From contig NZ_FTOQ01000002.1 of assembly GCF_900156805.1 (NCBI RefSeq), positions 124,001 to 188,000 on the forward strand: a stretch of 64,000 nt of DNA. Direction: 5' to 3'. Below, piece after piece: positions 1-64,000 of the stretch (position 1 is its first letter; every line of letters begins with the position of its first letter). The translations under genes and the position numbers were made by a program. The stretch is from Roseivivax lentus. Lineage in GTDB: Bacteria; Pseudomonadota; Alphaproteobacteria; Rhodobacterales; Rhodobacteraceae. The notes beneath the pieces are model-generated. The model did not search any database, had not been told where the DNA came from, and was given only the letters and a program-made list of their open reading frames with translations.

Positions 1-196
1 TCTGCTGGATCGGGGTCTCGATGCGCTTCGTGGTCATCGGCAGATCGGCGGTGATCTCGTAGGCCAGAAGCTGCGAAATTTCGCGCAGGAGCTGCCGGAA
101 CACGGCGGTGGAGGTGTCCTTCTCGCGCATCAGCGTGAGCTTGTGCTGCACCAGCGGGTGTTCGACGATACGGAGCGTCGCGGGCATCTCGGTCAT
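1..196 (-). CDS. upp: Uracil phosphoribosyltransferase, N-terminal part (cut by window edge)
   Basis: Only the first 65 residues are in the window; the rest lies to the left. The start reads [19 protein letters not shown], followed by [11 protein letters not shown] and FRQLLREIS, which matches the N-terminus of Upp (uracil + PRPP to UMP). The ATG overlaps the stop of the upstream adenosine deaminase gene by 3-4 bases, so translation is probably coupled. It is the last visible gene of the cdd-deoA-deoB-add-upp salvage operon, where it would recapture uracil released by nucleoside breakdown. Confidence 0.9.
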
Positions 197-1218
197 GGGG
201 CCTCCAGGCGGTCTGCGATTTTCTTTTTCGTGTCGGCATCGCAGAAGGCATGGGCCAGCGCGGTGCGGTTGAGGGCGCCGAATTCCTCCTCGTCCCAGTC
301 GAAGGTCCGGGCGAGGTTGAGGTATTCGTCGCGCATGGTGGTGTGAAAGAAGGGCGGATCGTCGCTCGAGACAGTGATGGGCACCCCGGCGCGGCGCAGC
401 CTTTCGATGGGATGCGCGCCGAGCCTTTCATAGACGCCGAGCGCCACGTTCGAGCCTGGACAAAGCTCGAGGCAGATGCCCGCCTCGGCGAGCCGGTCCA
501 CGAGGGCCGGGTCCTCGGCGGCGCGCACGCCGTGGCCGATGCGGTGAACCCCGAGATCGTCCAGCGCCGATCTGACCTCGGAGGGGCCGCGCCATTCGCC
601 CGCATGCACTGTCAGTCGCAACCCGGCTTCGCGCGCCATGTCGAAACTGTAGGCGAAATCCTTGAGCGCGCCCGCGTTCTCGTCCCCGCCCATGCCGTAG
701 CCGGTGATGAAATCGCCCGCGGTCTCGGCGGCGCAGCGGCTGGCCAGCCTGGCCTTGTCGGGGCCGAAATGGCGCACGCAGGTGACGACGCCGCGCAGGG
801 TCACGCCCATGTCGCGCTCGGCCCGTTCGGCGGCGTCGCGGATCGCGTGCAGGTATTCGTGCCACGCGCCGAGATCGCCGCCGCCGCAGAAATCGGGCGA
901 CAGGAACGACTCGACATAGACGACGCCGTTCCTCGCACATTCCTCCAGAAGGGCGGTGGTCAGGCGGGCGTAATCCTCGGGGCTTTGCAGGACCGAGGTC
1001 GCGGCCTCGTAGGTCCGCAGGAACCGTTCGAACCCGGCGAAGGCGTAGCCGCCGCGTGCGTCGAACACGCCCGAGAGGTTGACGGATTTCTCCTGCGCGA
1101 GGCCGCGGATGAAGGCGGGCGGGGCCGCGCCCTCGTGGTGCAGGTGCAGCTCGACCTTGGGCATGTCCGCGATCGCGGCGAGGCTTTCTTCGGTGTGGGG
1201 CATGTCTTGGTGCCTCAT
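193..1218 (-). CDS. add: Adenosine deaminase
   Basis: 341 residues, the usual size of the bacterial adenosine/adenine deaminase family (metal-dependent amidohydrolase barrel). Visible motifs are the metal-binding HLHHEG near residue 26, the HAGE motif in the middle, HRIGHG, and the SSDDPPFF segment near the C-terminus that carries the metal-binding aspartates. Predicted reaction: adenosine or deoxyadenosine to inosine or deoxyinosine, cytoplasmic. The start overlaps the deoB stop by 4 bases and the stop overlaps the upp start, so it sits inside a translationally coupled salvage operon. A second in-frame ATG five codons downstream is an alternative start. Adenine as substrate cannot be excluded from sequence, although a dedicated adenine deaminase gene lies at 23.7 kb. 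Confidence 0.88.
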
Positions 1219-2423
1219 GGGCGGGACCTTCCGGGGCCTGAGGAGGGAATGCCGAGGTGATCCGCGATCATGGCAGCGACATCGGCGAAGGCGATCTGGC
1301 CGAGCGTGCCCGCGCCGCGCCCGGCCATCAGCACCGGCACCCGTTCGCGGGTGTGATCGGTGCCGATCCAGGTCGGATCGTTGCCGTGATCGGCGGTCAG
1401 GCAGATGAGGTCGCCGTCACGCAGCTTCGGCAGCAGCCGCCCGATCCCGGCATCGAACCATTCGAGCGCGCGGGCATAGCCCGACACGTCGCGGCGATGG
1501 CCCCAGAGGCTGTCGAACTCGACGAAATTGGCGAAGGTCAGGCTGCCCTCGGGCTGGCTGTCGATGGCGTCCGAGAGATGCGCCATCAGCGTGGCGTCGT
1601 CGCCCTTGCGAACCTCGTCGATGCCGGTCATCGACAGGATGTCGCCGATCTTGCCGATGGCCAGAACATGCCGGCCCGCCGCTTGCGCCCAATCGGTCAG
1701 GATGGGCTGCGGCGGGGCGATGGCGTAGTCGCGCCGGTTGGGCGTGCGGCGGAAGGCGCCGGGGCTGCCGAGGAAGGGCCGCGCGATCACCCGTCCGACG
1801 CGCATCTCGTGCAGCATGGGCGCCAGGCCTTCGCACAGCGCCAGCAGCCGGTCCAGGCCGAAGACCTCCTCATGCGCGGCGATCTGGAAGACGCTGTCGG
1901 CGGAGGTGTAGCAGATCGGCCAGCCGGTCTTCAGGTGCTCGGCGCCGAAACGGTCGAGCATGACCGTGCCCGATCCGTGGCAATTGCCGAGGATCCCGTC
2001 CGTACCGGCGAGATCGCAGACCGCGCGGGTCACGGCCTCGGGGAAGGCGGGGACGGTGACGGGGAAATAATGCCACTCCCAGGGCACGGGCCGGCCCGAA
2101 AGCTCCCAATGGCCCGATGGCGTGTCCTTGCCGTGCGAGATTTCCGTCGCGGCGCCCCAGAGACCTTGGGGCGTCGCATCGAGACCCGGCGCGGGCGTGC
2201 CGCAGGCCAGTTTGACCGCCGCCCCCAGCCCGAGACGGTCGAGATGCGGCATGTGGAGGGGCCCGGTGCGCCCGTCCTCGGCGCGCCCGGCGGCGCAGGC
2301 CTCGGCGATGTGCAGCACCGTGTTCGCCCCGGTATCGGGCGTGCCGTCATTGAAGAACTCTGCCGCATCCGGCGCGCCGCCGATGCCGACGGAATCCATC
2401 ACGACAAGAAAGGCACGCGTCAT
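1215..2423 (-). CDS. deoB: Phosphopentomutase
   Basis: 402 residues, the normal length for DeoB of the alkaline-phosphatase superfamily, which interconverts (deoxy)ribose-1-phosphate and -5-phosphate. The N-terminal DSVGIGGAPDA holds the first metal-binding Asp. DTGANT supplies the phosphorylated Thr region. TADHGNDPT and TDHTRE near the C-terminus supply the remaining metal ligands. I chose the ATG giving MTRAFLVVMDSVGIGG, because an upstream in-frame ATG would add 20 residues unlike the family. It follows deoA by about 76 bases and overlaps add by 4. In the operon it channels the sugar phosphate released by DeoA into the pentose pathway. Confidence 0.95.
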   Translation of the reverse strand: MTRAFLVVMDSVGIGGAPDAAEFFNDGTPDTGANTVLHIAEACAAGRAEDGRTGPLHMPHLDRLGLGAAVKLACGTPAPGLDATPQGLWGAATEISHGKDTPSGHWELSGRPVPWEWHYFPVTVPAFPEAVTRAVCDLAGTDGILGNCHGSGTVMLDRFGAEHLKTGWPICYTSADSVFQIAAHEEVFGLDRLLALCEGLAPMLHEMRVGRVIARPFLGSPGAFRRTPNRRDYAIAPPQPILTDWAQAAGRHVLAIGKIGDILSMTGIDEVRKGDDATLMAHLSDAIDSQPEGSLTFANFVEFDSLWGHRRDVSGYARALEWFDAGIGRLLPKLRDGDLICLTADHGNDPTWIGTDHTRERVPVLMAGRGAGTLGQIAFADVAAMIADHLGIPSSGPGRSRP

Positions 2424-2499
2424 CGGGACCTGCTTCGGAAGGGGCGTTGCATGCGGGGTATCGCGCGGGCGCGGCTTGGGCAAGCGCCGAGGGCGCGTG

Positions 2500-3822
2500 T
2501 CACGCGAGGCCGAGCGTGTCGATCAGCAGCGGCGCGGGCGAAGGCGGCGTGCCGTCCTCGACCAGCGTGATCGCGGCGAGGCAGGACGCGGCGGCGCGGT
2601 CGGCATCCTCGATCCGCGCGGCATGGATGCGCAGAAGCGGCTGGCCGCGCGCGACGGGCGTGCCGACGCCCGCCACATCGGTCAGCCCGACGGCGGGGTC
2701 GACAGGATCGCTTTCCACCCGGCGGCCGCCGCCAAGGCCCACGACCGCGCGGCCCAGCGCCTCGCCGTCGATGGCCGCCACATGGCCCGAGACCGGGGCG
2801 GGCACTTCGCGGATCACCGTCGCTTCGGGCAGGAAGCGGGCGGGCGTCTCGACGAAGCCGAGGGGGCCGCCCTGGGCATAGATCATCCGGCCCATCGCCT
2901 CGGTCGCGCGGCCATCGGCAAGGGTCGCCCGGATCGCGGCGCGCCCGGCCTCGACGTCCGCCGCAAGGCCCGCGCGCACCAGAAGCGCGGCACCCAGCTC
3001 TGCGCTCAGCGCGGCAAGGCGGCTGTCTGCGGGGGCCTTGCCGTGCAGGACGCGCATCGCCTCGGCGACCTCCACCGCATTGCCGAGCGCGGGGGCCACG
3101 GGGGTGTTCATGTCGGTCAGGCAGGCCACGGTCGGGCATCCGGCATCGTTGGCGGTGGTCACCAGCGAACGAGCCAGCGCGCGGGCCTCCTCGGCGGTCT
3201 TCATGAAGGCGCCCGATCCGACCTTCACGTCGAGAACGAGCCCTTCCAGCCCGGCGGCGAGCTTCTTCGACAGGATCGAGGCGGTGATGAGGTCGGTCGA
3301 GGCGACCGTGCCGGTGACGTCGCGCACCGCGTAAAGCCGCGCATCGGCAGGCGCGATGTCGGCGGAGGCGCCGACGATGGCGCAGCCCGCCTCGGCCACG
3401 ACGCGGGCAAAGGCTTCGCCCGAGAGCGCGGTGCGGAAGCCGGGGATCGCGTCGAGCTTGTCGAGCGTGCCGCCCGTATGGCCCAGCCCGCGCCCGGAGA
3501 TCATCGGCACATAGACCCCGAGGGCTGCGAGGGCGGGGGCGAGGACGAGGCTCACGCAATCGCCAACGCCGCCGGTGGAATGCTTGTCGAGCACCGGTCC
3601 CGGCAGGTCCCAGTGCAGCTTGCGGCCCGAATCGCGCATCGCGAGCGTCAGCGCCGTGCGGCCCGCATCGCCGAGCCCGCCGAGGCAGACCGCCATGGCG
3701 AAGGCGCCCGCCTGGGCATCGGACACCGCGCCGTCGGCGAGGCCTTGGGCGAAGGCGCTCAGCGCTTCGGCGTCGGGCTCATGGCCCCGGCGCATGGCAT
3801 CCAGCAGCTCGGCGGGATGCAT
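2500..3822 (-). CDS. deoA: Thymidine phosphorylase
   Basis: 440 residues, as expected for a pyrimidine nucleoside phosphorylase (thymidine + phosphate to thymine + deoxyribose-1-phosphate). The N-terminal helical region (MHPAELLDAMRRG) precedes the glycine-rich phosphate site with DKHSTGGVGD, the family signature, around residue 80. Then come SGRGLGHTGGTLDKLDAIPG and the DVKVGSGAFMK segment. The C-terminal PYNP-type domain includes VGLGGGRR. The start ATG shares one base with the cdd stop (TGATG), so the two are coupled. The homodimeric enzyme is cytoplasmic and supplies DeoB with its substrate. Confidence 0.95.
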   Translation of the reverse strand: MHPAELLDAMRRGHEPDAEALSAFAQGLADGAVSDAQAGAFAMAVCLGGLGDAGRTALTLAMRDSGRKLHWDLPGPVLDKHSTGGVGDCVSLVLAPALAALGVYVPMISGRGLGHTGGTLDKLDAIPGFRTALSGEAFARVVAEAGCAIVGASADIAPADARLYAVRDVTGTVASTDLITASILSKKLAAGLEGLVLDVKVGSGAFMKTAEEARALARSLVTTANDAGCPTVACLTDMNTPVAPALGNAVEVAEAMRVLHGKAPADSRLAALSAELGAALLVRAGLAADVEAGRAAIRATLADGRATEAMGRMIYAQGGPLGFVETPARFLPEATVIREVPAPVSGHVAAIDGEALGRAVVGLGGGRRVESDPVDPAVGLTDVAGVGTPVARGQPLLRIHAARIEDADRAAASCLAAITLVEDGTPPSPAPLLIDTLGLA

Positions 3823-4214
3823 CAGGACTTGTCCATATGGTCCGTGGAGAAGGCCCCGGGCAGCAGGTCGCCGACCCGGGTCCGCGTCTCGTTGCCGTCG
3901 AGCGTGGCCAGGATGACCGGCACGTCCGGGCCCGCGAATTCGGCGATCTTCTGGCGGCAGCCGCCGCAGGGCGGCACCGGCGCCGGGCTGTCCGCGACGA
4001 CGTAGATCTCGGCGATCCCGGTCTCGCCCGCCGCGACCATCGCCGCGATGGCGCCGGCCTCGGCGCAGGTGCCCTCGGGATAGGCCACGTTCTCGACGTT
4101 GCAGCCCGCATGGATCGCACCCGACGGCGTCCGCAGCGCGGCGCCCACCTGGAAGCCGGAATAGGGCGCATAGGCGTTGCGGCGGACATCGAGCGCGGCT
4201 TGGCGAAGGGACAT
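3822..4214 (-). CDS. cdd: Cytidine deaminase
   Basis: 130 residues, the size of homotetrameric single-domain cytidine deaminases. The zinc site is visible as GCNVENVAYPEGTCAE (ligand Cys and catalytic Glu in CAE) followed by PCGGCRQ with the two other Cys ligands. NAYAPYSGFQVGAAL is the typical N-terminal stretch. I chose the ATG preceded by a good AGGAGG site; longer open reading upstream lacks similarity. It is the first gene of the minus-strand salvage operon. Its promoter must lie in the 194-base region it shares with the divergent maeB gene. Reaction: cytidine or deoxycytidine to uridine or deoxyuridine. Confidence 0.95.
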   Translation of the reverse strand: MSLRQAALDVRRNAYAPYSGFQVGAALRTPSGAIHAGCNVENVAYPEGTCAEAGAIAAMVAAGETGIAEIYVVADSPAPVPPCGGCRQKIAEFAGPDVPVILATLDGNETRTRVGDLLPGAFSTDHMDKS

Positions 4215-4408
4215 GGCGCCTCCTGGCATTGGGATCGTGCGGCACCGGTTGCGGCGCGCGGGACCGACAGAGTGTCGCCTCGGCCTGTCATGCGCAAGCG
4301 GCAAGCGCGGGAGGCGCGCGGAGTTTCGCGGCGGTGTCGCATGCGGCTTCCGGTCGCAGAGAAAACCGGATAGCTCTGGCCCGAACGTCATGAGAGGGGA
4401 GGCGCATC

Positions 4409-6688
4409 ATGTCCGATCAACCCAAGGAGTCGCAGCGGCAGCTCGCGCTCGATTACCACGAGTTTCCGAAGCCCGGTAAGCTCGAGATCCGGGCCATGAA
4501 GCCGCTGGCCAACGGTCGCGATCTGGCGCGCGCCTACAGCCCCGGCGTGGCCGAGGCCTGCCTCGAGATCAGGGACAATCCCGCCGACGCCTCGCGCTAC
4601 ACCGCCCGCGGCAACCTCGTGGCAGTGGTCACCAACGGCACCGCCGTACTGGGCCTCGGCAATATCGGGGCGCTCGCCTCGAAGCCGGTGATGGAGGGCA
4701 AGGCGGTCCTGTTCAAGAAATTCGCGGGCATCGACTGCTTCGATATCGAGCTGAACGAGCGCGATCCCGAAAAGCTGGCCGAGATCGTCTGCGCGCTCGA
4801 GCCGACTTTCGGGGCGATCAACCTCGAGGACATCAAGGCCCCCGATTGCTTCGTCGTCGAGGAGATCTGCCGCCAGCGGATGAACATCCCGGTCTTTCAC
4901 GACGATCAGCACGGCACCGCCATCGTGGTGGGCGCGGCGACGGTCAACGCGCTCAAGATCGCCGGGAAGCGTTTCGAGGATATCAAGATCGTCTCCACCG
5001 GCGGCGGCGCGGCGGGGATCGCCTGTCTGAACATGCTGCAGAAACTCGGGGTGAAGCGCGAGAATGTCTGGCTCTGCGACATCGAGGGGCTGGTCTACGA
5101 GGGCCGCGAGGCGGATATGAGCCCGCAGAAGGCGGCTTACGCGCAGGGCACGGAGCCGAAGTCGCTCGACGATGTGATCGCGGGGGCGGACATGTTCCTC
5201 GGGCTGTCGGGGCCCAACGTGCTGAAGCCCGAGATGGTCAAGAAGATGGCCGATCCGCCGATCATCTTCGCGCTGGCCAACCCCAATCCCGAGATCATGC
5301 CGGATCTCGCCCGCGAGGTGGCCCCCGATGCGATCATCGCCACCGGGCGGTCGGATTTCCCGAACCAGGTCAACAACGTGCTGTGTTTCCCGTTCATCTT
5401 CCGCGGCGCGCTCGATGTCGGCGCGACGACGATCAACGACGAGATGAAGATCGCCTGCGTCGAGGGGATCGCGGCGATGGCGCGGGCCACGACGAGCGCC
5501 GAGGCGGCGGCGGCCTACAAGGGCGAAAGCCTGACCTTCGGGCGCGACTACCTGATCCCGAAGCCCTTCGATCCGCGTCTGTCGGCCACCGTGTCGGTCG
5601 CCGTGGCCGAAGCGGCGATGGAGTCGGGTGTGGCGACGCGGCCCATCGAGGACATGGAGGCTTACAAGGCCAAGCTGCGCGCCTCGGTCTTCCGCTCCTC
5701 GCTCATCATGCGGCCGGTCTTCGAGGCGGCGGCCACGGCGGAGCGCAAGATCGTCTTCGCCGAGGGCGAGGACGAGCGCGTCCTGCGCGCGGCCCAGGCC
5801 ATCATCGAGGAAACGCCGGAGCAGCCGATCCTGATCGGCCGGCCCGAGGTCATCAACGCGCGCTGCGAACGGCTGGGACTGGACATCCGGCCCGAGCGCG
5901 ACTTCAACATCGTGAACCCGGAAAACGATCCGCGCTACCGCGATTACTGGACCACCTATCACGAGGTGATGGCGCGGCGCGGCGTGACGCCGGATCTGGC
6001 CCGCGCGATCATGCGCACGAACACCACCGCCATCGCGGCGATCATGGTTCATCGCGGCGAGGCCGACAGCATGATCTGCGGCACGTTCGGGGAATATCGC
6101 TGGCATCTCAACTACATCAACCAGGTGCTTGAGACCGGCGGGCTGCACAGCCAGGCCGCGCTGTCGCTGATGATCCTCGAAGAAGGTCCTCTGTTCATCG
6201 CCGACACCCATGTCCACACCGCGCCGTCGCCCGAGCAGATCGCCGAGACCGTGGTCAGCGCCGCGCGGCACGTGCGCCGGTTCGGGCAGGAGCCCATCAT
6301 CGCGCTCTGTTCGCAGTCGCAATTCGGCAACCAGTCGAGCGAGGCCGCCGACCGGATGCGTGCGGCGCTGGCGCTGCTGGATGCCGAGGCGCGGGACTTC
6401 TGCTACGAGGGCGAGATGAGCGTGGAAGCGGCACTCGACCCCGAGCTGCGCACGCGGCTGCTGCCGTCGAACCGGATGCAGGGCAAGGCGAACGTGCTGG
6501 TCTTCGCCCATGCGGATGCGGCGTCGGGCGTGCGCAACATCCTCAAGATGAAGGCGCAGGGGCTCGAAGTGGGGCCGATCCTGATGGGGATGGGCAACCG
6601 GGCGCATATCGTGACGCCGTCGATCACCGCGCGGGGGCTTCTGAACATGGCGGCGCTGGCGGGGACGCCGGTGTCGAAATACGGGTGA
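4409..6688 (+). CDS. maeB: NADP-dependent malic enzyme with C-terminal phosphotransacetylase-like domain
   Basis: 759 residues, the long MaeB architecture. Residues about 1-430 form the malic enzyme: the YSPGVAEAC motif, the catalytic [13 protein letters not shown] stretch, [11 protein letters not shown], and the Rossmann segment [15 protein letters not shown]. Residues about 430-759 match a phosphate acetyl/butyryltransferase domain ([16 protein letters not shown]), which in this family is usually regulatory rather than catalytic. Reaction: malate + NADP to pyruvate + CO2 + NADPH, cytoplasmic. A strong GGGGAGG site precedes the ATG. The gene is divergent from cdd and apparently monocistronic. 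Confidence 0.95.
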
Positions 6689-6695
6689 CGTTTCT

Positions 6696-6726
6696 TGAGG
6701 CAAGTTTTGGGGCACTTGCCGCCTCA
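6696..6726 (+). terminator. Possible hairpin terminator after maeB
   Basis: TGAGG-CAAGT pairs with ACTTG-CCG-CCTCA around an 8-base loop, giving a 10-pair stem with a 3-base bulge just after the maeB stop. No T-run follows, so it is a weak intrinsic terminator at best, or an mRNA-end stabiliser. Confidence 0.35.
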
Positions 6727-6812
6727 CGCTGAAAAATGCGCGGGAGGGCCAGGTGCGTCCTGTCAGGCGGTGCGTCAGTTTCCGGAGGGCGCGTCTGATT
6801 GCAGAGCTCTTG

Positions 6813-6881
6813 GCGCGGAAACAAGGCAGCTTGCTGCCGCCGCGCCAGCGCCGGTCCGGCCGCACCGGACTGGCGCTTTGG
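6813..6881 (+). repeat. Palindromic intergenic repeat, family A, copy 1
   Basis: About 69 bases that recur at 25483-25550. The order is GCGCGGAAACAA, a small palindrome GGCAGC-TT-GCTGCC, then a long stem with outer arms GCGCCA/TGGCGC and inner arms GTCCGG/CCGGAC, ending in TTTGG. The second copy has different bases in the palindrome and inner stem, but pairing is kept. This copy lies between maeB and the convergent flavoprotein gene. The 310-base gap (6689-6998) holds nothing else I recognise. Confidence 0.7.
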
Positions 6882-6998
6882 TGACGTGGGCGCGCGGTTC
6901 GACCGGTGCGATGACCTGACGAAATAAAGCGCGCAAATCAGTCGAAGCTGCGCCACTCCGCCGGACCGGCGCTGGCGCAGCTCATTTCCTGTGGCGGC

Positions 6999-8687
6999 TT
7001 AGGACACTTCCTCAGGAAAGTGCTTCATCACCAATCGGATCGGGTTCGGCGCCGCCTGCCCAAGCCCGCAGATCGAGGCGTCGACCATGGCCTGGCTCAG
7101 CTCTTCCAGGAGCCCCGTATCCCAGCGATCCGCCTGCATCAGCTTCACGGCCTTTTCGCAGCCCACCCGGCAGGGTGTGCATTGCCCGCAGCTTTCATCC
7201 TCGAAAAAGCGCAGCATGTTGAGCGCCGCGTCCCGCGCGCGGTCCTGGTCCGACAGCACCACCACCGCCGCCGAGCCGATGAACGACCCATGCGGCTGCA
7301 GCGTGTCGAAATCGAGCGGCACGTCGTCGAGCGTCGCGGGCAGCAGCCCCGAGGACGGGCCGCCCGGCTGGTAGGCCTTGAAGACATGCCCCGCGGCCAT
7401 GCCGCCCGCGGCCTCGATGATGTCGGTGATGGTCGAGCCCGCGGGCAGCAGATAGACCCCCGGCTGCGCCACCCGGCCCGACACCGAATAGGAGCGCAGG
7501 CCCTTGCGCCCGTTCTTTTCCACCGACGACAGCACTTCCGGCCCCTCGCGGCAGACCCGCGCGACCCAGTGCAGCGTCTCGACATTGTGCACCAGCGTGG
7601 GCCGCCCGAAGACGCCGACCTGCGCCACGTAGGGCGGGCGGTGGCGGGGCAGGCCGCGCTTGCCCTCGATCGATTCGATCATCGCGCTTTCCTCGCCGCA
7701 GATATAGGCCCCCGCGCCGCGGCGCAGCTCGATATGGCCCGGTGCCGCGATCCCGGCCTCCTCGAGCGCGGCGATCTCGCGGCGCAGGATCTCCAGCACG
7801 GCGGGATATTCGTCGCGCATGTAGAGATAGATGCGCTCGGAGTCCACGGCCCAGGCGGCGATCAGCATGCCCTCGAGGAAGAGATGCGGCGTCCGTTCGA
7901 GGTAATAGCGGTCCTTGAAGGTGCCGGGTTCGCCCTCGTCGCCGTTCACGGCGAGGTAGCGGGGCCCGGCATTGGCGCGCACAAAGCCCCATTTCTTGCC
8001 CGAGGGGAAACCCGCGCCGCCGAGCCCGCGCAGGCCTGAGGCCAGAACCTTGTCCTGCACCGCTTCCCAATCGCCGCTTTCGCGCAATTGGGCGAGCGTG
8101 GCGTAGCCGCCCTCCGCGCGATAGGCGGCGAGCGTCTCGTAATCGGGGATATGCGCGTGGGTCTCGCCCGCCGCGATGGCCGCGCGCACCTTCTCGGGCG
8201 TGGCGTGGTCGATGTGGTTGTGGTCGAGCTCCAGCACCGGGGCGGTGTCGCAGCGGCCCATGCAGGGCGCGCGCAGCACGCGCACCTCTGCGGGATCGAG
8301 CCCGTCCTCGAGCGCGGCGCGCAGCGCCTCGGCCCCGGCGAGTTCGCAGGAAAGCGAATCGCAGACCCGGATGGTAAGCGCCGGCGGCGGCGTCTCGCCT
8401 TCCTTCACGACGTCGAAATGGGCGTAGAAGGATGCGACCTCGTAGACCTCGACCTGCGCGAGCCGCATCTCGTCCCCGAGCGCGCGCAGATGCGCCGCCG
8501 AGAGGTGCCCGAAGCGGTCCTGGATGCGGTGCAGATGCTCGATCAGCAGATCGCGCCGCCGCGGCGCATCGCCGAGCAGCGCCTGCACCTCGGCGAGCGC
8601 CGTGTCGTCGAGCGGCCGGCCCTTCGGCACCGGGCGGCCCTTGCCCTTGCCGGATTTCCAGACGCCTTTGCCGTTATCGAGCGCCAT
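6999..8687 (-). CDS. Fused NuoE-NuoF-type NADH-binding flavoprotein (formate dehydrogenase beta-subunit-like)
   Basis: 562 residues from the ATG preceded by AGGAG. Residues about 40-190 are a NuoE/FdsG-like thioredoxin-fold 2Fe-2S domain with CDSLSCELAG and APCMGRCDTAP. Residues about 200-562 are NuoF/FdsB-like: GLRGLGGAGFPSGKKWGF (NADH/FMN), NGDEGEPGTFKDR, GAYICGEESA, and the 4Fe-4S motif CGQCTPCRVGC plus SICGLG. This layout matches beta subunits of NAD-dependent formate dehydrogenases and related hydrogenases, which pass electrons from a molybdenum or nickel subunit to NAD. No fdsA-, fdsC- or fdsD-like gene is adjacent: the 3' neighbour is convergent maeB and the 5' neighbour is divergent alkB. 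It therefore appears separated from its catalytic partner, or serves another one. Confidence 0.85.
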   Translation of the reverse strand: MALDNGKGVWKSGKGKGRPVPKGRPLDDTALAEVQALLGDAPRRRDLLIEHLHRIQDRFGHLSAAHLRALGDEMRLAQVEVYEVASFYAHFDVVKEGETPPPALTIRVCDSLSCELAGAEALRAALEDGLDPAEVRVLRAPCMGRCDTAPVLELDHNHIDHATPEKVRAAIAAGETHAHIPDYETLAAYRAEGGYATLAQLRESGDWEAVQDKVLASGLRGLGGAGFPSGKKWGFVRANAGPRYLAVNGDEGEPGTFKDRYYLERTPHLFLEGMLIAAWAVDSERIYLYMRDEYPAVLEILRREIAALEEAGIAAPGHIELRRGAGAYICGEESAMIESIEGKRGLPRHRPPYVAQVGVFGRPTLVHNVETLHWVARVCREGPEVLSSVEKNGRKGLRSYSVSGRVAQPGVYLLPAGSTITDIIEAAGGMAAGHVFKAYQPGGPSSGLLPATLDDVPLDFDTLQPHGSFIGSAAVVVLSDQDRARDAALNMLRFFEDESCGQCTPCRVGCEKAVKLMQADRWDTGLLEELSQAMVDASICGLGQAAPNPIRLVMKHFPEEVS

Positions 8688-8876
8688 GGCCCACTCCTGT
8701 CGCGATGTTCCCTGTCCCGCTTCTACGCGACAAAACCCGGCGGGGTCAGGTGCCAAACGGCGCATTTTTTGCCCGATGCGACCTCTGGCCGCCGCGAAGA
8801 GGCCTTAGAGCGGACGGATTTCCGCGCTATGACCGGAGACCAAGGCGAAAGACGGGATGTCGGACGGGCAAGGACC

Positions 8877-9905
8877 ATGGCGCGGTTTACCATCATCACC
8901 CTGACGGGCGCGGCACTGCTGGCCCTCGGCCTCTGGCAGGGCGGCGCCTGGGCCGGGGCGGGGTTGTTCTACATCACGGTCTTCACTTTCTTCATGGACA
9001 AGATCGCGGCGCTGGCGGCACCCGACGCGCCCGAGGGCACGGAGTTTCCGGCGGGGCATGGATTGTCGGTCCTGCTCGGGGTTTTGCATTTCCCGCTGCT
9101 TTACGGCGGCGCGGCGGTGATCGCGTCGGGCCTGCATGGCGTCGCACCGAGCGTCTTGTTGTTCTTCGGCCTCGCGCTTTTTCTCGGGCAGGTGTCCAAT
9201 TCCAACGCGCATGAGCTGATCCACCGCGCGGGCCGCGCGCCCCGGCGGCTGGGCGTCGCGGTCTATGTGAGCCTGCTTTTCGGCCATCACGCCTCGGCGC
9301 ATCCGCGCGTGCATCACGTCCATGCGGCGACCGACCGCGACCCGAATTCGGCGCGGCTGGGCGAGGGGTTCTGGCATTTCGCGGCACGGGCCTGGCGCGG
9401 GTCCTTCCGCGAGGGGCTTCGGGCGGAAAGCGCGCTGCGCGCGACCGCGCGGCGGGGGCTGCATCCCTACGCGGTCTATGGCGCGGGCGCGCTGGCCTCG
9501 CTTGGCGCGGTGGCGTTGCTCCTCGGCCCTGCGGGCCTCCTCGTCTATGCGGGCCTTTGCCTTTACGCGCAGCTGCAGCTTCTCCTGTCGGATTACGTGC
9601 AGCATTACGGGCTGCGCCGCGCCGCGACGGGACCGGGCAAGGCCGCGCCGATCGGGCCGGCCCATAGCTGGAACGCGCCGCAGGGGTTTTCGTCGGGGCT
9701 GATGCTGAACGCGCCGCGCCATTCGGACCATCACGCCCATCCCGGGCGGGCCTATCCGGGCCTCAGGCTCGACCGGGCGGAGATGCCGATCCTGCCCTAT
9801 GCCCTGCCGGTGATGGCGGTCATCGCGCTGGTGCCGCCGCTCTGGCGCCGGGTCATGGACCGGCGTGCGCGGCAATGGGCCGAGCCCGCGCGCCGCGCTG
9901 CCTGA
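8877..9905 (+). CDS. alkB: AlkB-like membrane di-iron oxygenase (alkane 1-monooxygenase family)
   Basis: 342 residues from an ATG preceded by AAGGA; another in-frame ATG 48 bases upstream is possible. It is a polytopic inner-membrane protein with hydrophobic segments at about 5-40, 60-110 and 200-245. The membrane fatty-acid-desaturase histidine boxes are visible: HELIHR, HHASAHPRVHH and HSDHHAHP. These bind the di-iron centre that hydroxylates alkyl chains. It is shorter than Pseudomonas AlkB (about 400) and no rubredoxin or rubredoxin reductase gene is adjacent. The electron donor is therefore elsewhere, and the true substrate (alkane or other lipid-like chain) is uncertain. Confidence 0.85.
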   Translation: MARFTIITLTGAALLALGLWQGGAWAGAGLFYITVFTFFMDKIAALAAPDAPEGTEFPAGHGLSVLLGVLHFPLLYGGAAVIASGLHGVAPSVLLFFGLALFLGQVSNSNAHELIHRAGRAPRRLGVAVYVSLLFGHHASAHPRVHHVHAATDRDPNSARLGEGFWHFAARAWRGSFREGLRAESALRATARRGLHPYAVYGAGALASLGAVALLLGPAGLLVYAGLCLYAQLQLLLSDYVQHYGLRRAATGPGKAAPIGPAHSWNAPQGFSSGLMLNAPRHSDHHAHPGRAYPGLRLDRAEMPILPYALPVMAVIALVPPLWRRVMDRRARQWAEPARRAA

Positions 9906-9945
9906 GACCTTTCGCCCGGGGCGGCGCCATGGCACTCTGCCGGGC

Positions 9946-10365
9946 ATGTTGCGCGCCCATATAACCCCCCGGATCCTCGCAATTTGCCTTGCCTGCGTCG
10001 CGGGCCCGCCCGCCTTGGCCCAGGGCGGTGCGCCGATGGATGCGGAGGCCTTCGAGGCCTACACGGAAGGCAAGACGCTGACCTTCTCCGAAAGCGGCGT
10101 GCCCTACGGGATCGAGCGCTATCTGCCGAACCGGCGGGTGCGCTGGTCCTTTCTCGATGGCCAGTGCAAGGACGGGCTGTGGTATCCCGAGGGCGACCGC
10201 ATCTGCTTCATCTACGAGGACAACCTGACCCCGCAATGCTGGCGCTTCTACCGTGAAGGGACCGGCCTGCGGGCGATCTTCGGAGACGAGGCCGGAGGAA
10301 CCGAGCTTTACGAAGCGGGCGAGGAGGCCGAGATGACCTGCCTCGGGCCCGATATCGGGGTCTGA
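9946..10365 (+). CDS. Conserved secreted protein of unknown function
   Basis: 139 residues from the ATG giving MLRAHITPRILAICLACV, a Sec signal peptide probably cleaved after ALAQ. The mature part (about 115 residues) has four cysteines near GQCKDG, DRICF, PQCWR and EMTCLG, which could form two disulfides in the periplasm. Features such as YGIERYLPNRRVRW and GLWYPEGDRICFIYED recur in small rhodobacterial periplasmic proteins of unknown role, in my recollection. It follows alkB by 40 bases and may be co-transcribed. I cannot name a function. Confidence 0.75.
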   Translation: MLRAHITPRILAICLACVAGPPALAQGGAPMDAEAFEAYTEGKTLTFSESGVPYGIERYLPNRRVRWSFLDGQCKDGLWYPEGDRICFIYEDNLTPQCWRFYREGTGLRAIFGDEAGGTELYEAGEEAEMTCLGPDIGV

Positions 10366-10462
10366 CCCGACGCGTCGATCTGCGTTTTCTGGAAAGGTGA
10401 GGCGGGGGCGGGGCGCGTCTGACCCGGCGATCGCGCTTGCGGGCCCGGTGGGGCCTGCGCGC

Positions 10463-11368
10463 TCAGGGGTTGCGGTAGACCGCGCAGAGGCAGCCCGCTT
10501 GCCGCAGCCGGTCGCAGAGCCGGCCCGCTGCGCGCCCGTCCGGGGCCCCGAGCCGCGCCATGTAGAAGCCCTTCCGCCCCGAGACGCGGTTCTTCACGAA
10601 AACGAGGTCCAGCGGCGCGCTGCTCGCCGCGGCCCTGCATTGGCGCGTGCGGCGGTCGAAGGCGGCGCGGGCCGCGTCCGGATCGGACCCGAAGGCCACC
10701 TGCACGCCCCAGGGCGCATGATCGGGCGCGGGCGGCGGATAGGCCGTGAGGCGGCGGTTTCGGGCGAGGTCGTGGCAGGCGGCGCGGAAGCCGATCCCCG
10801 CCTGCAGCGCGAAATCGGGCTCGGGGGGCGGCGCGTCCCGCCAGGTCTCGGCGCTGAGGCCGGTGATGATGGCGACATACTGGATCGTTTCGCGCGCGAG
10901 CCCGCCGGTTCGGGCGACCAGCCCCTCGGCCCGGGCCTCGCCGCCGTTATAGGCGATGGCGGCGAGGCCGGGATTGCCGAAGCGGCGGACCAGCTCGCCC
11001 AGGTATTCGGCGGAATGTTCGAGCGCGCGGGCGGGGTTGAAGCTGTCCGACAATCCGCGCCGCGCGGCCGTCGAGTCGATGAACTGCGCGATGCCGCGCG
11101 CCGCGGCGGGCGAGACCGCGTTGGGATCGAAACGGCTTTCCTGCCAGATGAGCCGGGCGAAGAAATGCGGATCGAGCCCGTGGCGGCCGGCGAAGACCTC
11201 GATCGCCTGGCAGGTATCGTGCACGAAATGTGCGGGCCGGATGCATTGCACCGCCGTCCATTTCCCCGCGCTGCAAAGCGTGCCGGGCGGGCGCAGGGGA
11301 TCGGCCCCGGCGGTCTGGGCGGCAAGCGCGAGAAGCGCGCAGGCAAGGGCACGAAGCGGGCGTCGCAT
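10463..11368 (-). CDS. Exported lytic transglycosylase with C-terminal SPOR-like domain
   Basis: 301 residues. The N-terminal MRRPLRALACALLALAAQTAGA is a signal peptide. The middle carries the SLT (lysozyme-like) domain: FFARLIWQESRFDPNAVSPAAARGIAQF with the catalytic Glu in WQESRF, then AIAYNGGEAR. The C-terminal 80 residues (WGVQVAFGSDPDAARAAFDRR, then GFYMARLGA) look like a SPOR peptidoglycan-binding domain. It would cleave glycan strands in the periplasm, perhaps at the division site where SPOR domains bind denuded glycan. It is convergent with the preceding small secreted-protein gene and divergent from ftsY. Confidence 0.85.
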   Translation of the reverse strand: MRRPLRALACALLALAAQTAGADPLRPPGTLCSAGKWTAVQCIRPAHFVHDTCQAIEVFAGRHGLDPHFFARLIWQESRFDPNAVSPAAARGIAQFIDSTAARRGLSDSFNPARALEHSAEYLGELVRRFGNPGLAAIAYNGGEARAEGLVARTGGLARETIQYVAIITGLSAETWRDAPPPEPDFALQAGIGFRAACHDLARNRRLTAYPPPAPDHAPWGVQVAFGSDPDAARAAFDRRTRQCRAAASSAPLDLVFVKNRVSGRKGFYMARLGAPDGRAAGRLCDRLRQAGCLCAVYRNP

Positions 11369-11478
11369 GACCCCAAGTCTAAGGCGGGCCGGGCCGGGTC
11401 GGTCAATCGCCCTTTTCCTTGGCGGGCCGAGGGGATAGGGAGTCGGGGTCTTTCCTACCCATGGCGTCGGGAGTGCGG

Positions 11479-12876
11479 ATGTCCTTTTTCGGCAAGCTGA
11501 AATCGAAGCTGTTCAAATCCTCGTCGAAGCTCGAGGAAGGGTTGGACGCGATCGTGGACGAGGGCGGCGCGGTTGAGGAGCGTGCGCCGGAGACGGAGCG
11601 CGCGCCGGAGCCACCGGAGTCTCCGGCCGCCGACGAGACCCAGGCCGATGCGGCAGCGGCCGGTGACGGCGCCCCGGGAGAAGATGCGGGAGCACCGGAG
11701 ACGGAGGCAGACCGGGCGGCAGATGTGGCGCCCGAGCCCGCGCGGGAGCCGTCTGCGGCGCCGGAGCCGGAGCAGGAACCCGAGCCGGAGCCGGAGCCCG
11801 AGAAGGGGGCAGCAGCGGAATCCAGGCCCGAACCCACGCCCGCGCCAGAAGCCGCCGCGAAGCCCGCGCCCGAACCGGCGCGCCGCCCCGAAGCTGAAGC
11901 CGCGCCCGCCTCCCAGCCCGCTGCCGAGACGCTCAAACCGCTCGACATGCCCCCGCCCGACATCGCCGATCCCGCGCCCGAAGCGCAGGGCGGCGGCGTG
12001 CTCTCGCGGCTTTTCGGGCGCAAGACCGGTCCCGCCGAGGTCAAGCGCGTCCTCGATGACGACATGGTCGAAAGCCTCGAGGAGCTGTTGATCAGCGCCG
12101 ATATGGGCGTCGAGACCGCGCTGCGCGTCACCGCCAACATGGCCGAGGGCCGCATGGGCCGCCGTCTGTCCGCGCGCGAGATCAAGGAGCTTCTGGCCTC
12201 CGAGATCGCCCGCATCATGGAGCCGGTGGCCAAACCGCTGCCGCTTTATCCGACGAAGCCGCAGGTCGTGCTTGTGGTCGGCGTGAACGGCTCGGGCAAG
12301 ACCACCACCATCGGCAAGCTCGCGAGCCAGTTCCGCGCCGCCGGCAAGAAGGTGGTGATCGCCGCGGGCGACACGTTCCGCGCCGCGGCGGTCGAACAGC
12401 TGCAAATCTGGGGCGACCGCGCGGGCGTGCCGGTCCTGACCGCGCCCGAGGGCTCTGACCCGGCGAGCCTCGCCTTCGACGCGATGACCAAGGCGCAGGC
12501 GGACGGCGCGGATCTCCTGATGATCGACACCGCGGGCCGGCTGCAGAACCGCGCCGACCTGATGGAGGAGCTGGCGAAGATCGTCCGCGTCATCCGCAAG
12601 AAAGACCCCGACGCGCCGCACAACACGCTCCTGGTGCTCGACGCCACCACCGGCCAGAACGCATTGAGCCAGGTCGAGACCTTCCAGAAGCTCGCCGATG
12701 TCTCGGGCCTGGTGATGACCAAGCTCGACGGTACCGCCAAGGGCGGCGTTCTCGTGGCGCTTGCCGACCGGTTCGGCCTGCCCATCCACGCGATCGGCGT
12801 GGGCGAGCAGATCGACGATCTGGCCCCCTTCGACCCCGAGGAATTCGCCGCCGCGCTGACCGGCCTTGCCCGATGA
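11479..12876 (+). CDS. ftsY: Signal recognition particle receptor FtsY
   Basis: 465 residues from the ATG giving MSFFGKLKSKLFKSSSKL, preceded by GGGAG. Residues about 20-165 are a Glu/Pro/Ala-rich, acidic, low-complexity A domain (membrane association). Residues about 170-465 are the NG domain: the four-helix N part, then GVNGSGKTTTIGKLASQF (G1), DTFRAAAVEQL (G2), DTAGRLQNR (G3), TKLDGTAKGG (G4) and GVGEQIDDLAPFDPEEF at the end. It is the membrane GTPase that docks SRP-ribosome complexes for co-translational membrane insertion. The long acidic linker is normal for alphaproteobacteria but biased in composition. Confidence 0.97.
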   Translation: MSFFGKLKSKLFKSSSKLEEGLDAIVDEGGAVEERAPETERAPEPPESPAADETQADAAAAGDGAPGEDAGAPETEADRAADVAPEPAREPSAAPEPEQEPEPEPEPEKGAAAESRPEPTPAPEAAAKPAPEPARRPEAEAAPASQPAAETLKPLDMPPPDIADPAPEAQGGGVLSRLFGRKTGPAEVKRVLDDDMVESLEELLISADMGVETALRVTANMAEGRMGRRLSAREIKELLASEIARIMEPVAKPLPLYPTKPQVVLVVGVNGSGKTTTIGKLASQFRAAGKKVVIAAGDTFRAAAVEQLQIWGDRAGVPVLTAPEGSDPASLAFDAMTKAQADGADLLMIDTAGRLQNRADLMEELAKIVRVIRKKDPDAPHNTLLVLDATTGQNALSQVETFQKLADVSGLVMTKLDGTAKGGVLVALADRFGLPIHAIGVGEQIDDLAPFDPEEFAAALTGLAR

Positions 12877-12902
12877 GCCATACCGGCTGTCTTGCCTCTT
12901 GG

Positions 12903-12962
12903 ACAAATACCGCCGGGGGTGAATTGGCCGCAGGCCAAGAGGGGGCAGCGCCCCCTTGCCCC
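12903..12962 (+). repeat. Palindromic intergenic repeat, family B, copy 1
   Basis: Starts ACAAATACCGCCGGGGGTG-AATTGG and contains two hairpins: TTGGCC-GCA-GGCCAA, then AGGGGGC-AGC-GCCCCCT. A related copy in opposite orientation lies at 17808-17870 with different but still paired bases. It resembles short GC-rich repeats I recall between genes in Rhodobacterales. It may act as a 3'-end structure for ftsY. Confidence 0.6.
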
Positions 12963-12988
12963 GCCCGCCGCAGGCGCGAGACCCCGGC

Positions 12989-13894
12989 ATGATGGACTAT
13001 GTCCTGTCGCTCGACGGCACGCCCGCGGGCCACAAGGCCGCGCTCGTCCTTGCGCTGTCGGCCGCCTTCCTGCACGCGGTCTTCGGCGCGCTGCAGAAGG
13101 GCCGGCACGATCCGTGGCTCTCGCGCGGGGCGATCGACGCCTCCTACGGCGTGGTCGCGGCCCCGCTCGCGCTTTTCGTCGTGCCCTGGCCCGAGCCGCA
13201 TATGTGGCTGATTTTCGCGGGCGTCTTCGTGATCCATCTGGGCTACAAGATCATGCAGGCGCTGGCCTATACCAAGGGCGCCTACACGGTGGTCTACCCG
13301 GTGGTGCGCGGCACCGGGCCGCTTTTCGCGGTGATCGGGGCGGGCATCGTCTTCGGCGAGACCTTCACCGGCACGCAATGGCTGGGGGTCTTGGTGCTGC
13401 TCGCGGGCATTTTCGGGCTCGCGGTCTACAACCTCATCTTCCTCGAGGCGGAGCGCGACACGCTCGGCATCGCGATGGTCTTCGCGGTCATTACCGGCTT
13501 TTTCGTGGCGCTCTACACCACATACGACGCCTACGGCATCCGGGCGACGGCCAACCCCTTCACCTTCCTCGCCTGGTTCTTCCTGATCGACAGCATCGCC
13601 ATCCCGCCCTACGCCTATCTGCGCTGGAAGCGGATGGGCGCGGACCGCCCGGCCATCGGGCCGCTGGCCGCGCGCGGCGCGATCGGCGGCGTCGTCGCCT
13701 TCTTCTCCTTCGGCTCGATCATGATGGCGACCCGCCTCGACAGCGTCGGCGAGGCCGCCGTCCTGCGCGAAACCTCGACCGTCTTCGCCGCGATCATCGG
13801 CTGGCTGGTGCTGAAGGAAACCGTGGGTCCGCGCCGCATCGCGCTGATGACGCTGATCGCCGTCGGTGCGGTCATCGTTGAGATGGGCGGCTAG
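12989..13894 (+). CDS. DMT-superfamily transporter with EamA domains
   Basis: 301 residues, about ten hydrophobic segments, in two EamA halves: residues 15-145, and 155-300 ending in GWLVLKETVGPRRIALMTLIAVGAVIVE. The repeated VFGE/VLKE plus IGAGIVFGETFTGTQWLGV signature at the end of each half is typical of drug/metabolite transporters. It is an inner-membrane protein; the substrate is unknown. The start is one of two adjacent ATG codons (MMDYVLS). It lies downstream of ftsY beyond the repeat and could share transcripts with yciB 90 bases further on. Confidence 0.85.
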   Translation: MMDYVLSLDGTPAGHKAALVLALSAAFLHAVFGALQKGRHDPWLSRGAIDASYGVVAAPLALFVVPWPEPHMWLIFAGVFVIHLGYKIMQALAYTKGAYTVVYPVVRGTGPLFAVIGAGIVFGETFTGTQWLGVLVLLAGIFGLAVYNLIFLEAERDTLGIAMVFAVITGFFVALYTTYDAYGIRATANPFTFLAWFFLIDSIAIPPYAYLRWKRMGADRPAIGPLAARGAIGGVVAFFSFGSIMMATRLDSVGEAAVLRETSTVFAAIIGWLVLKETVGPRRIALMTLIAVGAVIVEMGG

Positions 13895-13984
13895 ACGCCC
13901 CATATTCCCCCGGATACCCGATTGCCGGCACAGCCGAGCCCGACACCGACCGAACCTATCCCAATGCTGGAGGACACCGCCCCG

Positions 13985-14587
13985 ATGGCCGCGCACCGAG
14001 AGATCTCACCGCTTCTGAAAACCGGGCTCGAACTGGGGCCGGTGCTCGGGTTCTTCGTGGCCTATCTCTGGCTCAAGGACCGGGTCTTCACCATCGGGGG
14101 CACCGAGTATGACGGCTTCATCATCGTCACCGCGGGGTTCATCCCGGTGATGCTGGCGGCCACCGGCCTGTTGTGGTGGCTGACCGGGCATCTGAGCCGG
14201 ATGCAGGTGCTGACCGTGGTGCTGATCGTGATCTTCGGCGGGCTGTCGGTCTGGCTCAACGACGAGCGCTTCTTCAAGATGAAGCCGACGCTCATCTACC
14301 TCATTTTCGGGGGCATTCTCGGCATCGGGCTGCTGCGCGGGCAGAGCTACCTGCGCGTGGTGATGGAGGGGATGATCCCGCTCAATCCCGAGGGCTGGAT
14401 GAAGCTGACCCGGCGGCTTTGCGCCTTCTTCTTCACACTGGCGGTGCTGAACGAGATCGTGTGGCGCAGCATGTCGACCGAGACCTGGGTCTATTTCAAG
14501 ACCTTCGGGCTGACCGCCGCGCTGTTCCTGTTCTTCATGTCGCAAAGCGCGCTTTTCCGCGATCATTCGCTCGAAGAGAAGGGCTGA
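13985..14587 (+). CDS. yciB: Inner-membrane septation protein A family (YciB)
   Basis: 200 residues from the ATG preceded (11 bases away) by GGAGG; an ATG 21 bases earlier lacks a clear ribosome site. The YciB/IspA family features are present: KTGLELGPVLGFFVAYLW, FGGLSVWLNDERFFKMKPT, a central helix, and a LTRRLCAFFFTLAVLNEIVWR segment. Five or six membrane segments are predicted. Family members affect cell envelope and division, but no biochemical activity is firmly established. Confidence 0.92.
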   Translation: MAAHREISPLLKTGLELGPVLGFFVAYLWLKDRVFTIGGTEYDGFIIVTAGFIPVMLAATGLLWWLTGHLSRMQVLTVVLIVIFGGLSVWLNDERFFKMKPTLIYLIFGGILGIGLLRGQSYLRVVMEGMIPLNPEGWMKLTRRLCAFFFTLAVLNEIVWRSMSTETWVYFKTFGLTAALFLFFMSQSALFRDHSLEEKG

Positions 14588-14732
14588 CCGCCCCGCCGTC
14601 CCGCGCGGTGCGGGGCCCGCTCCGCCGGGCCGCGCCGCGCCTTGCCGGGCCATCGGGGCAGTCGCCGGGCTGGACAGTCGCCCGGCGCGGCTTACTGTCC
14701 GCCCCGGACAACATGCCCAAGAGGGAGGCTTC

Positions 14733-17063
14733 ATGGACGCTTTCGGAAAAAGCCAGCCGGTGCGGCGGCGCGAAGATCTGCGCCTTCTGACGGGTGCGGG
14801 ACGCTATACCGACGACACCGCCCCCGAGGGTGCGCTTTACGGCTATTTCCTGCGCGCGCCCGTGGCGCATGGGCGGATCACCGGCATCGACACCGAGGAG
14901 GCCGCGGCGAGCCCCGGCGTCCGGCTGATCCTGACCGCACGGGACCTGGCCGAGGCGGGCGTGACCGAGGGACTGTTCACCGTGATGGTCAAGAACCGCG
15001 ACGGCAGCCCCGGCATCGCGCCCCGCCGTCCGATCCTCGCCGAGGACAAGGTGCGCTTTGTCGGCGAGCCCGTCGCGCTGATCGTGGCCGAGACGCTGGA
15101 TCAGGCCAAGGACGCGGCGGAACTCGTGATGCTCGATATCGAGGACCTGCCCGTGCATGTGGAGATCGCCGGGGCCGGCGACGGGGGCAGGGACGGGGAC
15201 GGGGCCGTGGAGAGCCCGGTCCACGTCGAGGCGCCCGACAATCTCTGCGTCGATTTCGCGCTCGGCGACGAGGCGGCGACCGAGGCCGCTTTCGCAGAGG
15301 CCGCGCATGTGGTCACGCTGGAGGTGCCGGATCACAAGATCATCGCCAATGCGCTCGAAGGGCGGGCCTTCTCGGCGGCCTGGGTGGACGGGCGTCTGCA
15401 CGTCACCATGTCGAGCCAGGGCGTCTGGACGCACAAGAGCCAGATCGCCAAGGTGCTGGGCCTGCCCGAGGACGCGGTGCATGTGGTGACCGAGGATGTG
15501 GGCGGCGGCTTCGGCATGAAGACGATGGTCTATCCCGAATATTTCGCCATCGCGCAGGCGGCGCGGCACCTGGGCGGCGCGGTGCGCTGGGCGGCGGAGC
15601 GCGGCGAGGGCATGCTGTCGGACAATATGGGCCGCGACTTGGTCTCGACCGCGTCGCTGGCCTTCGATGCCGATCTGCGGATCACCGGCTACCGCGTGGA
15701 CACGCGGTTCAACCTAGGTGCCTATGCCAGCCAGTTCGGCCCGCTGATGCAGACGCAGCTCTTCAGCCGGGTGCTGACCGGGGTCTATGACATCCCGGCC
15801 GCGCATCTGCGCAGCCGGGCCTATTTCACCAATACCTGCCAGGTCGACGCCTATCGCGGCGCGGGCCGCCCCGAGGCGATCTACGTGCTGGAGCGGCTGA
15901 TGGACCGCGCGGCGCGCGAGTTGGGCATCGCGCCGGACGCGCTCCGGCGGCGCAATTTCATCCCGCCCGAGGCCTTTCCCTACAAGACCGTGGGCGGCGA
16001 GACCTACGATGTGGGCGCCTTCGCGCGGGTGCTGGATCACGGCGCCGCCGCCGCCGATTGGGACGGGTTCGAGGCCCGCCGCGCGGCCTCCGAGGCGCGG
16101 GGAAGGCTGCGCGGGCGGGGCCTGTGCTATTACATCGAAGCCATTCTGGGCGCGCCCGACGAAGGCGTGCGGGTCGCGTTCGAGCCGGATGGCGGGGCGG
16201 CGATCTATGTCGGCACGCAATCGAACGGGCAGGGCCACGAGACGGTCTTCGCGCAATTCCTGTCGGACCAGACCGGCATCCCGGTCGAGCGGATTCGCGT
16301 GGTTCAGGGGGATTCGGACCTGATCGCGTCGGGCGGCGGCACCGGCGGGTCGCGGTCGGTGACGGTGCAGACCAACGTGACGCTGAAGGCGGTGGCAGAG
16401 CTCGTCGGCGCGTTCCGCGCTTTCCTCGCCGAGGAGGCCGGGGTCACGGCCGAGGAGGTGGTCTTTGACGACACGCATTTCCGCGTCGCCGGCACCAACG
16501 CCACCCATTCCATGCTGGACGTGGCCGAGATGGCCCGCAAGGCCGGGCGCGACGACCTTTTGAGCGTCGCCGCCCATGACAAGCTGGCCGCGCGGTCCTT
16601 CCCCAATGGCTGTCACCTGGTGGAGGTGGAGGTCGATCCCGAGACCGGCACGGTCACGCTCGACCGCTATACGGTGGTCGACGATTTCGGCAATCTCATC
16701 AACCCGATGCTGGTCGAGGGCCAGGTCCATGGCGGCATCGCGCAGGGCGTGGGTCAGGTGCTGATGGAGCGGGTCGTCTACGACGAGACCGGCCAGCTTC
16801 TGACCGCTTCATTCATGGATTACGCGATGCCGCGCGCAAACGATCTGCCGTTCTTCCACTTCGAGACGCAGCCGGTTCCCTCCACCTCGAACCCGATGGG
16901 CATGAAGGGGTGCGGCGAGGCGGGCACGGTGGGCGCCATGGCCGCGGTCGCCAACGCGGTGCAGGACGCGCTCTGGGGGCAGGGCGTGCGGCAGGCCGAC
17001 ATGCCCTTTACCCCGCACCGCGTCTGGGAGATGCTGGCCGAAGCCCGCATCGCCGCCGGATAG
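14733..17063 (+). CDS. Orphan molybdopterin-binding large subunit, CoxL form II-like (xanthine dehydrogenase family)
   Basis: 776 residues with a strong GGGAGG site. It has the complete two-part aldehyde-oxidase/xanthine-dehydrogenase large-subunit fold. The active-site loop reads DAYRGAGRPEA, the form II motif; form I CO dehydrogenases have AYxCSFR. Other marks are VTEDVGGGFGMK, QGHETVFAQF and the catalytic-Glu segment GCGEAGTVGA. The partner FAD (CoxM) and 2Fe-2S (CoxS) subunits normally encoded alongside are absent on both sides. Form II proteins mostly oxidise compounds other than CO, so a CO dehydrogenase label would be unsafe. Partners are presumably encoded elsewhere. Confidence 0.9.
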   Translation: MDAFGKSQPVRRREDLRLLTGAGRYTDDTAPEGALYGYFLRAPVAHGRITGIDTEEAAASPGVRLILTARDLAEAGVTEGLFTVMVKNRDGSPGIAPRRPILAEDKVRFVGEPVALIVAETLDQAKDAAELVMLDIEDLPVHVEIAGAGDGGRDGDGAVESPVHVEAPDNLCVDFALGDEAATEAAFAEAAHVVTLEVPDHKIIANALEGRAFSAAWVDGRLHVTMSSQGVWTHKSQIAKVLGLPEDAVHVVTEDVGGGFGMKTMVYPEYFAIAQAARHLGGAVRWAAERGEGMLSDNMGRDLVSTASLAFDADLRITGYRVDTRFNLGAYASQFGPLMQTQLFSRVLTGVYDIPAAHLRSRAYFTNTCQVDAYRGAGRPEAIYVLERLMDRAARELGIAPDALRRRNFIPPEAFPYKTVGGETYDVGAFARVLDHGAAAADWDGFEARRAASEARGRLRGRGLCYYIEAILGAPDEGVRVAFEPDGGAAIYVGTQSNGQGHETVFAQFLSDQTGIPVERIRVVQGDSDLIASGGGTGGSRSVTVQTNVTLKAVAELVGAFRAFLAEEAGVTAEEVVFDDTHFRVAGTNATHSMLDVAEMARKAGRDDLLSVAAHDKLAARSFPNGCHLVEVEVDPETGTVTLDRYTVVDDFGNLINPMLVEGQVHGGIAQGVGQVLMERVVYDETGQLLTASFMDYAMPRANDLPFFHFETQPVPSTSNPMGMKGCGEAGTVGAMAAVANAVQDALWGQGVRQADMPFTPHRVWEMLAEARIAAG

Positions 17064-17199
17064 GCGCGGCGGAAAAATCAAGCCCAAAGATCACGCTTTT
17101 GCGAACGGACTACAAACTGTGACTTTCATACCCATATATTTATCAGGATCGCGGGCACGGAACGCCCGCGACACCTTCACTGTCCCTCGTTCCGTTACT

Positions 17200-17230
17200 G
17201 GCGTTCGGGCCTCTGCCCGGACGCCTTTTT
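17200..17230 (+). terminator. Intrinsic terminator
   Basis: GGCGTtCGGGC pairs with GCCCGgACGCC around a CTCT loop, followed directly by TTTTT. It could end the CoxL-like transcript. Because an AT-rich patch and a further perfect hairpin (17150-17170) lie upstream, it could also end a short independent RNA. Confidence 0.75.
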
Positions 17231-17273
17231 CGTGCCCTGCAGGCGCGCAAGCCCCGCGCGGGCAGGTGTCGCC

Positions 17274-17741
17274 ATGACCCCCGGCGATGCAGATCTGCGC
17301 CGCATCCTGCGCCGCACCCGCGTGATCGCGATGGTGGGTGTCTCCGCCAACCCGATCCGTCCCAGCAATTATGTCGGGCGCTACCTGTCGCTGCGCGGCT
17401 TCGACATCCGCCCGGTCAATCCCGGCCTCGCGGGGCAGATGCTGTTCGGCAACCCCATCGCCGCGTCGCTCTCCGAGATCGACGCCGAGGTGGACATGGT
17501 CGACATCTTCCGCCGCTCCGATGCGGTGCCGGAGATCGTCGACGAGGCGCTCGCGGTGCTGCCGCATCTGAAGACGGTCTGGATGCAGATCGGTGTCACC
17601 CATGAAGAGGCCGCCGCCAAGGCGCGGGCCCGGGGCCTCGACGTGGTGCAGAACCGATGCCCGAAGATCGAGAACCAGCGCCTCTTCGGCGAGTTGCGCA
17701 TGGGGGGATTTGCGACCGGTGTCATCTCCTCGCGCCTCTGA
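17274..17741 (+). CDS. CoA-binding domain protein (YccU-like)
   Basis: 155 residues, a single Rossmann-type CoA-binding domain. It opens with LRRTRVIAMVGVSANPIRPSNYV, where the VGVSANP loop would bind nucleotide, and continues with YLSLRGFDIRPVNPGLAG, DMVDIFRRSDAVP, VWMQIGVTHEEAA and QNRCPKIENQRL, all standard for this short family. Molecular role unknown; the related domain is found in acyl-CoA synthetases. It starts 44 bases after the terminator, so it has its own promoter or is poorly linked to the CoxL-like gene. Confidence 0.85.
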   Translation: MTPGDADLRRILRRTRVIAMVGVSANPIRPSNYVGRYLSLRGFDIRPVNPGLAGQMLFGNPIAASLSEIDAEVDMVDIFRRSDAVPEIVDEALAVLPHLKTVWMQIGVTHEEAAAKARARGLDVVQNRCPKIENQRLFGELRMGGFATGVISSRL

Positions 17742-17807
17742 GGCGCCGATGGGCGCGCGTCCGGCCCGGCCCTGCGGAGCCTGCGTCGCGCGGGAGGGCC
17801 GGCGGCG

Positions 17808-17870
17808 CAGGGGGCCAGCCCCCTCTTCGGGCCCATGGCCCGAATTCACCTCTGGCGGTTTTCCGGAAAG
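17808..17870 (-). repeat. Palindromic intergenic repeat, family B, copy 2 (inverted)
   Basis: Reading the minus strand gives CCGCCAGAGGTGAATTC, then TTCGGGCC-ATG-GGCCCGAA, then AGGGGGC-TG-GCCCCCT. This is the same order as 12903-12962, with changed but complementary stems. It lies between the CoA-binding gene and the oxidase gene, and its left-hand end supplies the bases just before the latter's start. Confidence 0.6.
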
Positions 17871-19145
17871 ATGAAGATGCAAGGCGGGGACAGGCGCGAC
17901 GGCGCTCCGCGGGTCGCGGTGATCGGGGCGGGAATCGTGGGCGTCTCCACGGCGCTCTGGCTCGGGCGGTTCGGTGCGGAGGTCACGCTGATCGACCGCG
18001 CGGCCCCCGGGGCGGGGGCCTCGGCGGGCAATGCGGGCGTTCTCGCAGCCTCGGCGGTGCGGCCCTCGCTCGATCGGGCGGCGTTGCGGGCGGCGCCGGG
18101 GATGCTTTTCGATCGCGACGCGCCGCTGTTCCTGCGCTGGTCCTATCTGCCGCGGCTGCTGCCGTGGCTGGCGCGCGCCCTGCGCCATGTGGGCGAGGCG
18201 GAGGTCGGGCGCATCTCGGACGCGCTCGGTCATCTGGTGACCGATGCGGTCGCCGCGCATGAGGCCGCAGCCCGGGGCACAGCGGCGGCGCGGTATCTGC
18301 AGCGGTCGGATTACGTCTACGGCTTTCGCGACGCGGCGGCCTTTGCGGAGGCCGGTCCGGCGCTGGCCGTCAAGGCCGCGGCGGGCTTTGCCCATGTGCG
18401 CCTGTCCGGCGCGGCGGTGCAGGAATACGACCCCGCGCTCGGCCCCGGACTGGGCGAGATCGCGGTGTTGGGCGCGCATGGCTTCATCACCGATCCCGAA
18501 GGCTACGTGGCGGCGCTGGCGGCGGGTTTCGAGGCCGAGGGCGGCAGGGTCCGGCGGGCGGAGGTGCGGGATCTGGCCTGCACCGGCGGCCGCATCACCG
18601 GCATCGTGCTCGACGGCGAGGTGCTCCCCTGCGATCACGCGGTGATCGCCATGGGTGCGGCCTCGGCGCGGCTCCTGAAGGCGGTGGGCCTGTCGCTGCC
18701 GCTGGAGACGGAGCGCGGCTATCACCTGCAATTGCGCGGCACCGGAGGGGCGCCGCGGCAGCCCGTCATGGTGGCCGAGGGACAGTTCGTCGCGACGCCG
18801 ATGGCGAAGGGCGTGCGCCTTGCGGGCATTCTCGAACTGGGCGGGCTCGCGGCGGGGCCGTCACCCGCGCCGTTCGGCCTGCTGCGGCGGCTGGGCGCGC
18901 GGGCCTTTCCGGGGCTCGATTTCACTGACGCCGAGGAGTGGATGGGCCACCGGCCCGCCCTGCCCGACAGCCTGCCGCTCTTGGGGCAGGTGGGTGCGAC
19001 GGGCGTCTGGGGCGCGGTCGGCCATCACCACGTGGGCCTGACCGGCGGGCCAAAATCGGGCCGGCTGCTGGCGGAGACGCTGATGGGGCGGCGGCCCAAT
19101 CTCGATCTCGCGCCGTTTCGCGCGGAACGGTTCGCGCGGCCTTAG
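17871..19145 (+). CDS. FAD-dependent D-amino-acid-dehydrogenase-like oxidoreductase (DadA family)
   Basis: About 424 residues; ATG codons at 17871 and 17877 are both possible. The N-terminal dinucleotide-binding motif VAVIGAGIVGVSTALWLGRFG is followed by the FAD contact LIDRAAPGAGAS-AGNAG. The C-terminal part has GVWGAVGHHHVGLTGGPKSG, the usual GHxxxGLT flavin motif of DAO-family enzymes. RPALPDSLPLLG is also typical. It would oxidise an amine or amino acid; the substrate is not determinable. Its stop overlaps the convergent znuA stop by 4 bases. Confidence 0.85.
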   Translation: MKMQGGDRRDGAPRVAVIGAGIVGVSTALWLGRFGAEVTLIDRAAPGAGASAGNAGVLAASAVRPSLDRAALRAAPGMLFDRDAPLFLRWSYLPRLLPWLARALRHVGEAEVGRISDALGHLVTDAVAAHEAAARGTAAARYLQRSDYVYGFRDAAAFAEAGPALAVKAAAGFAHVRLSGAAVQEYDPALGPGLGEIAVLGAHGFITDPEGYVAALAAGFEAEGGRVRRAEVRDLACTGGRITGIVLDGEVLPCDHAVIAMGAASARLLKAVGLSLPLETERGYHLQLRGTGGAPRQPVMVAEGQFVATPMAKGVRLAGILELGGLAAGPSPAPFGLLRRLGARAFPGLDFTDAEEWMGHRPALPDSLPLLGQVGATGVWGAVGHHHVGLTGGPKSGRLLAETLMGRRPNLDLAPFRAERFARP

Positions 19146-20191
19146 CCGCATTCCGCGATGCGGGTGGCAATATCCTCGATCAGCGTGGGATAGAGCGCGG
19201 CATCCTGCGGCAGGAACGCGCCCAGCATGTCGATCTCGGCCACGGCGATGTCCTGCCCGAGCGCATCGACGATGCGGGGATCGTATTGCGGCTCGACCAG
19301 GAGGCAGGTGCCGGGCGGCAGGGCGTCGCGCAGCTCGGCCATCCGGCGCGGGCTGGGCCGCGCGGCATCCGAGGGCGTGAGCGCACCCAGGATGGTCAGG
19401 CCGAAGGCATCCTCGAAGTAGTAGAACGCGTCGTGCAGCACGGCGAGCGGGCGGTCCGTGCCGTCCAGCCGCTCGGCGGCGCGATCCGACGCGGCGGCGA
19501 TGGCGTCTTTCGCCGTCGCGGCATTGGCGCGGTAGGTCTCGGCCGCCTCGGGGTTCCGGGCGGTGAAAGCCTCGGCCATCGCGTCGAGCCAGAGCGTCGC
19601 GTTTTCCGGCGCGAGCCAGAGATGCGGATCGTAGGGGCCGTCATGGGAATGGCCGTGGCCATGCGCATCGGCGGCATAATCGTCATGCGCGGCCTCCGCG
19701 TGATCCTTGGCGTGATCGTGATCGTGGTCGTCTGCATGTCCGTGCGCGTCATTGTGCTCCGCGTCGTGGTCATGGTCGTCGCGCTTGGCGTCCTGCGCAT
19801 GGTCATGATCGTCGTGATCGTCATGCCCGGCTGCGAAGATCGCCGTCTCCCGCGGCTCCAGAAGATGCGTGCCGGCAAGATCGGCGAGGGTGAGGCGCAG
19901 CGCGTCGCCAGACAGCGTCCCCAGCGCCTTTTCGAGGTTCGGCGTCAGCGCGGCGCCGATCCAGACGACCAGGTCGGCCTCCTGCAGCGCGCCTGCATCG
20001 CCGGGGCTCAGCGCGTGATCGTGCGGCGAGGCGCCGGGCGGCAGCAGCGTGACGACCTGCCCGTCCGCACCGAGCACCATCTCCGCAAGGGCCGCGACGG
20101 GCGGGATGTCGGCCACGACGCGCAGCGGATCGGCGGCGGTGGCGACTGGGGAAAGGCCAAGGCCGAGGCAGAGCGTGAGGATCTTTCGCAT
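19142..20191 (-). CDS. znuA: Zinc ABC transporter periplasmic binding protein
   Basis: 349 residues. A signal peptide (MRKILTLCLGLGLSPVATA) precedes a cluster A-I metal-binding fold: VVADIPPVAALAEMVLG, LLPPGASPHDHALSP (first His ligand), DPHLWLAPENATLW, and AVLHDAFYYFEDAFGL. Residues about 125-190 form a very long His/Asp-rich loop, typical of ZnuA, which may act as a zinc sponge. It delivers zinc to ZnuB. It is divergent from zur, with at least one near-perfect Zur box between the two genes, so repression by zinc-loaded Zur is expected. Confidence 0.95.
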   Translation of the reverse strand: MRKILTLCLGLGLSPVATAADPLRVVADIPPVAALAEMVLGADGQVVTLLPPGASPHDHALSPGDAGALQEADLVVWIGAALTPNLEKALGTLSGDALRLTLADLAGTHLLEPRETAIFAAGHDDHDDHDHAQDAKRDDHDHDAEHNDAHGHADDHDHDHAKDHAEAAHDDYAADAHGHGHSHDGPYDPHLWLAPENATLWLDAMAEAFTARNPEAAETYRANAATAKDAIAAASDRAAERLDGTDRPLAVLHDAFYYFEDAFGLTILGALTPSDAARPSPRRMAELRDALPPGTCLLVEPQYDPRIVDALGQDIAVAEIDMLGAFLPQDAALYPTLIEDIATRIAECG

Positions 20192-20200
20192 GGCAAGTCC

Positions 20201-20213
20201 GTTATAAGATAAC
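20201..20213. promoter_or_regulatory. Zur box 1
   Basis: GTTAT-AAG-ATAAC is a perfect 5+5 palindrome with a 3-base centre, followed by ATA. It matches the alphaproteobacterial Zur consensus (TGTTATA...TATAACA). It lies 10 bases upstream of the znuA start codon. Confidence 0.75.
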
Positions 20214-20235
20214 ATATCTTCGGCTTGCTAACGTG

Positions 20236-20249
20236 TATGGTATAACATA
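20236..20249. promoter_or_regulatory. Zur box 2 (zur-znuCB side)
   Basis: TATGGTATAACATA equals its own reverse complement at 12 of 14 positions. It lies 31 bases upstream of the zur start and likely makes zur-znuC-znuB autoregulated. Confidence 0.65.
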
Positions 20250-20280
20250 TCAAGTCGAAAATTCCCGGGGAGGGCTGCAC

Positions 20281-20769
20281 ATGGATACGGTCGGATTCGC
20301 ACGCCACGATCACGACGTCTGCATCGAGACCGGCCTTGCCGCCGTCGAGGCGCAATGCGCCGAGGCCGGGCTGCAGCTGACGCCCGTGCGGCGGCGGGTC
20401 CTCGAGATCCTGATGCAGCGGCACGCGGCGATGGGGGCTTATGACATCCTCGACATCCTGCGCGAGGAAGGGCTCGGCGCGCAGCCGCCAGTGGCCTATC
20501 GCGCGCTCGATTTCCTGACCACGCATGGCTTCGTCCACCGGATCGAGCGGCTCAATGCCTTCGTCGCTTGTACCCATCCCGGCGCGCGGCACGCGCCAAC
20601 CTTCCTCATCTGCCGGAGCTGTTCGGCGGTGGCCGAGGCCTGCGCCGCCCCGCCCGTCGCGGAGATCCGCAGCGCCGCCGCGGAGCTGGGCTTCGCGATC
20701 GAGAAGGTGGCGATCGAGGCCGAGGGGCTGTGTCCGGCCTGCCGGACCGGAGTGGCCCCATGCGCCTGA
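20281..20769 (+). CDS. zur: Zinc uptake regulator, Fur family
   Basis: 162 residues from the ATG preceded by GGGGAGGGC. Winged helix: LQLTPVRRRVLEILMQRHAAMGAYDIL, then PPVAYRALDFLTTHGFVHRIE. Metal-site residues are visible in HDHDVC, ACTHPGARHAPTFLICRSC (CRSC) and LCPACRTGV (CPAC). The two CxxC pairs form the structural zinc site. Position between znuA and znuCB defines it as Zur rather than Fur. The coding end overlaps the znuC start by 10 bases. Confidence 0.95.
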   Translation: MDTVGFARHDHDVCIETGLAAVEAQCAEAGLQLTPVRRRVLEILMQRHAAMGAYDILDILREEGLGAQPPVAYRALDFLTTHGFVHRIERLNAFVACTHPGARHAPTFLICRSCSAVAEACAAPPVAEIRSAAAELGFAIEKVAIEAEGLCPACRTGVAPCA

Positions 20770-21506
20770 TCGCGGCAAGGGGACTGGGCGTCCGGCTGGG
20801 CGCGCTGCAGGTGCTGACCGGCGTCGATCTGCATGTCGATGCGGGCGAGATCGTCACCATCGTCGGGCCGAACGGATCGGGCAAGTCGACGCTTCTGCGC
20901 AGCCTGATCGGCGCGTTGCGCCCCGATACCGGCGCGGTCGTGCGGGCGGGCGGGCTGCGCATCGGCTACGTGCCGCAGAAGCTTGCCATCGACCACACCC
21001 TGCCGCTGACCGTCGGGCGGTTCCTGAACCTGCCCAAGCGGGTCAGCCGCGCGGTCGCGGATCGGGCGCTGGAGCGGGCGGGGGCGGGCGCGCTCTGGGA
21101 CCGGGCCATGGCGGATCTCTCCGGCGGGCAATTCCAGCGGATCCTGCTGGCCCGGGCGCTCCTGAATGCGCCGCAGCTGCTTATCCTCGACGAGCCGACG
21201 CAGGGGCTCGACCAGCCGGGATCGGCGGCGTTCTACCGGCTGATCGAGGATGTGCGCGACACGCTGGGCTGCGGCGTGCTGATGGTCAGCCATGAGCTGC
21301 ACGTGGTGATGTCGGCCTCGGACCGGGTCGTGTGCCTGAACGGGCATGTCTGCTGCCACGGCACGCCCGAGACCGTCGCCAATTCCGCCGAATACCGCGC
21401 GCTCTTCGGCACCGGGACCGCCGGGGCGCTGGCGCTTTACCGCCACGAACACGCCCATAGCCACGATCATGCCTGCGGGCATGACCACGCGCGCGAGAGC
21501 GCATGA
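20760..21506 (+). CDS. znuC: Zinc ABC transporter ATP-binding protein
   Basis: 248 residues. ABC motifs: Walker A GPNGSGKST, Q-loop YVPQKLAID, signature LSGGQFQRI, Walker B LLILDEPTQGLD, and switch SHELH. The C-terminal tail is His-rich (HEHAHSHDHACGHDHA), as in many ZnuC proteins. The start is inside the zur end and the stop overlaps the znuB start by 4 bases, so the three are translationally coupled. It energises zinc import at the inner membrane. Confidence 0.95.
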   Translation: MRLIAARGLGVRLGALQVLTGVDLHVDAGEIVTIVGPNGSGKSTLLRSLIGALRPDTGAVVRAGGLRIGYVPQKLAIDHTLPLTVGRFLNLPKRVSRAVADRALERAGAGALWDRAMADLSGGQFQRILLARALLNAPQLLILDEPTQGLDQPGSAAFYRLIEDVRDTLGCGVLMVSHELHVVMSASDRVVCLNGHVCCHGTPETVANSAEYRALFGTGTAGALALYRHEHAHSHDHACGHDHARESA

Positions 21507-22288
21507 GCCTTCTCGACGATTTCATCGTGCGCGCGGCGCTGGGCGGCGTCGGCGTGGCGCTGGCGGCCGCGCCGCTCGGCTCTTTCGTGGTGTGGCGGCG
21601 CATGGCCTTCTTCGGCGATGCCACCGCCCATGCGGCGATCCTCGGCGTGGCGCTGTCGCTGGCGTTGTCGCTGCCGATCACCGTGGGCGCGATGGGCGTG
21701 GCGCTCCTGATGGCGCTGGCGGTGAGCGGGCTGTCGGACCGGCGCGTGGCGCTCGATACCGGGCTCGGGGTGATGGCGCATGCCTCGCTTGCGGTGGGCC
21801 TTGTCGCGGTCAGTTTCGTCGAGGGCGTGCGGATCGACCTGTCGGCCTATCTCTTCGGCGACATCCTCGCGGTCAGCAAGGCCGATATCGCGGTGATCTG
21901 GGGCGGCGGCGCGCTGGTGGTGGCGGGGCTGGCCTGGCGCTGGCAATCGCTGCTGACCGCGACCCTGTCCGAGGACCTGGCGCAGGCCAGCGGCATCGAC
22001 CCGCGCCGCGAGCGGCTGCTTCTGACCGTCGGGCTGGCGGTGGTGGTCGCGGTCGCGATCAAGGTGGTGGGGGTTCTGTTGATCGTGGCGATGCTGCTGA
22101 TCCCGCCCGCCGCGGCCCGGCCCTTTTCGCGCACCCCGGAGGCGATGGCGCTGATCGCCGCCGGCATCGGGGCGGCCTCGGCGCTGGCGGGGCTCTGGGG
22201 CGCTTTCGTCTTCGATGCGCCGGCGGGGCCCGCCATCGTGACGGCGGCGGCGCTGGCCTTCCTGCTGTCCACGCTGAAACGGGTCTGA
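21503..22288 (+). CDS. znuB: Zinc ABC transporter permease
   Basis: 261 residues, eight or so membrane segments, ABC-3 family. The early segment FVVWRRMAFFGDATAHAAILGVAL is the conserved cytoplasmic loop that contacts ZnuC. VGVLLIVAMLLIPPAAARPF is the typical C-terminal family stretch. It forms the membrane channel for zinc. It overlaps znuC by 4 bases and is the last gene of the zur-znuC-znuB operon. Confidence 0.95.
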   Translation: MSLLDDFIVRAALGGVGVALAAAPLGSFVVWRRMAFFGDATAHAAILGVALSLALSLPITVGAMGVALLMALAVSGLSDRRVALDTGLGVMAHASLAVGLVAVSFVEGVRIDLSAYLFGDILAVSKADIAVIWGGGALVVAGLAWRWQSLLTATLSEDLAQASGIDPRRERLLLTVGLAVVVAVAIKVVGVLLIVAMLLIPPAAARPFSRTPEAMALIAAGIGAASALAGLWGAFVFDAPAGPAIVTAAALAFLLSTLKRV

Positions 22289-22374
22289 GCGCCCGGACCC
22301 GAGGGGCGCGGTCGCGCCGGGGGCGGTGATCGGTCTCTGATCGGTCCGTGACCGCGTCGTGATCGGGAGGAGAG

Positions 22375-22458
22375 TGGTGGGCGACCCTGGAATCGAACCA
22401 GGCGTGGGTCTCCCCGGCGGATTTACAGTCCGCTGCCGCACCTTGCAGCGCGTCGCCC
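22375..22458 (-). tRNA. tRNA-Tyr (GTA)
   Basis: The minus strand starts GGGCGAC and ends GTCGCCC-A-CCA, giving a full acceptor stem with encoded CCA. The anticodon loop is ACTGTAAAT with anticodon GTA. The T arm reads CCTGGTTCGATTCCAGG. A long variable arm fits the class II tyrosine tRNA; total about 84 bases. Confidence 0.95.
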
Positions 22459-22585
22459 CAAGCCGGGCGCGCCCGGCAAGTGAGGGGTCGAATACAAGCG
22501 GGTCATTTGCCCGTCAACCGGAAAATCCCTTGCATGCGCGGCGCCGCTCGGTCACGGAAACGGCGGTCAAGGAAAGGCATGCGAG

Positions 22586-23368
22586 ATGGCGAAGAAGCCC
22601 CGCTGGGTGGTCGAGAAAGAGCAGGGCCGCAAGGCCGAGGCGGCGCAGACGGTCTGGCTGTTCGGCCTGCATGCGGTGCGCGACGCGCTGGAAAACCCCC
22701 GGCGCGAGAAGCTGCGCCTGATCGTGACGCCGAACGCCGCTGAAAAGCTGGCCGGTGCGATCGAGGCGGGGGGGCTTGCGCCCGAAATGAGCGATCCGCG
22801 CAAATTCGCGGCCCCGCTCGATCCCGGCTCGGTGCACCAGGGCGCCGCGCTCGAGGTCAAACCGCTCGATTGGGGGCGGCTCGACGAGGTGGCGCAGGGC
22901 GATGGTGACAGGCCGCCGCGCGTCGTGCTGCTGGACCGGGTGACCGATCCGCATAACGTGGGCGCGATCCTGCGCTCGGCCGAGGTGTTCGGCGCCCGCG
23001 CGGTGATCGGCACCAAGCACCATTCGGCCCCGGAGACCGGCGCGCTGGCCAAGACCGCCTCGGGCGCGCTGGAGCGGCAGCCCTATCTGCGCGAGGTCAA
23101 CCTGTCGCGCAGCATCGCGGCCCTGCAGGATATGGGATACGTCGTGCTGGGCCTCGACGGCGAGGCGGAGACCACGCTGGAGGACGCGCTGGCGGAGGCC
23201 GGATCGCGGGCGGTGGCGCTGGTTCTGGGGGCCGAGGGGCCGGGGTTGCGCCCCAAGACCAAGGAGAGCTGCGACGCGCTGGTGCGGATCGATTTCGCGG
23301 GCGGGTTCGGATCGCTGAACGTCTCGAACGCCGCCGCCGTGGCGCTTTATGCGGCGCGGGTGCGCTAG
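22586..23368 (+). CDS. rlmB: 23S rRNA (guanosine-2'-O)-methyltransferase RlmB
   Basis: 260 residues, SpoU/TrmH (SPOUT) family. The N-terminal substrate-binding domain begins around VWLFGLHAVRDALENPRR. The catalytic domain has motif 1 LLDRVTDPHNVGAILRSAEVFGA, motif 2 ALVLGAEGPGLRP and motif 3 IDFAGGFGSLNVSNAAAVALY, forming the knotted SAM site. RlmB methylates G2251 (E. coli numbering) of 23S rRNA. A sister TrmH-like specificity cannot be fully excluded. Confidence 0.92.
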   Translation: MAKKPRWVVEKEQGRKAEAAQTVWLFGLHAVRDALENPRREKLRLIVTPNAAEKLAGAIEAGGLAPEMSDPRKFAAPLDPGSVHQGAALEVKPLDWGRLDEVAQGDGDRPPRVVLLDRVTDPHNVGAILRSAEVFGARAVIGTKHHSAPETGALAKTASGALERQPYLREVNLSRSIAALQDMGYVVLGLDGEAETTLEDALAEAGSRAVALVLGAEGPGLRPKTKESCDALVRIDFAGGFGSLNVSNAAAVALYAARVR

Positions 23369-23679
23369 ATCGGCTTCGATCGCCGGCAGCGTCTGTCATC
23401 ACGGCATCCAGGCGTTGAATGGCGCACCAAAGGCGCTGTCTCGAGGCAGCTTGCGACCGCCCCCGCCCGGCGCCTTCCCGCGCCAACTTATCGCAGGTGC
23501 GCCGACATCGAGTGGCACACCTTCGGCGGGACGGGCCGGCGCTGCGTCCCGGCCGGTGCGACGCTCCTTCCGTGCGGCGGCCATCAAAGCAATCAAGCGC
23601 TGCCGTTCGACAATCGCCGCGCCATCCTGCGGACAGGCGTATCCGAGGTTGGTGCGGAGGGGGCCGAGACCCGAAAGTC
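23369..23679. other. Intergenic gap with no recognisable gene
   Basis: 311 bases between the convergent rlmB and adenine deaminase genes. I see no tRNA, clear terminator or family A/B repeat. One open frame continues past the adenine deaminase stop on the minus strand, but its translation resembles nothing I know and it has no start context. Confidence 0.4.
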
Positions 23680-25374
23680 TCAGGGGATCAGCTCGAACCG
23701 GGTCACATCGACCATGCCGCGATCGGTGATCTTCAGCGCCGGGATCACCGGCAGGGCGAGGAAGGCCAGTTGCAGGAAGGGCTCGTTCAGAGTCACGCCC
23801 AGGCCTTTTGCCGCAGCGCGCAGCGCTTCCAGATCGGCGCGGACCTCTTCGAAGGGCGCGGGGCTCATCAGGCCCGCGACGGGGAGTGCCAGCTCGGCCA
23901 GCACCTTGCCGTCGCGGACGACGCAGAAGCCGCCCTCGATCTCCGAAAGGCGGGTCGCGGCGCGCGCCATGTCGGCGTAATCGACACCGACGCAGGCGAT
24001 GTTGTGGTGATCGTGGCAGACGGTCGAGGCGATGGCCCCGGCTTTGAGGCCGAAGCCGCGCACGAAGCCCGTGGCGATATTGCCGTTCTTGCCGTGCCGC
24101 TCGATCACCGCGATGCGGGCGAGGTCGCGGGCGGGATCGGGGCGCTTGTCGCCGTCCTCTGGGGGCACGTCCTCGGTCAGGTGATCGGTCAGGATCTGGC
24201 CTTCGCGGATGCCGATGACCGGCGTCTCGGCGCGGTTGCCGGGGGCGCGGAAGCTTTCGGGCGCGAGCGTCGGTGCATGGACCGAGTGGCGGCCCACCGG
24301 AGGGATCGTGTCGCGCGCCGCGAAGGCCGCGTCGTCGACCACCACGCCGCCTGCGATGACCATCTCGGCGCGGCACTCCGCGAGGTCGGGCAGCGCCACG
24401 ATATCGGCGCGCAGGCCCGGCGCGATGAGTCCGCGATCCTTCAGCCCGAAGGCCTCCGCCGCCGACAGCGATGCCGCGCGATAGGCCGCGAGCGGCGGCA
24501 CCCCGAGGCCGATGAGCGTGCGGATCATGTGATCGAGATGCCCTTCCTCGCCGATATCGAGCGGGTTCCGGTCATCGGTGCAGAGGCACATATAGGGGGC
24601 CGTGCGTTCGGTCAGCAGGGGAGCCAGCGCGTGCAGATCCTTCGAGACCGAGCCTTCGCGGATGAGGACGCGCATGCCCTTCTGCAGTTTCTCGCGCGCC
24701 TCCTCGGGGCTCGTCGCCTCATGCTCGGTGCGGATGCCGGCGGCGATATAGGCGTTGAGATCCTTGCCCGAGAGCAGCGGGCAATGTCCGTCCACATGCC
24801 CGCCCTCGAAGAGCCGCAGCTTCGCCATGGCCTGCGGGTCGCGGTGGATCACGCCCGGGTAATTCATGAATTCCGCAAGCCCGATGCCCGAAGCGTGGTG
24901 CATCAGCGGTTCGAGATCGGCGGCGGTCAGCTCCGCACCCGCGGTCTCCATATTGGTCGAGGGCACGCAGGAGGACAGCTGCACGCGCAGATCCATCAGG
25001 AGGTGCTGCGCGGCTTTCTGGAAATAGCGGATGCCCTCTGCGCCGATGACATTGGCGATCTCGTGCGGGTCGCAGATCGCGGTGGTGATGCCGAGCGGGG
25101 TCACGCAGCGGTCGAACTCGAAGGGTGTCACGAGGGAGGATTCGACGTGCAGATGCGTGTCGATGAAGCCCGGCACGAGGGTGAGGCCGGTCACGTCGAT
25201 GACGTTGGTGGCGTCGTATTCGGCGCAGGTGCCGACGATGCGGTCGCCTTTGATCGCCACGTCGCCTTCAAGACGCTCGCCGGTGATGAGGTCGAGAATC
25301 TGCGCGCCGCGCAAGACGATGTCGGCGGGCTGGTCACCGCGCGCAGCGGCGATACGGGTGGCGAGGTCGGACAT
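23680..25374 (-). CDS. ade: Adenine deaminase
   Basis: 564 residues, typical for bacterial Ade (amidohydrolase fold plus C-terminal domain). Motifs: [14 protein letters not shown] (metal HxH), [52 protein letters not shown] with the metal-binding Asp, and [12 protein letters not shown] near the C-terminus. Reaction: adenine to hypoxanthine + ammonia, cytoplasmic. The 383-base upstream region (25375-25757) separates it from the flavoprotein gene and holds a family A repeat. Confidence 0.94.
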
Positions 25375-25482
25375 GGGTGGGGCCTTTGGGTTGCGCTTGA
25401 GAAGAAGTGTGGCGGGGATTGGCCGCGATGGCGAGGGGCCGCGTTGATTTCGCCCAAATGGACAGTCGAGCACAGAGCCAAA

Positions 25483-25550
25483 GCGCGGAAACAAGGCTGC
25501 TTGCAGCCGCCGCGCCAGCGCCTGCCCGTCCCCGCGGGCTGGCGCTTTGG
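25483..25550 (+). repeat. Palindromic intergenic repeat, family A, copy 2
   Basis: Same order as 6813-6881: GCGCGGAAACAA, then GGCTGC-TT-GCAGCC, then outer arms GCGCCA/TGGCGC with inner arms GCCCG/CGGGC, ending TTTGG. Both inner stems differ from copy 1 by paired changes. The remainder of 25375-25757 shows no other feature I recognise. Confidence 0.7.
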
Positions 25551-25757
25551 AGCCTTCAGTGCTGCCGTTCCTTCTGCGGAGGAACGTGACATTCATAAAG
25601 CGCCTGCGCTCGTCCGGTGCAGCCCCATCCTCCGGTGCAGGCGCGTCGACGTTGCGTTGCCGGGGAGGTCTCTCCGCTCATTCTGTGCAGAGCCCTCCGC
25701 CGGGCAGGCGTGGGAGGTCTCGCATCCGGCTCCGGGCACAGGCGGCGCTTGGCGCGG

Positions 25758-27122
25758 TCAGACTTCGGCCATCCCCGCCGCCCGCCCCAGTACGACAGCC
25801 GCCAAAAGCCCATTCCCCGACAGATACCCGGAATCCCCTGACCCGGAGACTCCGCAGGCCGCGCCACCCGCCGCGAAGAGGTTCGGGAAGGGCGCACCAT
25901 CGGTGCCGATCACGCGGCCCGTGCCGTCCGTCTCGAGCCCGCCTTGGGTGTGAAAGAGCGCGCCCGTGACGCGCACGCCGCAAAACGGCGCTTCGAGCCG
26001 CTGGCCGGACCAGGCGCGCCCGAAGGCGTCCTCGCCCTCCGGCGGGATCGCGGCAATCGTTTCCGCCAGCGCATCGGCGGGAAGCCCCAGCGCCTCGGCC
26101 AGACCGTCCAGCGTGTCGGCGGTCTTCACCGCGCCCTGCGCCTCGGCACTGCGGAAATCCTCGAATTGCCGGGCGATCCCGGCGATGCGGGCGTCGAATA
26201 TCGAGAACGCCACGCCGCCGGGCTGGGCGAGCACGGCACGGGCGGCCTCGGAATAGCCCTGCGCCTCGTTCCAGAACCGCCGACCGACGCGGTTCACCTG
26301 CACGCCGCCTTCGCCGATCACCGCCCAGGTGATGAGGATGCCGTGCGGATGCGCGACGTTGCCGTGGCCCTGATAGGCCGAGAGGTGCCGCGTCGCCGCG
26401 CCGAGGGCCGTGCCCCAATCCACCGCCTCGCCGCGATTGCCGTCATGGCCGAACCAGACCGCGCTGTCGATGTCGGGCATATGCTCGGTCACCATCGCGC
26501 GGTTGCCGCCGAAACCGTTGCAGGCGAGGATCAGCTTGGCGCAGCCGACGGTTTCGGTGCCGCCGTCGGGGCGGGTGAGGGTGACGCCGGTGATGCGGCG
26601 GCCCCTATGGTGCAGCACCGTCGCGCGGCGCTCGCAGATCACCATGATCTCCTGCGCCTCGACCGTGGCGCGCAGCCGGTCGATCAGCTCGCGTCCCGCC
26701 CGCGACGGCAGGCCGTGCATCCGGCGGCGGGAATGGCCGGGATAGTCGAAATCCGTGACGACCGAGAAGGGCAGATCAAAGCGCGCCGCCAGCCAATCGA
26801 TCGCCGGTGCGGACCCTTCCGCGAGCGCCTGCACCAGCGCCGGATCGTTCTCGTTCTTTGCCTTCTTCTGGATATCAGTGGCGAAGCGCGCCGGGTCGTC
26901 CTCCATCCCCGCCGCGCGTTGGAACGACGTCCCCGCCGCCGGAATGAGCCCCGCCGAGAGCGCGGTGGAGCCCTGCGGCACCGGGTCGGCCTCGACCACC
27001 AGCACCTCCTGGCCCGCCTCGTGGGCGGCAAGCGCCGCGACCATGCCGCAGGCCCCGCCACCCACGATCAGGGTCTCGACCTCGAGATCGAAGGCGTTGG
27101 GCGAGGGCGCCACCTCAGCCAT
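25758..27122 (-). CDS. FAD-dependent oxidoreductase, fumarate reductase/3-ketosteroid dehydrogenase-type flavoprotein
   Basis: 454 residues from the ATG giving MAEVAPSPN. FAD motif VETLIVGGGACGMVAALAAHEAG at residues about 15-37, GSTALSAGLIPAAGT, and a C-terminal NLFAAGGAACGVSG-SGDSGYLSGNGLL flavin segment. This is the flavoprotein family of FrdA, tricarballylate dehydrogenase and ketosteroid dehydrogenase, which reduce or form a C=C bond beside a carbonyl or carboxylate. It overlaps the upstream lyase gene by 8 bases and is the last gene of the minus-strand catabolic arm. The substrate is unknown. In this setting an unsaturated or saturated dicarboxylate-like molecule is a reasonable guess. 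Confidence 0.82.
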   Translation of the reverse strand: MAEVAPSPNAFDLEVETLIVGGGACGMVAALAAHEAGQEVLVVEADPVPQGSTALSAGLIPAAGTSFQRAAGMEDDPARFATDIQKKAKNENDPALVQALAEGSAPAIDWLAARFDLPFSVVTDFDYPGHSRRRMHGLPSRAGRELIDRLRATVEAQEIMVICERRATVLHHRGRRITGVTLTRPDGGTETVGCAKLILACNGFGGNRAMVTEHMPDIDSAVWFGHDGNRGEAVDWGTALGAATRHLSAYQGHGNVAHPHGILITWAVIGEGGVQVNRVGRRFWNEAQGYSEAARAVLAQPGGVAFSIFDARIAGIARQFEDFRSAEAQGAVKTADTLDGLAEALGLPADALAETIAAIPPEGEDAFGRAWSGQRLEAPFCGVRVTGALFHTQGGLETDGTGRVIGTDGAPFPNLFAAGGAACGVSGSGDSGYLSGNGLLAAVVLGRAAGMAEV

Positions 27123-27981
27123 CCTTGCCCTCCCAGCGCGCCCCTTCGGCAAGCATCTCGTCGGTGCCGATCACCGCGTTCAGCCCGTTGAAATCGAACA
27201 TGTTCCCGGCGAAGGGCCGGTTCGAGCCATGGGCCGCGAGGCTCGCGTAATAGGCTTGCGCGGTCTTGGCGAGCGCGCGCACGATGCCGCCCGGGAAGAT
27301 GGCGATGGAAAAGCCCAGGCTTTCCAGATCCGAAGCTGCGGAGATCGGCGTGGCCCCCCCTTCGACCATGTTCGCCAGAAGCGGGATGCGGTTGCCGAAT
27401 GTCGCGGTGATCCGCTGCATTTCCTCGAGCGAGCGCGGCGCCTCGATGAAGAGCGCATCGGCTCCGGCCTCGATATAGGCCTCGGCGCGCTCGAAGGCCG
27501 CGTCGATGCCGTCCACCGCGATGGCGTCGGTGCGGGCGATGATGAGCGTCTCGTCCGAGGCGCGGGTGTCGGCCATGGCGGCGATCTTGCCCGCCATTTC
27601 GGTCTTGGAAATCAGCGACTTGTCCTTCAGGTGCCCGCAGCGCTTCGGATAGCTCTGATCCTCGACCTGCAAGGCCGCGGCCCCGGCGCGTTCATACATC
27701 CGCATGGTGCGCTGGGCGTTGAGCGCGTTGCCGAAGCCGTTATCGGCGTCGATGATCACCGGCAGCGCCACCCGGTCGGCGATCAGCGCCATCGTGTCGG
27801 TCATCTCGGACGCGGTCGAGAGCCCGATATCCGGACGGCCAAGCCGGGTATAGGCCACCGCCGCGCCGGAGAGATACAGCGCCTCGAACCCGGCCTCGGC
27901 GGCGAGCGATGCGGTCAGGCCGTCATAAACCCCGGGGGCGGTCAGGATTTTCGAGGATTGCAGGCGGGTGCGCAGGCTCAT
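27115..27981 (-). CDS. Isocitrate lyase/PEP mutase-family lyase (2-methylisocitrate or 2,3-dimethylmalate lyase-like)
   Basis: 288 residues, the size of the methylisocitrate lyase/oxaloacetate hydrolase/dimethylmalate lyase subgroup. It is a TIM barrel with GVYDGLTASLAAEAGFEALYLSG, IIDADNGFGNALN (metal site), the gating-loop motif KRCGH with the catalytic Cys, and IIARTDA. Family enzymes cleave a C-C bond in malate- or isocitrate-like acids, releasing pyruvate, glyoxylate or oxalate. The gene lies between the flavoprotein gene (8-base overlap) and the isochorismatase-fold gene (4-base overlap). With a LeuCD-type dehydratase in the same locus, a hydratase-then-lyase sequence on a substituted maleate or malate is likely. 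The exact substrate is not known. Confidence 0.85.
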   Translation of the reverse strand: MSLRTRLQSSKILTAPGVYDGLTASLAAEAGFEALYLSGAAVAYTRLGRPDIGLSTASEMTDTMALIADRVALPVIIDADNGFGNALNAQRTMRMYERAGAAALQVEDQSYPKRCGHLKDKSLISKTEMAGKIAAMADTRASDETLIIARTDAIAVDGIDAAFERAEAYIEAGADALFIEAPRSLEEMQRITATFGNRIPLLANMVEGGATPISAASDLESLGFSIAIFPGGIVRALAKTAQAYYASLAAHGSNRPFAGNMFDFNGLNAVIGTDEMLAEGARWEGKDG

Positions 27982-28592
27982 CGGGCGTCTCCGATCATGG
28001 CGATGGCCTCGGCGCAGGTCATCTGCGTGCCGAGCGAGGAGAGGGAAAGGAGCGTCGCGTCATGCACCTCGGGCTTGAAGGCGGCGCAGCCGTCTTTCAG
28101 CAGCACGGTGTCGATGTTGCGCAGATGCGCGTCCCTGAGCGTCGAGGCGACGCCGCCATTGGTGACGATGCCGCCGAGGATGATCGTGTCGAGTCCGAGC
28201 GCGCGCATGATGTATTCGAGGCGCGTCTGGTAGAAGGCGGAATAGGCGACCTTCTCGACGGTGTAATCGGCGGGGGCCAGCGCATCGACCAGCTGGTGGC
28301 CCCATGCGCCGGGCGCGAAATCGCCCTTGCCGAGGAAGGGGCGCAAGGCCTTCAGGTGCGGCGCGATCAGGGGCTCGCCGCCGGGGACCGGGACCAGCGT
28401 GAACTGCGCCGAGATATGGGTGCCGCCCGCCGCGCGCAGGGCGTCGCGCAGGGGCGCGATGCGTGCGGGCAGGGCGGCGATGGCCTCCGAGCTTTGGCCC
28501 GCGCGGCCGTAGGCGCCGTCGGGATGCAGGAAGTCGTTCTGCAGGTCGATGGTCAGAAGTGCCGTGCGTTTCGGATCGAAGGGATGGTCCAT
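27978..28592 (-). CDS. Isochorismatase-fold protein lacking the usual Cys nucleophile
   Basis: 204 residues of the isochorismatase/nicotinamidase superfamily. The conserved Asp is in TIDLQNDFLHPDGAY and the conserved Lys in VEKVAYSAFYQT. The loop that normally reads GxxTxxCVxxT with the nucleophilic Cys here reads GGIVTNGGVASTLRDA. The Cys is replaced by Gly, and the codon at that place is GGC. True isochorismatases (EntB, PhzD) also lack the Cys and work by acid catalysis, so this may hydrolyse an enol ether or bind a ligand rather than cleave an amide. It lies 3 bases from hyuA in the catabolic operon. Confidence 0.85.
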   Translation of the reverse strand: MDHPFDPKRTALLTIDLQNDFLHPDGAYGRAGQSSEAIAALPARIAPLRDALRAAGGTHISAQFTLVPVPGGEPLIAPHLKALRPFLGKGDFAPGAWGHQLVDALAPADYTVEKVAYSAFYQTRLEYIMRALGLDTIILGGIVTNGGVASTLRDAHLRNIDTVLLKDGCAAFKPEVHDATLLSLSSLGTQMTCAEAIAMIGDAR

Positions 28593-28595
28593 GGC

Positions 28596-30659
28596 TCAAC
28601 CTTCCTTGCGGGTGATGATCGTGTTGCCGAAGCGGTCGACCTCGCCGGCAAGGCCCGGCTCGATCAGCACGGTGGTATCCGCCTGTTCGAGGATCGCGGG
28701 GCCGGGGATCACCGCGCCCACGGGCAGGGCGAGCCGATCATAGATCGCCGTCTCGTGCCATTCGGTGCCGAAATGCACCTGCCGGTGGCCCTTCAGGGAA
28801 GCGGCCATGTCGCCGCCGTCGGGCGCGAGCGTGGTCAGGTCGAATTTCGGCCGCTTGCCGATCACCGCCGAGCGCAGGTTCATCACGCGCCGCGTACCGG
28901 TCTTGAGCAGACGCCCGTAAGCGGTGTGATAGGCGCTATCGAAGGCCGCGGCGATGGCCTCGCGGGTGGGGGGCGTGACCTTGCCATCCTCGACCGTGAC
29001 CGGGATCGGCACGGCGACGGTATGGGTCTGGCCGACATAGGCCATGTCGAGTTCGAACACCGTCTCGCGCGCGTCGAACGCCGTGGCGGAGGCGTCGAGC
29101 ATGGCCGTGCCCTGATCCACATGGGCCTGCATGAAGCGCCCGAGCGCCGCTGTGTCGAGCGTCTCGACCGTGGCATTGATCGTCTGCACGAAATCCTGCC
29201 GCATGTCGGCGATCACGCAGCCGAGCGCCGAGGTCACGCCGGGATAGCGCGGCACGATGGCCCGCCCGATGCCCACATCGGCCAGCATCGCGCCCGTATG
29301 CAGCGCGCCGCCGCCGCCGAAGGGCATGAAGGCGAAGCGCTTGGGATCGAAGCCGCGCTCGATGGAGACGAGGCGGATGGCGCCCGCCATGCGCGAATTG
29401 GCGACGCGCAGGATGGCCTCGGCGGCCTCGGTGGTCGACAGGCCCAAGGGCGCGCCCACATGCTCGTCGATGGCGCGGCCCGCTGCCTCCACGTCGAGGC
29501 GGGTGAGCTTGCCGCCGATGGGATTGTCCGGGTCGATCCGGCCAAGGACCACGTTGGCGTCGGTCACGGTGGGGCGAGTGTTGCCCTGCCCGTAGGCCAC
29601 GGGGCCGGGGGTGGAACCAGCGCTTTCCGGGCCGATGTTCAGAAGGCCCCCCTTGTCGACCCAGGCGATCGAGCCGCCGCCCGCGCCGATCGTGGTGATC
29701 TCGATCATCGGCGTGCGCACGACCATGCCGAAATCGATGGAGGTCTCGGGCGCCAGCATCGACTGCCCGCCCGCGATCAGCGACACGTCGAAGGAGGTGC
29801 CGCCCATATCGCCGGTGATGACGTCCGGGAATCCCGCCTCGGTCGCGATGTAGCCCGCGGCGATCACGCCCGCGGCAGGGCCCGACAGCGCGGTGCGGAT
29901 CGGCAGCTCACAGGCGGTCTCGATGCCCATGACGCCGCCGTTCGACTGCACGATCATGAATTCCGACCCGAAGCCGCCGTCGCGCAGCGCATTGTCGAGC
30001 CGGTGCAGGTAGCCCGAGACCTCGGGTTGCAGATAGGCGTTGAGGGCGGTGGTGGAGAAACGTTCGAATTCGCGGATCTCCGGCAGGATTTCCGAGGATG
30101 CCGAAACATGCGGGTTCGGCCAGAGCGCGCGCACGGCCGCGACGGCCTTCGCCTCGTTGTCGCGGTTGGCATAGGCATTGGCGAAGAGCACGGCGACGGC
30201 TTCACAGCCGGCATCAAGTAGCTGCTGCGCCGCCCGGCGCACCGCGTCGAGATCGACGGGCGTGCGGATCAAGCCGTCCGCGAGCGTGCGTTCGGGCACT
30301 TCCAGGCGCAGCTCGCGCGGCACGACGGGTTCGAAATCCCCGCGCAGGCCCCAGGTGCGGGGCCGGTCGCGGCGGCGCATTTCCAGCACGTCGCGCAGGC
30401 CTTCGGTGGTGATGATGCCGATCCGCGCCCCTTTGCGTTCCAGAAGCGCGTTGGTGCCGGCGGTCGTGCCGTGGATCACCACCGAGACGGTCGAGAGGTC
30501 CGCGACCTCGCGCCCGATGCCGTCGAGAAAGCCGCCCGACTGGTCGGGCCGCGTCGTGGGCACCTTGGCGACGGAGGCCTTGCCGGTCGCCTCGTCGAGA
30601 ACGAAGACGTCGGTGAAGGTGCCGCCCACATCGACGCCGATCATGCGCTTGCCGCTCAT
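28596..30659 (-). CDS. hyuA: HyuA-type ATP-dependent hydantoinase/oxoprolinase subunit A
   Basis: 687 residues from the ATG giving MSGKRMIGVDVGGTFTDVFVLD. That glycine-rich motif is the ASKHA ATP-binding phosphate loop. Further marks are VVIHGTTAGTNALLERKGA, SGPAAGVIAAGYIA, ITGDMGGTSFDVSLI and FGGGGALHTGAML. The family (N-methylhydantoinase A, 5-oxoprolinase N-half, acetone or acetophenone carboxylase subunits) activates a carbonyl by ATP phosphorylation. It overlaps hyuB by 4 bases, the classic AB pair. The substrate is unknown, and true hydantoin use is only one possibility. Its stop is 3 bases before the isochorismatase-fold gene. Confidence 0.88.
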   Translation of the reverse strand: MSGKRMIGVDVGGTFTDVFVLDEATGKASVAKVPTTRPDQSGGFLDGIGREVADLSTVSVVIHGTTAGTNALLERKGARIGIITTEGLRDVLEMRRRDRPRTWGLRGDFEPVVPRELRLEVPERTLADGLIRTPVDLDAVRRAAQQLLDAGCEAVAVLFANAYANRDNEAKAVAAVRALWPNPHVSASSEILPEIREFERFSTTALNAYLQPEVSGYLHRLDNALRDGGFGSEFMIVQSNGGVMGIETACELPIRTALSGPAAGVIAAGYIATEAGFPDVITGDMGGTSFDVSLIAGGQSMLAPETSIDFGMVVRTPMIEITTIGAGGGSIAWVDKGGLLNIGPESAGSTPGPVAYGQGNTRPTVTDANVVLGRIDPDNPIGGKLTRLDVEAAGRAIDEHVGAPLGLSTTEAAEAILRVANSRMAGAIRLVSIERGFDPKRFAFMPFGGGGALHTGAMLADVGIGRAIVPRYPGVTSALGCVIADMRQDFVQTINATVETLDTAALGRFMQAHVDQGTAMLDASATAFDARETVFELDMAYVGQTHTVAVPIPVTVEDGKVTPPTREAIAAAFDSAYHTAYGRLLKTGTRRVMNLRSAVIGKRPKFDLTTLAPDGGDMAASLKGHRQVHFGTEWHETAIYDRLALPVGAVIPGPAILEQADTTVLIEPGLAGEVDRFGNTIITRKEG

Positions 30660-32362
30660 GCCTGCGCCTCCTGCCATGCGGGGCCGTAAAGCGCGGTCGC
30701 CTTGTCCTCGGAGAGAAAGCCCTGCGCCACGTCGCGCGCGACCTCGGCCGCCGGGCGCTGCGCGGCGGGGCCGTAGCCGCCGCCGCCGGGTGTGTCGAGC
30801 CGCACCGACTGGCCCTGTTTCAGTTGAATGCCGCGCATCTTCGAGACCATGGGCGGGTGTGCCCAGCCCGCGTCGGTCTCGTAGGCGAAGCGGTTCGTCG
30901 CGCCGTCGCCGCCGCCGGCGACGCCCTTCGGGGGGAAGCTGCCGCGCTCTCCGAAGAGGAACGCCTCGGCGCCGTTTTCCTCGAGCACCTCGATCTCGTA
31001 GGTGGCGCCGAGCCCGCCGCGATGCATCCCCGGCCCGGCGCTGTCGGGGCGCAGGGCCCATTGCCTGAACATGACCGGGTAGGCGGCTTCGAGGATCTCC
31101 ATCGGCGGGATGGTGGCGGTGGAAATGGGTGCGTTGCCGTGATTGAGCCCGTCGCTTTCGATGCTGGCCCCGTGCCCGCCGCCATAGAACGAGAACATCA
31201 CCCATTGCTGGCCGTTCTTCTTCCGCCCGGCGATGGAAAGGGCGTTGATCGTGCCATAGGCATTGGCGACGACGCGTTCCGGCGCGGCCTGCGCCGCAGC
31301 CGAGAAGATCACGTCGATCATCCGCATGATGGTCTCGGTATAGCCGCCGACGGGCGCGGGAAAGTCCGCCGCGAGAAGCGAGCCTTCGGGGATCTTCACC
31401 TCGATGGGGCGCATCACGCCGGCATTGGCGGGCAGCGCCGGGAATATGTGCTTGATCGCCACGTAGGCGGTGGCGACGGCGGTGGGCAGCGCGATGTTCA
31501 CCGGCCCTTGGCAGCGATCCGCGGTGCCCGCGAAATCGAGGGTCATGCGGTCGCCGCGGATCTCGAGCGCCACGCGGATCTTCAGCGGCTCGGGCGAGAT
31601 GCCGTCATTGTCGAGGAAATCCTCCGCCTCCCAGCGGCCATCGGGCAGCTCGCGCAGTTCCGCGCGCATCAGCGTCTCGGCGCGTTCGGAGAGCGCGGTG
31701 AGCGCCGCATCGACGACCGGGCCGCCATATTCGTCCAGCAGCTCGTCCATCCGCTTCTGGCCGAGATCCAGCGCACCGAGCTGGCCGTTGAGATCGCCTT
31801 CGGCCGATTGCGGCAGGCGGGTGTTGCGCATGAGGATGTCGATGACGTCCTGGTTGATCTCACCCGCGCGGGCCAGACGTACGGGCGGCAGGATGAACGC
31901 CTCCTGAAAGGCGTCCTTGGCGGCGGGGTTGTAATTGCCCGGCGCGCCGCCGCCCAGATCGTGCCAATGGCCGACCGAGGCCAGCCAGCAGAACAGTTTC
32001 CCGTCGCGGAAATAGGGCCGCACGAGCCGCATGTCGTTCAGGTGCGTGCCGCCCATATGCGCGTCGTTGAAGATGTAGATGTCGCCGTCGCGCAGATCGT
32101 GGCCGTCGCGCGCCACCTTTTCGATCACCGCCTTCACCGCGAAGGACATGACGCCCACGAAGATCGGCAGGCCGGACTTGCCCTGCACCAGCGTGTCGCC
32201 GGTTTCGGCATGGTAAAGCCCGTGGCTGGCGTCATGCGCCTCGGCGATGATCGGGTTGAAGGCCGAGCGGAAGAGCGTCGCGTCCATCTCGTCGGCGATC
32301 TGCTCCATCCGGCCCGCCAGCACGGCGAGGGTGATCGGGTCGATCTCGGTCGTGTCGCTCAT
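30656..32362 (-). CDS. hyuB: HyuB-type hydantoinase/oxoprolinase subunit B
   Basis: 568 residues, standard HyuB length. It opens DPITLAVLAGRMEQIADEMDATLFRSAFNPII, a family hallmark. Conserved blocks follow: GDIYIFNDAHMGGTHLNDMRL with likely metal ligands, FCWLASVGHWHDLGGGAPG, and the glycine-rich C-terminal GGGGYGPAAQR. It partners HyuA in ATP-driven hydrolysis or carboxylation. It overlaps both neighbours by 4 bases (the tautomerase-SnoaL gene upstream and hyuA downstream), so the operon is translationally coupled. Confidence 0.88.
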   Translation of the reverse strand: MSDTTEIDPITLAVLAGRMEQIADEMDATLFRSAFNPIIAEAHDASHGLYHAETGDTLVQGKSGLPIFVGVMSFAVKAVIEKVARDGHDLRDGDIYIFNDAHMGGTHLNDMRLVRPYFRDGKLFCWLASVGHWHDLGGGAPGNYNPAAKDAFQEAFILPPVRLARAGEINQDVIDILMRNTRLPQSAEGDLNGQLGALDLGQKRMDELLDEYGGPVVDAALTALSERAETLMRAELRELPDGRWEAEDFLDNDGISPEPLKIRVALEIRGDRMTLDFAGTADRCQGPVNIALPTAVATAYVAIKHIFPALPANAGVMRPIEVKIPEGSLLAADFPAPVGGYTETIMRMIDVIFSAAAQAAPERVVANAYGTINALSIAGRKKNGQQWVMFSFYGGGHGASIESDGLNHGNAPISTATIPPMEILEAAYPVMFRQWALRPDSAGPGMHRGGLGATYEIEVLEENGAEAFLFGERGSFPPKGVAGGGDGATNRFAYETDAGWAHPPMVSKMRGIQLKQGQSVRLDTPGGGGYGPAAQRPAAEVARDVAQGFLSEDKATALYGPAWQEAQA

Positions 32363-32916
32363 GGTCGCACCTCCGCGATGTCGTTCCAGACGTCCTGCCG
32401 GGTGATCCGGCCCTCGGTGATCTCGAACCGGTCGATGAAGCGGATGCCTTCGAAGGGCGTCCCGTCCGGCCATGCGCCCGACAGCGTGCCGCGGGCATAG
32501 ACCACCGCGGGGCCGGGCGTCGGGGCGAGATCGAAGCCCTCGTAGGTTTTGCGTACAAACCGGTAGCGCGGCGCGGACCAGTCGATCAGTTCCTGCAAGC
32601 TGGTCATCGGGCCCGAGCCGGGAAAGACCATGGTGAAGCCCTCTCCGAGAAAGCCCGCAGCCGCATCGACGTCGCGGGCTTCCATCGCGGCCAGGTAATC
32701 GCGCACGATCCGGCAGGGGTCGGGCAGGGCGGGAGCGCCCGTTCGCTGCCTGCGGCCTCGCATATACTGGCTGGTCGCACGTTCGTGGATCATCACGGTG
32801 ACCGCGTCGGGCGGGGCGGGCATGACGACGCGCACCGCATCGGTCAGCCCCTCGGCCAGCCGCCGCTTGGCGTCGTCGTCATAGCCTTCGAGCACGTGCA
32901 ATTCGAGAATCGGCAC
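32359..32916 (-). CDS. 4-oxalocrotonate tautomerase-like domain fused to a SnoaL/NTF2-like domain
   Basis: 185 residues. Residues 1-60 (MPILELHVLEGYDDDAKRRLAEGLTDAVRV) match the 4-OT family, in which Pro-2, exposed after Met removal, is the general base; the Pro is present. Residues about 65-185 (CRIVRDYLAAMEARDVDAAAGFLGEGFTMVFPGSG, then FEGIRFIDRFEITEGRI) match the SnoaL-like cone fold. I know each domain mainly as a stand-alone small protein; the fusion suggests two steps on one unstable intermediate. It is the first gene of the minus-strand catabolic arm, 138 bases from the divergent GntR gene. Confidence 0.75.
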   Translation of the reverse strand: MPILELHVLEGYDDDAKRRLAEGLTDAVRVVMPAPPDAVTVMIHERATSQYMRGRRQRTGAPALPDPCRIVRDYLAAMEARDVDAAAGFLGEGFTMVFPGSGPMTSLQELIDWSAPRYRFVRKTYEGFDLAPTPGPAVVYARGTLSGAWPDGTPFEGIRFIDRFEITEGRITRQDVWNDIAEVRP

Positions 32917-32978
32917 CGGTCGCTCCCTGCGATATGTATTTTTTATAGGACAGGATTATGAGCGGCGAGGGTACAAAT

Positions 32979-33007
32979 CAAGAAATTATTTGCATACAAA
33001 TTTCTTG
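32979..33007. promoter_or_regulatory. Candidate operator of the catabolic divergon
   Basis: CAAGAAATT and AATTTCTTG form a perfect 9+9 inverted repeat separated by 11 bases (ATTTGCATACA). It lies in the AT-rich intergenic region between the two divergent arms, 48 bases before the GntR start. GntR/HutC dimers bind such palindromes, so this is the likely site for the adjacent regulator. Confidence 0.6.
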
Positions 33008-33054
33008 CTTTTTGACCTCGGGTGGGTACGGTCGGCGGGAATCGAGGAGTGCCG

Positions 33055-33852
33055 ATGCGCGACGACGTGCGATCCAGTCTTCCGGAAGGTGGCAAGGCCC
33101 GCAGGGTCTATCTGCTGCTGCGGGACGACATCACCTCGGGGGTTCACGAGGTGGGCGCATTGCTGCCGGGCGAGCAGCGCCTGACCGATCTTTACGGTGT
33201 CAGCCGGGTGACGATCCGCCGGGCGCTCGAGGCGCTGGAGGCGGACGGCCTCGTCGAACGCCGCGCGGGCAGCGGCACGAAGGTGCTGGGCGGCGCGGCC
33301 TCGGGCGCGATGGGCGCGGACGTCACCTCGCTCATTCCGCAGATCGTCGAGATGGGCCGCCATTCGGCGCGGCTGCTGGCGTTTTCCTACGGGCCCGCCC
33401 CCGATCCGGTGGCGCGGGCGATGCGGATGGCGCCGGGTGCGCGGATGCAGACCGCGGTGCGCGTACGGATGGCGGACGGCCAGCCGTTCTCGCATCTGAC
33501 GACCCATGTGCCCGAAGACATCGCCGCGAATTATTCCGAGGCGGATCTCGCCAATACGCCGCTTTACCAGTTGCTCGAACGCTCGGGTGTGCGGGTCGAG
33601 ACGGCGCATCAGACGGTCAGCGCCACGCTGGCCGCGCCGGACGTGGCCGAGGCGCTGGGCATCTCCACCGGATCGGCGCTGCTCTGGCTGCGGCGCGTGG
33701 TGCGCGATGCGGGCGGGCGCGGGGTGGAATACCTTTCGGCGCTTTACCGGCCCGACCGGTTCCAGCTCGAGATGGACCTCACCCGCGTGGGCGAGGGGCC
33801 GGGGCGTCACTGGGAGCCGGTGGTCGGCGATCACGGCGAGGGGGCGGGCTGA
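33055..33852 (+). CDS. GntR-family (HutC subfamily) regulator with UTRA ligand domain
   Basis: 265 residues from the ATG preceded by GAGGAG; a GTG 33 bases earlier is possible. The N-terminal winged helix reads RVYLLLRDDITSG, LLPGEQRLTDLYGVSRVTIRRALEALEADGLVERRAGSGT. The C-terminal UTRA domain covers residues about 95-260 and ends with YRPDRFQLEMDL. The stop overlaps the LeuC-like start (TGATG), so the regulator is co-translated with the dehydratase. It likely represses both arms through the palindrome upstream and responds to a pathway acid. Confidence 0.85.
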   Translation: MRDDVRSSLPEGGKARRVYLLLRDDITSGVHEVGALLPGEQRLTDLYGVSRVTIRRALEALEADGLVERRAGSGTKVLGGAASGAMGADVTSLIPQIVEMGRHSARLLAFSYGPAPDPVARAMRMAPGARMQTAVRVRMADGQPFSHLTTHVPEDIAANYSEADLANTPLYQLLERSGVRVETAHQTVSATLAAPDVAEALGISTGSALLWLRRVVRDAGGRGVEYLSALYRPDRFQLEMDLTRVGEGPGRHWEPVVGDHGEGAG

Positions 33853-35246
33853 TGCGGACGCTGCTCGACAAGCTGTGGGCCGCGCATGAGATCACGCGCA
33901 ACGCCGACGGGGCCTCGCTTCTCTGGGTGGACCGGCACCTCGTGCATGAAGGCTCGCACCACGCCTTCGCCAAGCTGGCGGAGCGGGGCATGCAGGTGGC
34001 CGAGCCGGGCCTGACCTTCGGGGTGGCGGATCACTACGCGCCGACCCGGCACCGCGACCATGTGGACGATCCCGACATCGCCAAGATGCTGGACCGGCTG
34101 GAGAAAAACACCGCCGCCCACGGCGTGCAGTTTTTCGGGCTCAACGATCCGCGGCAGGGTATCGTGCATGTGCTGGGCCCCGAGCAGGGGCTGACGCTGC
34201 CGGGGCTGCTGATCAATTGCGGCGACAGCCACACCTCGACCCACGGGGCCTTCGGCGCGCTTGCCTTCGGGATCGGGGCCACGCAGGTCGCGCACGTTCT
34301 GGCCACGCAGACGATCTGGCAGGCCAAGCCCAAGGCGATGCGGATCACCGTGGAGGGCACGCTGCCCGCGGGCGTCACCGCCAAGGACATCGCGCTCCAC
34401 TGGATCGCCAAGCTCGGCACGTCGGGGGCCACGGGGCACGCGGTGGAATATGCCGGCCCCGTCATCGAGGCGCTGTCGATGGAAGGGCGCATGACGCTTT
34501 GCAACCTGTCGATCGAGGGTGGCGCGCGCTTCGGGATGATCGCACCCGATGCGACGACCTTCGCCTACCTCAAGGGCCGCCCCTTCGCGCCCGAGGGGGC
34601 CGATTGGGACGCCGCGCTGGCCGATTGGGCGGATCTCAAGAGCGACGCGGGCGCGCAGTTCGACCGGGAGGCGCGCTTCGATGCGGCCGAGATCGCGCCC
34701 ACGGTGACCTGGGGCACCACGCCGGAACAGGCGGTGCCCATCACCGGACGCGTGCCGGACCCCGCCACGCTGACCGGGGCCGAGGCCGAGGCGGTGCAGT
34801 CCGCCCTCGATTACATGGGGCTGACGCCCGGGCAGAAGCTCGACGGCACGCGGGTCGATCAGGTCTTCCTCGGTTCCTGCACCAATGCGCGGATCGAGGA
34901 TCTGCGCGCCGCCGCCGCCGTGCTCAAGGGCCGCCATGCGAAGGTGCCGGGCGTGGTGAGCCCGGGCTCCATGCTGGTGCGGGCGCAGGCAGAGCGCGAG
35001 GGGCTCGATGCGGTCTTCACCGAGGCGGGGCTCGACTGGGTCGCCTCGGGCTGCTCGATGTGCGTAGGCATGAACGGCGACATCGTCGCGGCGGGCAAGC
35101 GCTGCGCTTCGTCGACCAACCGCAATTTCCGCGGACGGCAGGGCAAGGGCGCGCGCACGCACCTGATGTCGCCCGTCATGGTCGCCGCTGCCGCAATCAC
35201 CGGCACCCTGACCGATGCGCGGCCCCTGATGGAGGGCCGGATCTGA
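33852..35246 (+). CDS. leuC: LeuC-like aconitase-family dehydratase large subunit
   Basis: 464 residues, LeuC type. The 4Fe-4S ligands are visible in FLGSCTNARIEDL and GCSMCVGMN. NCGDSHTSTHGAFGALAFGIG and NRNFRGRQGKGARTHLMSP are standard. The N-terminal active-site region reads VDRHLVHEGSHHAF where housekeeping LeuC has RHLVHEVTSPQAF, and the following segment also diverges. With no leuA or leuB nearby and catabolic neighbours, this is probably a paralogue. Known paralogues hydrate maleate, citraconate or dimethylmaleate. The start overlaps the regulator stop and the stop overlaps the LeuD-like start. Confidence 0.85.
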   Translation: MRTLLDKLWAAHEITRNADGASLLWVDRHLVHEGSHHAFAKLAERGMQVAEPGLTFGVADHYAPTRHRDHVDDPDIAKMLDRLEKNTAAHGVQFFGLNDPRQGIVHVLGPEQGLTLPGLLINCGDSHTSTHGAFGALAFGIGATQVAHVLATQTIWQAKPKAMRITVEGTLPAGVTAKDIALHWIAKLGTSGATGHAVEYAGPVIEALSMEGRMTLCNLSIEGGARFGMIAPDATTFAYLKGRPFAPEGADWDAALADWADLKSDAGAQFDREARFDAAEIAPTVTWGTTPEQAVPITGRVPDPATLTGAEAEAVQSALDYMGLTPGQKLDGTRVDQVFLGSCTNARIEDLRAAAAVLKGRHAKVPGVVSPGSMLVRAQAEREGLDAVFTEAGLDWVASGCSMCVGMNGDIVAAGKRCASSTNRNFRGRQGKGARTHLMSPVMVAAAAITGTLTDARPLMEGRI

Positions 35247-35833
35247 TGGCGGGCTGGACGACGCATGAGGGCATGGCCGTCGCGCTGCCGCGGGCGGATA
35301 TCGACACCGACCAGCTGATCCCGGCGCGGTTCATGTCCGCGAGCCGGTCCGAAGGCTACGGCCAATACCTGATGCGCGATCTGCGCGAGGGCGATGGGGA
35401 TTTCCCGCTCGACCGGCATCCGGAGGCGAGCATGCTCATCGCGGGGCCCAATTTCGGCTGCGGCTCGTCGCGGGAAGCGGCTGTCTATGCGCTGGTCGAT
35501 GCGGGCATCCGCGTCGTGATCGCCGAGAGCTTCGCCGACATCTTCGCGGGCAACGCGGTCAATAACGGCCTGCTGCCCGCGCGCGTGGCCGACACCCCCG
35601 AGATCCTCGCGGCGATGGGCGACGGCACGGCGCAGGTCACGGTCGATCTGGAGGCGGCGGAGCTGCGCGTGAACGGCAAGGCCCATGCCTTCGATCTGCC
35701 GCGGCTCTGGGCCGAGAAGCTCATCAACGGGTGGGACGATATCGACCTGACCCGCGCGCATCTGGACACCATCGCGGCCTTCCGCGCCGCACGACAAGAG
35801 AGACATCCCTGGGCCTGGCCCCGGACGACGTGA
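35246..35833 (+). CDS. leuD: LeuD-like aconitase-family dehydratase small subunit
   Basis: 195 residues, swivel domain. RADIDTDQLIPARFM and GPNFGCGSSREAAVYALVDAG are the family signatures; the second holds the substrate-binding Ser/Arg. FADIFAGNAVNNGLLP is also typical. It shares one base with the large-subunit stop. It completes the heterodimer, probably acting as a hydro-lyase on a C4-C6 dicarboxylate in this locus rather than in leucine synthesis. The last dozen residues are unusual and may be extended. Confidence 0.85.
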   Translation: MAGWTTHEGMAVALPRADIDTDQLIPARFMSASRSEGYGQYLMRDLREGDGDFPLDRHPEASMLIAGPNFGCGSSREAAVYALVDAGIRVVIAESFADIFAGNAVNNGLLPARVADTPEILAAMGDGTAQVTVDLEAAELRVNGKAHAFDLPRLWAEKLINGWDDIDLTRAHLDTIAAFRAARQERHPWAWPRTT

Positions 35834-35908
35834 CCCTGCGGCCTCTTTGGGGAGGGTCGCCAAAGACAAGAGCCGGGCCAACCGGTCATATGGACACAAG
35901 AAGGACCC

Positions 35909-36050
35909 GCGACCGGCAACCCGGCGCATCTGACCCCGCGACCGGAAAACCGGCGCATCTGACCCCGCGACCGGAAAGCCGGCGCATCTGACCCCGCGAC
36001 CGGAAAACCGGCGCATCTGACCCCGCGACCGGAAAACCGGCGCATCTGAC
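35909..36050 (+). repeat. Five tandem 29-bp repeats upstream of dctP
   Basis: The core CGGCGCATCTGAC starts at 35922, 35951, 35980, 36009 and 36038, exactly 29 bases apart. The linking sequence CCCGCGACCGGAAAAC carries a small palindrome, CCGG-AAAA-CCGG; one unit has AAAG and the first has a CAAC variant. The last unit ends just before the AAGGAG ribosome site of dctP, so the array sits in the 5' leader of the TRAP genes. Units are contiguous with no spacers. Confidence 0.9.
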
Positions 36051-36063
36051 AAGGAGAGACGAC

Positions 36064-37083
36064 ATGAAGATGACCCTGATGGGCGGCGCGCTGGCCTCGA
36101 CGCTGGTGCTGGCCGCGGCGGCGCAAGCGCAGGAACAGACGATCACCGCGGTGCACGCCTTCCCCGAGACGCTGATCTACACGCAGAGCTTCCTCGATTT
36201 CGTGGAGAAGGTGAACGCGGCGGGCGAAGGCGTCATCCAGATCGACGTGCGCGGCGGACCCGAGGCCATCGGCATGTTCCAGCAGCCCGACGCGGTGCGC
36301 AACGGCGTGGTCGACATGGTCTATACGCCGGGCTCGTTCTATGCGGGCGCACTGCCCGAGAAGGACGCGCTTGTCGCCTCCAACCTCACGGCGATCGAGA
36401 CCCGCGAGAATGGCGGCACCGCGCTGATCGACGAGATCCATCAGGAAAAGATGGGTGTGAAATATCTCGGCTGGTTCGATTCGGGAGTCTGCTACAACCT
36501 CTGGACCCGCGACGCGCCGACGCTCGACGAAGGCGGCAATCTCGACGTGTCGGGCCTGAAGCTGCGCGGCAACGCCGTCTACAACGCCTTCTTCACCGAT
36601 TATCTGGGCGCGCAGGTGATCGACCTGCCCACGACGGATGTCTATTCGGCGCTGGAGCGTGGCGTGGTGGATGCGACCGGCTGGACGCAGATCGGCCTCA
36701 TCGACCTCAAGTGGAACGAGTTCCTGAACTACCGGATCGAGCCCTGTTTCTTCTCGACCGATCTCGGCGTGATCGTGAACCTAGAGACTTGGGAGGGCCT
36801 GTCGGACGAGGCCAAGACCATCCTGCAGGATCAGGCCATCGCGCATGAGGCGGCGTCGGTCGAGGCGCTGAAAGCCAAGCGCGACGCGGATTTCGCCGCG
36901 CTCGACGAGCAGGGCATGCAGGTCGTCGAGCTGGAAGGGCAGGCGCGGGCCGATTACCTTGCTGCCGCGCGCGAGAAGACCTGGGCGCGCATGGAAGAGC
37001 AGATGCAGCAGCATCCCATGGGCCTCGAGAATTACGACACCCTGATCGGGCTCTTCTACGATCTCGAAAAGGCTGGCGAATAA
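36064..37083 (+). CDS. dctP: TRAP transporter solute-binding protein (DctP family)
   Basis: 339 residues. Signal peptide MKMTLMGGALASTLVLAAAAQAQEQ. The body is a DctP fold with VDMVYTPGSFYAGALPEKDALVAS, and GLKLRGNAVYNAFFTDYLGAQVIDLPTTDVYSALERGVVDA, the region containing the conserved Arg that clamps the ligand carboxylate. It captures a carboxylate-type substrate in the periplasm for DctQM. A strong AAGGAGAG ribosome site follows the 29-bp repeats. As part of the plus-strand arm it probably imports the substrate handled by the catabolic enzymes. Confidence 0.92.
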   Translation: MKMTLMGGALASTLVLAAAAQAQEQTITAVHAFPETLIYTQSFLDFVEKVNAAGEGVIQIDVRGGPEAIGMFQQPDAVRNGVVDMVYTPGSFYAGALPEKDALVASNLTAIETRENGGTALIDEIHQEKMGVKYLGWFDSGVCYNLWTRDAPTLDEGGNLDVSGLKLRGNAVYNAFFTDYLGAQVIDLPTTDVYSALERGVVDATGWTQIGLIDLKWNEFLNYRIEPCFFSTDLGVIVNLETWEGLSDEAKTILQDQAIAHEAASVEALKAKRDADFAALDEQGMQVVELEGQARADYLAAAREKTWARMEEQMQQHPMGLENYDTLIGLFYDLEKAGE

Positions 37084-37140
37084 GACCGGTTCGGGGTCGC
37101 CTTCGGGCGGCCCCGCCATTTGCGGAGGCACGGGGCAGAT

Positions 37141-37647
37141 ATGCGGCACATCACACGGGCCTATGACGCGTTCCTGACGCTGATGGCGATTATCGCGGGG
37201 GCCATGCTGATCTGGCTGATGGTGTCGGTCGTGGTGTCCGTCACCATGCGCAATCTCGGCCTGCAGCCCTATGCGTGGCTCTTCACCTCGTCGGAATACG
37301 CGCTTCTCTACATGACGATGCTGGGCGCGCCCTGGCTGGTGCGCGAGAAGGGCCATGTGCATATCGAGCTGCTGACGGCGGCCCTGCCCGAGACGATGCA
37401 GGCGCTGGTCAGCCGGCTCGTCGCCGCGCTTTGCGTGCTCGTGTCGGTGATCCTGGCCTGGAAGGGGCTAGAGCTGTTCCTGACCAATATCGAACGCAAC
37501 GATTTCGACGTGCGGGCCTATTTCACGCCGAAATGGATCCTGACGATCTCGTTCCCGATCTCCTTTGCGCTGATGGCGGTGGAGTTCGCGCGCTTCGTCT
37601 TCGGGCCGGAGCTTCTGCATTCCGGCGAAGCGGGGGTCAGCGAATAA
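37141..37647 (+). CDS. dctQ: TRAP transporter small membrane subunit (DctQ family)
   Basis: 168 residues from the ATG giving MRHITRAYDAFLTL. Four membrane segments are seen at about 10-35, 50-70, 90-115 and 130-155. GAPWLVREKGHVHIELL between helices is the conserved DctQ element. The stop overlaps the dctM start (TAATG). It associates with DctM in the inner membrane. Confidence 0.9.
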   Translation: MRHITRAYDAFLTLMAIIAGAMLIWLMVSVVVSVTMRNLGLQPYAWLFTSSEYALLYMTMLGAPWLVREKGHVHIELLTAALPETMQALVSRLVAALCVLVSVILAWKGLELFLTNIERNDFDVRAYFTPKWILTISFPISFALMAVEFARFVFGPELLHSGEAGVSE

Positions 37648-38954
37648 TGGAATGGTATGCGGCCCTCGGCCTTCTCTTGGGCACGATCATGCTGCTCATG
37701 GGCATCGGCATGCCCGTGGCGCTGGCCTTTCTCGCGGCCAATATCGTCGGCGCCTGGATCTTCATGGGCGGCGAGGCGGGCATCACCCAGCTTCTGAACA
37801 ATGGCTTCGGATCGCTCACGAGCTTCGCGCTGGTTCCCATCCCGCTGTTCCTGCTGATGGGCGAGATCTTCTTCTTCACCGGGCTCGGTGCGCGGATGTT
37901 CAATGCGATCGACAAGCTGCTGGGCCGTCTGCCGGGGCGGCTGGCCTATGTCACCGTGATCGGCGGCACCGGCTTTTCGACGCTGTCGGGCTCGTCCATG
38001 GGATCGACCGCGCTGCTGGGCAGCCTGATGGTGCCCGAGATGAACGCGCGGGGATACAAGACGCACATGTCGGTGGGCCCGATCCTCGGCACGGGCGGGC
38101 TTGCGATCATCATCCCGCCCTCGGCGCTGGCGGTGCTCTTGGCGACGCTGGCGCAGATCGACGTGGGCGCGCTGCTGATCGCGGGCATCATCCCGGGGCT
38201 GATCCTCGCCTGCCTCTATATCGGGCTCATCTGGGTGCAGACGCGAATGGACCCGTCCGCCGCGCCCGCCTACGAGGTCGAGGAGCTGGGCCTCGGCGAG
38301 AAGCTGAAGCTGATCCTGCGCGACGTGGTGCCGATGCTGTCGGTGATGGTGCTGACGATCTTCGGGATGATCGGCGGGCTTTTCACCCCCTCCGAGGCGG
38401 CGGCGTTCGGCGCGCTGGGCGTCCTGATCCTCGCGGTGATCTATCGCGGGCTGACCTGGGACAGCATGAAGAAATCCATCGTCGGCGCGCTGAAGGTCAC
38501 GCTGATGGCCTATCTCATCGTCTTCGGCTCGGCCACGTTCAGTCAGCTTCTGGCCTTCTCGGGCGCCTCGCGCGGGTTGATCGACTGGGCCACGGGGTAC
38601 GAGCTGGCTCCCATCGCCATGCTTCTGGTGATGTTCGGGGTGCTCCTGGTGCTCGGCATGTTCATGGAGCAGATCTCGATGATGCTCCTGACGGTGCCGA
38701 TCTTCTTTCCGCTGGCGGCAAGCCTCGGCTTCGATCCGGTCTGGTTCGGGCTCATCATGCTCCTGGCGCTGGAGATCAGCTTCACCACGCCGCCTTTCGG
38801 GCTCTTACTTTTCGTGATGAAGGGGGTCGCCCCGCCGCAGACCACCATGCGCGAGATCTATACCGCGGCGATGCCGTTCATCGGCTGTTCGCTGCTGCTC
38901 GTGGCGCTGTTGATCCTCTTTCCCGGCCTGGCGCTCTGGCTGCCCGGCCGGTGA
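37647..38954 (+). CDS. dctM: TRAP transporter large permease (DctM family)
   Basis: 435 residues, about twelve membrane segments. Family marks are GIGMPVALAFLAANIVG, FALVPIPLFLLMGE, GGTGFSTLSGSSMGSTALLGSLMVPEM, IIIPPSALAVLLATLAQIDVGALLIAGIIPG, FTPSEAAAFGALG and SFTTPPFGLLLFVMKGV. It is the sodium-driven transport subunit. It overlaps dctQ by one base. The 130 bases that follow show no gene. Confidence 0.94.
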   Translation: MEWYAALGLLLGTIMLLMGIGMPVALAFLAANIVGAWIFMGGEAGITQLLNNGFGSLTSFALVPIPLFLLMGEIFFFTGLGARMFNAIDKLLGRLPGRLAYVTVIGGTGFSTLSGSSMGSTALLGSLMVPEMNARGYKTHMSVGPILGTGGLAIIIPPSALAVLLATLAQIDVGALLIAGIIPGLILACLYIGLIWVQTRMDPSAAPAYEVEELGLGEKLKLILRDVVPMLSVMVLTIFGMIGGLFTPSEAAAFGALGVLILAVIYRGLTWDSMKKSIVGALKVTLMAYLIVFGSATFSQLLAFSGASRGLIDWATGYELAPIAMLLVMFGVLLVLGMFMEQISMMLLTVPIFFPLAASLGFDPVWFGLIMLLALEISFTTPPFGLLLFVMKGVAPPQTTMREIYTAAMPFIGCSLLLVALLILFPGLALWLPGR

Positions 38955-39084
38955 GGCCGCGCTCGCGCCGCTTCGGGGCCACACCGCGCGCGCGCCGCCG
39001 CAGAGACCGCTCGCGCCCACGCGCAGACATGCTATCGCTTGGGCAGAACGGCCGATCGGGCGGCCGCAGGTCTGGGAGGATGTC

Positions 39085-40077
39085 ATGCTGAAGGTTGGAT
39101 TGCTCGGCGCGGGCCGGATCGGGCAGGTGCATGCGGTGAACATCGCGAACAATCCGCGGTCGCGCCTCGTCGCGGTCTCGGACGTTCACGCGCCCGCGGC
39201 GGATGCGCTGGCCGCGACTTACGGGATCGAGGCGCGCGCCGCGGACGACATCCTCGGCGATCCGGCCATCGATGCGGTGCTGATCGCCACCTCGACCGAC
39301 ACCCATTCCGACCTGATCGAGGCCGCGACCGCGGCGGGCAAGGCGGTTCTGTGCGAAAAACCGGTGGACTTGTCGCTGGCCCGCGCCGAGGCCTGCCTGG
39401 CCAAGGTCCGGCAGACCGACAGGCCGGTGATGATCGGCTTCAACCGGCGCTTCGATCCGCATTTCGCCGCGCTCAAGGCGGCGAGCCTCGCGGGCGAGAT
39501 CGGCAAGTCCGAATTGCTGTCCCTGACCTCGTTCGACCCGGCGCCGCCGCCGGTGGCCTATATCAAGGTTTCGGGCGGGCTGTTCCGGGACATGATGATC
39601 CACGATTTCGACATGGCGAATTTCCTGATGGGAGCGCGGCCCGCGACGGTCCGCGCCGTCGGCAGCGCGATCGTCGACCCCGAGATCGGCGCGGCGGGCG
39701 ACGTGGACACCGCGGTCGCGACCCTGACCTATGCGGATGGCCGCATCGCGGTCATCAAGAACAGCCGCCGCGCGGCCTATGGCTACGACCAGCGGATCGA
39801 ACTGCTGGGCTCCAAAGGGCTGCTGCAGGCCAACAACATGCTCGAGAACAACGTGGTGAAATCCACGGCGGCGGGGGTCGTGTCGGCCAAGCCGACCTAC
39901 TTCTTCCTCGAGCGCTACATTCCGGCCTATGTCGCCGAATGGGAGGCCTTCGTCGCCGCGATGATCGACGGCACGCCGATGCCGGTCACGCTGGAAGACG
40001 GCATCTCCGCACTCGCCATCGCCGAGGCGGCGACGCACTCCGCCAAGACCGGCGAGGCGGTGGAATTGCCGAGTTGA
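39085..40077 (+). CDS. iolG: Inositol 2-dehydrogenase-like oxidoreductase (Gfo/Idh/MocA family)
   Basis: 330 residues with GGGAGG before the ATG. The NAD-binding motif is VGLLGAGRIGQVHAVNIAN. The catalytic Lys is in VLCEKPVDLS (EKP). GLFRDMMIHDFDMANFLMG carries the catalytic Asp/His pair, the layout of IolG (myo-inositol to scyllo-inosose). In Rhodobacterales many such proteins act on other polyols, and no other iol gene is here, so the name is tentative. It is the last gene before the composition and content change near 40.1 kb. Confidence 0.75.
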   Translation: MLKVGLLGAGRIGQVHAVNIANNPRSRLVAVSDVHAPAADALAATYGIEARAADDILGDPAIDAVLIATSTDTHSDLIEAATAAGKAVLCEKPVDLSLARAEACLAKVRQTDRPVMIGFNRRFDPHFAALKAASLAGEIGKSELLSLTSFDPAPPPVAYIKVSGGLFRDMMIHDFDMANFLMGARPATVRAVGSAIVDPEIGAAGDVDTAVATLTYADGRIAVIKNSRRAAYGYDQRIELLGSKGLLQANNMLENNVVKSTAAGVVSAKPTYFFLERYIPAYVAEWEAFVAAMIDGTPMPVTLEDGISALAIAEAATHSAKTGEAVELPS

Positions 40078-40150
40078 CGGGCCGCGTGGGCGCGGCGCGC
40101 CGCCTTGCGGTTGAAGATCTGCGCCACGCGCGAGCGTCGTGGTCGACATC

Positions 40151-40360
40151 TTAAAGCGAGATACAGCGGATTTCTTGCGTACTCGCGGGTGCTCCAGCCT
40201 CGGTTTCGTACCGTATTCGAGTAACCGACGGGGATGCGCCTGACGGAACCATCGGGGTCAAGTATTCCAGTGAAAAACGCGTCTTCCGGAAGCGCAGGTC
40301 TCGCACGAAACGCAAGAAGCGTTGGCCTTCTAAGGGAATTACTGGTACCTTCTTCGCCAT
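40151..40360 (-). CDS. Possible small hypothetical protein
   Basis: 69 residues, basic and Arg-rich (GQRFLRFVRDLRFRKTRFSLEY), divergent from the five-gene operon with 45 AT-rich bases between the starts. No family is recognised and no good ribosome site is seen. It may equally be non-coding. The rest of the 328-base gap after iolG (40078-40405) shows no other feature except AT-rich sequence near 40360-40405 that probably holds the promoter of the operon. Confidence 0.2.
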   Translation of the reverse strand: MAKKVPVIPLEGQRFLRFVRDLRFRKTRFSLEYLTPMVPSGASPSVTRIRYETEAGAPASTQEIRCISL

Positions 40361-40405
40361 TAAGAAGTATTTTTATTCCAAAATGCCGTTTTCATCTTTG
40401 AGAAT

Positions 40406-41443
40406 ATGACCATAAAAGATTCAATAGACCGCCTTCTTGAGGACCGAAAGGGCAAGATATTCCTTGCCCAGCTCAGCAGGGCAGTCGCCCAGGCTGAGCG
40501 CGCCTTTCCCCCCGATCGCACCGAAACGCTGCGCAAGTTCATCGTCGACTGCTTGGATGCAGTGCGCGACGGCCCCTTGCCCCAACAGGATTCGGGAGGT
40601 CTTGATCCGCGCGCTGCATTCTACTTGCCCATCGTGGTGCCCAATCAGGATCAGTACTTTCATCTCGATCCCGCCGAACTTTCGCCGGACGGACGACTTG
40701 TCACCCTGGTGTCCCTGAAGGTTCTGACAGAAGATCTTCTTCCGCTCGGCAAGCTTCAGGGCACGGCCAACGATGCCGATCTCGGCATCGCGGTCGCCGG
40801 CCTGACGGGCGAGGACTTCCAGCCGGATGCCCGCGTGGGTGCCGGGTGGCGTCTGCCCACGAACATCTGCTGGGCGTCCCGCTTCGACGATGTGGTAAGG
40901 GTCGCGCCGTCGCTGCGCAAACGGCGTTCGGTCCTGCCCTTCGTCGAGGCAGACCGCCTCAGGAACTACCTAGGACTCGGGCATTACGGCGAGAACACGC
41001 AATTCGTCGTGCTCATGTTCAAAGCGAATGCGCTCCGCGCACACAAGGAAGCCCCGGGCGAGAAAGTCACTCGGCCCTTCATCTTCGAAGGCGTGGGGAA
41101 CCACCGCTTCACTCTGTTCGACCGCGACGGTCGCGCCGGTCCGAGGGGATGGAACCATGCGTTGGACCTCGCGCGGCTGGAAGAGAGCGAGGGCGGTCCC
41201 AAGGGCGGGTGCGAGATCGTGATGACGTCGATATCTTGCCGCGAGATCGAGCGCTGCATGATGTCGGAGCGGCTTGGCGTCTCTCCTTGCGAGAAGGACG
41301 GCGCCGACGAGCGTATTCTCGACGTGATGCTCTGGGACGAAGCGCAGGCGCGGTCCGAGACGCTCGATGCTGCCGTGCGCCGTATCGAGCGTTTCGTGGG
41401 CGGCGGCGCAGCCGGCAATGAGGGCGGCGAGGCGCGCACATGA
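40406..41443 (+). CDS. Unknown protein, gene 1 of the five-gene S8-protease/hydrolase operon
   Basis: 345 residues, cytoplasmic, no signal peptide or membrane segment, and no family I recognise. The N-terminus (about 1-60) is helical and charged: MTIKDSIDRLLEDRKGKIFLAQLSRAVAQAE. The middle has a mixed alpha/beta look, with AAFYLPIVVPNQDQYFHLDPAELSPDG, GAGWRLPTNICWASRFDDVV and FVVLMFKANALRAHKEAPGE. Late cysteines occur in VMTSISCREIERCMMSERLGVSPCE. There is no Walker motif. The stop overlaps the next start by 4 bases (ATGA), so it is co-translated with gene 2. As first gene it may be a sensor or regulator, but that is a guess. Confidence 0.8.
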   Translation: MTIKDSIDRLLEDRKGKIFLAQLSRAVAQAERAFPPDRTETLRKFIVDCLDAVRDGPLPQQDSGGLDPRAAFYLPIVVPNQDQYFHLDPAELSPDGRLVTLVSLKVLTEDLLPLGKLQGTANDADLGIAVAGLTGEDFQPDARVGAGWRLPTNICWASRFDDVVRVAPSLRKRRSVLPFVEADRLRNYLGLGHYGENTQFVVLMFKANALRAHKEAPGEKVTRPFIFEGVGNHRFTLFDRDGRAGPRGWNHALDLARLEESEGGPKGGCEIVMTSISCREIERCMMSERLGVSPCEKDGADERILDVMLWDEAQARSETLDAAVRRIERFVGGGAAGNEGGEART

Positions 41444-42699
41444 CTTCCCTTGCGGTTTTCGACGACCCAGAAAGATTGGCGCACTGGCTGATGGGTGCAG
41501 CCGCTGGCTACGGTGCAACGCTCAGACCGGATCCGCAGACAGGCGCAACCTCAGATGACGCGGCGCGTTCGGCCACCCAGTTGATGGAGGCGCGGGCCAT
41601 CGCACTTCATCCATTGAGTTATTCCGAGGAATTCTCGTTCAACGACCACGTTCTACGCGCGGCGGGACGACGGGATGCGGGGATCGACGCCGGAACTGCG
41701 CGCGGACGGCTGCGTATGGCGGGTGAGATGCTCGACGATGCGCTGACATTGGCGTTGCGCCGATGGGAAAGCCGCGATGGCCCAGAAGTTCTCTACATGC
41801 TTCTGTCGCTTGCGGCCCGCAAGCGATCCGACGCGGCGTTGTCCGCGGCGCGCGAGATCTTTGCGAAGGGCCGCATGGGGTTGCTGCCGGAGAATTGGAA
41901 ACGCGCAATCGGCTACCAGCTCACGGCACTCGCCCATGCGTTCGCACGTTCGCTCGACGGCCGCCAACTGCTCGAGGACATGCCGCTCAGGACCGACTAC
42001 TGGACGGCGTCCTGCAGCGGGATGGTTTGTTCGGGGATCGTCCTCAATCGGCCGGAGCGCTGGCTTCCCACCGTGGAACGCTTCATCGACGATCTTGAAA
42101 CGCTCGACCGTACCGTGCTGCGCGCGCAGTTCCAGAGCGTTGTGAATGCGGCCTCGCTTTCGAACGTGCTCGTCGGCACCTGCACACAGCTTCCGGTCTA
42201 CTGGGGGCTCGACCTTATCGAAAAGCCGTTTCGCTCGGAACGGACGGTCCGCGTGCTCGAGGAGCTTTTCGCCGCCCAAACTGCACCAATCGACTTTCAT
42301 TACTGGGGCCAACTCGCCTTCGCCTGTGGGGATGCCGAGATGATCCTCAGGGACGCCACTATGCACGACGACGTGCAGCGCGCCTTCGAGCGTTTGGCCC
42401 GAGAGCAGCATGCGACGGACGTCGACGGTGAATATATCTACCACGCTTGCGCGGAACGCTTCACGATCCTCACCGGCAAGAGCGTCAACAGCCCGGCGGC
42501 CGGTATCGACCTTCTTGCGTCGGCTGTATCGGACCGCGAGATCCTCGAGGGCGACGACATGGGCGAACCTGAAGTCATTGACGAACTTCTTGGCGACGTC
42601 GACGCCATTTTTGCCGAAGCGGGTTTGGGGTCGCTCGATAGCGCCATAAACAGATTGGCCGAAAAGTTCGGGCGTCTTGGCGGGAGAACGCTCGCATGA
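41440..42699 (+). CDS. Unknown protein, gene 2 of the five-gene operon
   Basis: 419 residues, mostly alpha-helical with no transmembrane segment or known motif. Helical, repeat-like stretches are seen, for example VLYMLLSLAARKRSDAALSAAREIF and AIGYQLTALAHAFARSLDG. The end, EPEVIDELLGDVDAIFAEAGLGSLDSAINRLAEKFG, is acidic and helical. It overlaps gene 1 by 4 bases and gene 3 by 4 bases. This points to a fixed protein ratio and perhaps a complex. A TPR-like scaffold is possible but unproven. Confidence 0.8.
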   Translation: MTSLAVFDDPERLAHWLMGAAAGYGATLRPDPQTGATSDDAARSATQLMEARAIALHPLSYSEEFSFNDHVLRAAGRRDAGIDAGTARGRLRMAGEMLDDALTLALRRWESRDGPEVLYMLLSLAARKRSDAALSAAREIFAKGRMGLLPENWKRAIGYQLTALAHAFARSLDGRQLLEDMPLRTDYWTASCSGMVCSGIVLNRPERWLPTVERFIDDLETLDRTVLRAQFQSVVNAASLSNVLVGTCTQLPVYWGLDLIEKPFRSERTVRVLEELFAAQTAPIDFHYWGQLAFACGDAEMILRDATMHDDVQRAFERLAREQHATDVDGEYIYHACAERFTILTGKSVNSPAAGIDLLASAVSDREILEGDDMGEPEVIDELLGDVDAIFAEAGLGSLDSAINRLAEKFGRLGGRTLA

Positions 42700-45341
42700 T
42701 TTCGCATGTGCCCGAGCTGTCCCAGCGCATCTACGAGGCGTCGCGTCTGCGAGGCCTCGCCTACTTCAACGGGTTCGACAACGAATGGGTGAAAAAGACG
42801 CGTCACCAGATCCGCTATTACATCGACCCCGCCGTGGCGCTTTTGCTGTTTATCTGGCCCGGGCGGCTTCTGGACGAACGCGAGGCTGCGAACAAGACCT
42901 ACCTCGCCACCATTGCCGGCGTCGACAAGGCGCAGGCGCAGGTTGTGGATGCCATCCTGAGCGGCGAGTGCCTGTTTGGCCCGGATCTTCTGAAGCGTGG
43001 CACGTCCGACCAGGGGCAGCTCGACCACAGGTTGATGCTGCCGGCGCATTGGGAAGAGTTCACTACCCGGCTGATGTCTTTCATTAAGTTCGAGGTCGGC
43101 GACGATGTAAAGGCCGTGGCCGAGGACTTTGCGAGCTCGCTCGCCAAAGCCGAGCAAATGGGACAGGCGCCAACCAAAGATGGGGGTGACGACACGATCT
43201 CCACGAGCGAAGTGCGCCGTCGCAGCGCGGACCTGAGCGAGGCGCTGGCCGAGATCGAAGACACTCGTATCATGGAACTCGCCATGCTTCGCCGCATGCG
43301 GCGGCAGAAGCTTGTCCGGCCTGCGACAGCCTTGCCGCAAGAGGTGTTCCACATCGACGTGGACGAGGTCAACGAATGGCAACGTCGCTTGCGCGAAGCA
43401 GGAAAGACGCGCTCTGTCAGGCCGGACGCCATCGTCCTCGCGCAACTGGACCGGTTAAACGCGATAGAGCAGCGCAAACCGCGCGGTTCGCAACGTGTGC
43501 TCCATACGCTCGTGACTGGCGACGGCCACATGCATCAGGCCTATTTCGCGCGCCGTATGGAAGAGGCGGCCGCGTCAGGTCTTTATGAATACGATGCCGA
43601 CGAGACGCTTCTTCCGGATTGGGACGAGCACCTGTATTCGAGCTTCGTCCAAGATTACCATCTTCGGCACCCTGCGCAGTTCGTCCCGACCCTTAACCAG
43701 AGGGAGCTTGCCAACCAGATCGACTCCACGCGGCTGTTCGAGGACATCGTGGACGCGACGGAGACCTTTCTCGTCGGCGTCACCGACAGCGAGGCCCGCG
43801 CCCTGCATCTGTCGGTGCAGGCGGTGCTTGGCGAACGGGCGATCCGCGCGCAGATCGACGGCCATCTGCGGCATGCTCGCCCCGCCGATCTTCACGCTGC
43901 ATCGGAAACAGCGGGCGAACTGCTCGAACGCTGGGACGAACTCATGGGGCAGACGATCCTCGTCAATCAGGCCACACTCATGGCCCGCATCCTCGCTGCG
44001 CGCGAGACCTATGACGAGGCCCGCTCTTCGCCATCGTCGTTTCAGAAAATGCTCGAACAGATGCAGAGCGAGCTCGTGGGCGACGTGAAAGAAATGGGCG
44101 TCTATATCTCTGCGCGGCTTGCCGTGGGGCAGGTCCGCAAGCGGATCGCGGCGATGACCGAGGCGGAGAAACATGAGCGCAGGATCTCGGTCAACCTTCT
44201 GTGCGACTTCTCCGATCTGATCGGAGACAGACGCATCCGAGACGTCGCCCATGCGCATGAGGAGAACGACGCCGCCGTCTTCCGGGAGATCGACAAGCGG
44301 GTCGAGCTGATTCCACCTGAGGACGCTTGGCGTATCCTGCTGTTCAGCGCAGTTCTGGCCGCGCGCGTGTCGGACTGGGATCGACTGATCTGGATTGGCG
44401 GCAGCGCGGTGGAGGCGCTCGGACAGCGCGCGAAGCCGCCGCATGAATATGCGGAGGCCGTATACGTGGTGGCGCTTGGGCACCGGATGCGCCTGTCGCC
44501 GCTCGACTACGACGAGGCGGACCGGCTCCTCCGGTGGGCCATCGACCACCACGAAAAGCTGATAGAAGCTGGCGGGGGCGGCGACGATATCCACCGACAG
44601 CAGCTCCGGCTGGCACGCGCGCTGGCGGAGCGAGGCACGCTTCGTCTGCAGGAGCAGTTCCGCCGGTTCCGGGAGCGGACGCAGGGGGACACCTCGCTGC
44701 CACCCATTTCGGAGGCCGACATGGCCGAGGGGCATGAAGGATTCGACCGCGCCCTCGCGCTTCTGAAGGAAATTGGCGAACGTCCGCACGAGACGCGGCG
44801 CCAGCAGCGCGAGGCGCGCCTGGCCAACCATGTCTGGCGGCAGGCAGCGCTGAATCGCCCGATCTTCAGCCTGCTCGGCCATTTCGTCTATCGCGACCAG
44901 GCCGATTTTCCCGACAATTTCGACGACGCCCGCTTTGTCGCAGAAGTGCGCGATGCCGAAACGGCGTGGCGCCTTCTCAAGGAGAACGCGGAAGCCAATC
45001 GCAAGGTCGGCGTGGCCGAGGCGAACAGGCATGCCGGGGTCGACGAACCCGGCCTCGACGGGATCGGCATCGATCCGAAGGACCTGTCCGTCGTGATCCG
45101 GATCGATATCGAAGTGCTCGCCTTCGCGCGCGACCATCTGCTCCGTTCGGATGCCGATGCCGATGCCGACCGGGAGGCGGCCTTCGCGAGCGCGAGACGG
45201 ATCGAGACCCTCGTTAAGAGGCTCTCGGGCAGCGTGGCGACACCGAACGACCGGCGGCTTGCAGAAGAGATGTGCCGATGGGTCCTCAACGAGGTTGAGG
45301 CGATGCATGGCCAAGGTCGCGAGGCGCCGGCGGATGGCTGA
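42696..45341 (+). CDS. Large helical protein of unknown function, gene 3 of the five-gene operon
   Basis: 881 residues, cytoplasmic, highly charged and helix-rich, with no Walker A or nuclease motif visible. Regions: 1-110 with FIWPGRLLDEREAANKTYLATIAG; 170-260 coiled-coil-like (SADLSEALAEIEDTRIMELAMLRRMRRQK); 380-520 helical (SETAGELLERWDELMGQTILVNQATLMARILAARETYDEA); 540-720 TPR-like (AWRILLFSAVLAARVSDWDRLIWIGGSAVEAL, then HEYAEAVYVVALGHRMRLSPLDYDEADRLLRWAIDHH). It may be a scaffold or sensor for the two hydrolases encoded next. It overlaps gene 2 by 4 bases and gene 4 by 35 bases (or 8 with the later start). Confidence 0.8.
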   Translation: MISHVPELSQRIYEASRLRGLAYFNGFDNEWVKKTRHQIRYYIDPAVALLLFIWPGRLLDEREAANKTYLATIAGVDKAQAQVVDAILSGECLFGPDLLKRGTSDQGQLDHRLMLPAHWEEFTTRLMSFIKFEVGDDVKAVAEDFASSLAKAEQMGQAPTKDGGDDTISTSEVRRRSADLSEALAEIEDTRIMELAMLRRMRRQKLVRPATALPQEVFHIDVDEVNEWQRRLREAGKTRSVRPDAIVLAQLDRLNAIEQRKPRGSQRVLHTLVTGDGHMHQAYFARRMEEAAASGLYEYDADETLLPDWDEHLYSSFVQDYHLRHPAQFVPTLNQRELANQIDSTRLFEDIVDATETFLVGVTDSEARALHLSVQAVLGERAIRAQIDGHLRHARPADLHAASETAGELLERWDELMGQTILVNQATLMARILAARETYDEARSSPSSFQKMLEQMQSELVGDVKEMGVYISARLAVGQVRKRIAAMTEAEKHERRISVNLLCDFSDLIGDRRIRDVAHAHEENDAAVFREIDKRVELIPPEDAWRILLFSAVLAARVSDWDRLIWIGGSAVEALGQRAKPPHEYAEAVYVVALGHRMRLSPLDYDEADRLLRWAIDHHEKLIEAGGGGDDIHRQQLRLARALAERGTLRLQEQFRRFRERTQGDTSLPPISEADMAEGHEGFDRALALLKEIGERPHETRRQQREARLANHVWRQAALNRPIFSLLGHFVYRDQADFPDNFDDARFVAEVRDAETAWRLLKENAEANRKVGVAEANRHAGVDEPGLDGIGIDPKDLSVVIRIDIEVLAFARDHLLRSDADADADREAAFASARRIETLVKRLSGSVATPNDRRLAEEMCRWVLNEVEAMHGQGREAPADG

Positions 45342-46959
45342 GGCTGACGAGAGCGAAGGCGAATTCGACCCGACCTATCTTCACACCACGATCATCTCCC
45401 GGCCGTTGCTGGAGCTCATGGAAAAGGGCGCCGATGAAGACCGCCACGATGTCGTCATCGATCTCAACTTCAAGTACCAGCACGGCCTGGCCGCCGCGCA
45501 GGAGCGCACCCTCGAACTGATGCGCGAGCGACTGGAGGTCACGGAGGAACAGATCGACCGCCGGAAGACGAAGCTTTCACCGCAATACGTCATGGGTGCC
45601 TTGACCGCGGCGCAGATCAGGGGCCTGGCGGACCTCGTCTATAGCGGCATGTACGACGACTGGCCGAGCGAGTTCGTGAACCGCACGGTCTTCATGATCT
45701 GGCCGGATTTCGGGCTCGACGCGCATATCGTGAAGTCGGCGGCCACAGTGAAGGCGGATGCTGCGCAGCGGTCCTTCAGCGCTGACGGTTCGGATATCGT
45801 CTGGGCAGTCGTGGATTCCGGCGTGGATGGCGGACACGCACACTTCCGGCGTCATGGAACCCTCGACCTGAGCAGCCTTGAAACGCCGCTCAAGCACCTC
45901 GACTTCACGAACGACTTCAATGGTGCGGGATCGACCAGCGTCGACCCTCTGGCGCCATCGCCGGAAGAGCAGAAAGCGGCACTCACAGATGAACTCGGCC
46001 ACGGAACGCATGTCGCCGGGATCATCGCGGGGGCCTATCAGCAGGACCCGGCGGAAATTGCCGAGATGACCTTGCGGGATGTGCCGGACGCCGGGGTGGA
46101 GTTAGGCGACGGTCCGCCCGGGGGCCGATTTCCAGAGCCGGCCGAAATCTCGCGGCTGCGCCAGACGCCGGCGGGTACAAAGGATTTTTATAATTACACG
46201 GTCGAGACTGTCAGGGGAATCGCGCCGCGCGCCAAGATCGTGAGCTACAAGGTCTTGGACGCGCAGGGGGCCGGCAAGATGTCGAACATTCTTGCCGCGC
46301 TGGCCCACATACAGTCGGTGAACGAACACGGACGATGGATGCGGATCCACGGTGTCAATCTCAGCGTCGGCTATGGCTTCAATCCGGAATGGTTCGCCTG
46401 CGGGCAGAGCCCTCTCTGTGTCGAGGTGAATAGGTTGGTGCGGTCGGGCGTGGTCGTCGTGGTGTCCGCGGGCAATTCGGGCTACGGCTCGAAAATTACG
46501 AAGATGACGGGCACTATCAGGGCCGGGATGCTGATGACGATCAACGATCCCGGCAACGCGGATCTCGCGATCACGGTCGGTTCGACGCATCGCGAGATGC
46601 CGCATGTGTTCGGAGCATCCTATTTCTCTTCGAAGGGGCCGACGGGAGACGGGCGCCGAAAGCCCGACCTATTGGCCCCCGGCGAGCGGATCGTGTCCTG
46701 CGCTGCGGGCACCTACGCGGCGGAGCGGACTCACGGCGGCGACCCTTCGCGCCTCTACCTGGACAGGTCGGGAACCTCGATGGCCGCACCGCACGTCTCC
46801 GGCGCCATCGCGGCCTTCCTCTCGATCCGGCGGGAGTTCATCGGGCAGCCGGAACGGGTCAAGCGAATCTTCCTCGACACCGCCACAGATCTTGGACGCG
46901 ACCCTTACATGCAGGGCGCGGGGATGCTCGACCTGATGCGCGCGATCCAGTCCGTCTGA
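45307..46959 (+). CDS. Cytoplasmic subtilisin-like (S8) serine protease, gene 4 of the five-gene operon
   Basis: 550 residues. The triad is complete: Asp170 in WAVVDSGVDGGHAH, His232 in ELGHGTHVAGIIAG, and Ser491 in RSGTSMAAPHVSGAIAAF. The oxyanion Asn is in VVVVSAGNSGYGS. There is no signal peptide. Instead, about 150 N-terminal residues (STRPLL-like start, KYQHGLAAAQERTLELMRERLEVTEEQIDRRK) form a helical prodomain or interaction domain. The ATG at 45307 has GAGG six bases upstream; an ATG at 45334 is possible. Cytoplasmic S8 proteases are often regulated effectors, for example IetS of the IetAS system, but no AAA ATPase partner is present here. It is probably controlled by genes 1-3. Confidence 0.92.
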   Translation: MAKVARRRRMAEADESEGEFDPTYLHTTIISRPLLELMEKGADEDRHDVVIDLNFKYQHGLAAAQERTLELMRERLEVTEEQIDRRKTKLSPQYVMGALTAAQIRGLADLVYSGMYDDWPSEFVNRTVFMIWPDFGLDAHIVKSAATVKADAAQRSFSADGSDIVWAVVDSGVDGGHAHFRRHGTLDLSSLETPLKHLDFTNDFNGAGSTSVDPLAPSPEEQKAALTDELGHGTHVAGIIAGAYQQDPAEIAEMTLRDVPDAGVELGDGPPGGRFPEPAEISRLRQTPAGTKDFYNYTVETVRGIAPRAKIVSYKVLDAQGAGKMSNILAALAHIQSVNEHGRWMRIHGVNLSVGYGFNPEWFACGQSPLCVEVNRLVRSGVVVVVSAGNSGYGSKITKMTGTIRAGMLMTINDPGNADLAITVGSTHREMPHVFGASYFSSKGPTGDGRRKPDLLAPGERIVSCAAGTYAAERTHGGDPSRLYLDRSGTSMAAPHVSGAIAAFLSIRREFIGQPERVKRIFLDTATDLGRDPYMQGAGMLDLMRAIQSV

Positions 46960-46984
46960 AGGCTACGAAGGGGAGGCAGAACCC

Positions 46985-48271
46985 ATGTCGGACATACCCA
47001 ATTTTCCGTCGATCCTCCTGCGCTACGGGCGCAACGGCCGGGCGCTTGACCCGCGCCACGCCGAGGCCGTGCGCGCCTTCGCGGCGTCAGAGGCACTCGA
47101 TGATCTGCTTGTCTTGTCACATGGCTGGAACAACACCGACCGCGAGGCCATGGCGCTTTACGCCGGTCTTGCCGCGCATCTGGTGTTGCAGATCCCGAGT
47201 GTCGGCGGCCTTTCCGGACGCAGGATCGGGCTTCTGGGCGTCATCTGGCCGTCGAAAGCGTTCGCGAAACTTGAACGCAACCCCGCCGCATCAAACGGGG
47301 CCGCAAGTGCCGGTGTTCCTGGCGCGGATGACGACGACCTCCAGGCGCTTCTAGAGGAACTCGCCGACGAGGCGTCGCCGGAGGCGCGCGACTGGCTTCA
47401 AATTGCAGCCATCGCAGCGCGTTCAGACGAGGCCGCCTTTCCAAAGTTCATGCAGGCGCTTCCCGCCGCCTTGCCAGTCGACGACGTCGCCGAGGGAGCC
47501 GACCGGGCGCTCTTTGATCCGCCAGACCCGGAAGCGGCCATTCGGATGAGCGACACCAGCGCCGACACGGCAGAGGCGGACGATTGGGAGCTGGGCGGGG
47601 GCGGGGCCGCCGGGGCCTCGGGGCGTGGACTCGCCGGCGCGGTTGGCAATGTCGTGAATCTCGCCACGTTCTACATGATGAAGCGACGCGCCGGGCTGGT
47701 CGGAAACCATGGGCTTGCCAAGACGCTGGTCGGGCTGCGGCAGGCGCATCCGGGCCTGAGGCTGCACATGGCCGGGCACAGCTTCGGCGCGCGCCTCGTC
47801 ACCTACGCGACCCTTGCGCTGAACGGCCATCCAGCCTCCGCGCCCCATAGCCTGTCGCTGCTACAGGCGGCCTTCTCGCATAACAGCTTCTCAGGAAGCT
47901 TTCCCGCGCCGCGGGGCGGTTTCTTCCGGGATGTCGTTGCGAAGCCCTGCGTTGAGGGGCCGATCCTCGTCACCCATACCCACAACGATTGGCCGGTGAC
48001 CGTGGCCTACGCGCTGGCCTCCCGGCTCGCCGGTCAAAACTTTTCGGCCCTTCCGAGCTCCGAACCGAGCCAGTGGGGCGGTCTCGGCTCGAACGGCGCA
48101 CAGAAGACCGAAGAGGCCGTCGCGAGCGAGTTGCTTCCGCCGGGCGGCCGTTACACGTTGGGCCCGGGACGGGTCTTCAACCTGCGCGCAGACCGCTTCA
48201 TCAAGGGTCACTCGGACATTCTGAACGATGCCGTCGGGTATGCCATCGCGCATGCCATGGCCGCGAGCTAG
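46985..48271 (+). CDS. Cytoplasmic alpha/beta serine hydrolase, gene 5 of the five-gene operon
   Basis: 428 residues, no signal peptide. Alpha/beta hydrolase marks: DDLLVLSHGWNNTDREA (His-Gly oxyanion region, residues about 40-55), and the nucleophile elbow HMAGHSFGARLVTYA with Ser266. ILVTHTHNDWPVTVAYALASRLAG could hold the acid, and RFIKGHSDILND near the C-terminus is a likely catalytic His. An acidic, Asp/Ala-rich insert covers about 110-220. It starts 25 bases after the protease gene. Lipase, esterase or peptidase activity cannot be told apart. A membrane-lipid or signalling-ester target would suit a toxin-like effector. Confidence 0.88.
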   Translation: MSDIPNFPSILLRYGRNGRALDPRHAEAVRAFAASEALDDLLVLSHGWNNTDREAMALYAGLAAHLVLQIPSVGGLSGRRIGLLGVIWPSKAFAKLERNPAASNGAASAGVPGADDDDLQALLEELADEASPEARDWLQIAAIAARSDEAAFPKFMQALPAALPVDDVAEGADRALFDPPDPEAAIRMSDTSADTAEADDWELGGGGAAGASGRGLAGAVGNVVNLATFYMMKRRAGLVGNHGLAKTLVGLRQAHPGLRLHMAGHSFGARLVTYATLALNGHPASAPHSLSLLQAAFSHNSFSGSFPAPRGGFFRDVVAKPCVEGPILVTHTHNDWPVTVAYALASRLAGQNFSALPSSEPSQWGGLGSNGAQKTEEAVASELLPPGGRYTLGPGRVFNLRADRFIKGHSDILNDAVGYAIAHAMAAS

Positions 48272-48659
48272 CGGGTGCGTTTGCCCATGATGTACCGCTG
48301 TACCGCCTCGCTGACCGGCGGGGTCGGCGCAACGTTATCGCCTTCCGTGTAAAGCATGATCAAGTGCGAGCAACCGCGTTAGGGCAATGGCGCCTGCGGA
48401 AGCGATAGATTTGGTGCGGGGCGTCGCCGACCTCGGCCAAGACCACTCCGTCGCGGTTGCGATCGTGACTATAGCTTGGTTTGGAATCGACGAAAGCGAA
48501 TGGGTTCAGTGCTTTTCCAAGTTGGACAGGCGCTTGAAATCTTCAAGCTTGTTCATGACGGTCAAACGGCGGCGTGTTTTGTCTGGAATGCCAATGAGCA
48601 CTTCGTTGCGATGCTTGGCATGTCGAAGCGGTGGAGCGGATGGCGGTCATAGCCGGTCT
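48272..48659. other. Non-coding stretch after the five-gene operon
   Basis: About 390 bases with no gene that I can support. Frames are interrupted and some translated fragments look like decayed coding sequence. It leads directly into the IS3 remnant. No clear terminator was seen. Confidence 0.4.
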
Positions 48660-49115
48660 CCTCAGCAGTGTGGTTCAACAAGACCACTGTCGAGACCTGA
48701 GACCCGGTTATGGCCACCCGCTGCGCGATGTGAGAGCCGCGCGGGTGACGATAAGCCATCGGCAACGCATTTTCCTGACGTGCTACGGCACTGAAATGAC
48801 CAGCAACACGATGCTGAAATGGCAGGAAGATCGCAAAGTCGGTTGGCATGACATCGCACCGGGCAAGCCCATGCAGAACGGTCTGGTCGCAACCTTCAAC
48901 AGGCGCATTCGCGAGGCTTGCCTGAATGAACACCTGGTCCCGTCTCTGCGCCATGCCTGCCGCATGATTGCGGCATGGCGCGTCGACGACAATCGCCACC
49001 GCCCGCATTCGAGCCTCGGCGGGCTCACATCGGGGGAATATCACCAATGGTCAGAAGAGGACCAAACCCCGAACAGAGCGAACCGATGAACGCGGACTCA
49101 ACGGGGAACAGGTCA
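48660..49115 (+). mobile_element. IS3-family remnant, right end with degenerate orfB C-terminus
   Basis: The translated end matches the integrase-core C-terminus of IS3 orfB: DIAPGKPMQNGLVATFNRRI, REACLNEHLVPSL, then RPHSSLGGLTSGEY. The usual SDNGTE is TCYGTE here and VESFNG is VATFNR, so catalytic Asp and Glu are lost and the gene is dead. The element stops at GGGGAACAGGTCA (49103-49115), the right inverted repeat. Its complement, TGACCTGTTCCCC, matches the left end of the remnant at 57391. The 5' part and orfA are missing. Confidence 0.8.
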
Positions 49116-49390
49116 GCGGCAATGCTCGTCCACTTCTAGAACAACGCGTGTGCACGAGATGTCACCAGCGCGTCTATTCTGGCCTCCGCCATGCTGCGTC
49201 CCGGCGGTTGTTTGAGCGCAGCAAGAAGCAAGGTTCGACGGGCCGTGTTTCGAAATGTGAAATGACCTCCGATCCTCTAATGGGCTCGGAGCCGTCATTC
49301 GATGCAGCATGTGCCAATGTCGGCTCCGCGGACCTGGCAGCATTCGCCGTTGCCGGGACCCATGTCGGTTTTCTTGTTCCTTGCCTTCGA

Positions 49391-50305
49391 TCACCTGACA
49401 CCGAAGCTGTGCTCGGCCGCCCAAGCCTGATCCATCATGAAATCGACAAACAGATGCGCAAGCCCATCTTTGGGGCTGTTCGCTGGATAGATCGCGTAGA
49501 CGTCGATCGGTCGTAGTTTTGCCCGCGGCACCAGATGGACCAGACGTCCGGCGCGAATGTCATCGGCAACGAGCGGGTAGGTTTCGATCATGAAGCCCAG
49601 CCCCTCATCAACGAACTTCCGGGCCATCGCAAAATTGTTGCAGGTCGCTACGATCCTCGGTGTCCCTTTGGGCGCTGTCCCATCGACCAAAGTCGCGAAA
49701 TCGATCCATGATATCGGTGGGCTTTGGATCCAGTCCCAATCGGCAAGATCGTCAATCGACTGCGGTTCTGGCCGGCCCTGCACGTAGGACGGCGCGGCGA
49801 AGATACAGAACTGAACATTGCCCAGCTTGCATGCCTTGTAGCTGCTGTCGTCCAGGTCCTTGGTGCGACCGCGAATGGCAACATCGATGGTCGAGCCCTC
49901 GACAGGAACGGACAGATCATCAAGTTGGATTTTCAGATGCACGTCGGGGTATGTCTGCGCAAAGCGTGTGAAGGCTTCGACATACGGGCTTTGCGCAAAC
50001 GGCGTCGCAGCCGCAATCGTCAGTGTTCCAGTGGGTTGCTCCGCACGCCGCCGTACAGCGGACAGACCATCGAGGGCGGCAGCGGTCATCCGTTGGCTGG
50101 CCGCCAGCAGCTCAAGACCCGCGTCGGTCAGCGACATGCGACGGGTGGATCGGTACAGCAGCGGTGTCCCCAGCTGTTCCTCGAGTTTTGAAATGTGATG
50201 GCTGATCACCGAGGGCGATAGGTTCAGCACCTTCGCAGCCTGCCGAAACGATCCAAGCTCAGCCACCGCTTGGAAGATCGCCATGGTCCTGAGCTGATCA
50301 ATCAT
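49391..50305 (-). CDS. LysR-family transcriptional regulator
   Basis: 304 residues. Winged helix at residues 1-60: AIFQAVAELGSFRQAAKVLNLSPSVISHHISKLEEQLGTPLLYRSTRRMSLT. The C-terminal effector domain (about 90-300) begins GTLTIAAATPFAQSPYVEAF. It is divergent from the small gene at 50427, with 121 bases between starts, the classic LysR arrangement, so that gene is a probable target. The inducer is unknown. The 275 bases between the IS remnant and this gene's stop show nothing recognisable. Confidence 0.92.
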   Translation of the reverse strand: MIDQLRTMAIFQAVAELGSFRQAAKVLNLSPSVISHHISKLEEQLGTPLLYRSTRRMSLTDAGLELLAASQRMTAAALDGLSAVRRRAEQPTGTLTIAAATPFAQSPYVEAFTRFAQTYPDVHLKIQLDDLSVPVEGSTIDVAIRGRTKDLDDSSYKACKLGNVQFCIFAAPSYVQGRPEPQSIDDLADWDWIQSPPISWIDFATLVDGTAPKGTPRIVATCNNFAMARKFVDEGLGFMIETYPLVADDIRAGRLVHLVPRAKLRPIDVYAIYPANSPKDGLAHLFVDFMMDQAWAAEHSFGVR

Positions 50306-50426
50306 TGTTCGACCCGATGAAACTATAAAACCGATAATGCATGTATACCCGCACTAATCCGATCGTGTCATCCTTCAGCAAGCCGACCTGAGGGCCGGCC
50401 CAACCCAAGGTTTGAAGGGACACATC

Positions 50427-50699
50427 ATGACCATGCTCGTATCTGTTTGCCGCGTTTCTCACATCCCCGTCGGGGCCGAGCTGGACGACTTCCATAAAGC
50501 CCACCGAGAGGTCTTCGGCGATGCCGTGGGCGAAATGACGTTTCTGCGCGACCCGCAGGACGCCAACCAGGCCGCTGTTGTCGGTCAGGTCCACGATCTC
50601 GACAAGATGCGCGAGATCAGCCGCACGCCGGCCGGCGATGCCATGATGCGAAAGTTCGGGTTTGTCGAGCAACTCAACTACTTCCTCGAAGAGGCGTAA
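50427..50699 (+). CDS. Small conserved protein of unknown function, divergent from LysR
   Basis: 90 residues from the ATG giving MTMLVSVCRVSHIPVGAELDDFHKAH, with GAAGGGA upstream. The alternation of strands and helices (HIPVGAELDDFHKAHREVF, QAAVVGQVHDLDKMREISRTPAGDAMMRKFGF) suggests a ferredoxin-like, dimeric alpha/beta-barrel fold such as ABM/DUF monooxygenase-like proteins. This is a fold guess only. It is likely regulated by the adjacent LysR protein. Confidence 0.65.
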   Translation: MTMLVSVCRVSHIPVGAELDDFHKAHREVFGDAVGEMTFLRDPQDANQAAVVGQVHDLDKMREISRTPAGDAMMRKFGFVEQLNYFLEEA

Positions 50700-51261
50700 A
50701 CCCATGTGGTTCTGGCGCTCGCATTCATTGACCGACAATGAGAAAGCGGTGGTCCAATGCGGGGTTTCGGAACCCGAGATGTCACCTCAGAGTCGGTTCG
50801 ATCTACGACTTGCGCAATGGACCTACGCGCGACAGCACCCCGGTGGATTTCTGCCCGGCCTCTCTTGATGGCCTTTGGGTGCAATCAATTTGCACGATCT
50901 GCAACGTCTTGCCGGTCGTGCATCTTTTGACTCCCCGGTGGACACGAACTTAGACGGTCGTCGAAATAAACGGTCGCATGCGCGGACGACCAAACTCCGG
51001 GCAGCATCGTGTACTTTCGGGCTCGACGCTAACCTTTGCTGCACCGATCACCGACGGCAAGGTAGGGCCGCGAGTGACCGAGTGATCCACGTCGGGCTGC
51101 CCTCGCTCAGCCCATGTATCAAGTCAGAATTTCGTTTCGGCGTCCGTCGTGCCCTCGGGAATGATCCCGCAACGCCCTCCCCAGCCCAGGGCAGGCCGGG
51201 CCGTGACAACGACCTCAAGATCAGCGAGTTTTATAGGCAAACCTCTGGGCAGGTGACCAAC
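50700..51261. other. 560-base stretch with no supported gene
   Basis: Short frames only, on both strands, with no family similarity and no RNA gene that I recognise. It may be decayed accessory DNA within the island. Confidence 0.4.
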
Positions 51262-51702
51262 ATGAGCGACACGATCACGCTTCGGCGCCTAAGTCCCGAC
51301 GATCTGGAAACGCTTCTCGCGGTTCGGCATGGACTATTCGATAACGCTGTGCTGCCCGAACAGGCCAAGGCGTTTCTGGCCGATCCCCTGCACGAGATCA
51401 TGCTGGCCTTTGATGGGGCGGAGGCTGTCGGCATGGCAACCGGTAAGATCATGCTGCATCCGGACAAGCAGCCTGCATTCTTTATCGCCGAAGTCGGTGT
51501 GCGAGACGAATACCAGCGGCAAGGCATCGCCAAGCGGCTTTTTGACGCGCTGATGCAGCATGCGCGCGACCGGGGCTGCAAGGGCATATGGCTGGCGACG
51601 GAGGCCGACAATCTACCTGCCCGGGCGCTCTACCGGTCGCTGGACGCGCGCGAGACCGGCGGAATCGTCGTCTATGACTGGGACGGCGCGATGGACGGGT
51701 AA
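51262..51702 (+). CDS. GNAT-family N-acetyltransferase
   Basis: 146 residues. It begins with ITLRRLSPDDLETLLAVRHGLFDNA. The acetyl-CoA-binding motif A is AEVGVRDEYQRQGIAKRLFDALMQHARDRGCKGIWLATEADNLPARALYRSLDAR, with the RQGIAK pyrophosphate loop. The layout resembles small-molecule acetyltransferases including the AAC(3)-I group, but the acceptor cannot be assigned. It has a weak ribosome site and no obvious operon partner. Confidence 0.85.
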   Translation: MSDTITLRRLSPDDLETLLAVRHGLFDNAVLPEQAKAFLADPLHEIMLAFDGAEAVGMATGKIMLHPDKQPAFFIAEVGVRDEYQRQGIAKRLFDALMQHARDRGCKGIWLATEADNLPARALYRSLDARETGGIVVYDWDGAMDG

Positions 51703-51896
51703 GATGGTTTGGGTCCATTCCGCAACACGGCCCAATCAGTTGAAACGATCTCGTTTCGGCGCAGCGACAGTCGGCAATTCGGAATGCGCCCGAAGAATCC
51801 GACAGGCGGGTTGAGAATCCGCAATAGACCGAAAACCCCCATGCACACTCGAGTGTTCGGATCCGAATTTAATCCGAGGGCGCAATGATGACGCGC

Positions 51897-53432
51897 TTAC
51901 TCACACGGTCCGACATCCGTGGACACGTCGACGTCAAGCGTATCGTCACCAATCTGCACTCTGATCGAGCTAAGTACGTCCCCGGATCGCAAGATGTAGC
52001 TTGTCTCGTCAGGACCGGTCGAAGGCGTCTTGCCGTCGATGGACCTGACCTGCTGTCCCGGCGATATGGCGATGGCCAGTTCCCGACTTGCAGTGCATCC
52101 GACCGTCAGGATCCGGCCTCCGGGCAGGTCCCGAAACAAGGCCTCCAACCCGGTCGCCGTCCAGTTCGCGGCGCGGCGCCAATCGTCCTGCACCGAACTT
52201 GGCGGAGGCGGGGCAGGCGAGGGGGAGGCGCCGTCATCCGGGCGAGGCTGCGCGGCTGAAGCGGTCGGCGTTTCGGAATTCGTCAGGGCCGCCAGGCGCG
52301 CCGGCCCCATGTTCCGGATTGCATCCTCGCAGGCGCTCTCCCCGGCGGCCCAACCGGTCATCGACGGCGCCGCCTCGTCATAGGACTTGCTGTCTGTGTT
52401 CGGGTTGTACCGTTCCGGCACACTGCGCCAGAACTGCACCAGTAAGACCGGCTGCCCTTCCGAAGACGGCGTCGCATGGACGATGCAGCTGGCGAGGTGA
52501 TCGTCGGCGTTCCCCCGGAATGGTGCCTCGAGCGCCATGCCGTTCTGGACAAGCGGCAAGCTCTTGTCGCCTTGCGCCATCTTGGTGCCGCCAGCTCCGG
52601 AGAGGGCAACGGACCAGACCGAGAAATCGATCGTCGTCACGAAGGACGGATCGAACCCGCCAGCTTGCCCAGGCCCGTAAAAACCGCCCATGTAGCCCAG
52701 ATCACTGTAATCGTGGAAATAGTAGATCTTGCCGATCTCGCGTGCGACAGGCGGCGGCAGGCCGCCTTCCTCCGCGACTTGCGGAACCAGCGCTTCGTTG
52801 ATCTCGACACCCGCCGCCACCGCGGCCCGGAACGCATCGCCGATGGGCAGCACGGCCCCCGCGCCATTGCCGGCCCGCGCCACGATCCCCACGAGCCCGT
52901 TCACAGGGTGGGCCACCGGCGCGCCCGCGGTCAGAGCTGTGATCGCGGGATCGCGCAGGATCGCAAGTCCCGCGCTCTGGCCCGAGGGCGCAACGGGTGC
53001 GACCGGCATCTCCCAGCCGCCTAAGTCGTTCTGGGTCATGAAAGACAGAGCGTCGCCGCTGGCCGGGTCGTACTGGCTGACCAGCGGCATGCGCGTCATT
53101 TGCAAAGCGCCCGCCCTGGCCAACATGTCGTCCGAGCTGACCTGCGCATCGAGCAGGATCAGCATGTCATAACCGGGCAGACCCCTTGTGCGGGTGACCG
53201 CGTGACAAGGCCCTTCGGCCCAGATCCGAACGCAAGCCGCGTCGAGATCGCCAACGGAGGAAACAGTCAGGTAGGTCAGGTCGCCAGCCGCACCGCCCGT
53301 GACGGTCGCCGTGGCCACGGGCGTGCCCTCTGGCGCCTCGATCATCGCCGCGAAGATGCCCAACTCGTACTCGATTTGCGCCGCGGCAAGGCTCGGGAAC
53401 AGGGCGCAAAGGAGGGGGAAGACGTATCTCAT
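51897..53432 (-). CDS. Exported protein of unknown function
   Basis: 511 residues from the ATG giving MRYVFPLLCALFPSLAAAQIEYE, a Sec signal peptide. The mature protein is rich in Gly, Ala and acidic residues, with paired cysteines (AACVRIWAEGPCHA, ASCIVHA, ESACEDAI). A Pro/Ser-rich linker lies near residues 400-430 (PSPAPPPPSS). The C-terminal 80 residues (ILTVGCTASRELAIAISPGQQVRSIDGKTP, then LRSGDVLSSIRVQIGD) may be a PDZ-like or small beta domain. The start overlaps the upstream gene's stop by 4 bases. No family is recognised; it is probably periplasmic. Confidence 0.75.
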   Translation of the reverse strand: MRYVFPLLCALFPSLAAAQIEYELGIFAAMIEAPEGTPVATATVTGGAAGDLTYLTVSSVGDLDAACVRIWAEGPCHAVTRTRGLPGYDMLILLDAQVSSDDMLARAGALQMTRMPLVSQYDPASGDALSFMTQNDLGGWEMPVAPVAPSGQSAGLAILRDPAITALTAGAPVAHPVNGLVGIVARAGNGAGAVLPIGDAFRAAVAAGVEINEALVPQVAEEGGLPPPVAREIGKIYYFHDYSDLGYMGGFYGPGQAGGFDPSFVTTIDFSVWSVALSGAGGTKMAQGDKSLPLVQNGMALEAPFRGNADDHLASCIVHATPSSEGQPVLLVQFWRSVPERYNPNTDSKSYDEAAPSMTGWAAGESACEDAIRNMGPARLAALTNSETPTASAAQPRPDDGASPSPAPPPPSSVQDDWRRAANWTATGLEALFRDLPGGRILTVGCTASRELAIAISPGQQVRSIDGKTPSTGPDETSYILRSGDVLSSIRVQIGDDTLDVDVSTDVGPCE

Positions 53433-54286
53433 TTCAGCGGCTCCAGTTTCGAGCCGTTCCAGATCCAGATGACATCGCAGACCTGCGCCGGGCCGCCGCA
53501 GGTGGCGCCCTGCGTGGTCGTCTTCAGCGCCTTCACGCCGAAGGCCCGATCCACCAGTTCCGGGTTGACGCCCAGCACCTGCTGGCGGCTTTGCGTTTCG
53601 GTAAAGGCGATCTCGATCGTGCAGAGCGCGGCGCCACAAAAGCCGGCGCCGCGGCCCTTGGACCGGTCGTCGCAGGTCACACCACCCCAATCGAGTACGA
53701 AATCCGGGATATCGTCCCCATCCAGCCGACCCGTCATCTCGGCCTCGTCGGAGATGGAATAGCCGCCGGCGCACTGGGTCGCGATCAATTGGCCGAAATA
53801 CACGATGCGGCCCGCCTCGGATGCACCCGTCGCGGCGGTCGCATCGCGCCCGCATCCATCGAGTACCTGGCTGATGGCGCGCGAGGAGCCGCGAAGAGGG
53901 ACACCCACCTCGGCCTCTCCGGGCACTGCCACCACGGCGCGCGAGCCCGCCCGAAGCGCGGCGATCAACCCGTCCGATGGCGCACCGGTCCAGAGCCCAT
54001 CTGCCGGCAGGTGCAGACCGGTCACGTAGAACCTTTGGCCGTCGACGATGACCGAAAAGGATTCCTCGCGGTCAGGCCCCGCCTTCGCAGCCGCCCAGCC
54101 CTGGGTCCACAGCAACGGCTCCCCCTCGCGACACATGACGGCCAGCGCTCCGAAGCCACGGTCGGTCACACCAAAGGCCGAGACGGTGCCTTCATAGAGT
54201 TCGGACCCTGGGCCGACCCGCCATTGCGCCAGTACCGAGTGAGGGGCCAACACGAGAAATATGATCAGAGCAAAAAAACGAGACAT
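53429..54286 (-). CDS. Exported protein of unknown function, partner of the next gene
   Basis: 285 residues from the ATG preceded by GGAG. Signal peptide MSRFFALIIFLVLAPHSVLAQ. The mature part has cysteines in VMCREGE, DGCGRD, TQCAGG, TCDDRS, FCGAALC, TCGGP and VCDV, so several disulfides are likely in the periplasm. The region ISDEAEMTGRLDGDDIPDFVLDWGGVTC resembles the short DxDGDG-type segments of FG-GAP-like exported proteins. It is co-translated with the 511-residue exported protein. No function can be named. Confidence 0.75.
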   Translation of the reverse strand: MSRFFALIIFLVLAPHSVLAQWRVGPGSELYEGTVSAFGVTDRGFGALAVMCREGEPLLWTQGWAAAKAGPDREESFSVIVDGQRFYVTGLHLPADGLWTGAPSDGLIAALRAGSRAVVAVPGEAEVGVPLRGSSRAISQVLDGCGRDATAATGASEAGRIVYFGQLIATQCAGGYSISDEAEMTGRLDGDDIPDFVLDWGGVTCDDRSKGRGAGFCGAALCTIEIAFTETQSRQQVLGVNPELVDRAFGVKALKTTTQGATCGGPAQVCDVIWIWNGSKLEPLK

Positions 54287-54675
54287 AAAATAATCTCCGC
54301 AATACCAATAATTCATCCTCGGCGATCGAGTTCATCGGTCAAGAAGATTTCGGTCGCCGTCAACGGGAGTCGGTTTGAACAAAAGTTTCGGTACCCAGCC
54401 CGGCGAGATGTCGCTCAGCTTGGATGGAGGCGCATTAATCTACGTTCTAGGATCGAAACGGACCTTGGGCGAGAGGTTCGCGAAGGCTCGCCAAATGCCG
54501 TTCGCGATGGCAGGGCCTGTATGGACAGTTAGGGCGTGGGTCGCTATCGGTTAAGCCTTCCCTCCAAATGTGTTCGCGGAAAATGCGGTCTGGCCGAGGC
54601 GCTACTGGGCCTTGACGTCTTGGTCGCGGGCTTCGAGAACGGTTTGACCTCGATCGCCGCAGCAAGGACAGGCCG
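54287..54675. other. Non-coding region upstream of the decarboxylase gene
   Basis: 390 bases between divergent genes. No supported gene. It should contain the promoters of the exported-protein pair and of the decarboxylase, but I see no strong consensus. Confidence 0.4.
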
Positions 54676-56961
54676 ATGAAGTTCCGCTTTCCCATTGTCA
54701 TCATCGACGAGGACTTCCGGTCCGAGAACACGTCGGGTTTCGGCATCCGCGCACTTGCGCAGGCCTTCGAAAACGAGGGGTTCGAGGTGCTGGGCGCGAC
54801 GAGCTACGGCGACCTGTCGCAGTTCGCCCAGCAGCAGAGCCGCGCCTCCGCTTTCGTCTTGTCGATCGACGATGAGGAGTTCAGCCCGGGCCCTGATCTC
54901 GATCCTGCGGTTCTGAATCTTCGCAGCTTCATCGAGGAAGTCCGGTCGAAAAACGAAGAAGTCCCGATCTACGTCTACGGCGAGACCAAGACCTCGCGAC
55001 ACCTGCCCAACGACGTTCTGCGCGAGCTGCACGGCTTCATCCATGCCTTCGAGGACACGCCCGAATTCGTTGCCCGCCACATCCTCCGGGAAGCGAAAAA
55101 CTATCTTGAAGGGATCCAGCCGCCGTTCTTCAAGGCACTGCTCGACTACGCCGAGGACGGCTCGTATTCATGGCACTGCCCGGGCCATTCGGGCGGGGTC
55201 GCGTTCCTGAAATCCCCGATCGGACAGATGTATCACCAGTTCTACGGTGAGAACATGCTGCGCGCCGATGTCTGCAACTCGGTCGAGGAGCTGGGACAGC
55301 TTCTGGATCACAACGGCGCCATCGGTGCATCGGAGCGCAACGCGGCGCGGATCTTCAACGCCGATCATTGCTACTTCGTGACCAACGGGACCTCGACCTC
55401 GAACAAGATGGTCTGGCACCACAATGTGGCGCCCGGCGACGTGGTGATCGTGGATCGCAATTGCCACAAGTCGATCCTGCATTCGATCATCATGACAGGC
55501 GCGATCCCGGTCTTCCTGAAGCCCACGCGCAACCATTGGGGCATCATCGGTCCGATCCAGCGCTCGGAGTTCGAACCCGAGGCGATCCGAGCCAAGATCC
55601 GTGCCAACCCGCTGCTCGAAAATGTCGATCCCGACACGGTAAAGCCGCGCATCCTGTCGCTGACGCAATCGACCTATGACGGGGTTCTCTACAATACCGA
55701 GGTGGTGAAGGAACTGCTCGACGGCTATGTCGAGACTTTGCACTTCGACGAGGCCTGGCTGCCCCATGCCGCCTTCCACCCGTTCTACGGAAGCTATCAC
55801 GCCATGGGGCGCAAGCGGCCGCGCACCAAGCACTCGGTGACCTACGCCACCCAATCGGTGCATAAGCTCCTGGCCGGAATCAGCCAAGCCAGCCACATCC
55901 TCGTGCAGGATTCGGAAACGACGAAGCTCGACCGTCACCTCTTCAACGAAGCTTATCTCATGCACACCTCGACGAGCCCGCAATACTCGATCATCGCGAG
56001 CTGCGATGTCGCGGCGGCGATGATGGAGCCGCCGGGCGGGACGGCTCTGGTCGAGGAAAGTCTCACCGAGGCGCTCGACTTCCGCCGTGCCATGCGCAAG
56101 GTCGACGAGGAATACGGCAACGACTGGTGGTTCCAGGTCTGGGGCCCGGACAGGCTGGCCGAAGACGGCATCGGCCGCGCCGCGGACTGGGAGCTGAAGA
56201 AGACCGACCGGGAGGCGGTCGACAGTTCGGGTGAGGATGCGTGGCACGGCTTTGGCGACATGGCGCGCGGCTTCAACATGCTGGACCCGATCAAGGCGAC
56301 GATCATCACCCCGGGGCTGAACATCGACGGACATTTCGATGAGACGGGGATCCCGGCGTCCATCGTCTCGAAATACCTGGCCGAGCATGGTGTCGTAGTC
56401 GAGAAGACGGGTCTATACAGCTTCTTCATCATGTTCACCATCGGCATCACCAAAGGCCGCTGGAACACGCTTCTCGCCGCGCTCCAGCAGTGCAAGGACG
56501 ATTACGACCGCAACCAGCCGCTCTGGCGGGTGATGCCCGAGTTCTGCGCCAAGCAGCCGCGTTACGAGCATATGGGGCTCAAGGATCTCTGCCAGCACGT
56601 CCATACGCTTTATGCGAAATACGACGTGGCGCGGCTGTCGACCGAGATCTATCTCGGCGATCACCGCCCGGCCATGTCGCCCGCCGAGGCGTTTTCACAG
56701 ATCGCGCGGCGCAACACCGATCGGGTCGCCATCGACGACCTCGAAGGCCGCGTGACCACCAGCCTTGTCACGCCGTATCCACCGGGCATCCCTCTGCTCA
56801 TACCCGGCGAGGTGTTCAGCGCGGAAATCGTGAAATACCTTCAATTCAACCGCGAATTCGCGCGCGAGTGCCCCGGTTTCGAGACCGATATCCACGGTCT
56901 GCTACACGAGCTCGGGGACAATGGCGAGGTCAGGTACTTCGCGGATTGCGTCGCCGAGTGA
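54676..56961 (+). CDS. Orn/Lys/Arg decarboxylase, AdiA/CadA-like (fold type I PLP)
   Basis: 761 residues, matching biodegradative decarboxylases with an N-terminal receiver-like wing domain (1-120), PLP core and C-terminal domain. Key parts: WHCPGHSGGVAFLKSP, FVTNGTSTSNKMV, DRNCHKSILHSIIMTG, LHFDEAWLPHAAFHPFY, and the PLP-binding Lys in YATQSVHKLLAGISQASHI. Late blocks PGLNIDGHFDETGIPASIV and PYPPGIPLLIPGEVFS are shared with AdiA and CadA. It decarboxylates a basic amino acid to an amine + CO2. Which one (Arg, Lys or Orn) is not clear. No antiporter gene is adjacent, so a role in acid resistance is unsupported. AAGGAC precedes the start. Confidence 0.93.
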   Translation: MKFRFPIVIIDEDFRSENTSGFGIRALAQAFENEGFEVLGATSYGDLSQFAQQQSRASAFVLSIDDEEFSPGPDLDPAVLNLRSFIEEVRSKNEEVPIYVYGETKTSRHLPNDVLRELHGFIHAFEDTPEFVARHILREAKNYLEGIQPPFFKALLDYAEDGSYSWHCPGHSGGVAFLKSPIGQMYHQFYGENMLRADVCNSVEELGQLLDHNGAIGASERNAARIFNADHCYFVTNGTSTSNKMVWHHNVAPGDVVIVDRNCHKSILHSIIMTGAIPVFLKPTRNHWGIIGPIQRSEFEPEAIRAKIRANPLLENVDPDTVKPRILSLTQSTYDGVLYNTEVVKELLDGYVETLHFDEAWLPHAAFHPFYGSYHAMGRKRPRTKHSVTYATQSVHKLLAGISQASHILVQDSETTKLDRHLFNEAYLMHTSTSPQYSIIASCDVAAAMMEPPGGTALVEESLTEALDFRRAMRKVDEEYGNDWWFQVWGPDRLAEDGIGRAADWELKKTDREAVDSSGEDAWHGFGDMARGFNMLDPIKATIITPGLNIDGHFDETGIPASIVSKYLAEHGVVVEKTGLYSFFIMFTIGITKGRWNTLLAALQQCKDDYDRNQPLWRVMPEFCAKQPRYEHMGLKDLCQHVHTLYAKYDVARLSTEIYLGDHRPAMSPAEAFSQIARRNTDRVAIDDLEGRVTTSLVTPYPPGIPLLIPGEVFSAEIVKYLQFNREFARECPGFETDIHGLLHELGDNGEVRYFADCVAE

Positions 56962-57390
56962 ACGGCGAACCAGCATTTGCGTGGGGACGGACAGCCGCGA
57001 GGTCCCCTTCGGCGTGAAAGGCTACTGGAATGGAGACGCGTCTTCGCAATCGGCCCTGGTTTGGTCCGATAGTGCTGCCTCTGGGTCTTCGGAGTATTCA
57101 GCGCGAAGGTCCTGTCAGGGCCGAAAGGCGGCTTTTCTGATCTTTGGAAAGGGGCGGGTACCCGCTGTCTGTCGAGCTATTCCGGCAGATCCGCTTCCGC
57201 GAGCCCACTTGCATATGCGTTCTGGAACTCCGGGTCTTGCGGAAGTTGCGATCGTCTCAGCGGGCGAAGGTGTTCAGTCTGAAATACAGATCGGTGTCCG
57301 TGGCCTCATGGGCGCGCTCCAAATGAAAAATCTCCGCGAAAAGGTGCATCGCGGAATGTGTGGAAATATAAGAGAGAGCCTCAGTGCGGG
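56962..57390. other. Non-coding stretch between the decarboxylase and the IS3 remnant
   Basis: About 430 bases. Short open frames in two frames but no family similarity or start signals. I see no terminator with a T-run. Confidence 0.4.
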
Positions 57391-57623
57391 TGACCTGCTC
57401 CCCTGAAAAGTCCTCGCTTTGAGGTTAGCCTGCTCTCCAACTGAGGAGACAGACGATGAAGAAAAGCCGTTTCAGCGAAGCGCAGATCATTGGCATCTTG
57501 AAGGAGCACCAGGCGGGCATGAGCGCGCCCGATCTGTGCCGGAAGCATGGGATCAGCGATGCGACGTTCTACAACTGGCGTCGGAAGTATAGCGGCATGG
57601 AAGTGGCCGACGCCAAGCGGCTA
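57391..57623 (+). mobile_element. IS3-family remnant, left end with orfA N-terminus
   Basis: It begins at the left inverted repeat TGACCTGCTCCCC and contains the orfA start at 57456: MKKSRFSEAQIIGILKEHQ, AGMSAPDLCRKHGISDATFY, NWRRKYSGMEVADAKRL. This is the helix-turn-helix transposase A of IS3/IS407-like elements. Similarity stops at about 57623, exactly where the 3' end of the arylsulfatase gene on the other strand begins. Everything downstream (orfB and right end) is missing. Confidence 0.85.
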
Positions 57624-59195
57624 GACGCCGGACAGGTCGCGCGTCTCGCCCGGGTCCTTCGAAACGTCGAAGAGTTGCCACTGGTCCTTCCCGAAGGGCT
57701 TGGGCATCCAGACGGCCTTGTAGGAGCCCGAGCGCGCAAACTGCGCACCGAAATACTGCCCCGCGACGATCCCGCCGTCACTGCGCGGGTTCTTCGACTG
57801 GCCCGTCAGCAGCGGCACCCAGGAGCGCCCTTGCATTCCGCGACCATTGGCACCCGCGAGCGTCGCCGGAATGTCCTTGACGTGCATCAGCGCCCCCCGG
57901 TTGATCCGGCCGCCCTTCATGCCCTTGTGCCAGACGATCAGCGGCGACCGGATTCCACCCTCGAAGGCCGAGCCCTTGTAGCCGCTGAACGGCGTCGCCG
58001 AGACCTGCGCCCAGGGCGCGCCATAGGCCATGTAACTGTAGCTCCGACCCCATGAAGCGAACTGGGTGTCGTAGTTGTTCGGATACCAGGCAGACCCGGA
58101 AAGCGCCGGGCGCTGCTTGGCCTGCTGGATCGGGTCGTTGCCCTCGGGCCCGTTGTCCGAGAAGAAGAGGATATAGGTGTTGTCCAGCTGCCCGGACTTC
58201 TCGAGATACTTGATCAGCTCGCCGACCTGGAAATCCAGGTACTCGACCATCGAGGCGTAGACCTCCATCCGGCGCGACTGCTGCACCTGCGCCGCACCGA
58301 GCAAATCGTCGTAGGACGGGATGTACCAGAGCCTGGGTGCCAGCTGGGCCGAGTTCGAGACGATGCCCAACCGCTTCTGCCGTGCCAGCCGCTGGCGCCG
58401 CAGATCGTCCCAGCCCATGTCGTACTTGCCCTTGTACTTCCAGAGCCAGCGCTTCGGTACCTGAAGCGGATCGTGCGGCGCCTGGAAGGCGAGGTAGGCG
58501 AAGAAGGGTTGGCCCGACTTGCGGCCCTCGTCGATATAGGACTTGAGCTTGTCGGTGAAGGTCAGCGAGGAGTAGTAGCCGCGGGGAAGTTTTCTCAGGT
58601 AGGCGTTGTCCTCGACGAACTCGTTGATCGGGCTGTCCTGGTTTGCGCCCCGCAGGTCGAAGTGGCTTCCGGCTACGTTCAGAAGCGAGAAGCTGCGGTC
58701 AAAGCCTCGTGCAGCCGGAATGTGCCTCGGAGAATGGCCAAGGTGCCACTTCCCGGCCATGTAGGTGCGGTATCCGGCCGCCTTCAGCCGCTCGGCGATG
58801 GTGGGGACGCGGGTCGACAGGACGCCCTCGTACCCCTCGAGGCCCAATTGGTTGGGCGCGGTCCGTTCGTACATGTTGCCGAGCCCGACGCGGTGATTGT
58901 CGATGCCGGTCAAAAGCATCGAGCGCGTGGGCGAGCAGGTGGAGCCGACATAGAACTCGGTGAAGCGCATGCCGTTCTTCGCGAGCCGGTCGAGGTTGGG
59001 GGTCCTGATCTCGCCGCCGAACGAGCCGAGGTCCGAGAACCCGAGATCGTCAGCGACGATCACGACGAAATTCGGCTTTTTGCCTTGCGCGAGCGTCGGA
59101 CCGCAGAGTGCGAGGGCGGAAATGACCGCTACCAGAATTCCGAGCGTCTGCCTGAAGAAAGTGCTGCATCGAATAGAGTGTGCGTGCCCGTCCAT
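57621..59195 (-). CDS. Arylsulfatase, C-terminally truncated at the IS3 remnant
   Basis: 524 residues from the ATG giving MDGHAHSIRC, with a signal peptide or anchor around QTLGILVAVISALALCGPTLAQ. The metal/catalytic start is KPNFVVIVADDLGFSDLGSFGGEIRTPNLDRL. CSPTRSMLLTG holds the Cys converted to formylglycine (CxPxR). MAGKWHLGH, PFFAYLAFQAPHDP and FFSDNGPEG are family blocks. The frame ends at DPGETRDLSGV with a stop that comes from IS sequence; relatives continue for some tens of residues. It may be inactive or still functional, since the active site is complete. No sulfatase-maturing enzyme gene is nearby. Confidence 0.88.
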   Translation of the reverse strand: MDGHAHSIRCSTFFRQTLGILVAVISALALCGPTLAQGKKPNFVVIVADDLGFSDLGSFGGEIRTPNLDRLAKNGMRFTEFYVGSTCSPTRSMLLTGIDNHRVGLGNMYERTAPNQLGLEGYEGVLSTRVPTIAERLKAAGYRTYMAGKWHLGHSPRHIPAARGFDRSFSLLNVAGSHFDLRGANQDSPINEFVEDNAYLRKLPRGYYSSLTFTDKLKSYIDEGRKSGQPFFAYLAFQAPHDPLQVPKRWLWKYKGKYDMGWDDLRRQRLARQKRLGIVSNSAQLAPRLWYIPSYDDLLGAAQVQQSRRMEVYASMVEYLDFQVGELIKYLEKSGQLDNTYILFFSDNGPEGNDPIQQAKQRPALSGSAWYPNNYDTQFASWGRSYSYMAYGAPWAQVSATPFSGYKGSAFEGGIRSPLIVWHKGMKGGRINRGALMHVKDIPATLAGANGRGMQGRSWVPLLTGQSKNPRSDGGIVAGQYFGAQFARSGSYKAVWMPKPFGKDQWQLFDVSKDPGETRDLSGV

Positions 59196-59321
59196 GTCGC
59201 CCCCGGCCAGCCGAAATCGCCTGCAGGCAGCGTGTGGAAGAAAAGCGAAGCTGACGACGCTGCCTGCACGAATGAACCGATGAATGCACGAACGGCGTTT
59301 CATGTTTCCCGACAGGCACGA

Positions 59322-60245
59322 CTACTCGTGCGACACGTCACCTTGAACGAAGGCAAGCACGTCGGCCTGATGGCTGCGCGACACAGGCAGCGACTCGCCA
59401 TTGGCGAGAACAACCTCCAACTTGCCCGACCGGCGGACGACACGGTCGAGGCCGGGTCTGTTGATCCAATGCGACCGGTGAAGCTGGACACCATCGAGAT
59501 GGCGACATTGATCCATCGCATCGCTCAAGCGCATCAGCAACAGCTCCGAGCCGGTATCGGTTCGGACCCGGACATAGTGCCGCTCGGAGGAAAGCGCCCA
59601 AAGCGTTCCGGAGTTCTCGGGAGAGAGCCGCCTCAGGAATTCCGGCGGGCTCCAGGCATCTGCATGGCGCCGCATCTCATCCCGCGCACCTTCCGGCGCG
59701 GGCGTTGGAATTCTTGGGATGCCAGCGGCAGCTGTCTCGATTTTTTCATCCCACCAAGGGTAACTGAGCACCATCCAAAGCATCGAGCCGAGCGAGGCGT
59801 GCAGGATGACCGCCGCCGGATAGGTGCTCCGCATCCACGCGATGAAGTCGGCACGCGTCGCTTCGGCTCCACCTTCCAGTGACATAAGCCCGCTGATCCA
59901 GATCAGGATCATCGCAAGCGCCGTCGAAGGTATTGCTGCGAGGATGCACCCGATCAGCGACGCCGTCCTGGTCGTGCATCTTCCACCGCAATAGCGCGTG
60001 CCGAGCAGCGCTCCGGCAGTTTGCAGTGGCAGGGCAACCGCGATCATGATGGTCGACTGCAGCGCCAAAGTGCGGATGGACGCCAAATCGTCGAAGGCGC
60101 CGATGGCCCGCGAAAGTGTCAGGATGAGAAATGCCACGGCAAATACCGTTGCGTGATGCCGCCAGAATTCCTTTTCGTGAAACACAGCCACGCGCCTCAC
60201 CTTGCTCCGAACAGGTGTCAAAGAACGTGCGATCCGTGGTAACAT
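59322..60245 (-). CDS. Membrane-anchored LytTR DNA-binding protein 1
   Basis: 307 residues. Four membrane segments: FAVAFLILTLSRAIGAF, LQSTIMIAVALPLQTAGALLG, LIGCILAAIPSTALAMILIWISGLM and AVILHASLGSMLWMVLSYPWW. A C-terminal LytTR domain follows (about 205-305): LWALSSERHYVRVRTDTGSELLLMRLSDAM, QLHRSHWINRPGLDRVVR, and GESLPVSRSHQADV. There is no receiver domain. It is a one-component membrane regulator. The next gene upstream is a close paralogue in the same direction, 84 bases away. Start choice (60245) is moderate. Confidence 0.85.
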   Translation of the reverse strand: MLPRIARSLTPVRSKVRRVAVFHEKEFWRHHATVFAVAFLILTLSRAIGAFDDLASIRTLALQSTIMIAVALPLQTAGALLGTRYCGGRCTTRTASLIGCILAAIPSTALAMILIWISGLMSLEGGAEATRADFIAWMRSTYPAAVILHASLGSMLWMVLSYPWWDEKIETAAAGIPRIPTPAPEGARDEMRRHADAWSPPEFLRRLSPENSGTLWALSSERHYVRVRTDTGSELLLMRLSDAMDQCRHLDGVQLHRSHWINRPGLDRVVRRSGKLEVVLANGESLPVSRSHQADVLAFVQGDVSHE

Positions 60246-60329
60246 TTGGCCACCCGCACTGCACGAAATGACACGCTGACTACACGAGCGGTGCTTCATC
60301 GGCACCCTGGCGAGCTCAGAACTCAGGCC

Positions 60330-61196
60330 TCAGGACTCAATGAGATCGGACCAGGTCTCTCTCACGGCACCACTGAAACTCCGCGAAACCGGCAGTTCGG
60401 TGCCGTTCTCTAGGATAACCATCAGGCTGCTTCGCGCCGCCTTGACCTTGTCGACCGCATTCCGGCTCACCCAATGCGATCTGTGGATGCGCATACCGAG
60501 ATCGTTCGGCAGCGAAGCTATGGCCTCCGAGAATGGCATCAGGACAAGATCCTCTCCGGCCTCGGTCCTGACGCGAACGTAGTGTTGCTCCGCAGACAGA
60601 GCGAGCAGGCGGCCGCGTTTCTGTACCGGCAACTTCCGCAGGAGGTGTGCCACATCCGCAGACGCTGCCTCTTCGTTTTGCCTGTCTTGTTCTGCAGTCC
60701 CGCGTGCTCCCTGCAGATGCTCGACCCACCAGCGGTAGTTCAACAGCATCCAGAACAGCGTTCCCAGAGTGGCGAACAGCAGGAACACGTAGTGCAGCCG
60801 TGACGAAACGTTCTGAAAGAACTCCTCCCGGGTTTCGACGATGGCCTCTCCGGTTGGCATCACACCGGCAACCCAACTGATCGTCGGGCTGAGCACCGAT
60901 GCGGGAATAGCCGCGACGATACATCCGACGATCGCGCAAAGCCAAAGCGGCAACTTTGCGCCGAACATGGACATTGCGGTCGATGCAAAGAGCGTTTGGA
61001 AGGGATAGGAAACACCGACCAGGATGACCGAATGGACGAAGGTGTCGAAAGGGTCGCGCTCCTCGCCGACGGTTCCGATCGTACGCGAAGCCGTCAAAAT
61101 CAGAACTGCCACGGTGCAGACCAATGCACTGTGGAGCCAAAGATTATCGGTCGATTTGCGGAGGTTTCCCACCCTCCCTCCGACGGAGAAATGCAC
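60330..61196 (-). CDS. Membrane-anchored LytTR DNA-binding protein 2
   Basis: 288 residues with the same plan as its neighbour: four membrane segments (ALVCTVAVLILTASRTIG, FVHSVILVGVSYPFQTLFAS, LWLCAIVGCIVAAIPASVLS, FLLFATLGTLFWMLLNYRWW) and a C-terminal LytTR domain (LLALSAEQHYVRVRTEAGEDLVLMPFSEAI, RIHRSHWVSRNAVDKVK, NGTELPVSRSF). The pair most likely arose by tandem duplication, now well diverged in the sensor part. The proximity of the sulfatase suggests, but does not prove, a regulatory link. Confidence 0.87.
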   Translation of the reverse strand: MHFSVGGRVGNLRKSTDNLWLHSALVCTVAVLILTASRTIGTVGEERDPFDTFVHSVILVGVSYPFQTLFASTAMSMFGAKLPLWLCAIVGCIVAAIPASVLSPTISWVAGVMPTGEAIVETREEFFQNVSSRLHYVFLLFATLGTLFWMLLNYRWWVEHLQGARGTAEQDRQNEEAASADVAHLLRKLPVQKRGRLLALSAEQHYVRVRTEAGEDLVLMPFSEAIASLPNDLGMRIHRSHWVSRNAVDKVKAARSSLMVILENGTELPVSRSFSGAVRETWSDLIES

Positions 61197-62160
61197 CTGG
61201 TGGTCGAATGATGGGATTTATTGTCGCACAAGTTGCACTGCGGCCAAAGCGGGATTGGTTGCCGATCTGGTGCTGTTGGGCTGCGGAAACGTGTTCTCCA
61301 ACTCCAAGTGAGTCATGGACTTCATTGGAGCGCGGGATAAAAGGGTTGCCGCATTCGGCACTCAAGCAATTTTTGTGACGGTCTTTGTGTCGCCGCACCT
61401 CTGCGCTTTGTGCGGCAATGATGCGACCAACGCCCTGGCATTGCGGGGCTGGTTGAGCGGGAAATTTGGATTTGGCTCCGGTTGCGGCGCTATTTGCGAT
61501 GTAAGATGGGACGGTAAGGGGCTTTCACGCCGCAGCGATCAGAGTGTAGCCGTGCAGTTATCGAAGCAAAATCAATCACCTAGGCAGGCAGTGCCCCATC
61601 CCTAACATCTTGCGCTCTGATCAGGTGTGCTATCGGCGGCTTCTGACGAGGCGTCAGCTTTCCCCCTCGGCTGCACTCGCTACCCACCAAAGTCATGCAA
61701 GATAAAAGGGCTGGCACGGCCGCCAAGCTGGTGGTTGTCTTGGACCGCCTTTTTTCGTGCCAGCGCAAGACCATCCGTGCCGACCCTCGATGCAAGTCGC
61801 TTAATCGCGGCCTTTCCTACAGTGCCAGAGGGCTTTGGTCTCCGATCGAAGCCTCGCGAGCGACCGACGACCCACCGGCAACGCACCAAATCGGCTTCGC
61901 CGTGCGCCTTCCTCCCCGCGATGCGACCCTTCTACGCCGCGAAACGCCTTCGGGTGCTGGGTCGCACGCCGCATGCTCCCCTCATGTCGGGGGCAGGACA
62001 CAGAGCTTCGGGAAGCAACGTACCTCCCGCCACCGCCGCGGGTCCTCCGGGCACGCGGGCGGGGCCCCGCCTAACTGCACCTGCCTCCTTGCGCGAACGT
62101 CCCGATCCGGCGACCTGAAACTGGCCCGAGCTCTGGCCCGACAGGCAGCGAGGGAAGATC
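61197..62160. other. 960-base region upstream of the recombinase
   Basis: No supported gene; several mid-length frames lack start signals and family similarity. It may contain recombination-related or decayed sequence. One hairpin with a T-run is noted separately. Confidence 0.4.
61718..61755 (+). terminator. Possible intrinsic terminator in the long non-coding region
   Basis: CCAAG and CTTGG (61723-61743) pair around an 11-base loop, with a short outer GGC/GCC pairing, followed by TTTTTT. The stem is short, so confidence is low. No obvious transcript upstream. Confidence 0.3.
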
Positions 62161-63816
62161 ATGCGCGCGACATCGAAGGCTGACAGCACACCGAAACGGC
62201 GGGCGGCGATCTATGCCCGATACTCGACGGACCTGCAGAGCGAACGATCCGCCGAGGACCAGATCGCACTGTGCCGGGACTTCGCCGAACGGGAGGGGCT
62301 AGCAGTCACCGATATCTACCGCGACGAGGCACGCTCCGGCGCCTCGGTACTTGTGCGCGACGGCCTACTCGACCTACTCGACGCTGCGCGCCACGGCCGG
62401 TTCGAGGTCGTACTGGTCGAGGCGCTCGACCGGCTGTCGCGCGACATGGAAGACCTGGCCGGGCTGCACAAGCGCCTCTCCTTTCTCGAGATCGAAATCC
62501 GCGCCGTCCACGAAGGCGTGGCGAGCACCGTGCTTGTCGGCCTGCGCGGCCTAGTCGGACAGCTCTACCGCGAGGAAAATGCCTTGAAGATCCGGCGCGG
62601 CATGTCCGGGCGGGCGAAGGAGGGACGCAGTCCGGGTGGCCTCGCTTATGGCTACGAACCCGTGTCGGGCGACATTGGCGCTCGGCGGATTGTCGAAGTG
62701 GAGGCCGATGTCGTGCGCCGCATATTCACCGAGTACCTTGCCGGCAAGTCGCCCCGCGAGATCGCCCACCGTCTGAACGCAGACCGTGTTCCGGCGCCAA
62801 GGGGCGCGAGATGGAACGCCTCTACCATCAACGGCAACGCCACGCGTGGGAACGGTATCCTGCAAAACCCACTCTACGCCGGGCGGCAGGTGTGGAACCG
62901 CGTGCGGATGGTGAAGGACCCAGACACCGGCCGCCTCGTCTCTCGCCCAAATCCGCCCACGGAGTGGGTGGTGACTGAGCTGCCCGATCTGGCCATCGTG
63001 ACGACCGAAGTCTTCGAGGCGGCCGGAAAGAGGAAGGCGGCGCGCGCCATCGCGGCACCAGGGGACCGGCGCCGTCCGCGCCACCTCCTTTCCGGGCTTC
63101 TGCGGTGTGGGGCCTGTGGGGCGGGGATGTCGACAAATGGCAAGGACCGCAGCGGCCGCATCCGCTGCTCGGCGCATAGCGAGAGCGGCTCCTGCCCGAA
63201 CCCACAGACTTTCTACCTCGATCGGATCGAGATAGCCGTCCTGTCCGGACTGAAGGCCGAACTGCGCCATCCTGAAGTTATGGCCGAATATGTCCGCACC
63301 TATCATGAGGAGCGTCGTCGCCTCACGGCAGACGCCATCAAGGGCCGCGCAAGGATCGAGCGGCGCCTGACCGAGATCGAGCGCGCGTTGAAGCGACTTG
63401 TCGATGCCATCTGCGACGGCTCGGACGTGATCCAGCAGCTAGAGCCGCAGTTCCTCGCATTGGAGAAAGAACAGGCGAAGCTACGCGCTAAGCTTCAGGA
63501 GGCGCCAGAGCCCCCGGAGGTCATCGGCCTGCACCCCGCCACACTGAAACGCTACGAAGGGCAACTCGCGCAACTCCAGGTCGCTCTCGCCAAAGGCATT
63601 CGCGCGGGCGACACCGAGACGGCTCAAGCCATGCGTGAGTTGATCGACACCGTGACCGTCTCACGGGATCCGTCACGCAAGGGCGGCGTCGAGGTAGAGA
63701 TTGCCGGAAGACTGACCCACCTGCTCGGCCCGAAGGCCTTTCCGCAGGGCGTCAGGGCAGTGTGGGGTGCGATGGTAGCGGAGGAGGGACTTGAACCCCC
63801 GACACGCGGATTATGA
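62161..63816 (+). CDS. Large serine recombinase (site-specific integrase)
   Basis: 551 residues. Resolvase catalytic domain (about 12-155): AAIYARYSTDLQSERSAEDQ with the nucleophilic Ser, DEARSGAS, and LVEALDRLSRDMEDLAG. Recombinase domain (about 180-290): GLAYGYEPV, FTEYLAGKSPREIAHRLNAD. Zinc ribbon: LLRCGACGAGM and CSAHSESGSC. Coiled coil at about 370-450 (RIERRLTEIERALKRLVDAI). The last 14 or so codons (VAEEGLEPPTRGL) are the complement of the adjacent tRNA-Met gene, so the frame was completed by integration into the tRNA or reads through it. GGGAAG precedes the ATG. It probably integrated this island. Confidence 0.93.
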   Translation: MRATSKADSTPKRRAAIYARYSTDLQSERSAEDQIALCRDFAEREGLAVTDIYRDEARSGASVLVRDGLLDLLDAARHGRFEVVLVEALDRLSRDMEDLAGLHKRLSFLEIEIRAVHEGVASTVLVGLRGLVGQLYREENALKIRRGMSGRAKEGRSPGGLAYGYEPVSGDIGARRIVEVEADVVRRIFTEYLAGKSPREIAHRLNADRVPAPRGARWNASTINGNATRGNGILQNPLYAGRQVWNRVRMVKDPDTGRLVSRPNPPTEWVVTELPDLAIVTTEVFEAAGKRKAARAIAAPGDRRRPRHLLSGLLRCGACGAGMSTNGKDRSGRIRCSAHSESGSCPNPQTFYLDRIEIAVLSGLKAELRHPEVMAEYVRTYHEERRRLTADAIKGRARIERRLTEIERALKRLVDAICDGSDVIQQLEPQFLALEKEQAKLRAKLQEAPEPPEVIGLHPATLKRYEGQLAQLQVALAKGIRAGDTETAQAMRELIDTVTVSRDPSRKGGVEVEIAGRLTHLLGPKAFPQGVRAVWGAMVAEEGLEPPTRGL

Positions 63817-63849
63817 TTCCGCTGCTCTAACCAACTGAGCTACTCCGCC
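63773..63849 (-). tRNA. tRNA-Met (CAT), elongator
   Basis: The minus strand starts GGCGGAGTAGCTCAG and ends CTCCGCT-A-CCA with encoded CCA. The D arm is GCTCAGTTGGTTAGAGC, the anticodon loop reads AATCATAAT with CAT, and the T arm is TCGGGGGTTCAAGTCCC. 77 bases. The 3' half overlaps the recombinase coding end on the opposite strand, which marks it as the probable attachment site. The last 151 bases of the window show no gene. Confidence 0.95.
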
Positions 63850-64000
63850 AGAGTGGCGGTTGATTAGAAGAGGCCTGCAGGCGGGTCAAGCGGGAATTTC
63901 CCGAAACTGCCCGCGACCCCGGGCTCACCTTTCGGGCGCGCCAGGGCACGCGGCCCCGCCGGCCATCCGCGCGACCCACGCTTGCGAAACAAGTGCTGCC

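Follow-up and report, generated by a model that had tools for sequence, protein, structure and literature searches.

A dispersed foldback element family of Rhodobacteraceae with likenesses to REPINs

ERIC and Correia elements, which are MITE-like, are dispersed through intergenic DNA, carry inverted repeats and in some copies contain internal insertions. In IS200/IS605, the ends are defined through guide base pairing within the element. REPINs are described in the excerpted text of Bertels and Rainey 2011 (PMC3116915) as REP doublets that form hairpins, and the first residues of the 16-mers in the GI doublet lie 71 bp apart. Another group of REPs, tagged by CGTC, is presented in excerpts of PMC3733652 as mostly alphaproteobacterial, arranged in inverted dimers and without a known dedicated transposase. 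These REPs are defined by the CGTC tag at one end and a stem of 8 to 9 bp that begins with AT. Such families are reported there for all alphaproteobacterial orders, and the main text of that paper, figures aside, contains no word starting with Rhodobacter, Roseo or Paracoccus.

The window analysed here, a 64-kb stretch of the Roseivivax lentus genome, holds three copies of a foldback element of approximately 165 to 175 nt, at 6813-6981 (copy 1), 25483-25644 (copy 2) and, in decayed form, 23423-23640 (copy 3). In its size, intergenic dispersal, inverted repeats and insertions inside some copies, the element resembles ERIC and Correia elements; unlike these, it has no target duplication (25 copies from genome G068) and no parent transposon that we could find, and its inverted repeat is subterminal on the 5' side. 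With REPINs and BIMEs, as far as the excerpts of PMC3116915 describe them, it shares a pair of palindromic units that are inverted about a spacer and can form one long hairpin or a clover fold, compensatory changes, extragenic dispersal, and tandem clusters that include the flanks. Unlike the REPINs of those excerpts, the foldback element is longer (~165 nt), contains an extra hairpin (H1), a third, exchangeable strand and a box in the linker, and has neither a GTAG/GTGG foot nor, in the tested genomes, an associated RAYT or a cognate RAYT flanked by an element unit. The element works like a REPIN, but we do not file it as one, because two defining REP features, the tag and the RAYT, were tested and not found. 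Like the CGTC REPs of the PMC3733652 excerpts, it forms inverted dimers in alphaproteobacteria and has no known dedicated transposase; unlike them, it carries CGTC at chance level only and has stems that begin with GCGCC or TCGCC rather than AT, in a comparison with those excerpts. Since CGTC REPs without a known transposase are reported in those excerpts for all orders of the class, a missing mobiliser has a precedent, and the foldback element may be distantly related to them.

The family is not described in Rfam or, among the matches listed, in the open-licence literature, where a search for a description of the repeat found none. At the gathering score, the whole window matched only a tRNA in Rfam, and three loci searched at E values up to 1 gave three matches far below the gathering score, one of which (UCA1, 18.7 of 80 bits) lies partly over the element.

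Anatomy and maintained base pairing

A first-pass annotation had described copies 1 and 2 as a structured repeat at 6813-6881 and 25483-25550. Both copies lie there, and their letters agree with the palindromes (GGCAGC/GCTGCC versus GGCTGC/GCAGCC) and inner stems (GTCCGG/CCGGAC versus GCCCG/CGGGC) given for them. Folding exceeded that of shuffled sequence at 6813-6881 (z -3.86, 0/200 shuffles as good) and at 25483-25550 (z -2.38, 6/200), and the 30-nt core shared by the copies matched twice within the window and never in 100 shuffles. The hairpins are thus real, but the element had been halved, since the 69 nt noted are its 5' part alone and the most exactly covarying pairing (A with C) reaches beyond them. 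The core pattern matches 13 places in the genome (a reversed control pattern, 0), and in an alignment of these with their flanks, similarity extends approximately 90 to 100 nt beyond the core on the 3' side. From 5' to 3', the element runs through hairpins H1 and A-B and a middle hairpin that varies, followed by a GATAAAGCGC-like box and a C'-C part that is the A-B hairpin in inverted copy.

All three copies in the window are on the + strand. The H1 hairpin of copy 1 (6813-6845) has an outer stem GCGCGG/CCGCGC (strands h1 and h1'), an asymmetric internal loop (AAACAA/G) and an inner stem GGCAG-CTTG-CTGCC. Arm A (GCGCCGGTCCGG, 6848-6859) pairs locally with arm B (6865-6877) in the stem noted earlier, as judged by letters and folding. 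The middle hairpin (6889-6912, limits approximate) comprises helices 4 and 5, which are weak, with 74% and 61% of cells paired, and is followed by the conserved unpaired box GAAATAAAGCGC at 6921-6932, which most copies have in the GATAAAGCGC-like form. Letters and covariation identify arm C' (6949-6959) as an imperfect partner of B, and arm C (CCGGACCGGCGC, 6961-6972) matches A as its exact reverse complement, a relation that recurs across the family. The terminal strand h1'' (TGGCGCAGC, 6973-6981) is complementary to the h1' region at 8 of 9 nt; copy 1 retains this strand, which lengthens the A-C duplex so that 6842-6859 and 6961-6978 form a perfect inverted repeat of 18 bp. When copy 1 was folded as ssDNA, the centroid structure contained this 18-bp pairing, and the minimum-energy fold was a row of local hairpins.

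Copy 2 has an H1 hairpin at 25483-25515 (inner stem GGCTG-CTTG-CAGCC), an A-B hairpin at 25517-25546 (GCGCCTGCCCG ... CGGGCTGGCGC, by letters and folding), a conserved box at 25595-25603 (ATAAAGCGC), and C'-C arms at 25621-25644 that keep 8 bp of the A-C pairing (GCGCCTGC/GCAGGCGC); h1'' is absent. Copy 3 scores 49.9 bits with our first covariance model (R1), and its A-B loop is enlarged. In the family alignments, the box and the H1 loop are conserved and the box is unpaired, and the linker and H1 are defined in sequence and common to many genera. Loci L004, L007, L018 and L025 have additional hairpins within the A-B loop, with sequence common to them, and loci L181, L183 and L185 of genome G066 have a small hairpin of their own 3' of arm C, resembling a mirrored H1 (for example, GGCGCCTTCGTGCC in L185). 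Elsewhere in the window, 35906-36079 holds approximately five 29-bp tandem units (CCCGCGACCGGAAAACCGGCGCATCTGAC) that each contain a small palindrome, and an ATG follows shortly after the array.

Two copies alone are insufficient to establish selection on pairing, which the first-pass annotation had proposed. Compensatory change was strong in an alignment of 55 distinct copies (A5), for which the model included A-B and not A-C. For H1, A-C and B-C' together, 92.8% of cells were paired (81.1% in shuffles), the covariation score was 0.249 (0.071) and 18 pairs had changed on both sides (11.6), values reached in 0/500 shuffles each; further pair types numbered 38 against 30.9 (1/500). Pairing fell to 34 to 46% with slid partners; neither control is perfect, in that the shuffle test is inflated by relatedness among the copies, and slid versions tend to lose against a structure derived from the same sequences. 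The outer and inner H1 stems covary over the 55 copies, with 97.7% and 94.0% of cells paired, and the local set (H1, A-B, middle and C'-C) had 87.8% of cells paired (78.0% shuffled) and a score of 0.245 (0.101).

Pairing counts over 109 copies indicate that the local A-B and the long-range A-C pairings are both maintained, A-C more exactly. Over 11 nt, arms A and C are exact reverse complements of each other in 62 copies (35 of 69 when G068 loci are set aside), while perfect Watson-Crick pairing occurs in 3 copies for A-B and in 0 for B-C'. Where G-T is allowed as a pair, the complete pairings rise to 73 for A-C and 32 for A-B and remain at 0 for B-C'. Watson-Crick cells amount to 92.6% in A-C (80.9% with swapped partners) and 84.9% in A-B (77.0%).

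The third strand was scored after 8 of the 109 rows had been dropped. Complementarity of h1'' to h1' exceeded that of swapped partners in 25 copies from other genera (6.8 of 9 nt versus 4.7, 0/400 swaps), in 38 copies of G068 (6.24 versus 5.23, 0/400) and in 7 copies of G066 (7.71 versus 5.79, 2/400). It was not significant in 27 copies from the R. lentus genome (3.59 versus 3.30, reached in 44/400 swaps) or in four copies from other genomes of the genus (243/400). In G068, 22 of the 30 copies examined, three longer loci having been left out, form one subfamily with a mean identity of 85% (78 to 95%). The inner H1 stem across 33 G068 loci reads C-G in 24 occurrences, T-A in 11 and a mixed C-A in 2, and is never mixed among the 22 subfamily copies. 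Among the G068 loci (L146-L178), the flanks of the amplified subfamily are C-rich ahead of the element and G-rich behind it; these flanks may belong to the element itself or reflect a preferred target.

Distribution and genomic context

The element is not confined to the copies reported earlier, and its covariation exceeds that of all 500 shuffles, so that neither outcome named in the first-pass annotation as a refutation arose. Building a covariance model and searching the genome and its relatives, as the first-pass annotation had proposed, gave at least 59 matches in the R. lentus genome at E values up to 1 and at least 48 below 1e-3, with model R1 and 150 of 8607 first-look candidates scored; a few of these are remnants of 67 to 92 nt. 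With the same model, seven of nine genomes of the genus were positive (43, 0, 4, 0, 1, 2, 41, 28 and 83 matches at E values up to 1e-6), and across the family 22 of 61 genomes were. A second model (R2), for which 55 copies from several genera were used, detected the element in 29 of 41 genomes sampled from the order, which all belong to one family, and in 20 of their 28 genera. Copies were counted at E thresholds of 1e-3 in the family set, 1e-6 in the genus set and 1e-4 in the order set. A class-wide search of 289 genomes was positive in 3, which belong to the same family; with 9 candidates scored per genome, this result speaks weakly for an absence from other families.

Matches outside the genus are mostly 150 to 170 nt long. 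A Roseivivax halotolerans record has a 174-nt copy identical to one in genome G062, and further named carriers are Sulfitobacter noctilucae and an uncultured Shimia. Plasmids of Salipiger abyssi and S. profundus contain copies, and two Pseudosulfitobacter plasmids have partial matches. These named carriers suggest that the element family belongs to Rhodobacteraceae. A match on a Sphingobium plasmid was taken as chance, being weak, under a TolC gene and covering 27% of the query, and phage records gave 0 matches.

With a simple codon-based gene caller, neighbouring genes allowed 45 of 53 loci to be classed (three tandem arrays were counted twice): 24 lie between convergent genes, 20 between tandem genes and 1 between divergent genes. 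The other eight comprise six that overlap a called reading frame and two without a neighbour. In a background of 1.69 Mb (the window and loci L215-L301), convergent pairs make up 17 to 19% and divergent pairs 16 to 25%, depending on the gap cut-off, so that convergent gaps are favoured (p 4e-8 to 8e-7 by cut-off). At gaps of at least 100 bp, the convergent excess and divergent deficit had Fisher p values of 2.5e-7 and 1.3e-4. Between tandem genes, the element is oriented along both genes in 10 cases and against both in 10, with one array counted twice. In deposited Salipiger annotations, 3/3 elements lie between convergent genes.

Copy 1 lies between convergent genes for malic enzyme and a protein with Nuo51-type domains, and copy 3 between genes for SpoU methylase and adenine deaminase (by Pfam), which are likewise convergent. 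The neighbours of copy 2, encoding an FAD-binding protein and adenine deaminase, are both on the - strand; its overlap with a reading frame stems from the longest-ORF start (25596), and an ATG at 25374 puts the element outside the gene. The copy at locus L040 sits past a terminator-like hairpin downstream of a gene that, by eye, we take to be infB.

Mobility and competing explanations

Flanks of six copies were searched for orthologous sites within the genus. The copy 1 site is empty in G062 and occupied in G067, the copy 2, L040 and L048 sites are occupied in G067, and the L057 and L059 sites are empty there. The element is missing from all three empty-site alignments, in which divergence of the intergenic DNA is too great for exact junctions to be read, and an empty site may reflect a loss as well as a gain. 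Copies in tandem clusters are spaced 191 to 376 bp apart, start to start.

We consider the family to be, with fair probability, a non-autonomous, REPIN-like mobile DNA element. REPIN- or BIME-like mobile DNA fits better than a cis-acting RNA because the element is mostly intergenic, favours convergent gaps, shows no preferred orientation, is clustered in tandem and is missing at some orthologous sites. The first-pass annotation had left the structure as RNA or cruciform; the even orientation between tandem genes (10 versus 10) and the preference for convergent gaps lean toward DNA. Two REP-like imperfect palindromes (A-B and C'-C) stand inverted around a linker of approximately 70 nt, with H1 as an extra 5' hairpin. 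As ssDNA, the element could fold into local hairpins in a row or into a single long one that pairs A with C and B with C'. Strand h1' could switch partner from h1 to h1'' at the 3' end. In this reading, the element would move as ssDNA, and an enzyme encoded elsewhere would recognise its paired ends. A more specific version, itself rather doubtful, is that the whole family is foldback DNA moved by three-strand exchange, in which h1' would act as a guide strand that pairs with h1 or h1'', so that the ends would be defined by self-pairing, much as with the guides of IS200/IS605, and the enzyme would lie outside the Y1 family.

Several observations count against mobile DNA. Among 25 G068 copies there was no target-site duplication, the sole signal being the covarying h1/h1''. 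The replichore strand bias that single-strand transposition might give was not significant in G067, G366, G360 and G009 with free arcs (p = 0.20, 0.60, 0.60 and 0.21) or GC-skew arcs (p = 0.14, 0.68, 1.0 and 0.11; pooled p = 0.12 for 106 copies in the four genomes). Isolated REP-like units look rare, unlike those of classic REPs: the C unit matches 15 places with up to 2 mismatches, 14 of them inside whole elements. In addition, B-C' is fully paired in none of the 109 copies, h1'' is not significantly kept in the R. lentus genome, and no transposase was linked to the element in the tested genomes.

The REP-associated transposase that the first-pass annotation had suggested looking for did not appear: PF01797 (Y1/RAYT) was not found in the R. 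lentus genome, and of 28 tested genomes that carry five or more copies, 24 likewise lack it. Y1_Tnp occurs in the other 4, as compared with 5 of 28 tested genomes without copies, in a tally that leaves out G357 and G374 (5 copies each), and none of 12 Y1 loci in nine genomes has an element nearby. RAYT/IS200 (PF01797) was rejected as the mobiliser, being absent or unassociated in the tested genomes. Within 8 nt of the four feet of 101 copies, GTAG/GTGG occurs 0, 0, 4 and 3 times (0.2, 1.6, 7.7 and 1.8 expected from shuffled letters), and CGTC, with the TGTC and CCTC variants left out, occurs at 0, 1, 5 and 3 (1.4, 1.4, 3.2 and 1.4 expected). A gene recurring at the tandem clusters was also considered and rejected: 132 called proteins from 16 regions in six genomes gave four cross-genome pairs; no transposase was recognised among the genes common to these regions, in a transposase family survey that covered Y1 only.

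An unlikely alternative is a structured non-coding RNA, either trans-acting or a 3'-end element, that has been multiplied and in which the local hairpins and the long-range pairing form a switch. That both sets of helices covary, that the unpaired box and H1 loop are conserved and that most matches outside the genus span 150 to 170 nt would be consistent with such an RNA, as would the excess of G-T pairs over A-C letter mismatches on the + strand in the A-B (51 versus 6) and middle (51 versus 23) helices. However, the A-B excess is confined to a few columns of an asymmetric unit, and it is absent from the H1 (2/7), arm A-C (3/11), B-C' (12/25) and C'-C (3/5) helices. The even orientation between tandem genes, the range from 0 to 83 copies within one genus and the lack of an Rfam match of weight also argue against an RNA.

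It is decidedly improbable that the repeats are a by-product of chromosome upkeep, in which template switching keeps hairpins complementary and the hairpins serve as bidirectional transcription barriers between convergent genes. Template switching could yield the exact complementarity of distant arms, and 24 of 45 classed loci are in convergent gaps (17 to 19% expected), but dispersal to many sites and a sequence-defined linker and H1 common to many genera would be left unexplained, and the L040 copy is already beyond a terminator-like hairpin. A classic REP or BIME mobilised by a RAYT since lost from these genomes is very improbable: two inverted REP-like units and tandem clusters recall REPINs as excerpted in PMC3116915, but the GTAG/GTGG foot is overall no commoner than in shuffled letters, and the element is not associated with Y1 genes.

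The foldback repeat represents an abundant repeat family of marine bacteria with sharply defined anatomy. With it, the spread of untagged or CGTC-type REPs without a RAYT becomes a testable question, in that the missing enzyme can be sought by comparing genomes of the same genus that have 0 and 83 copies.
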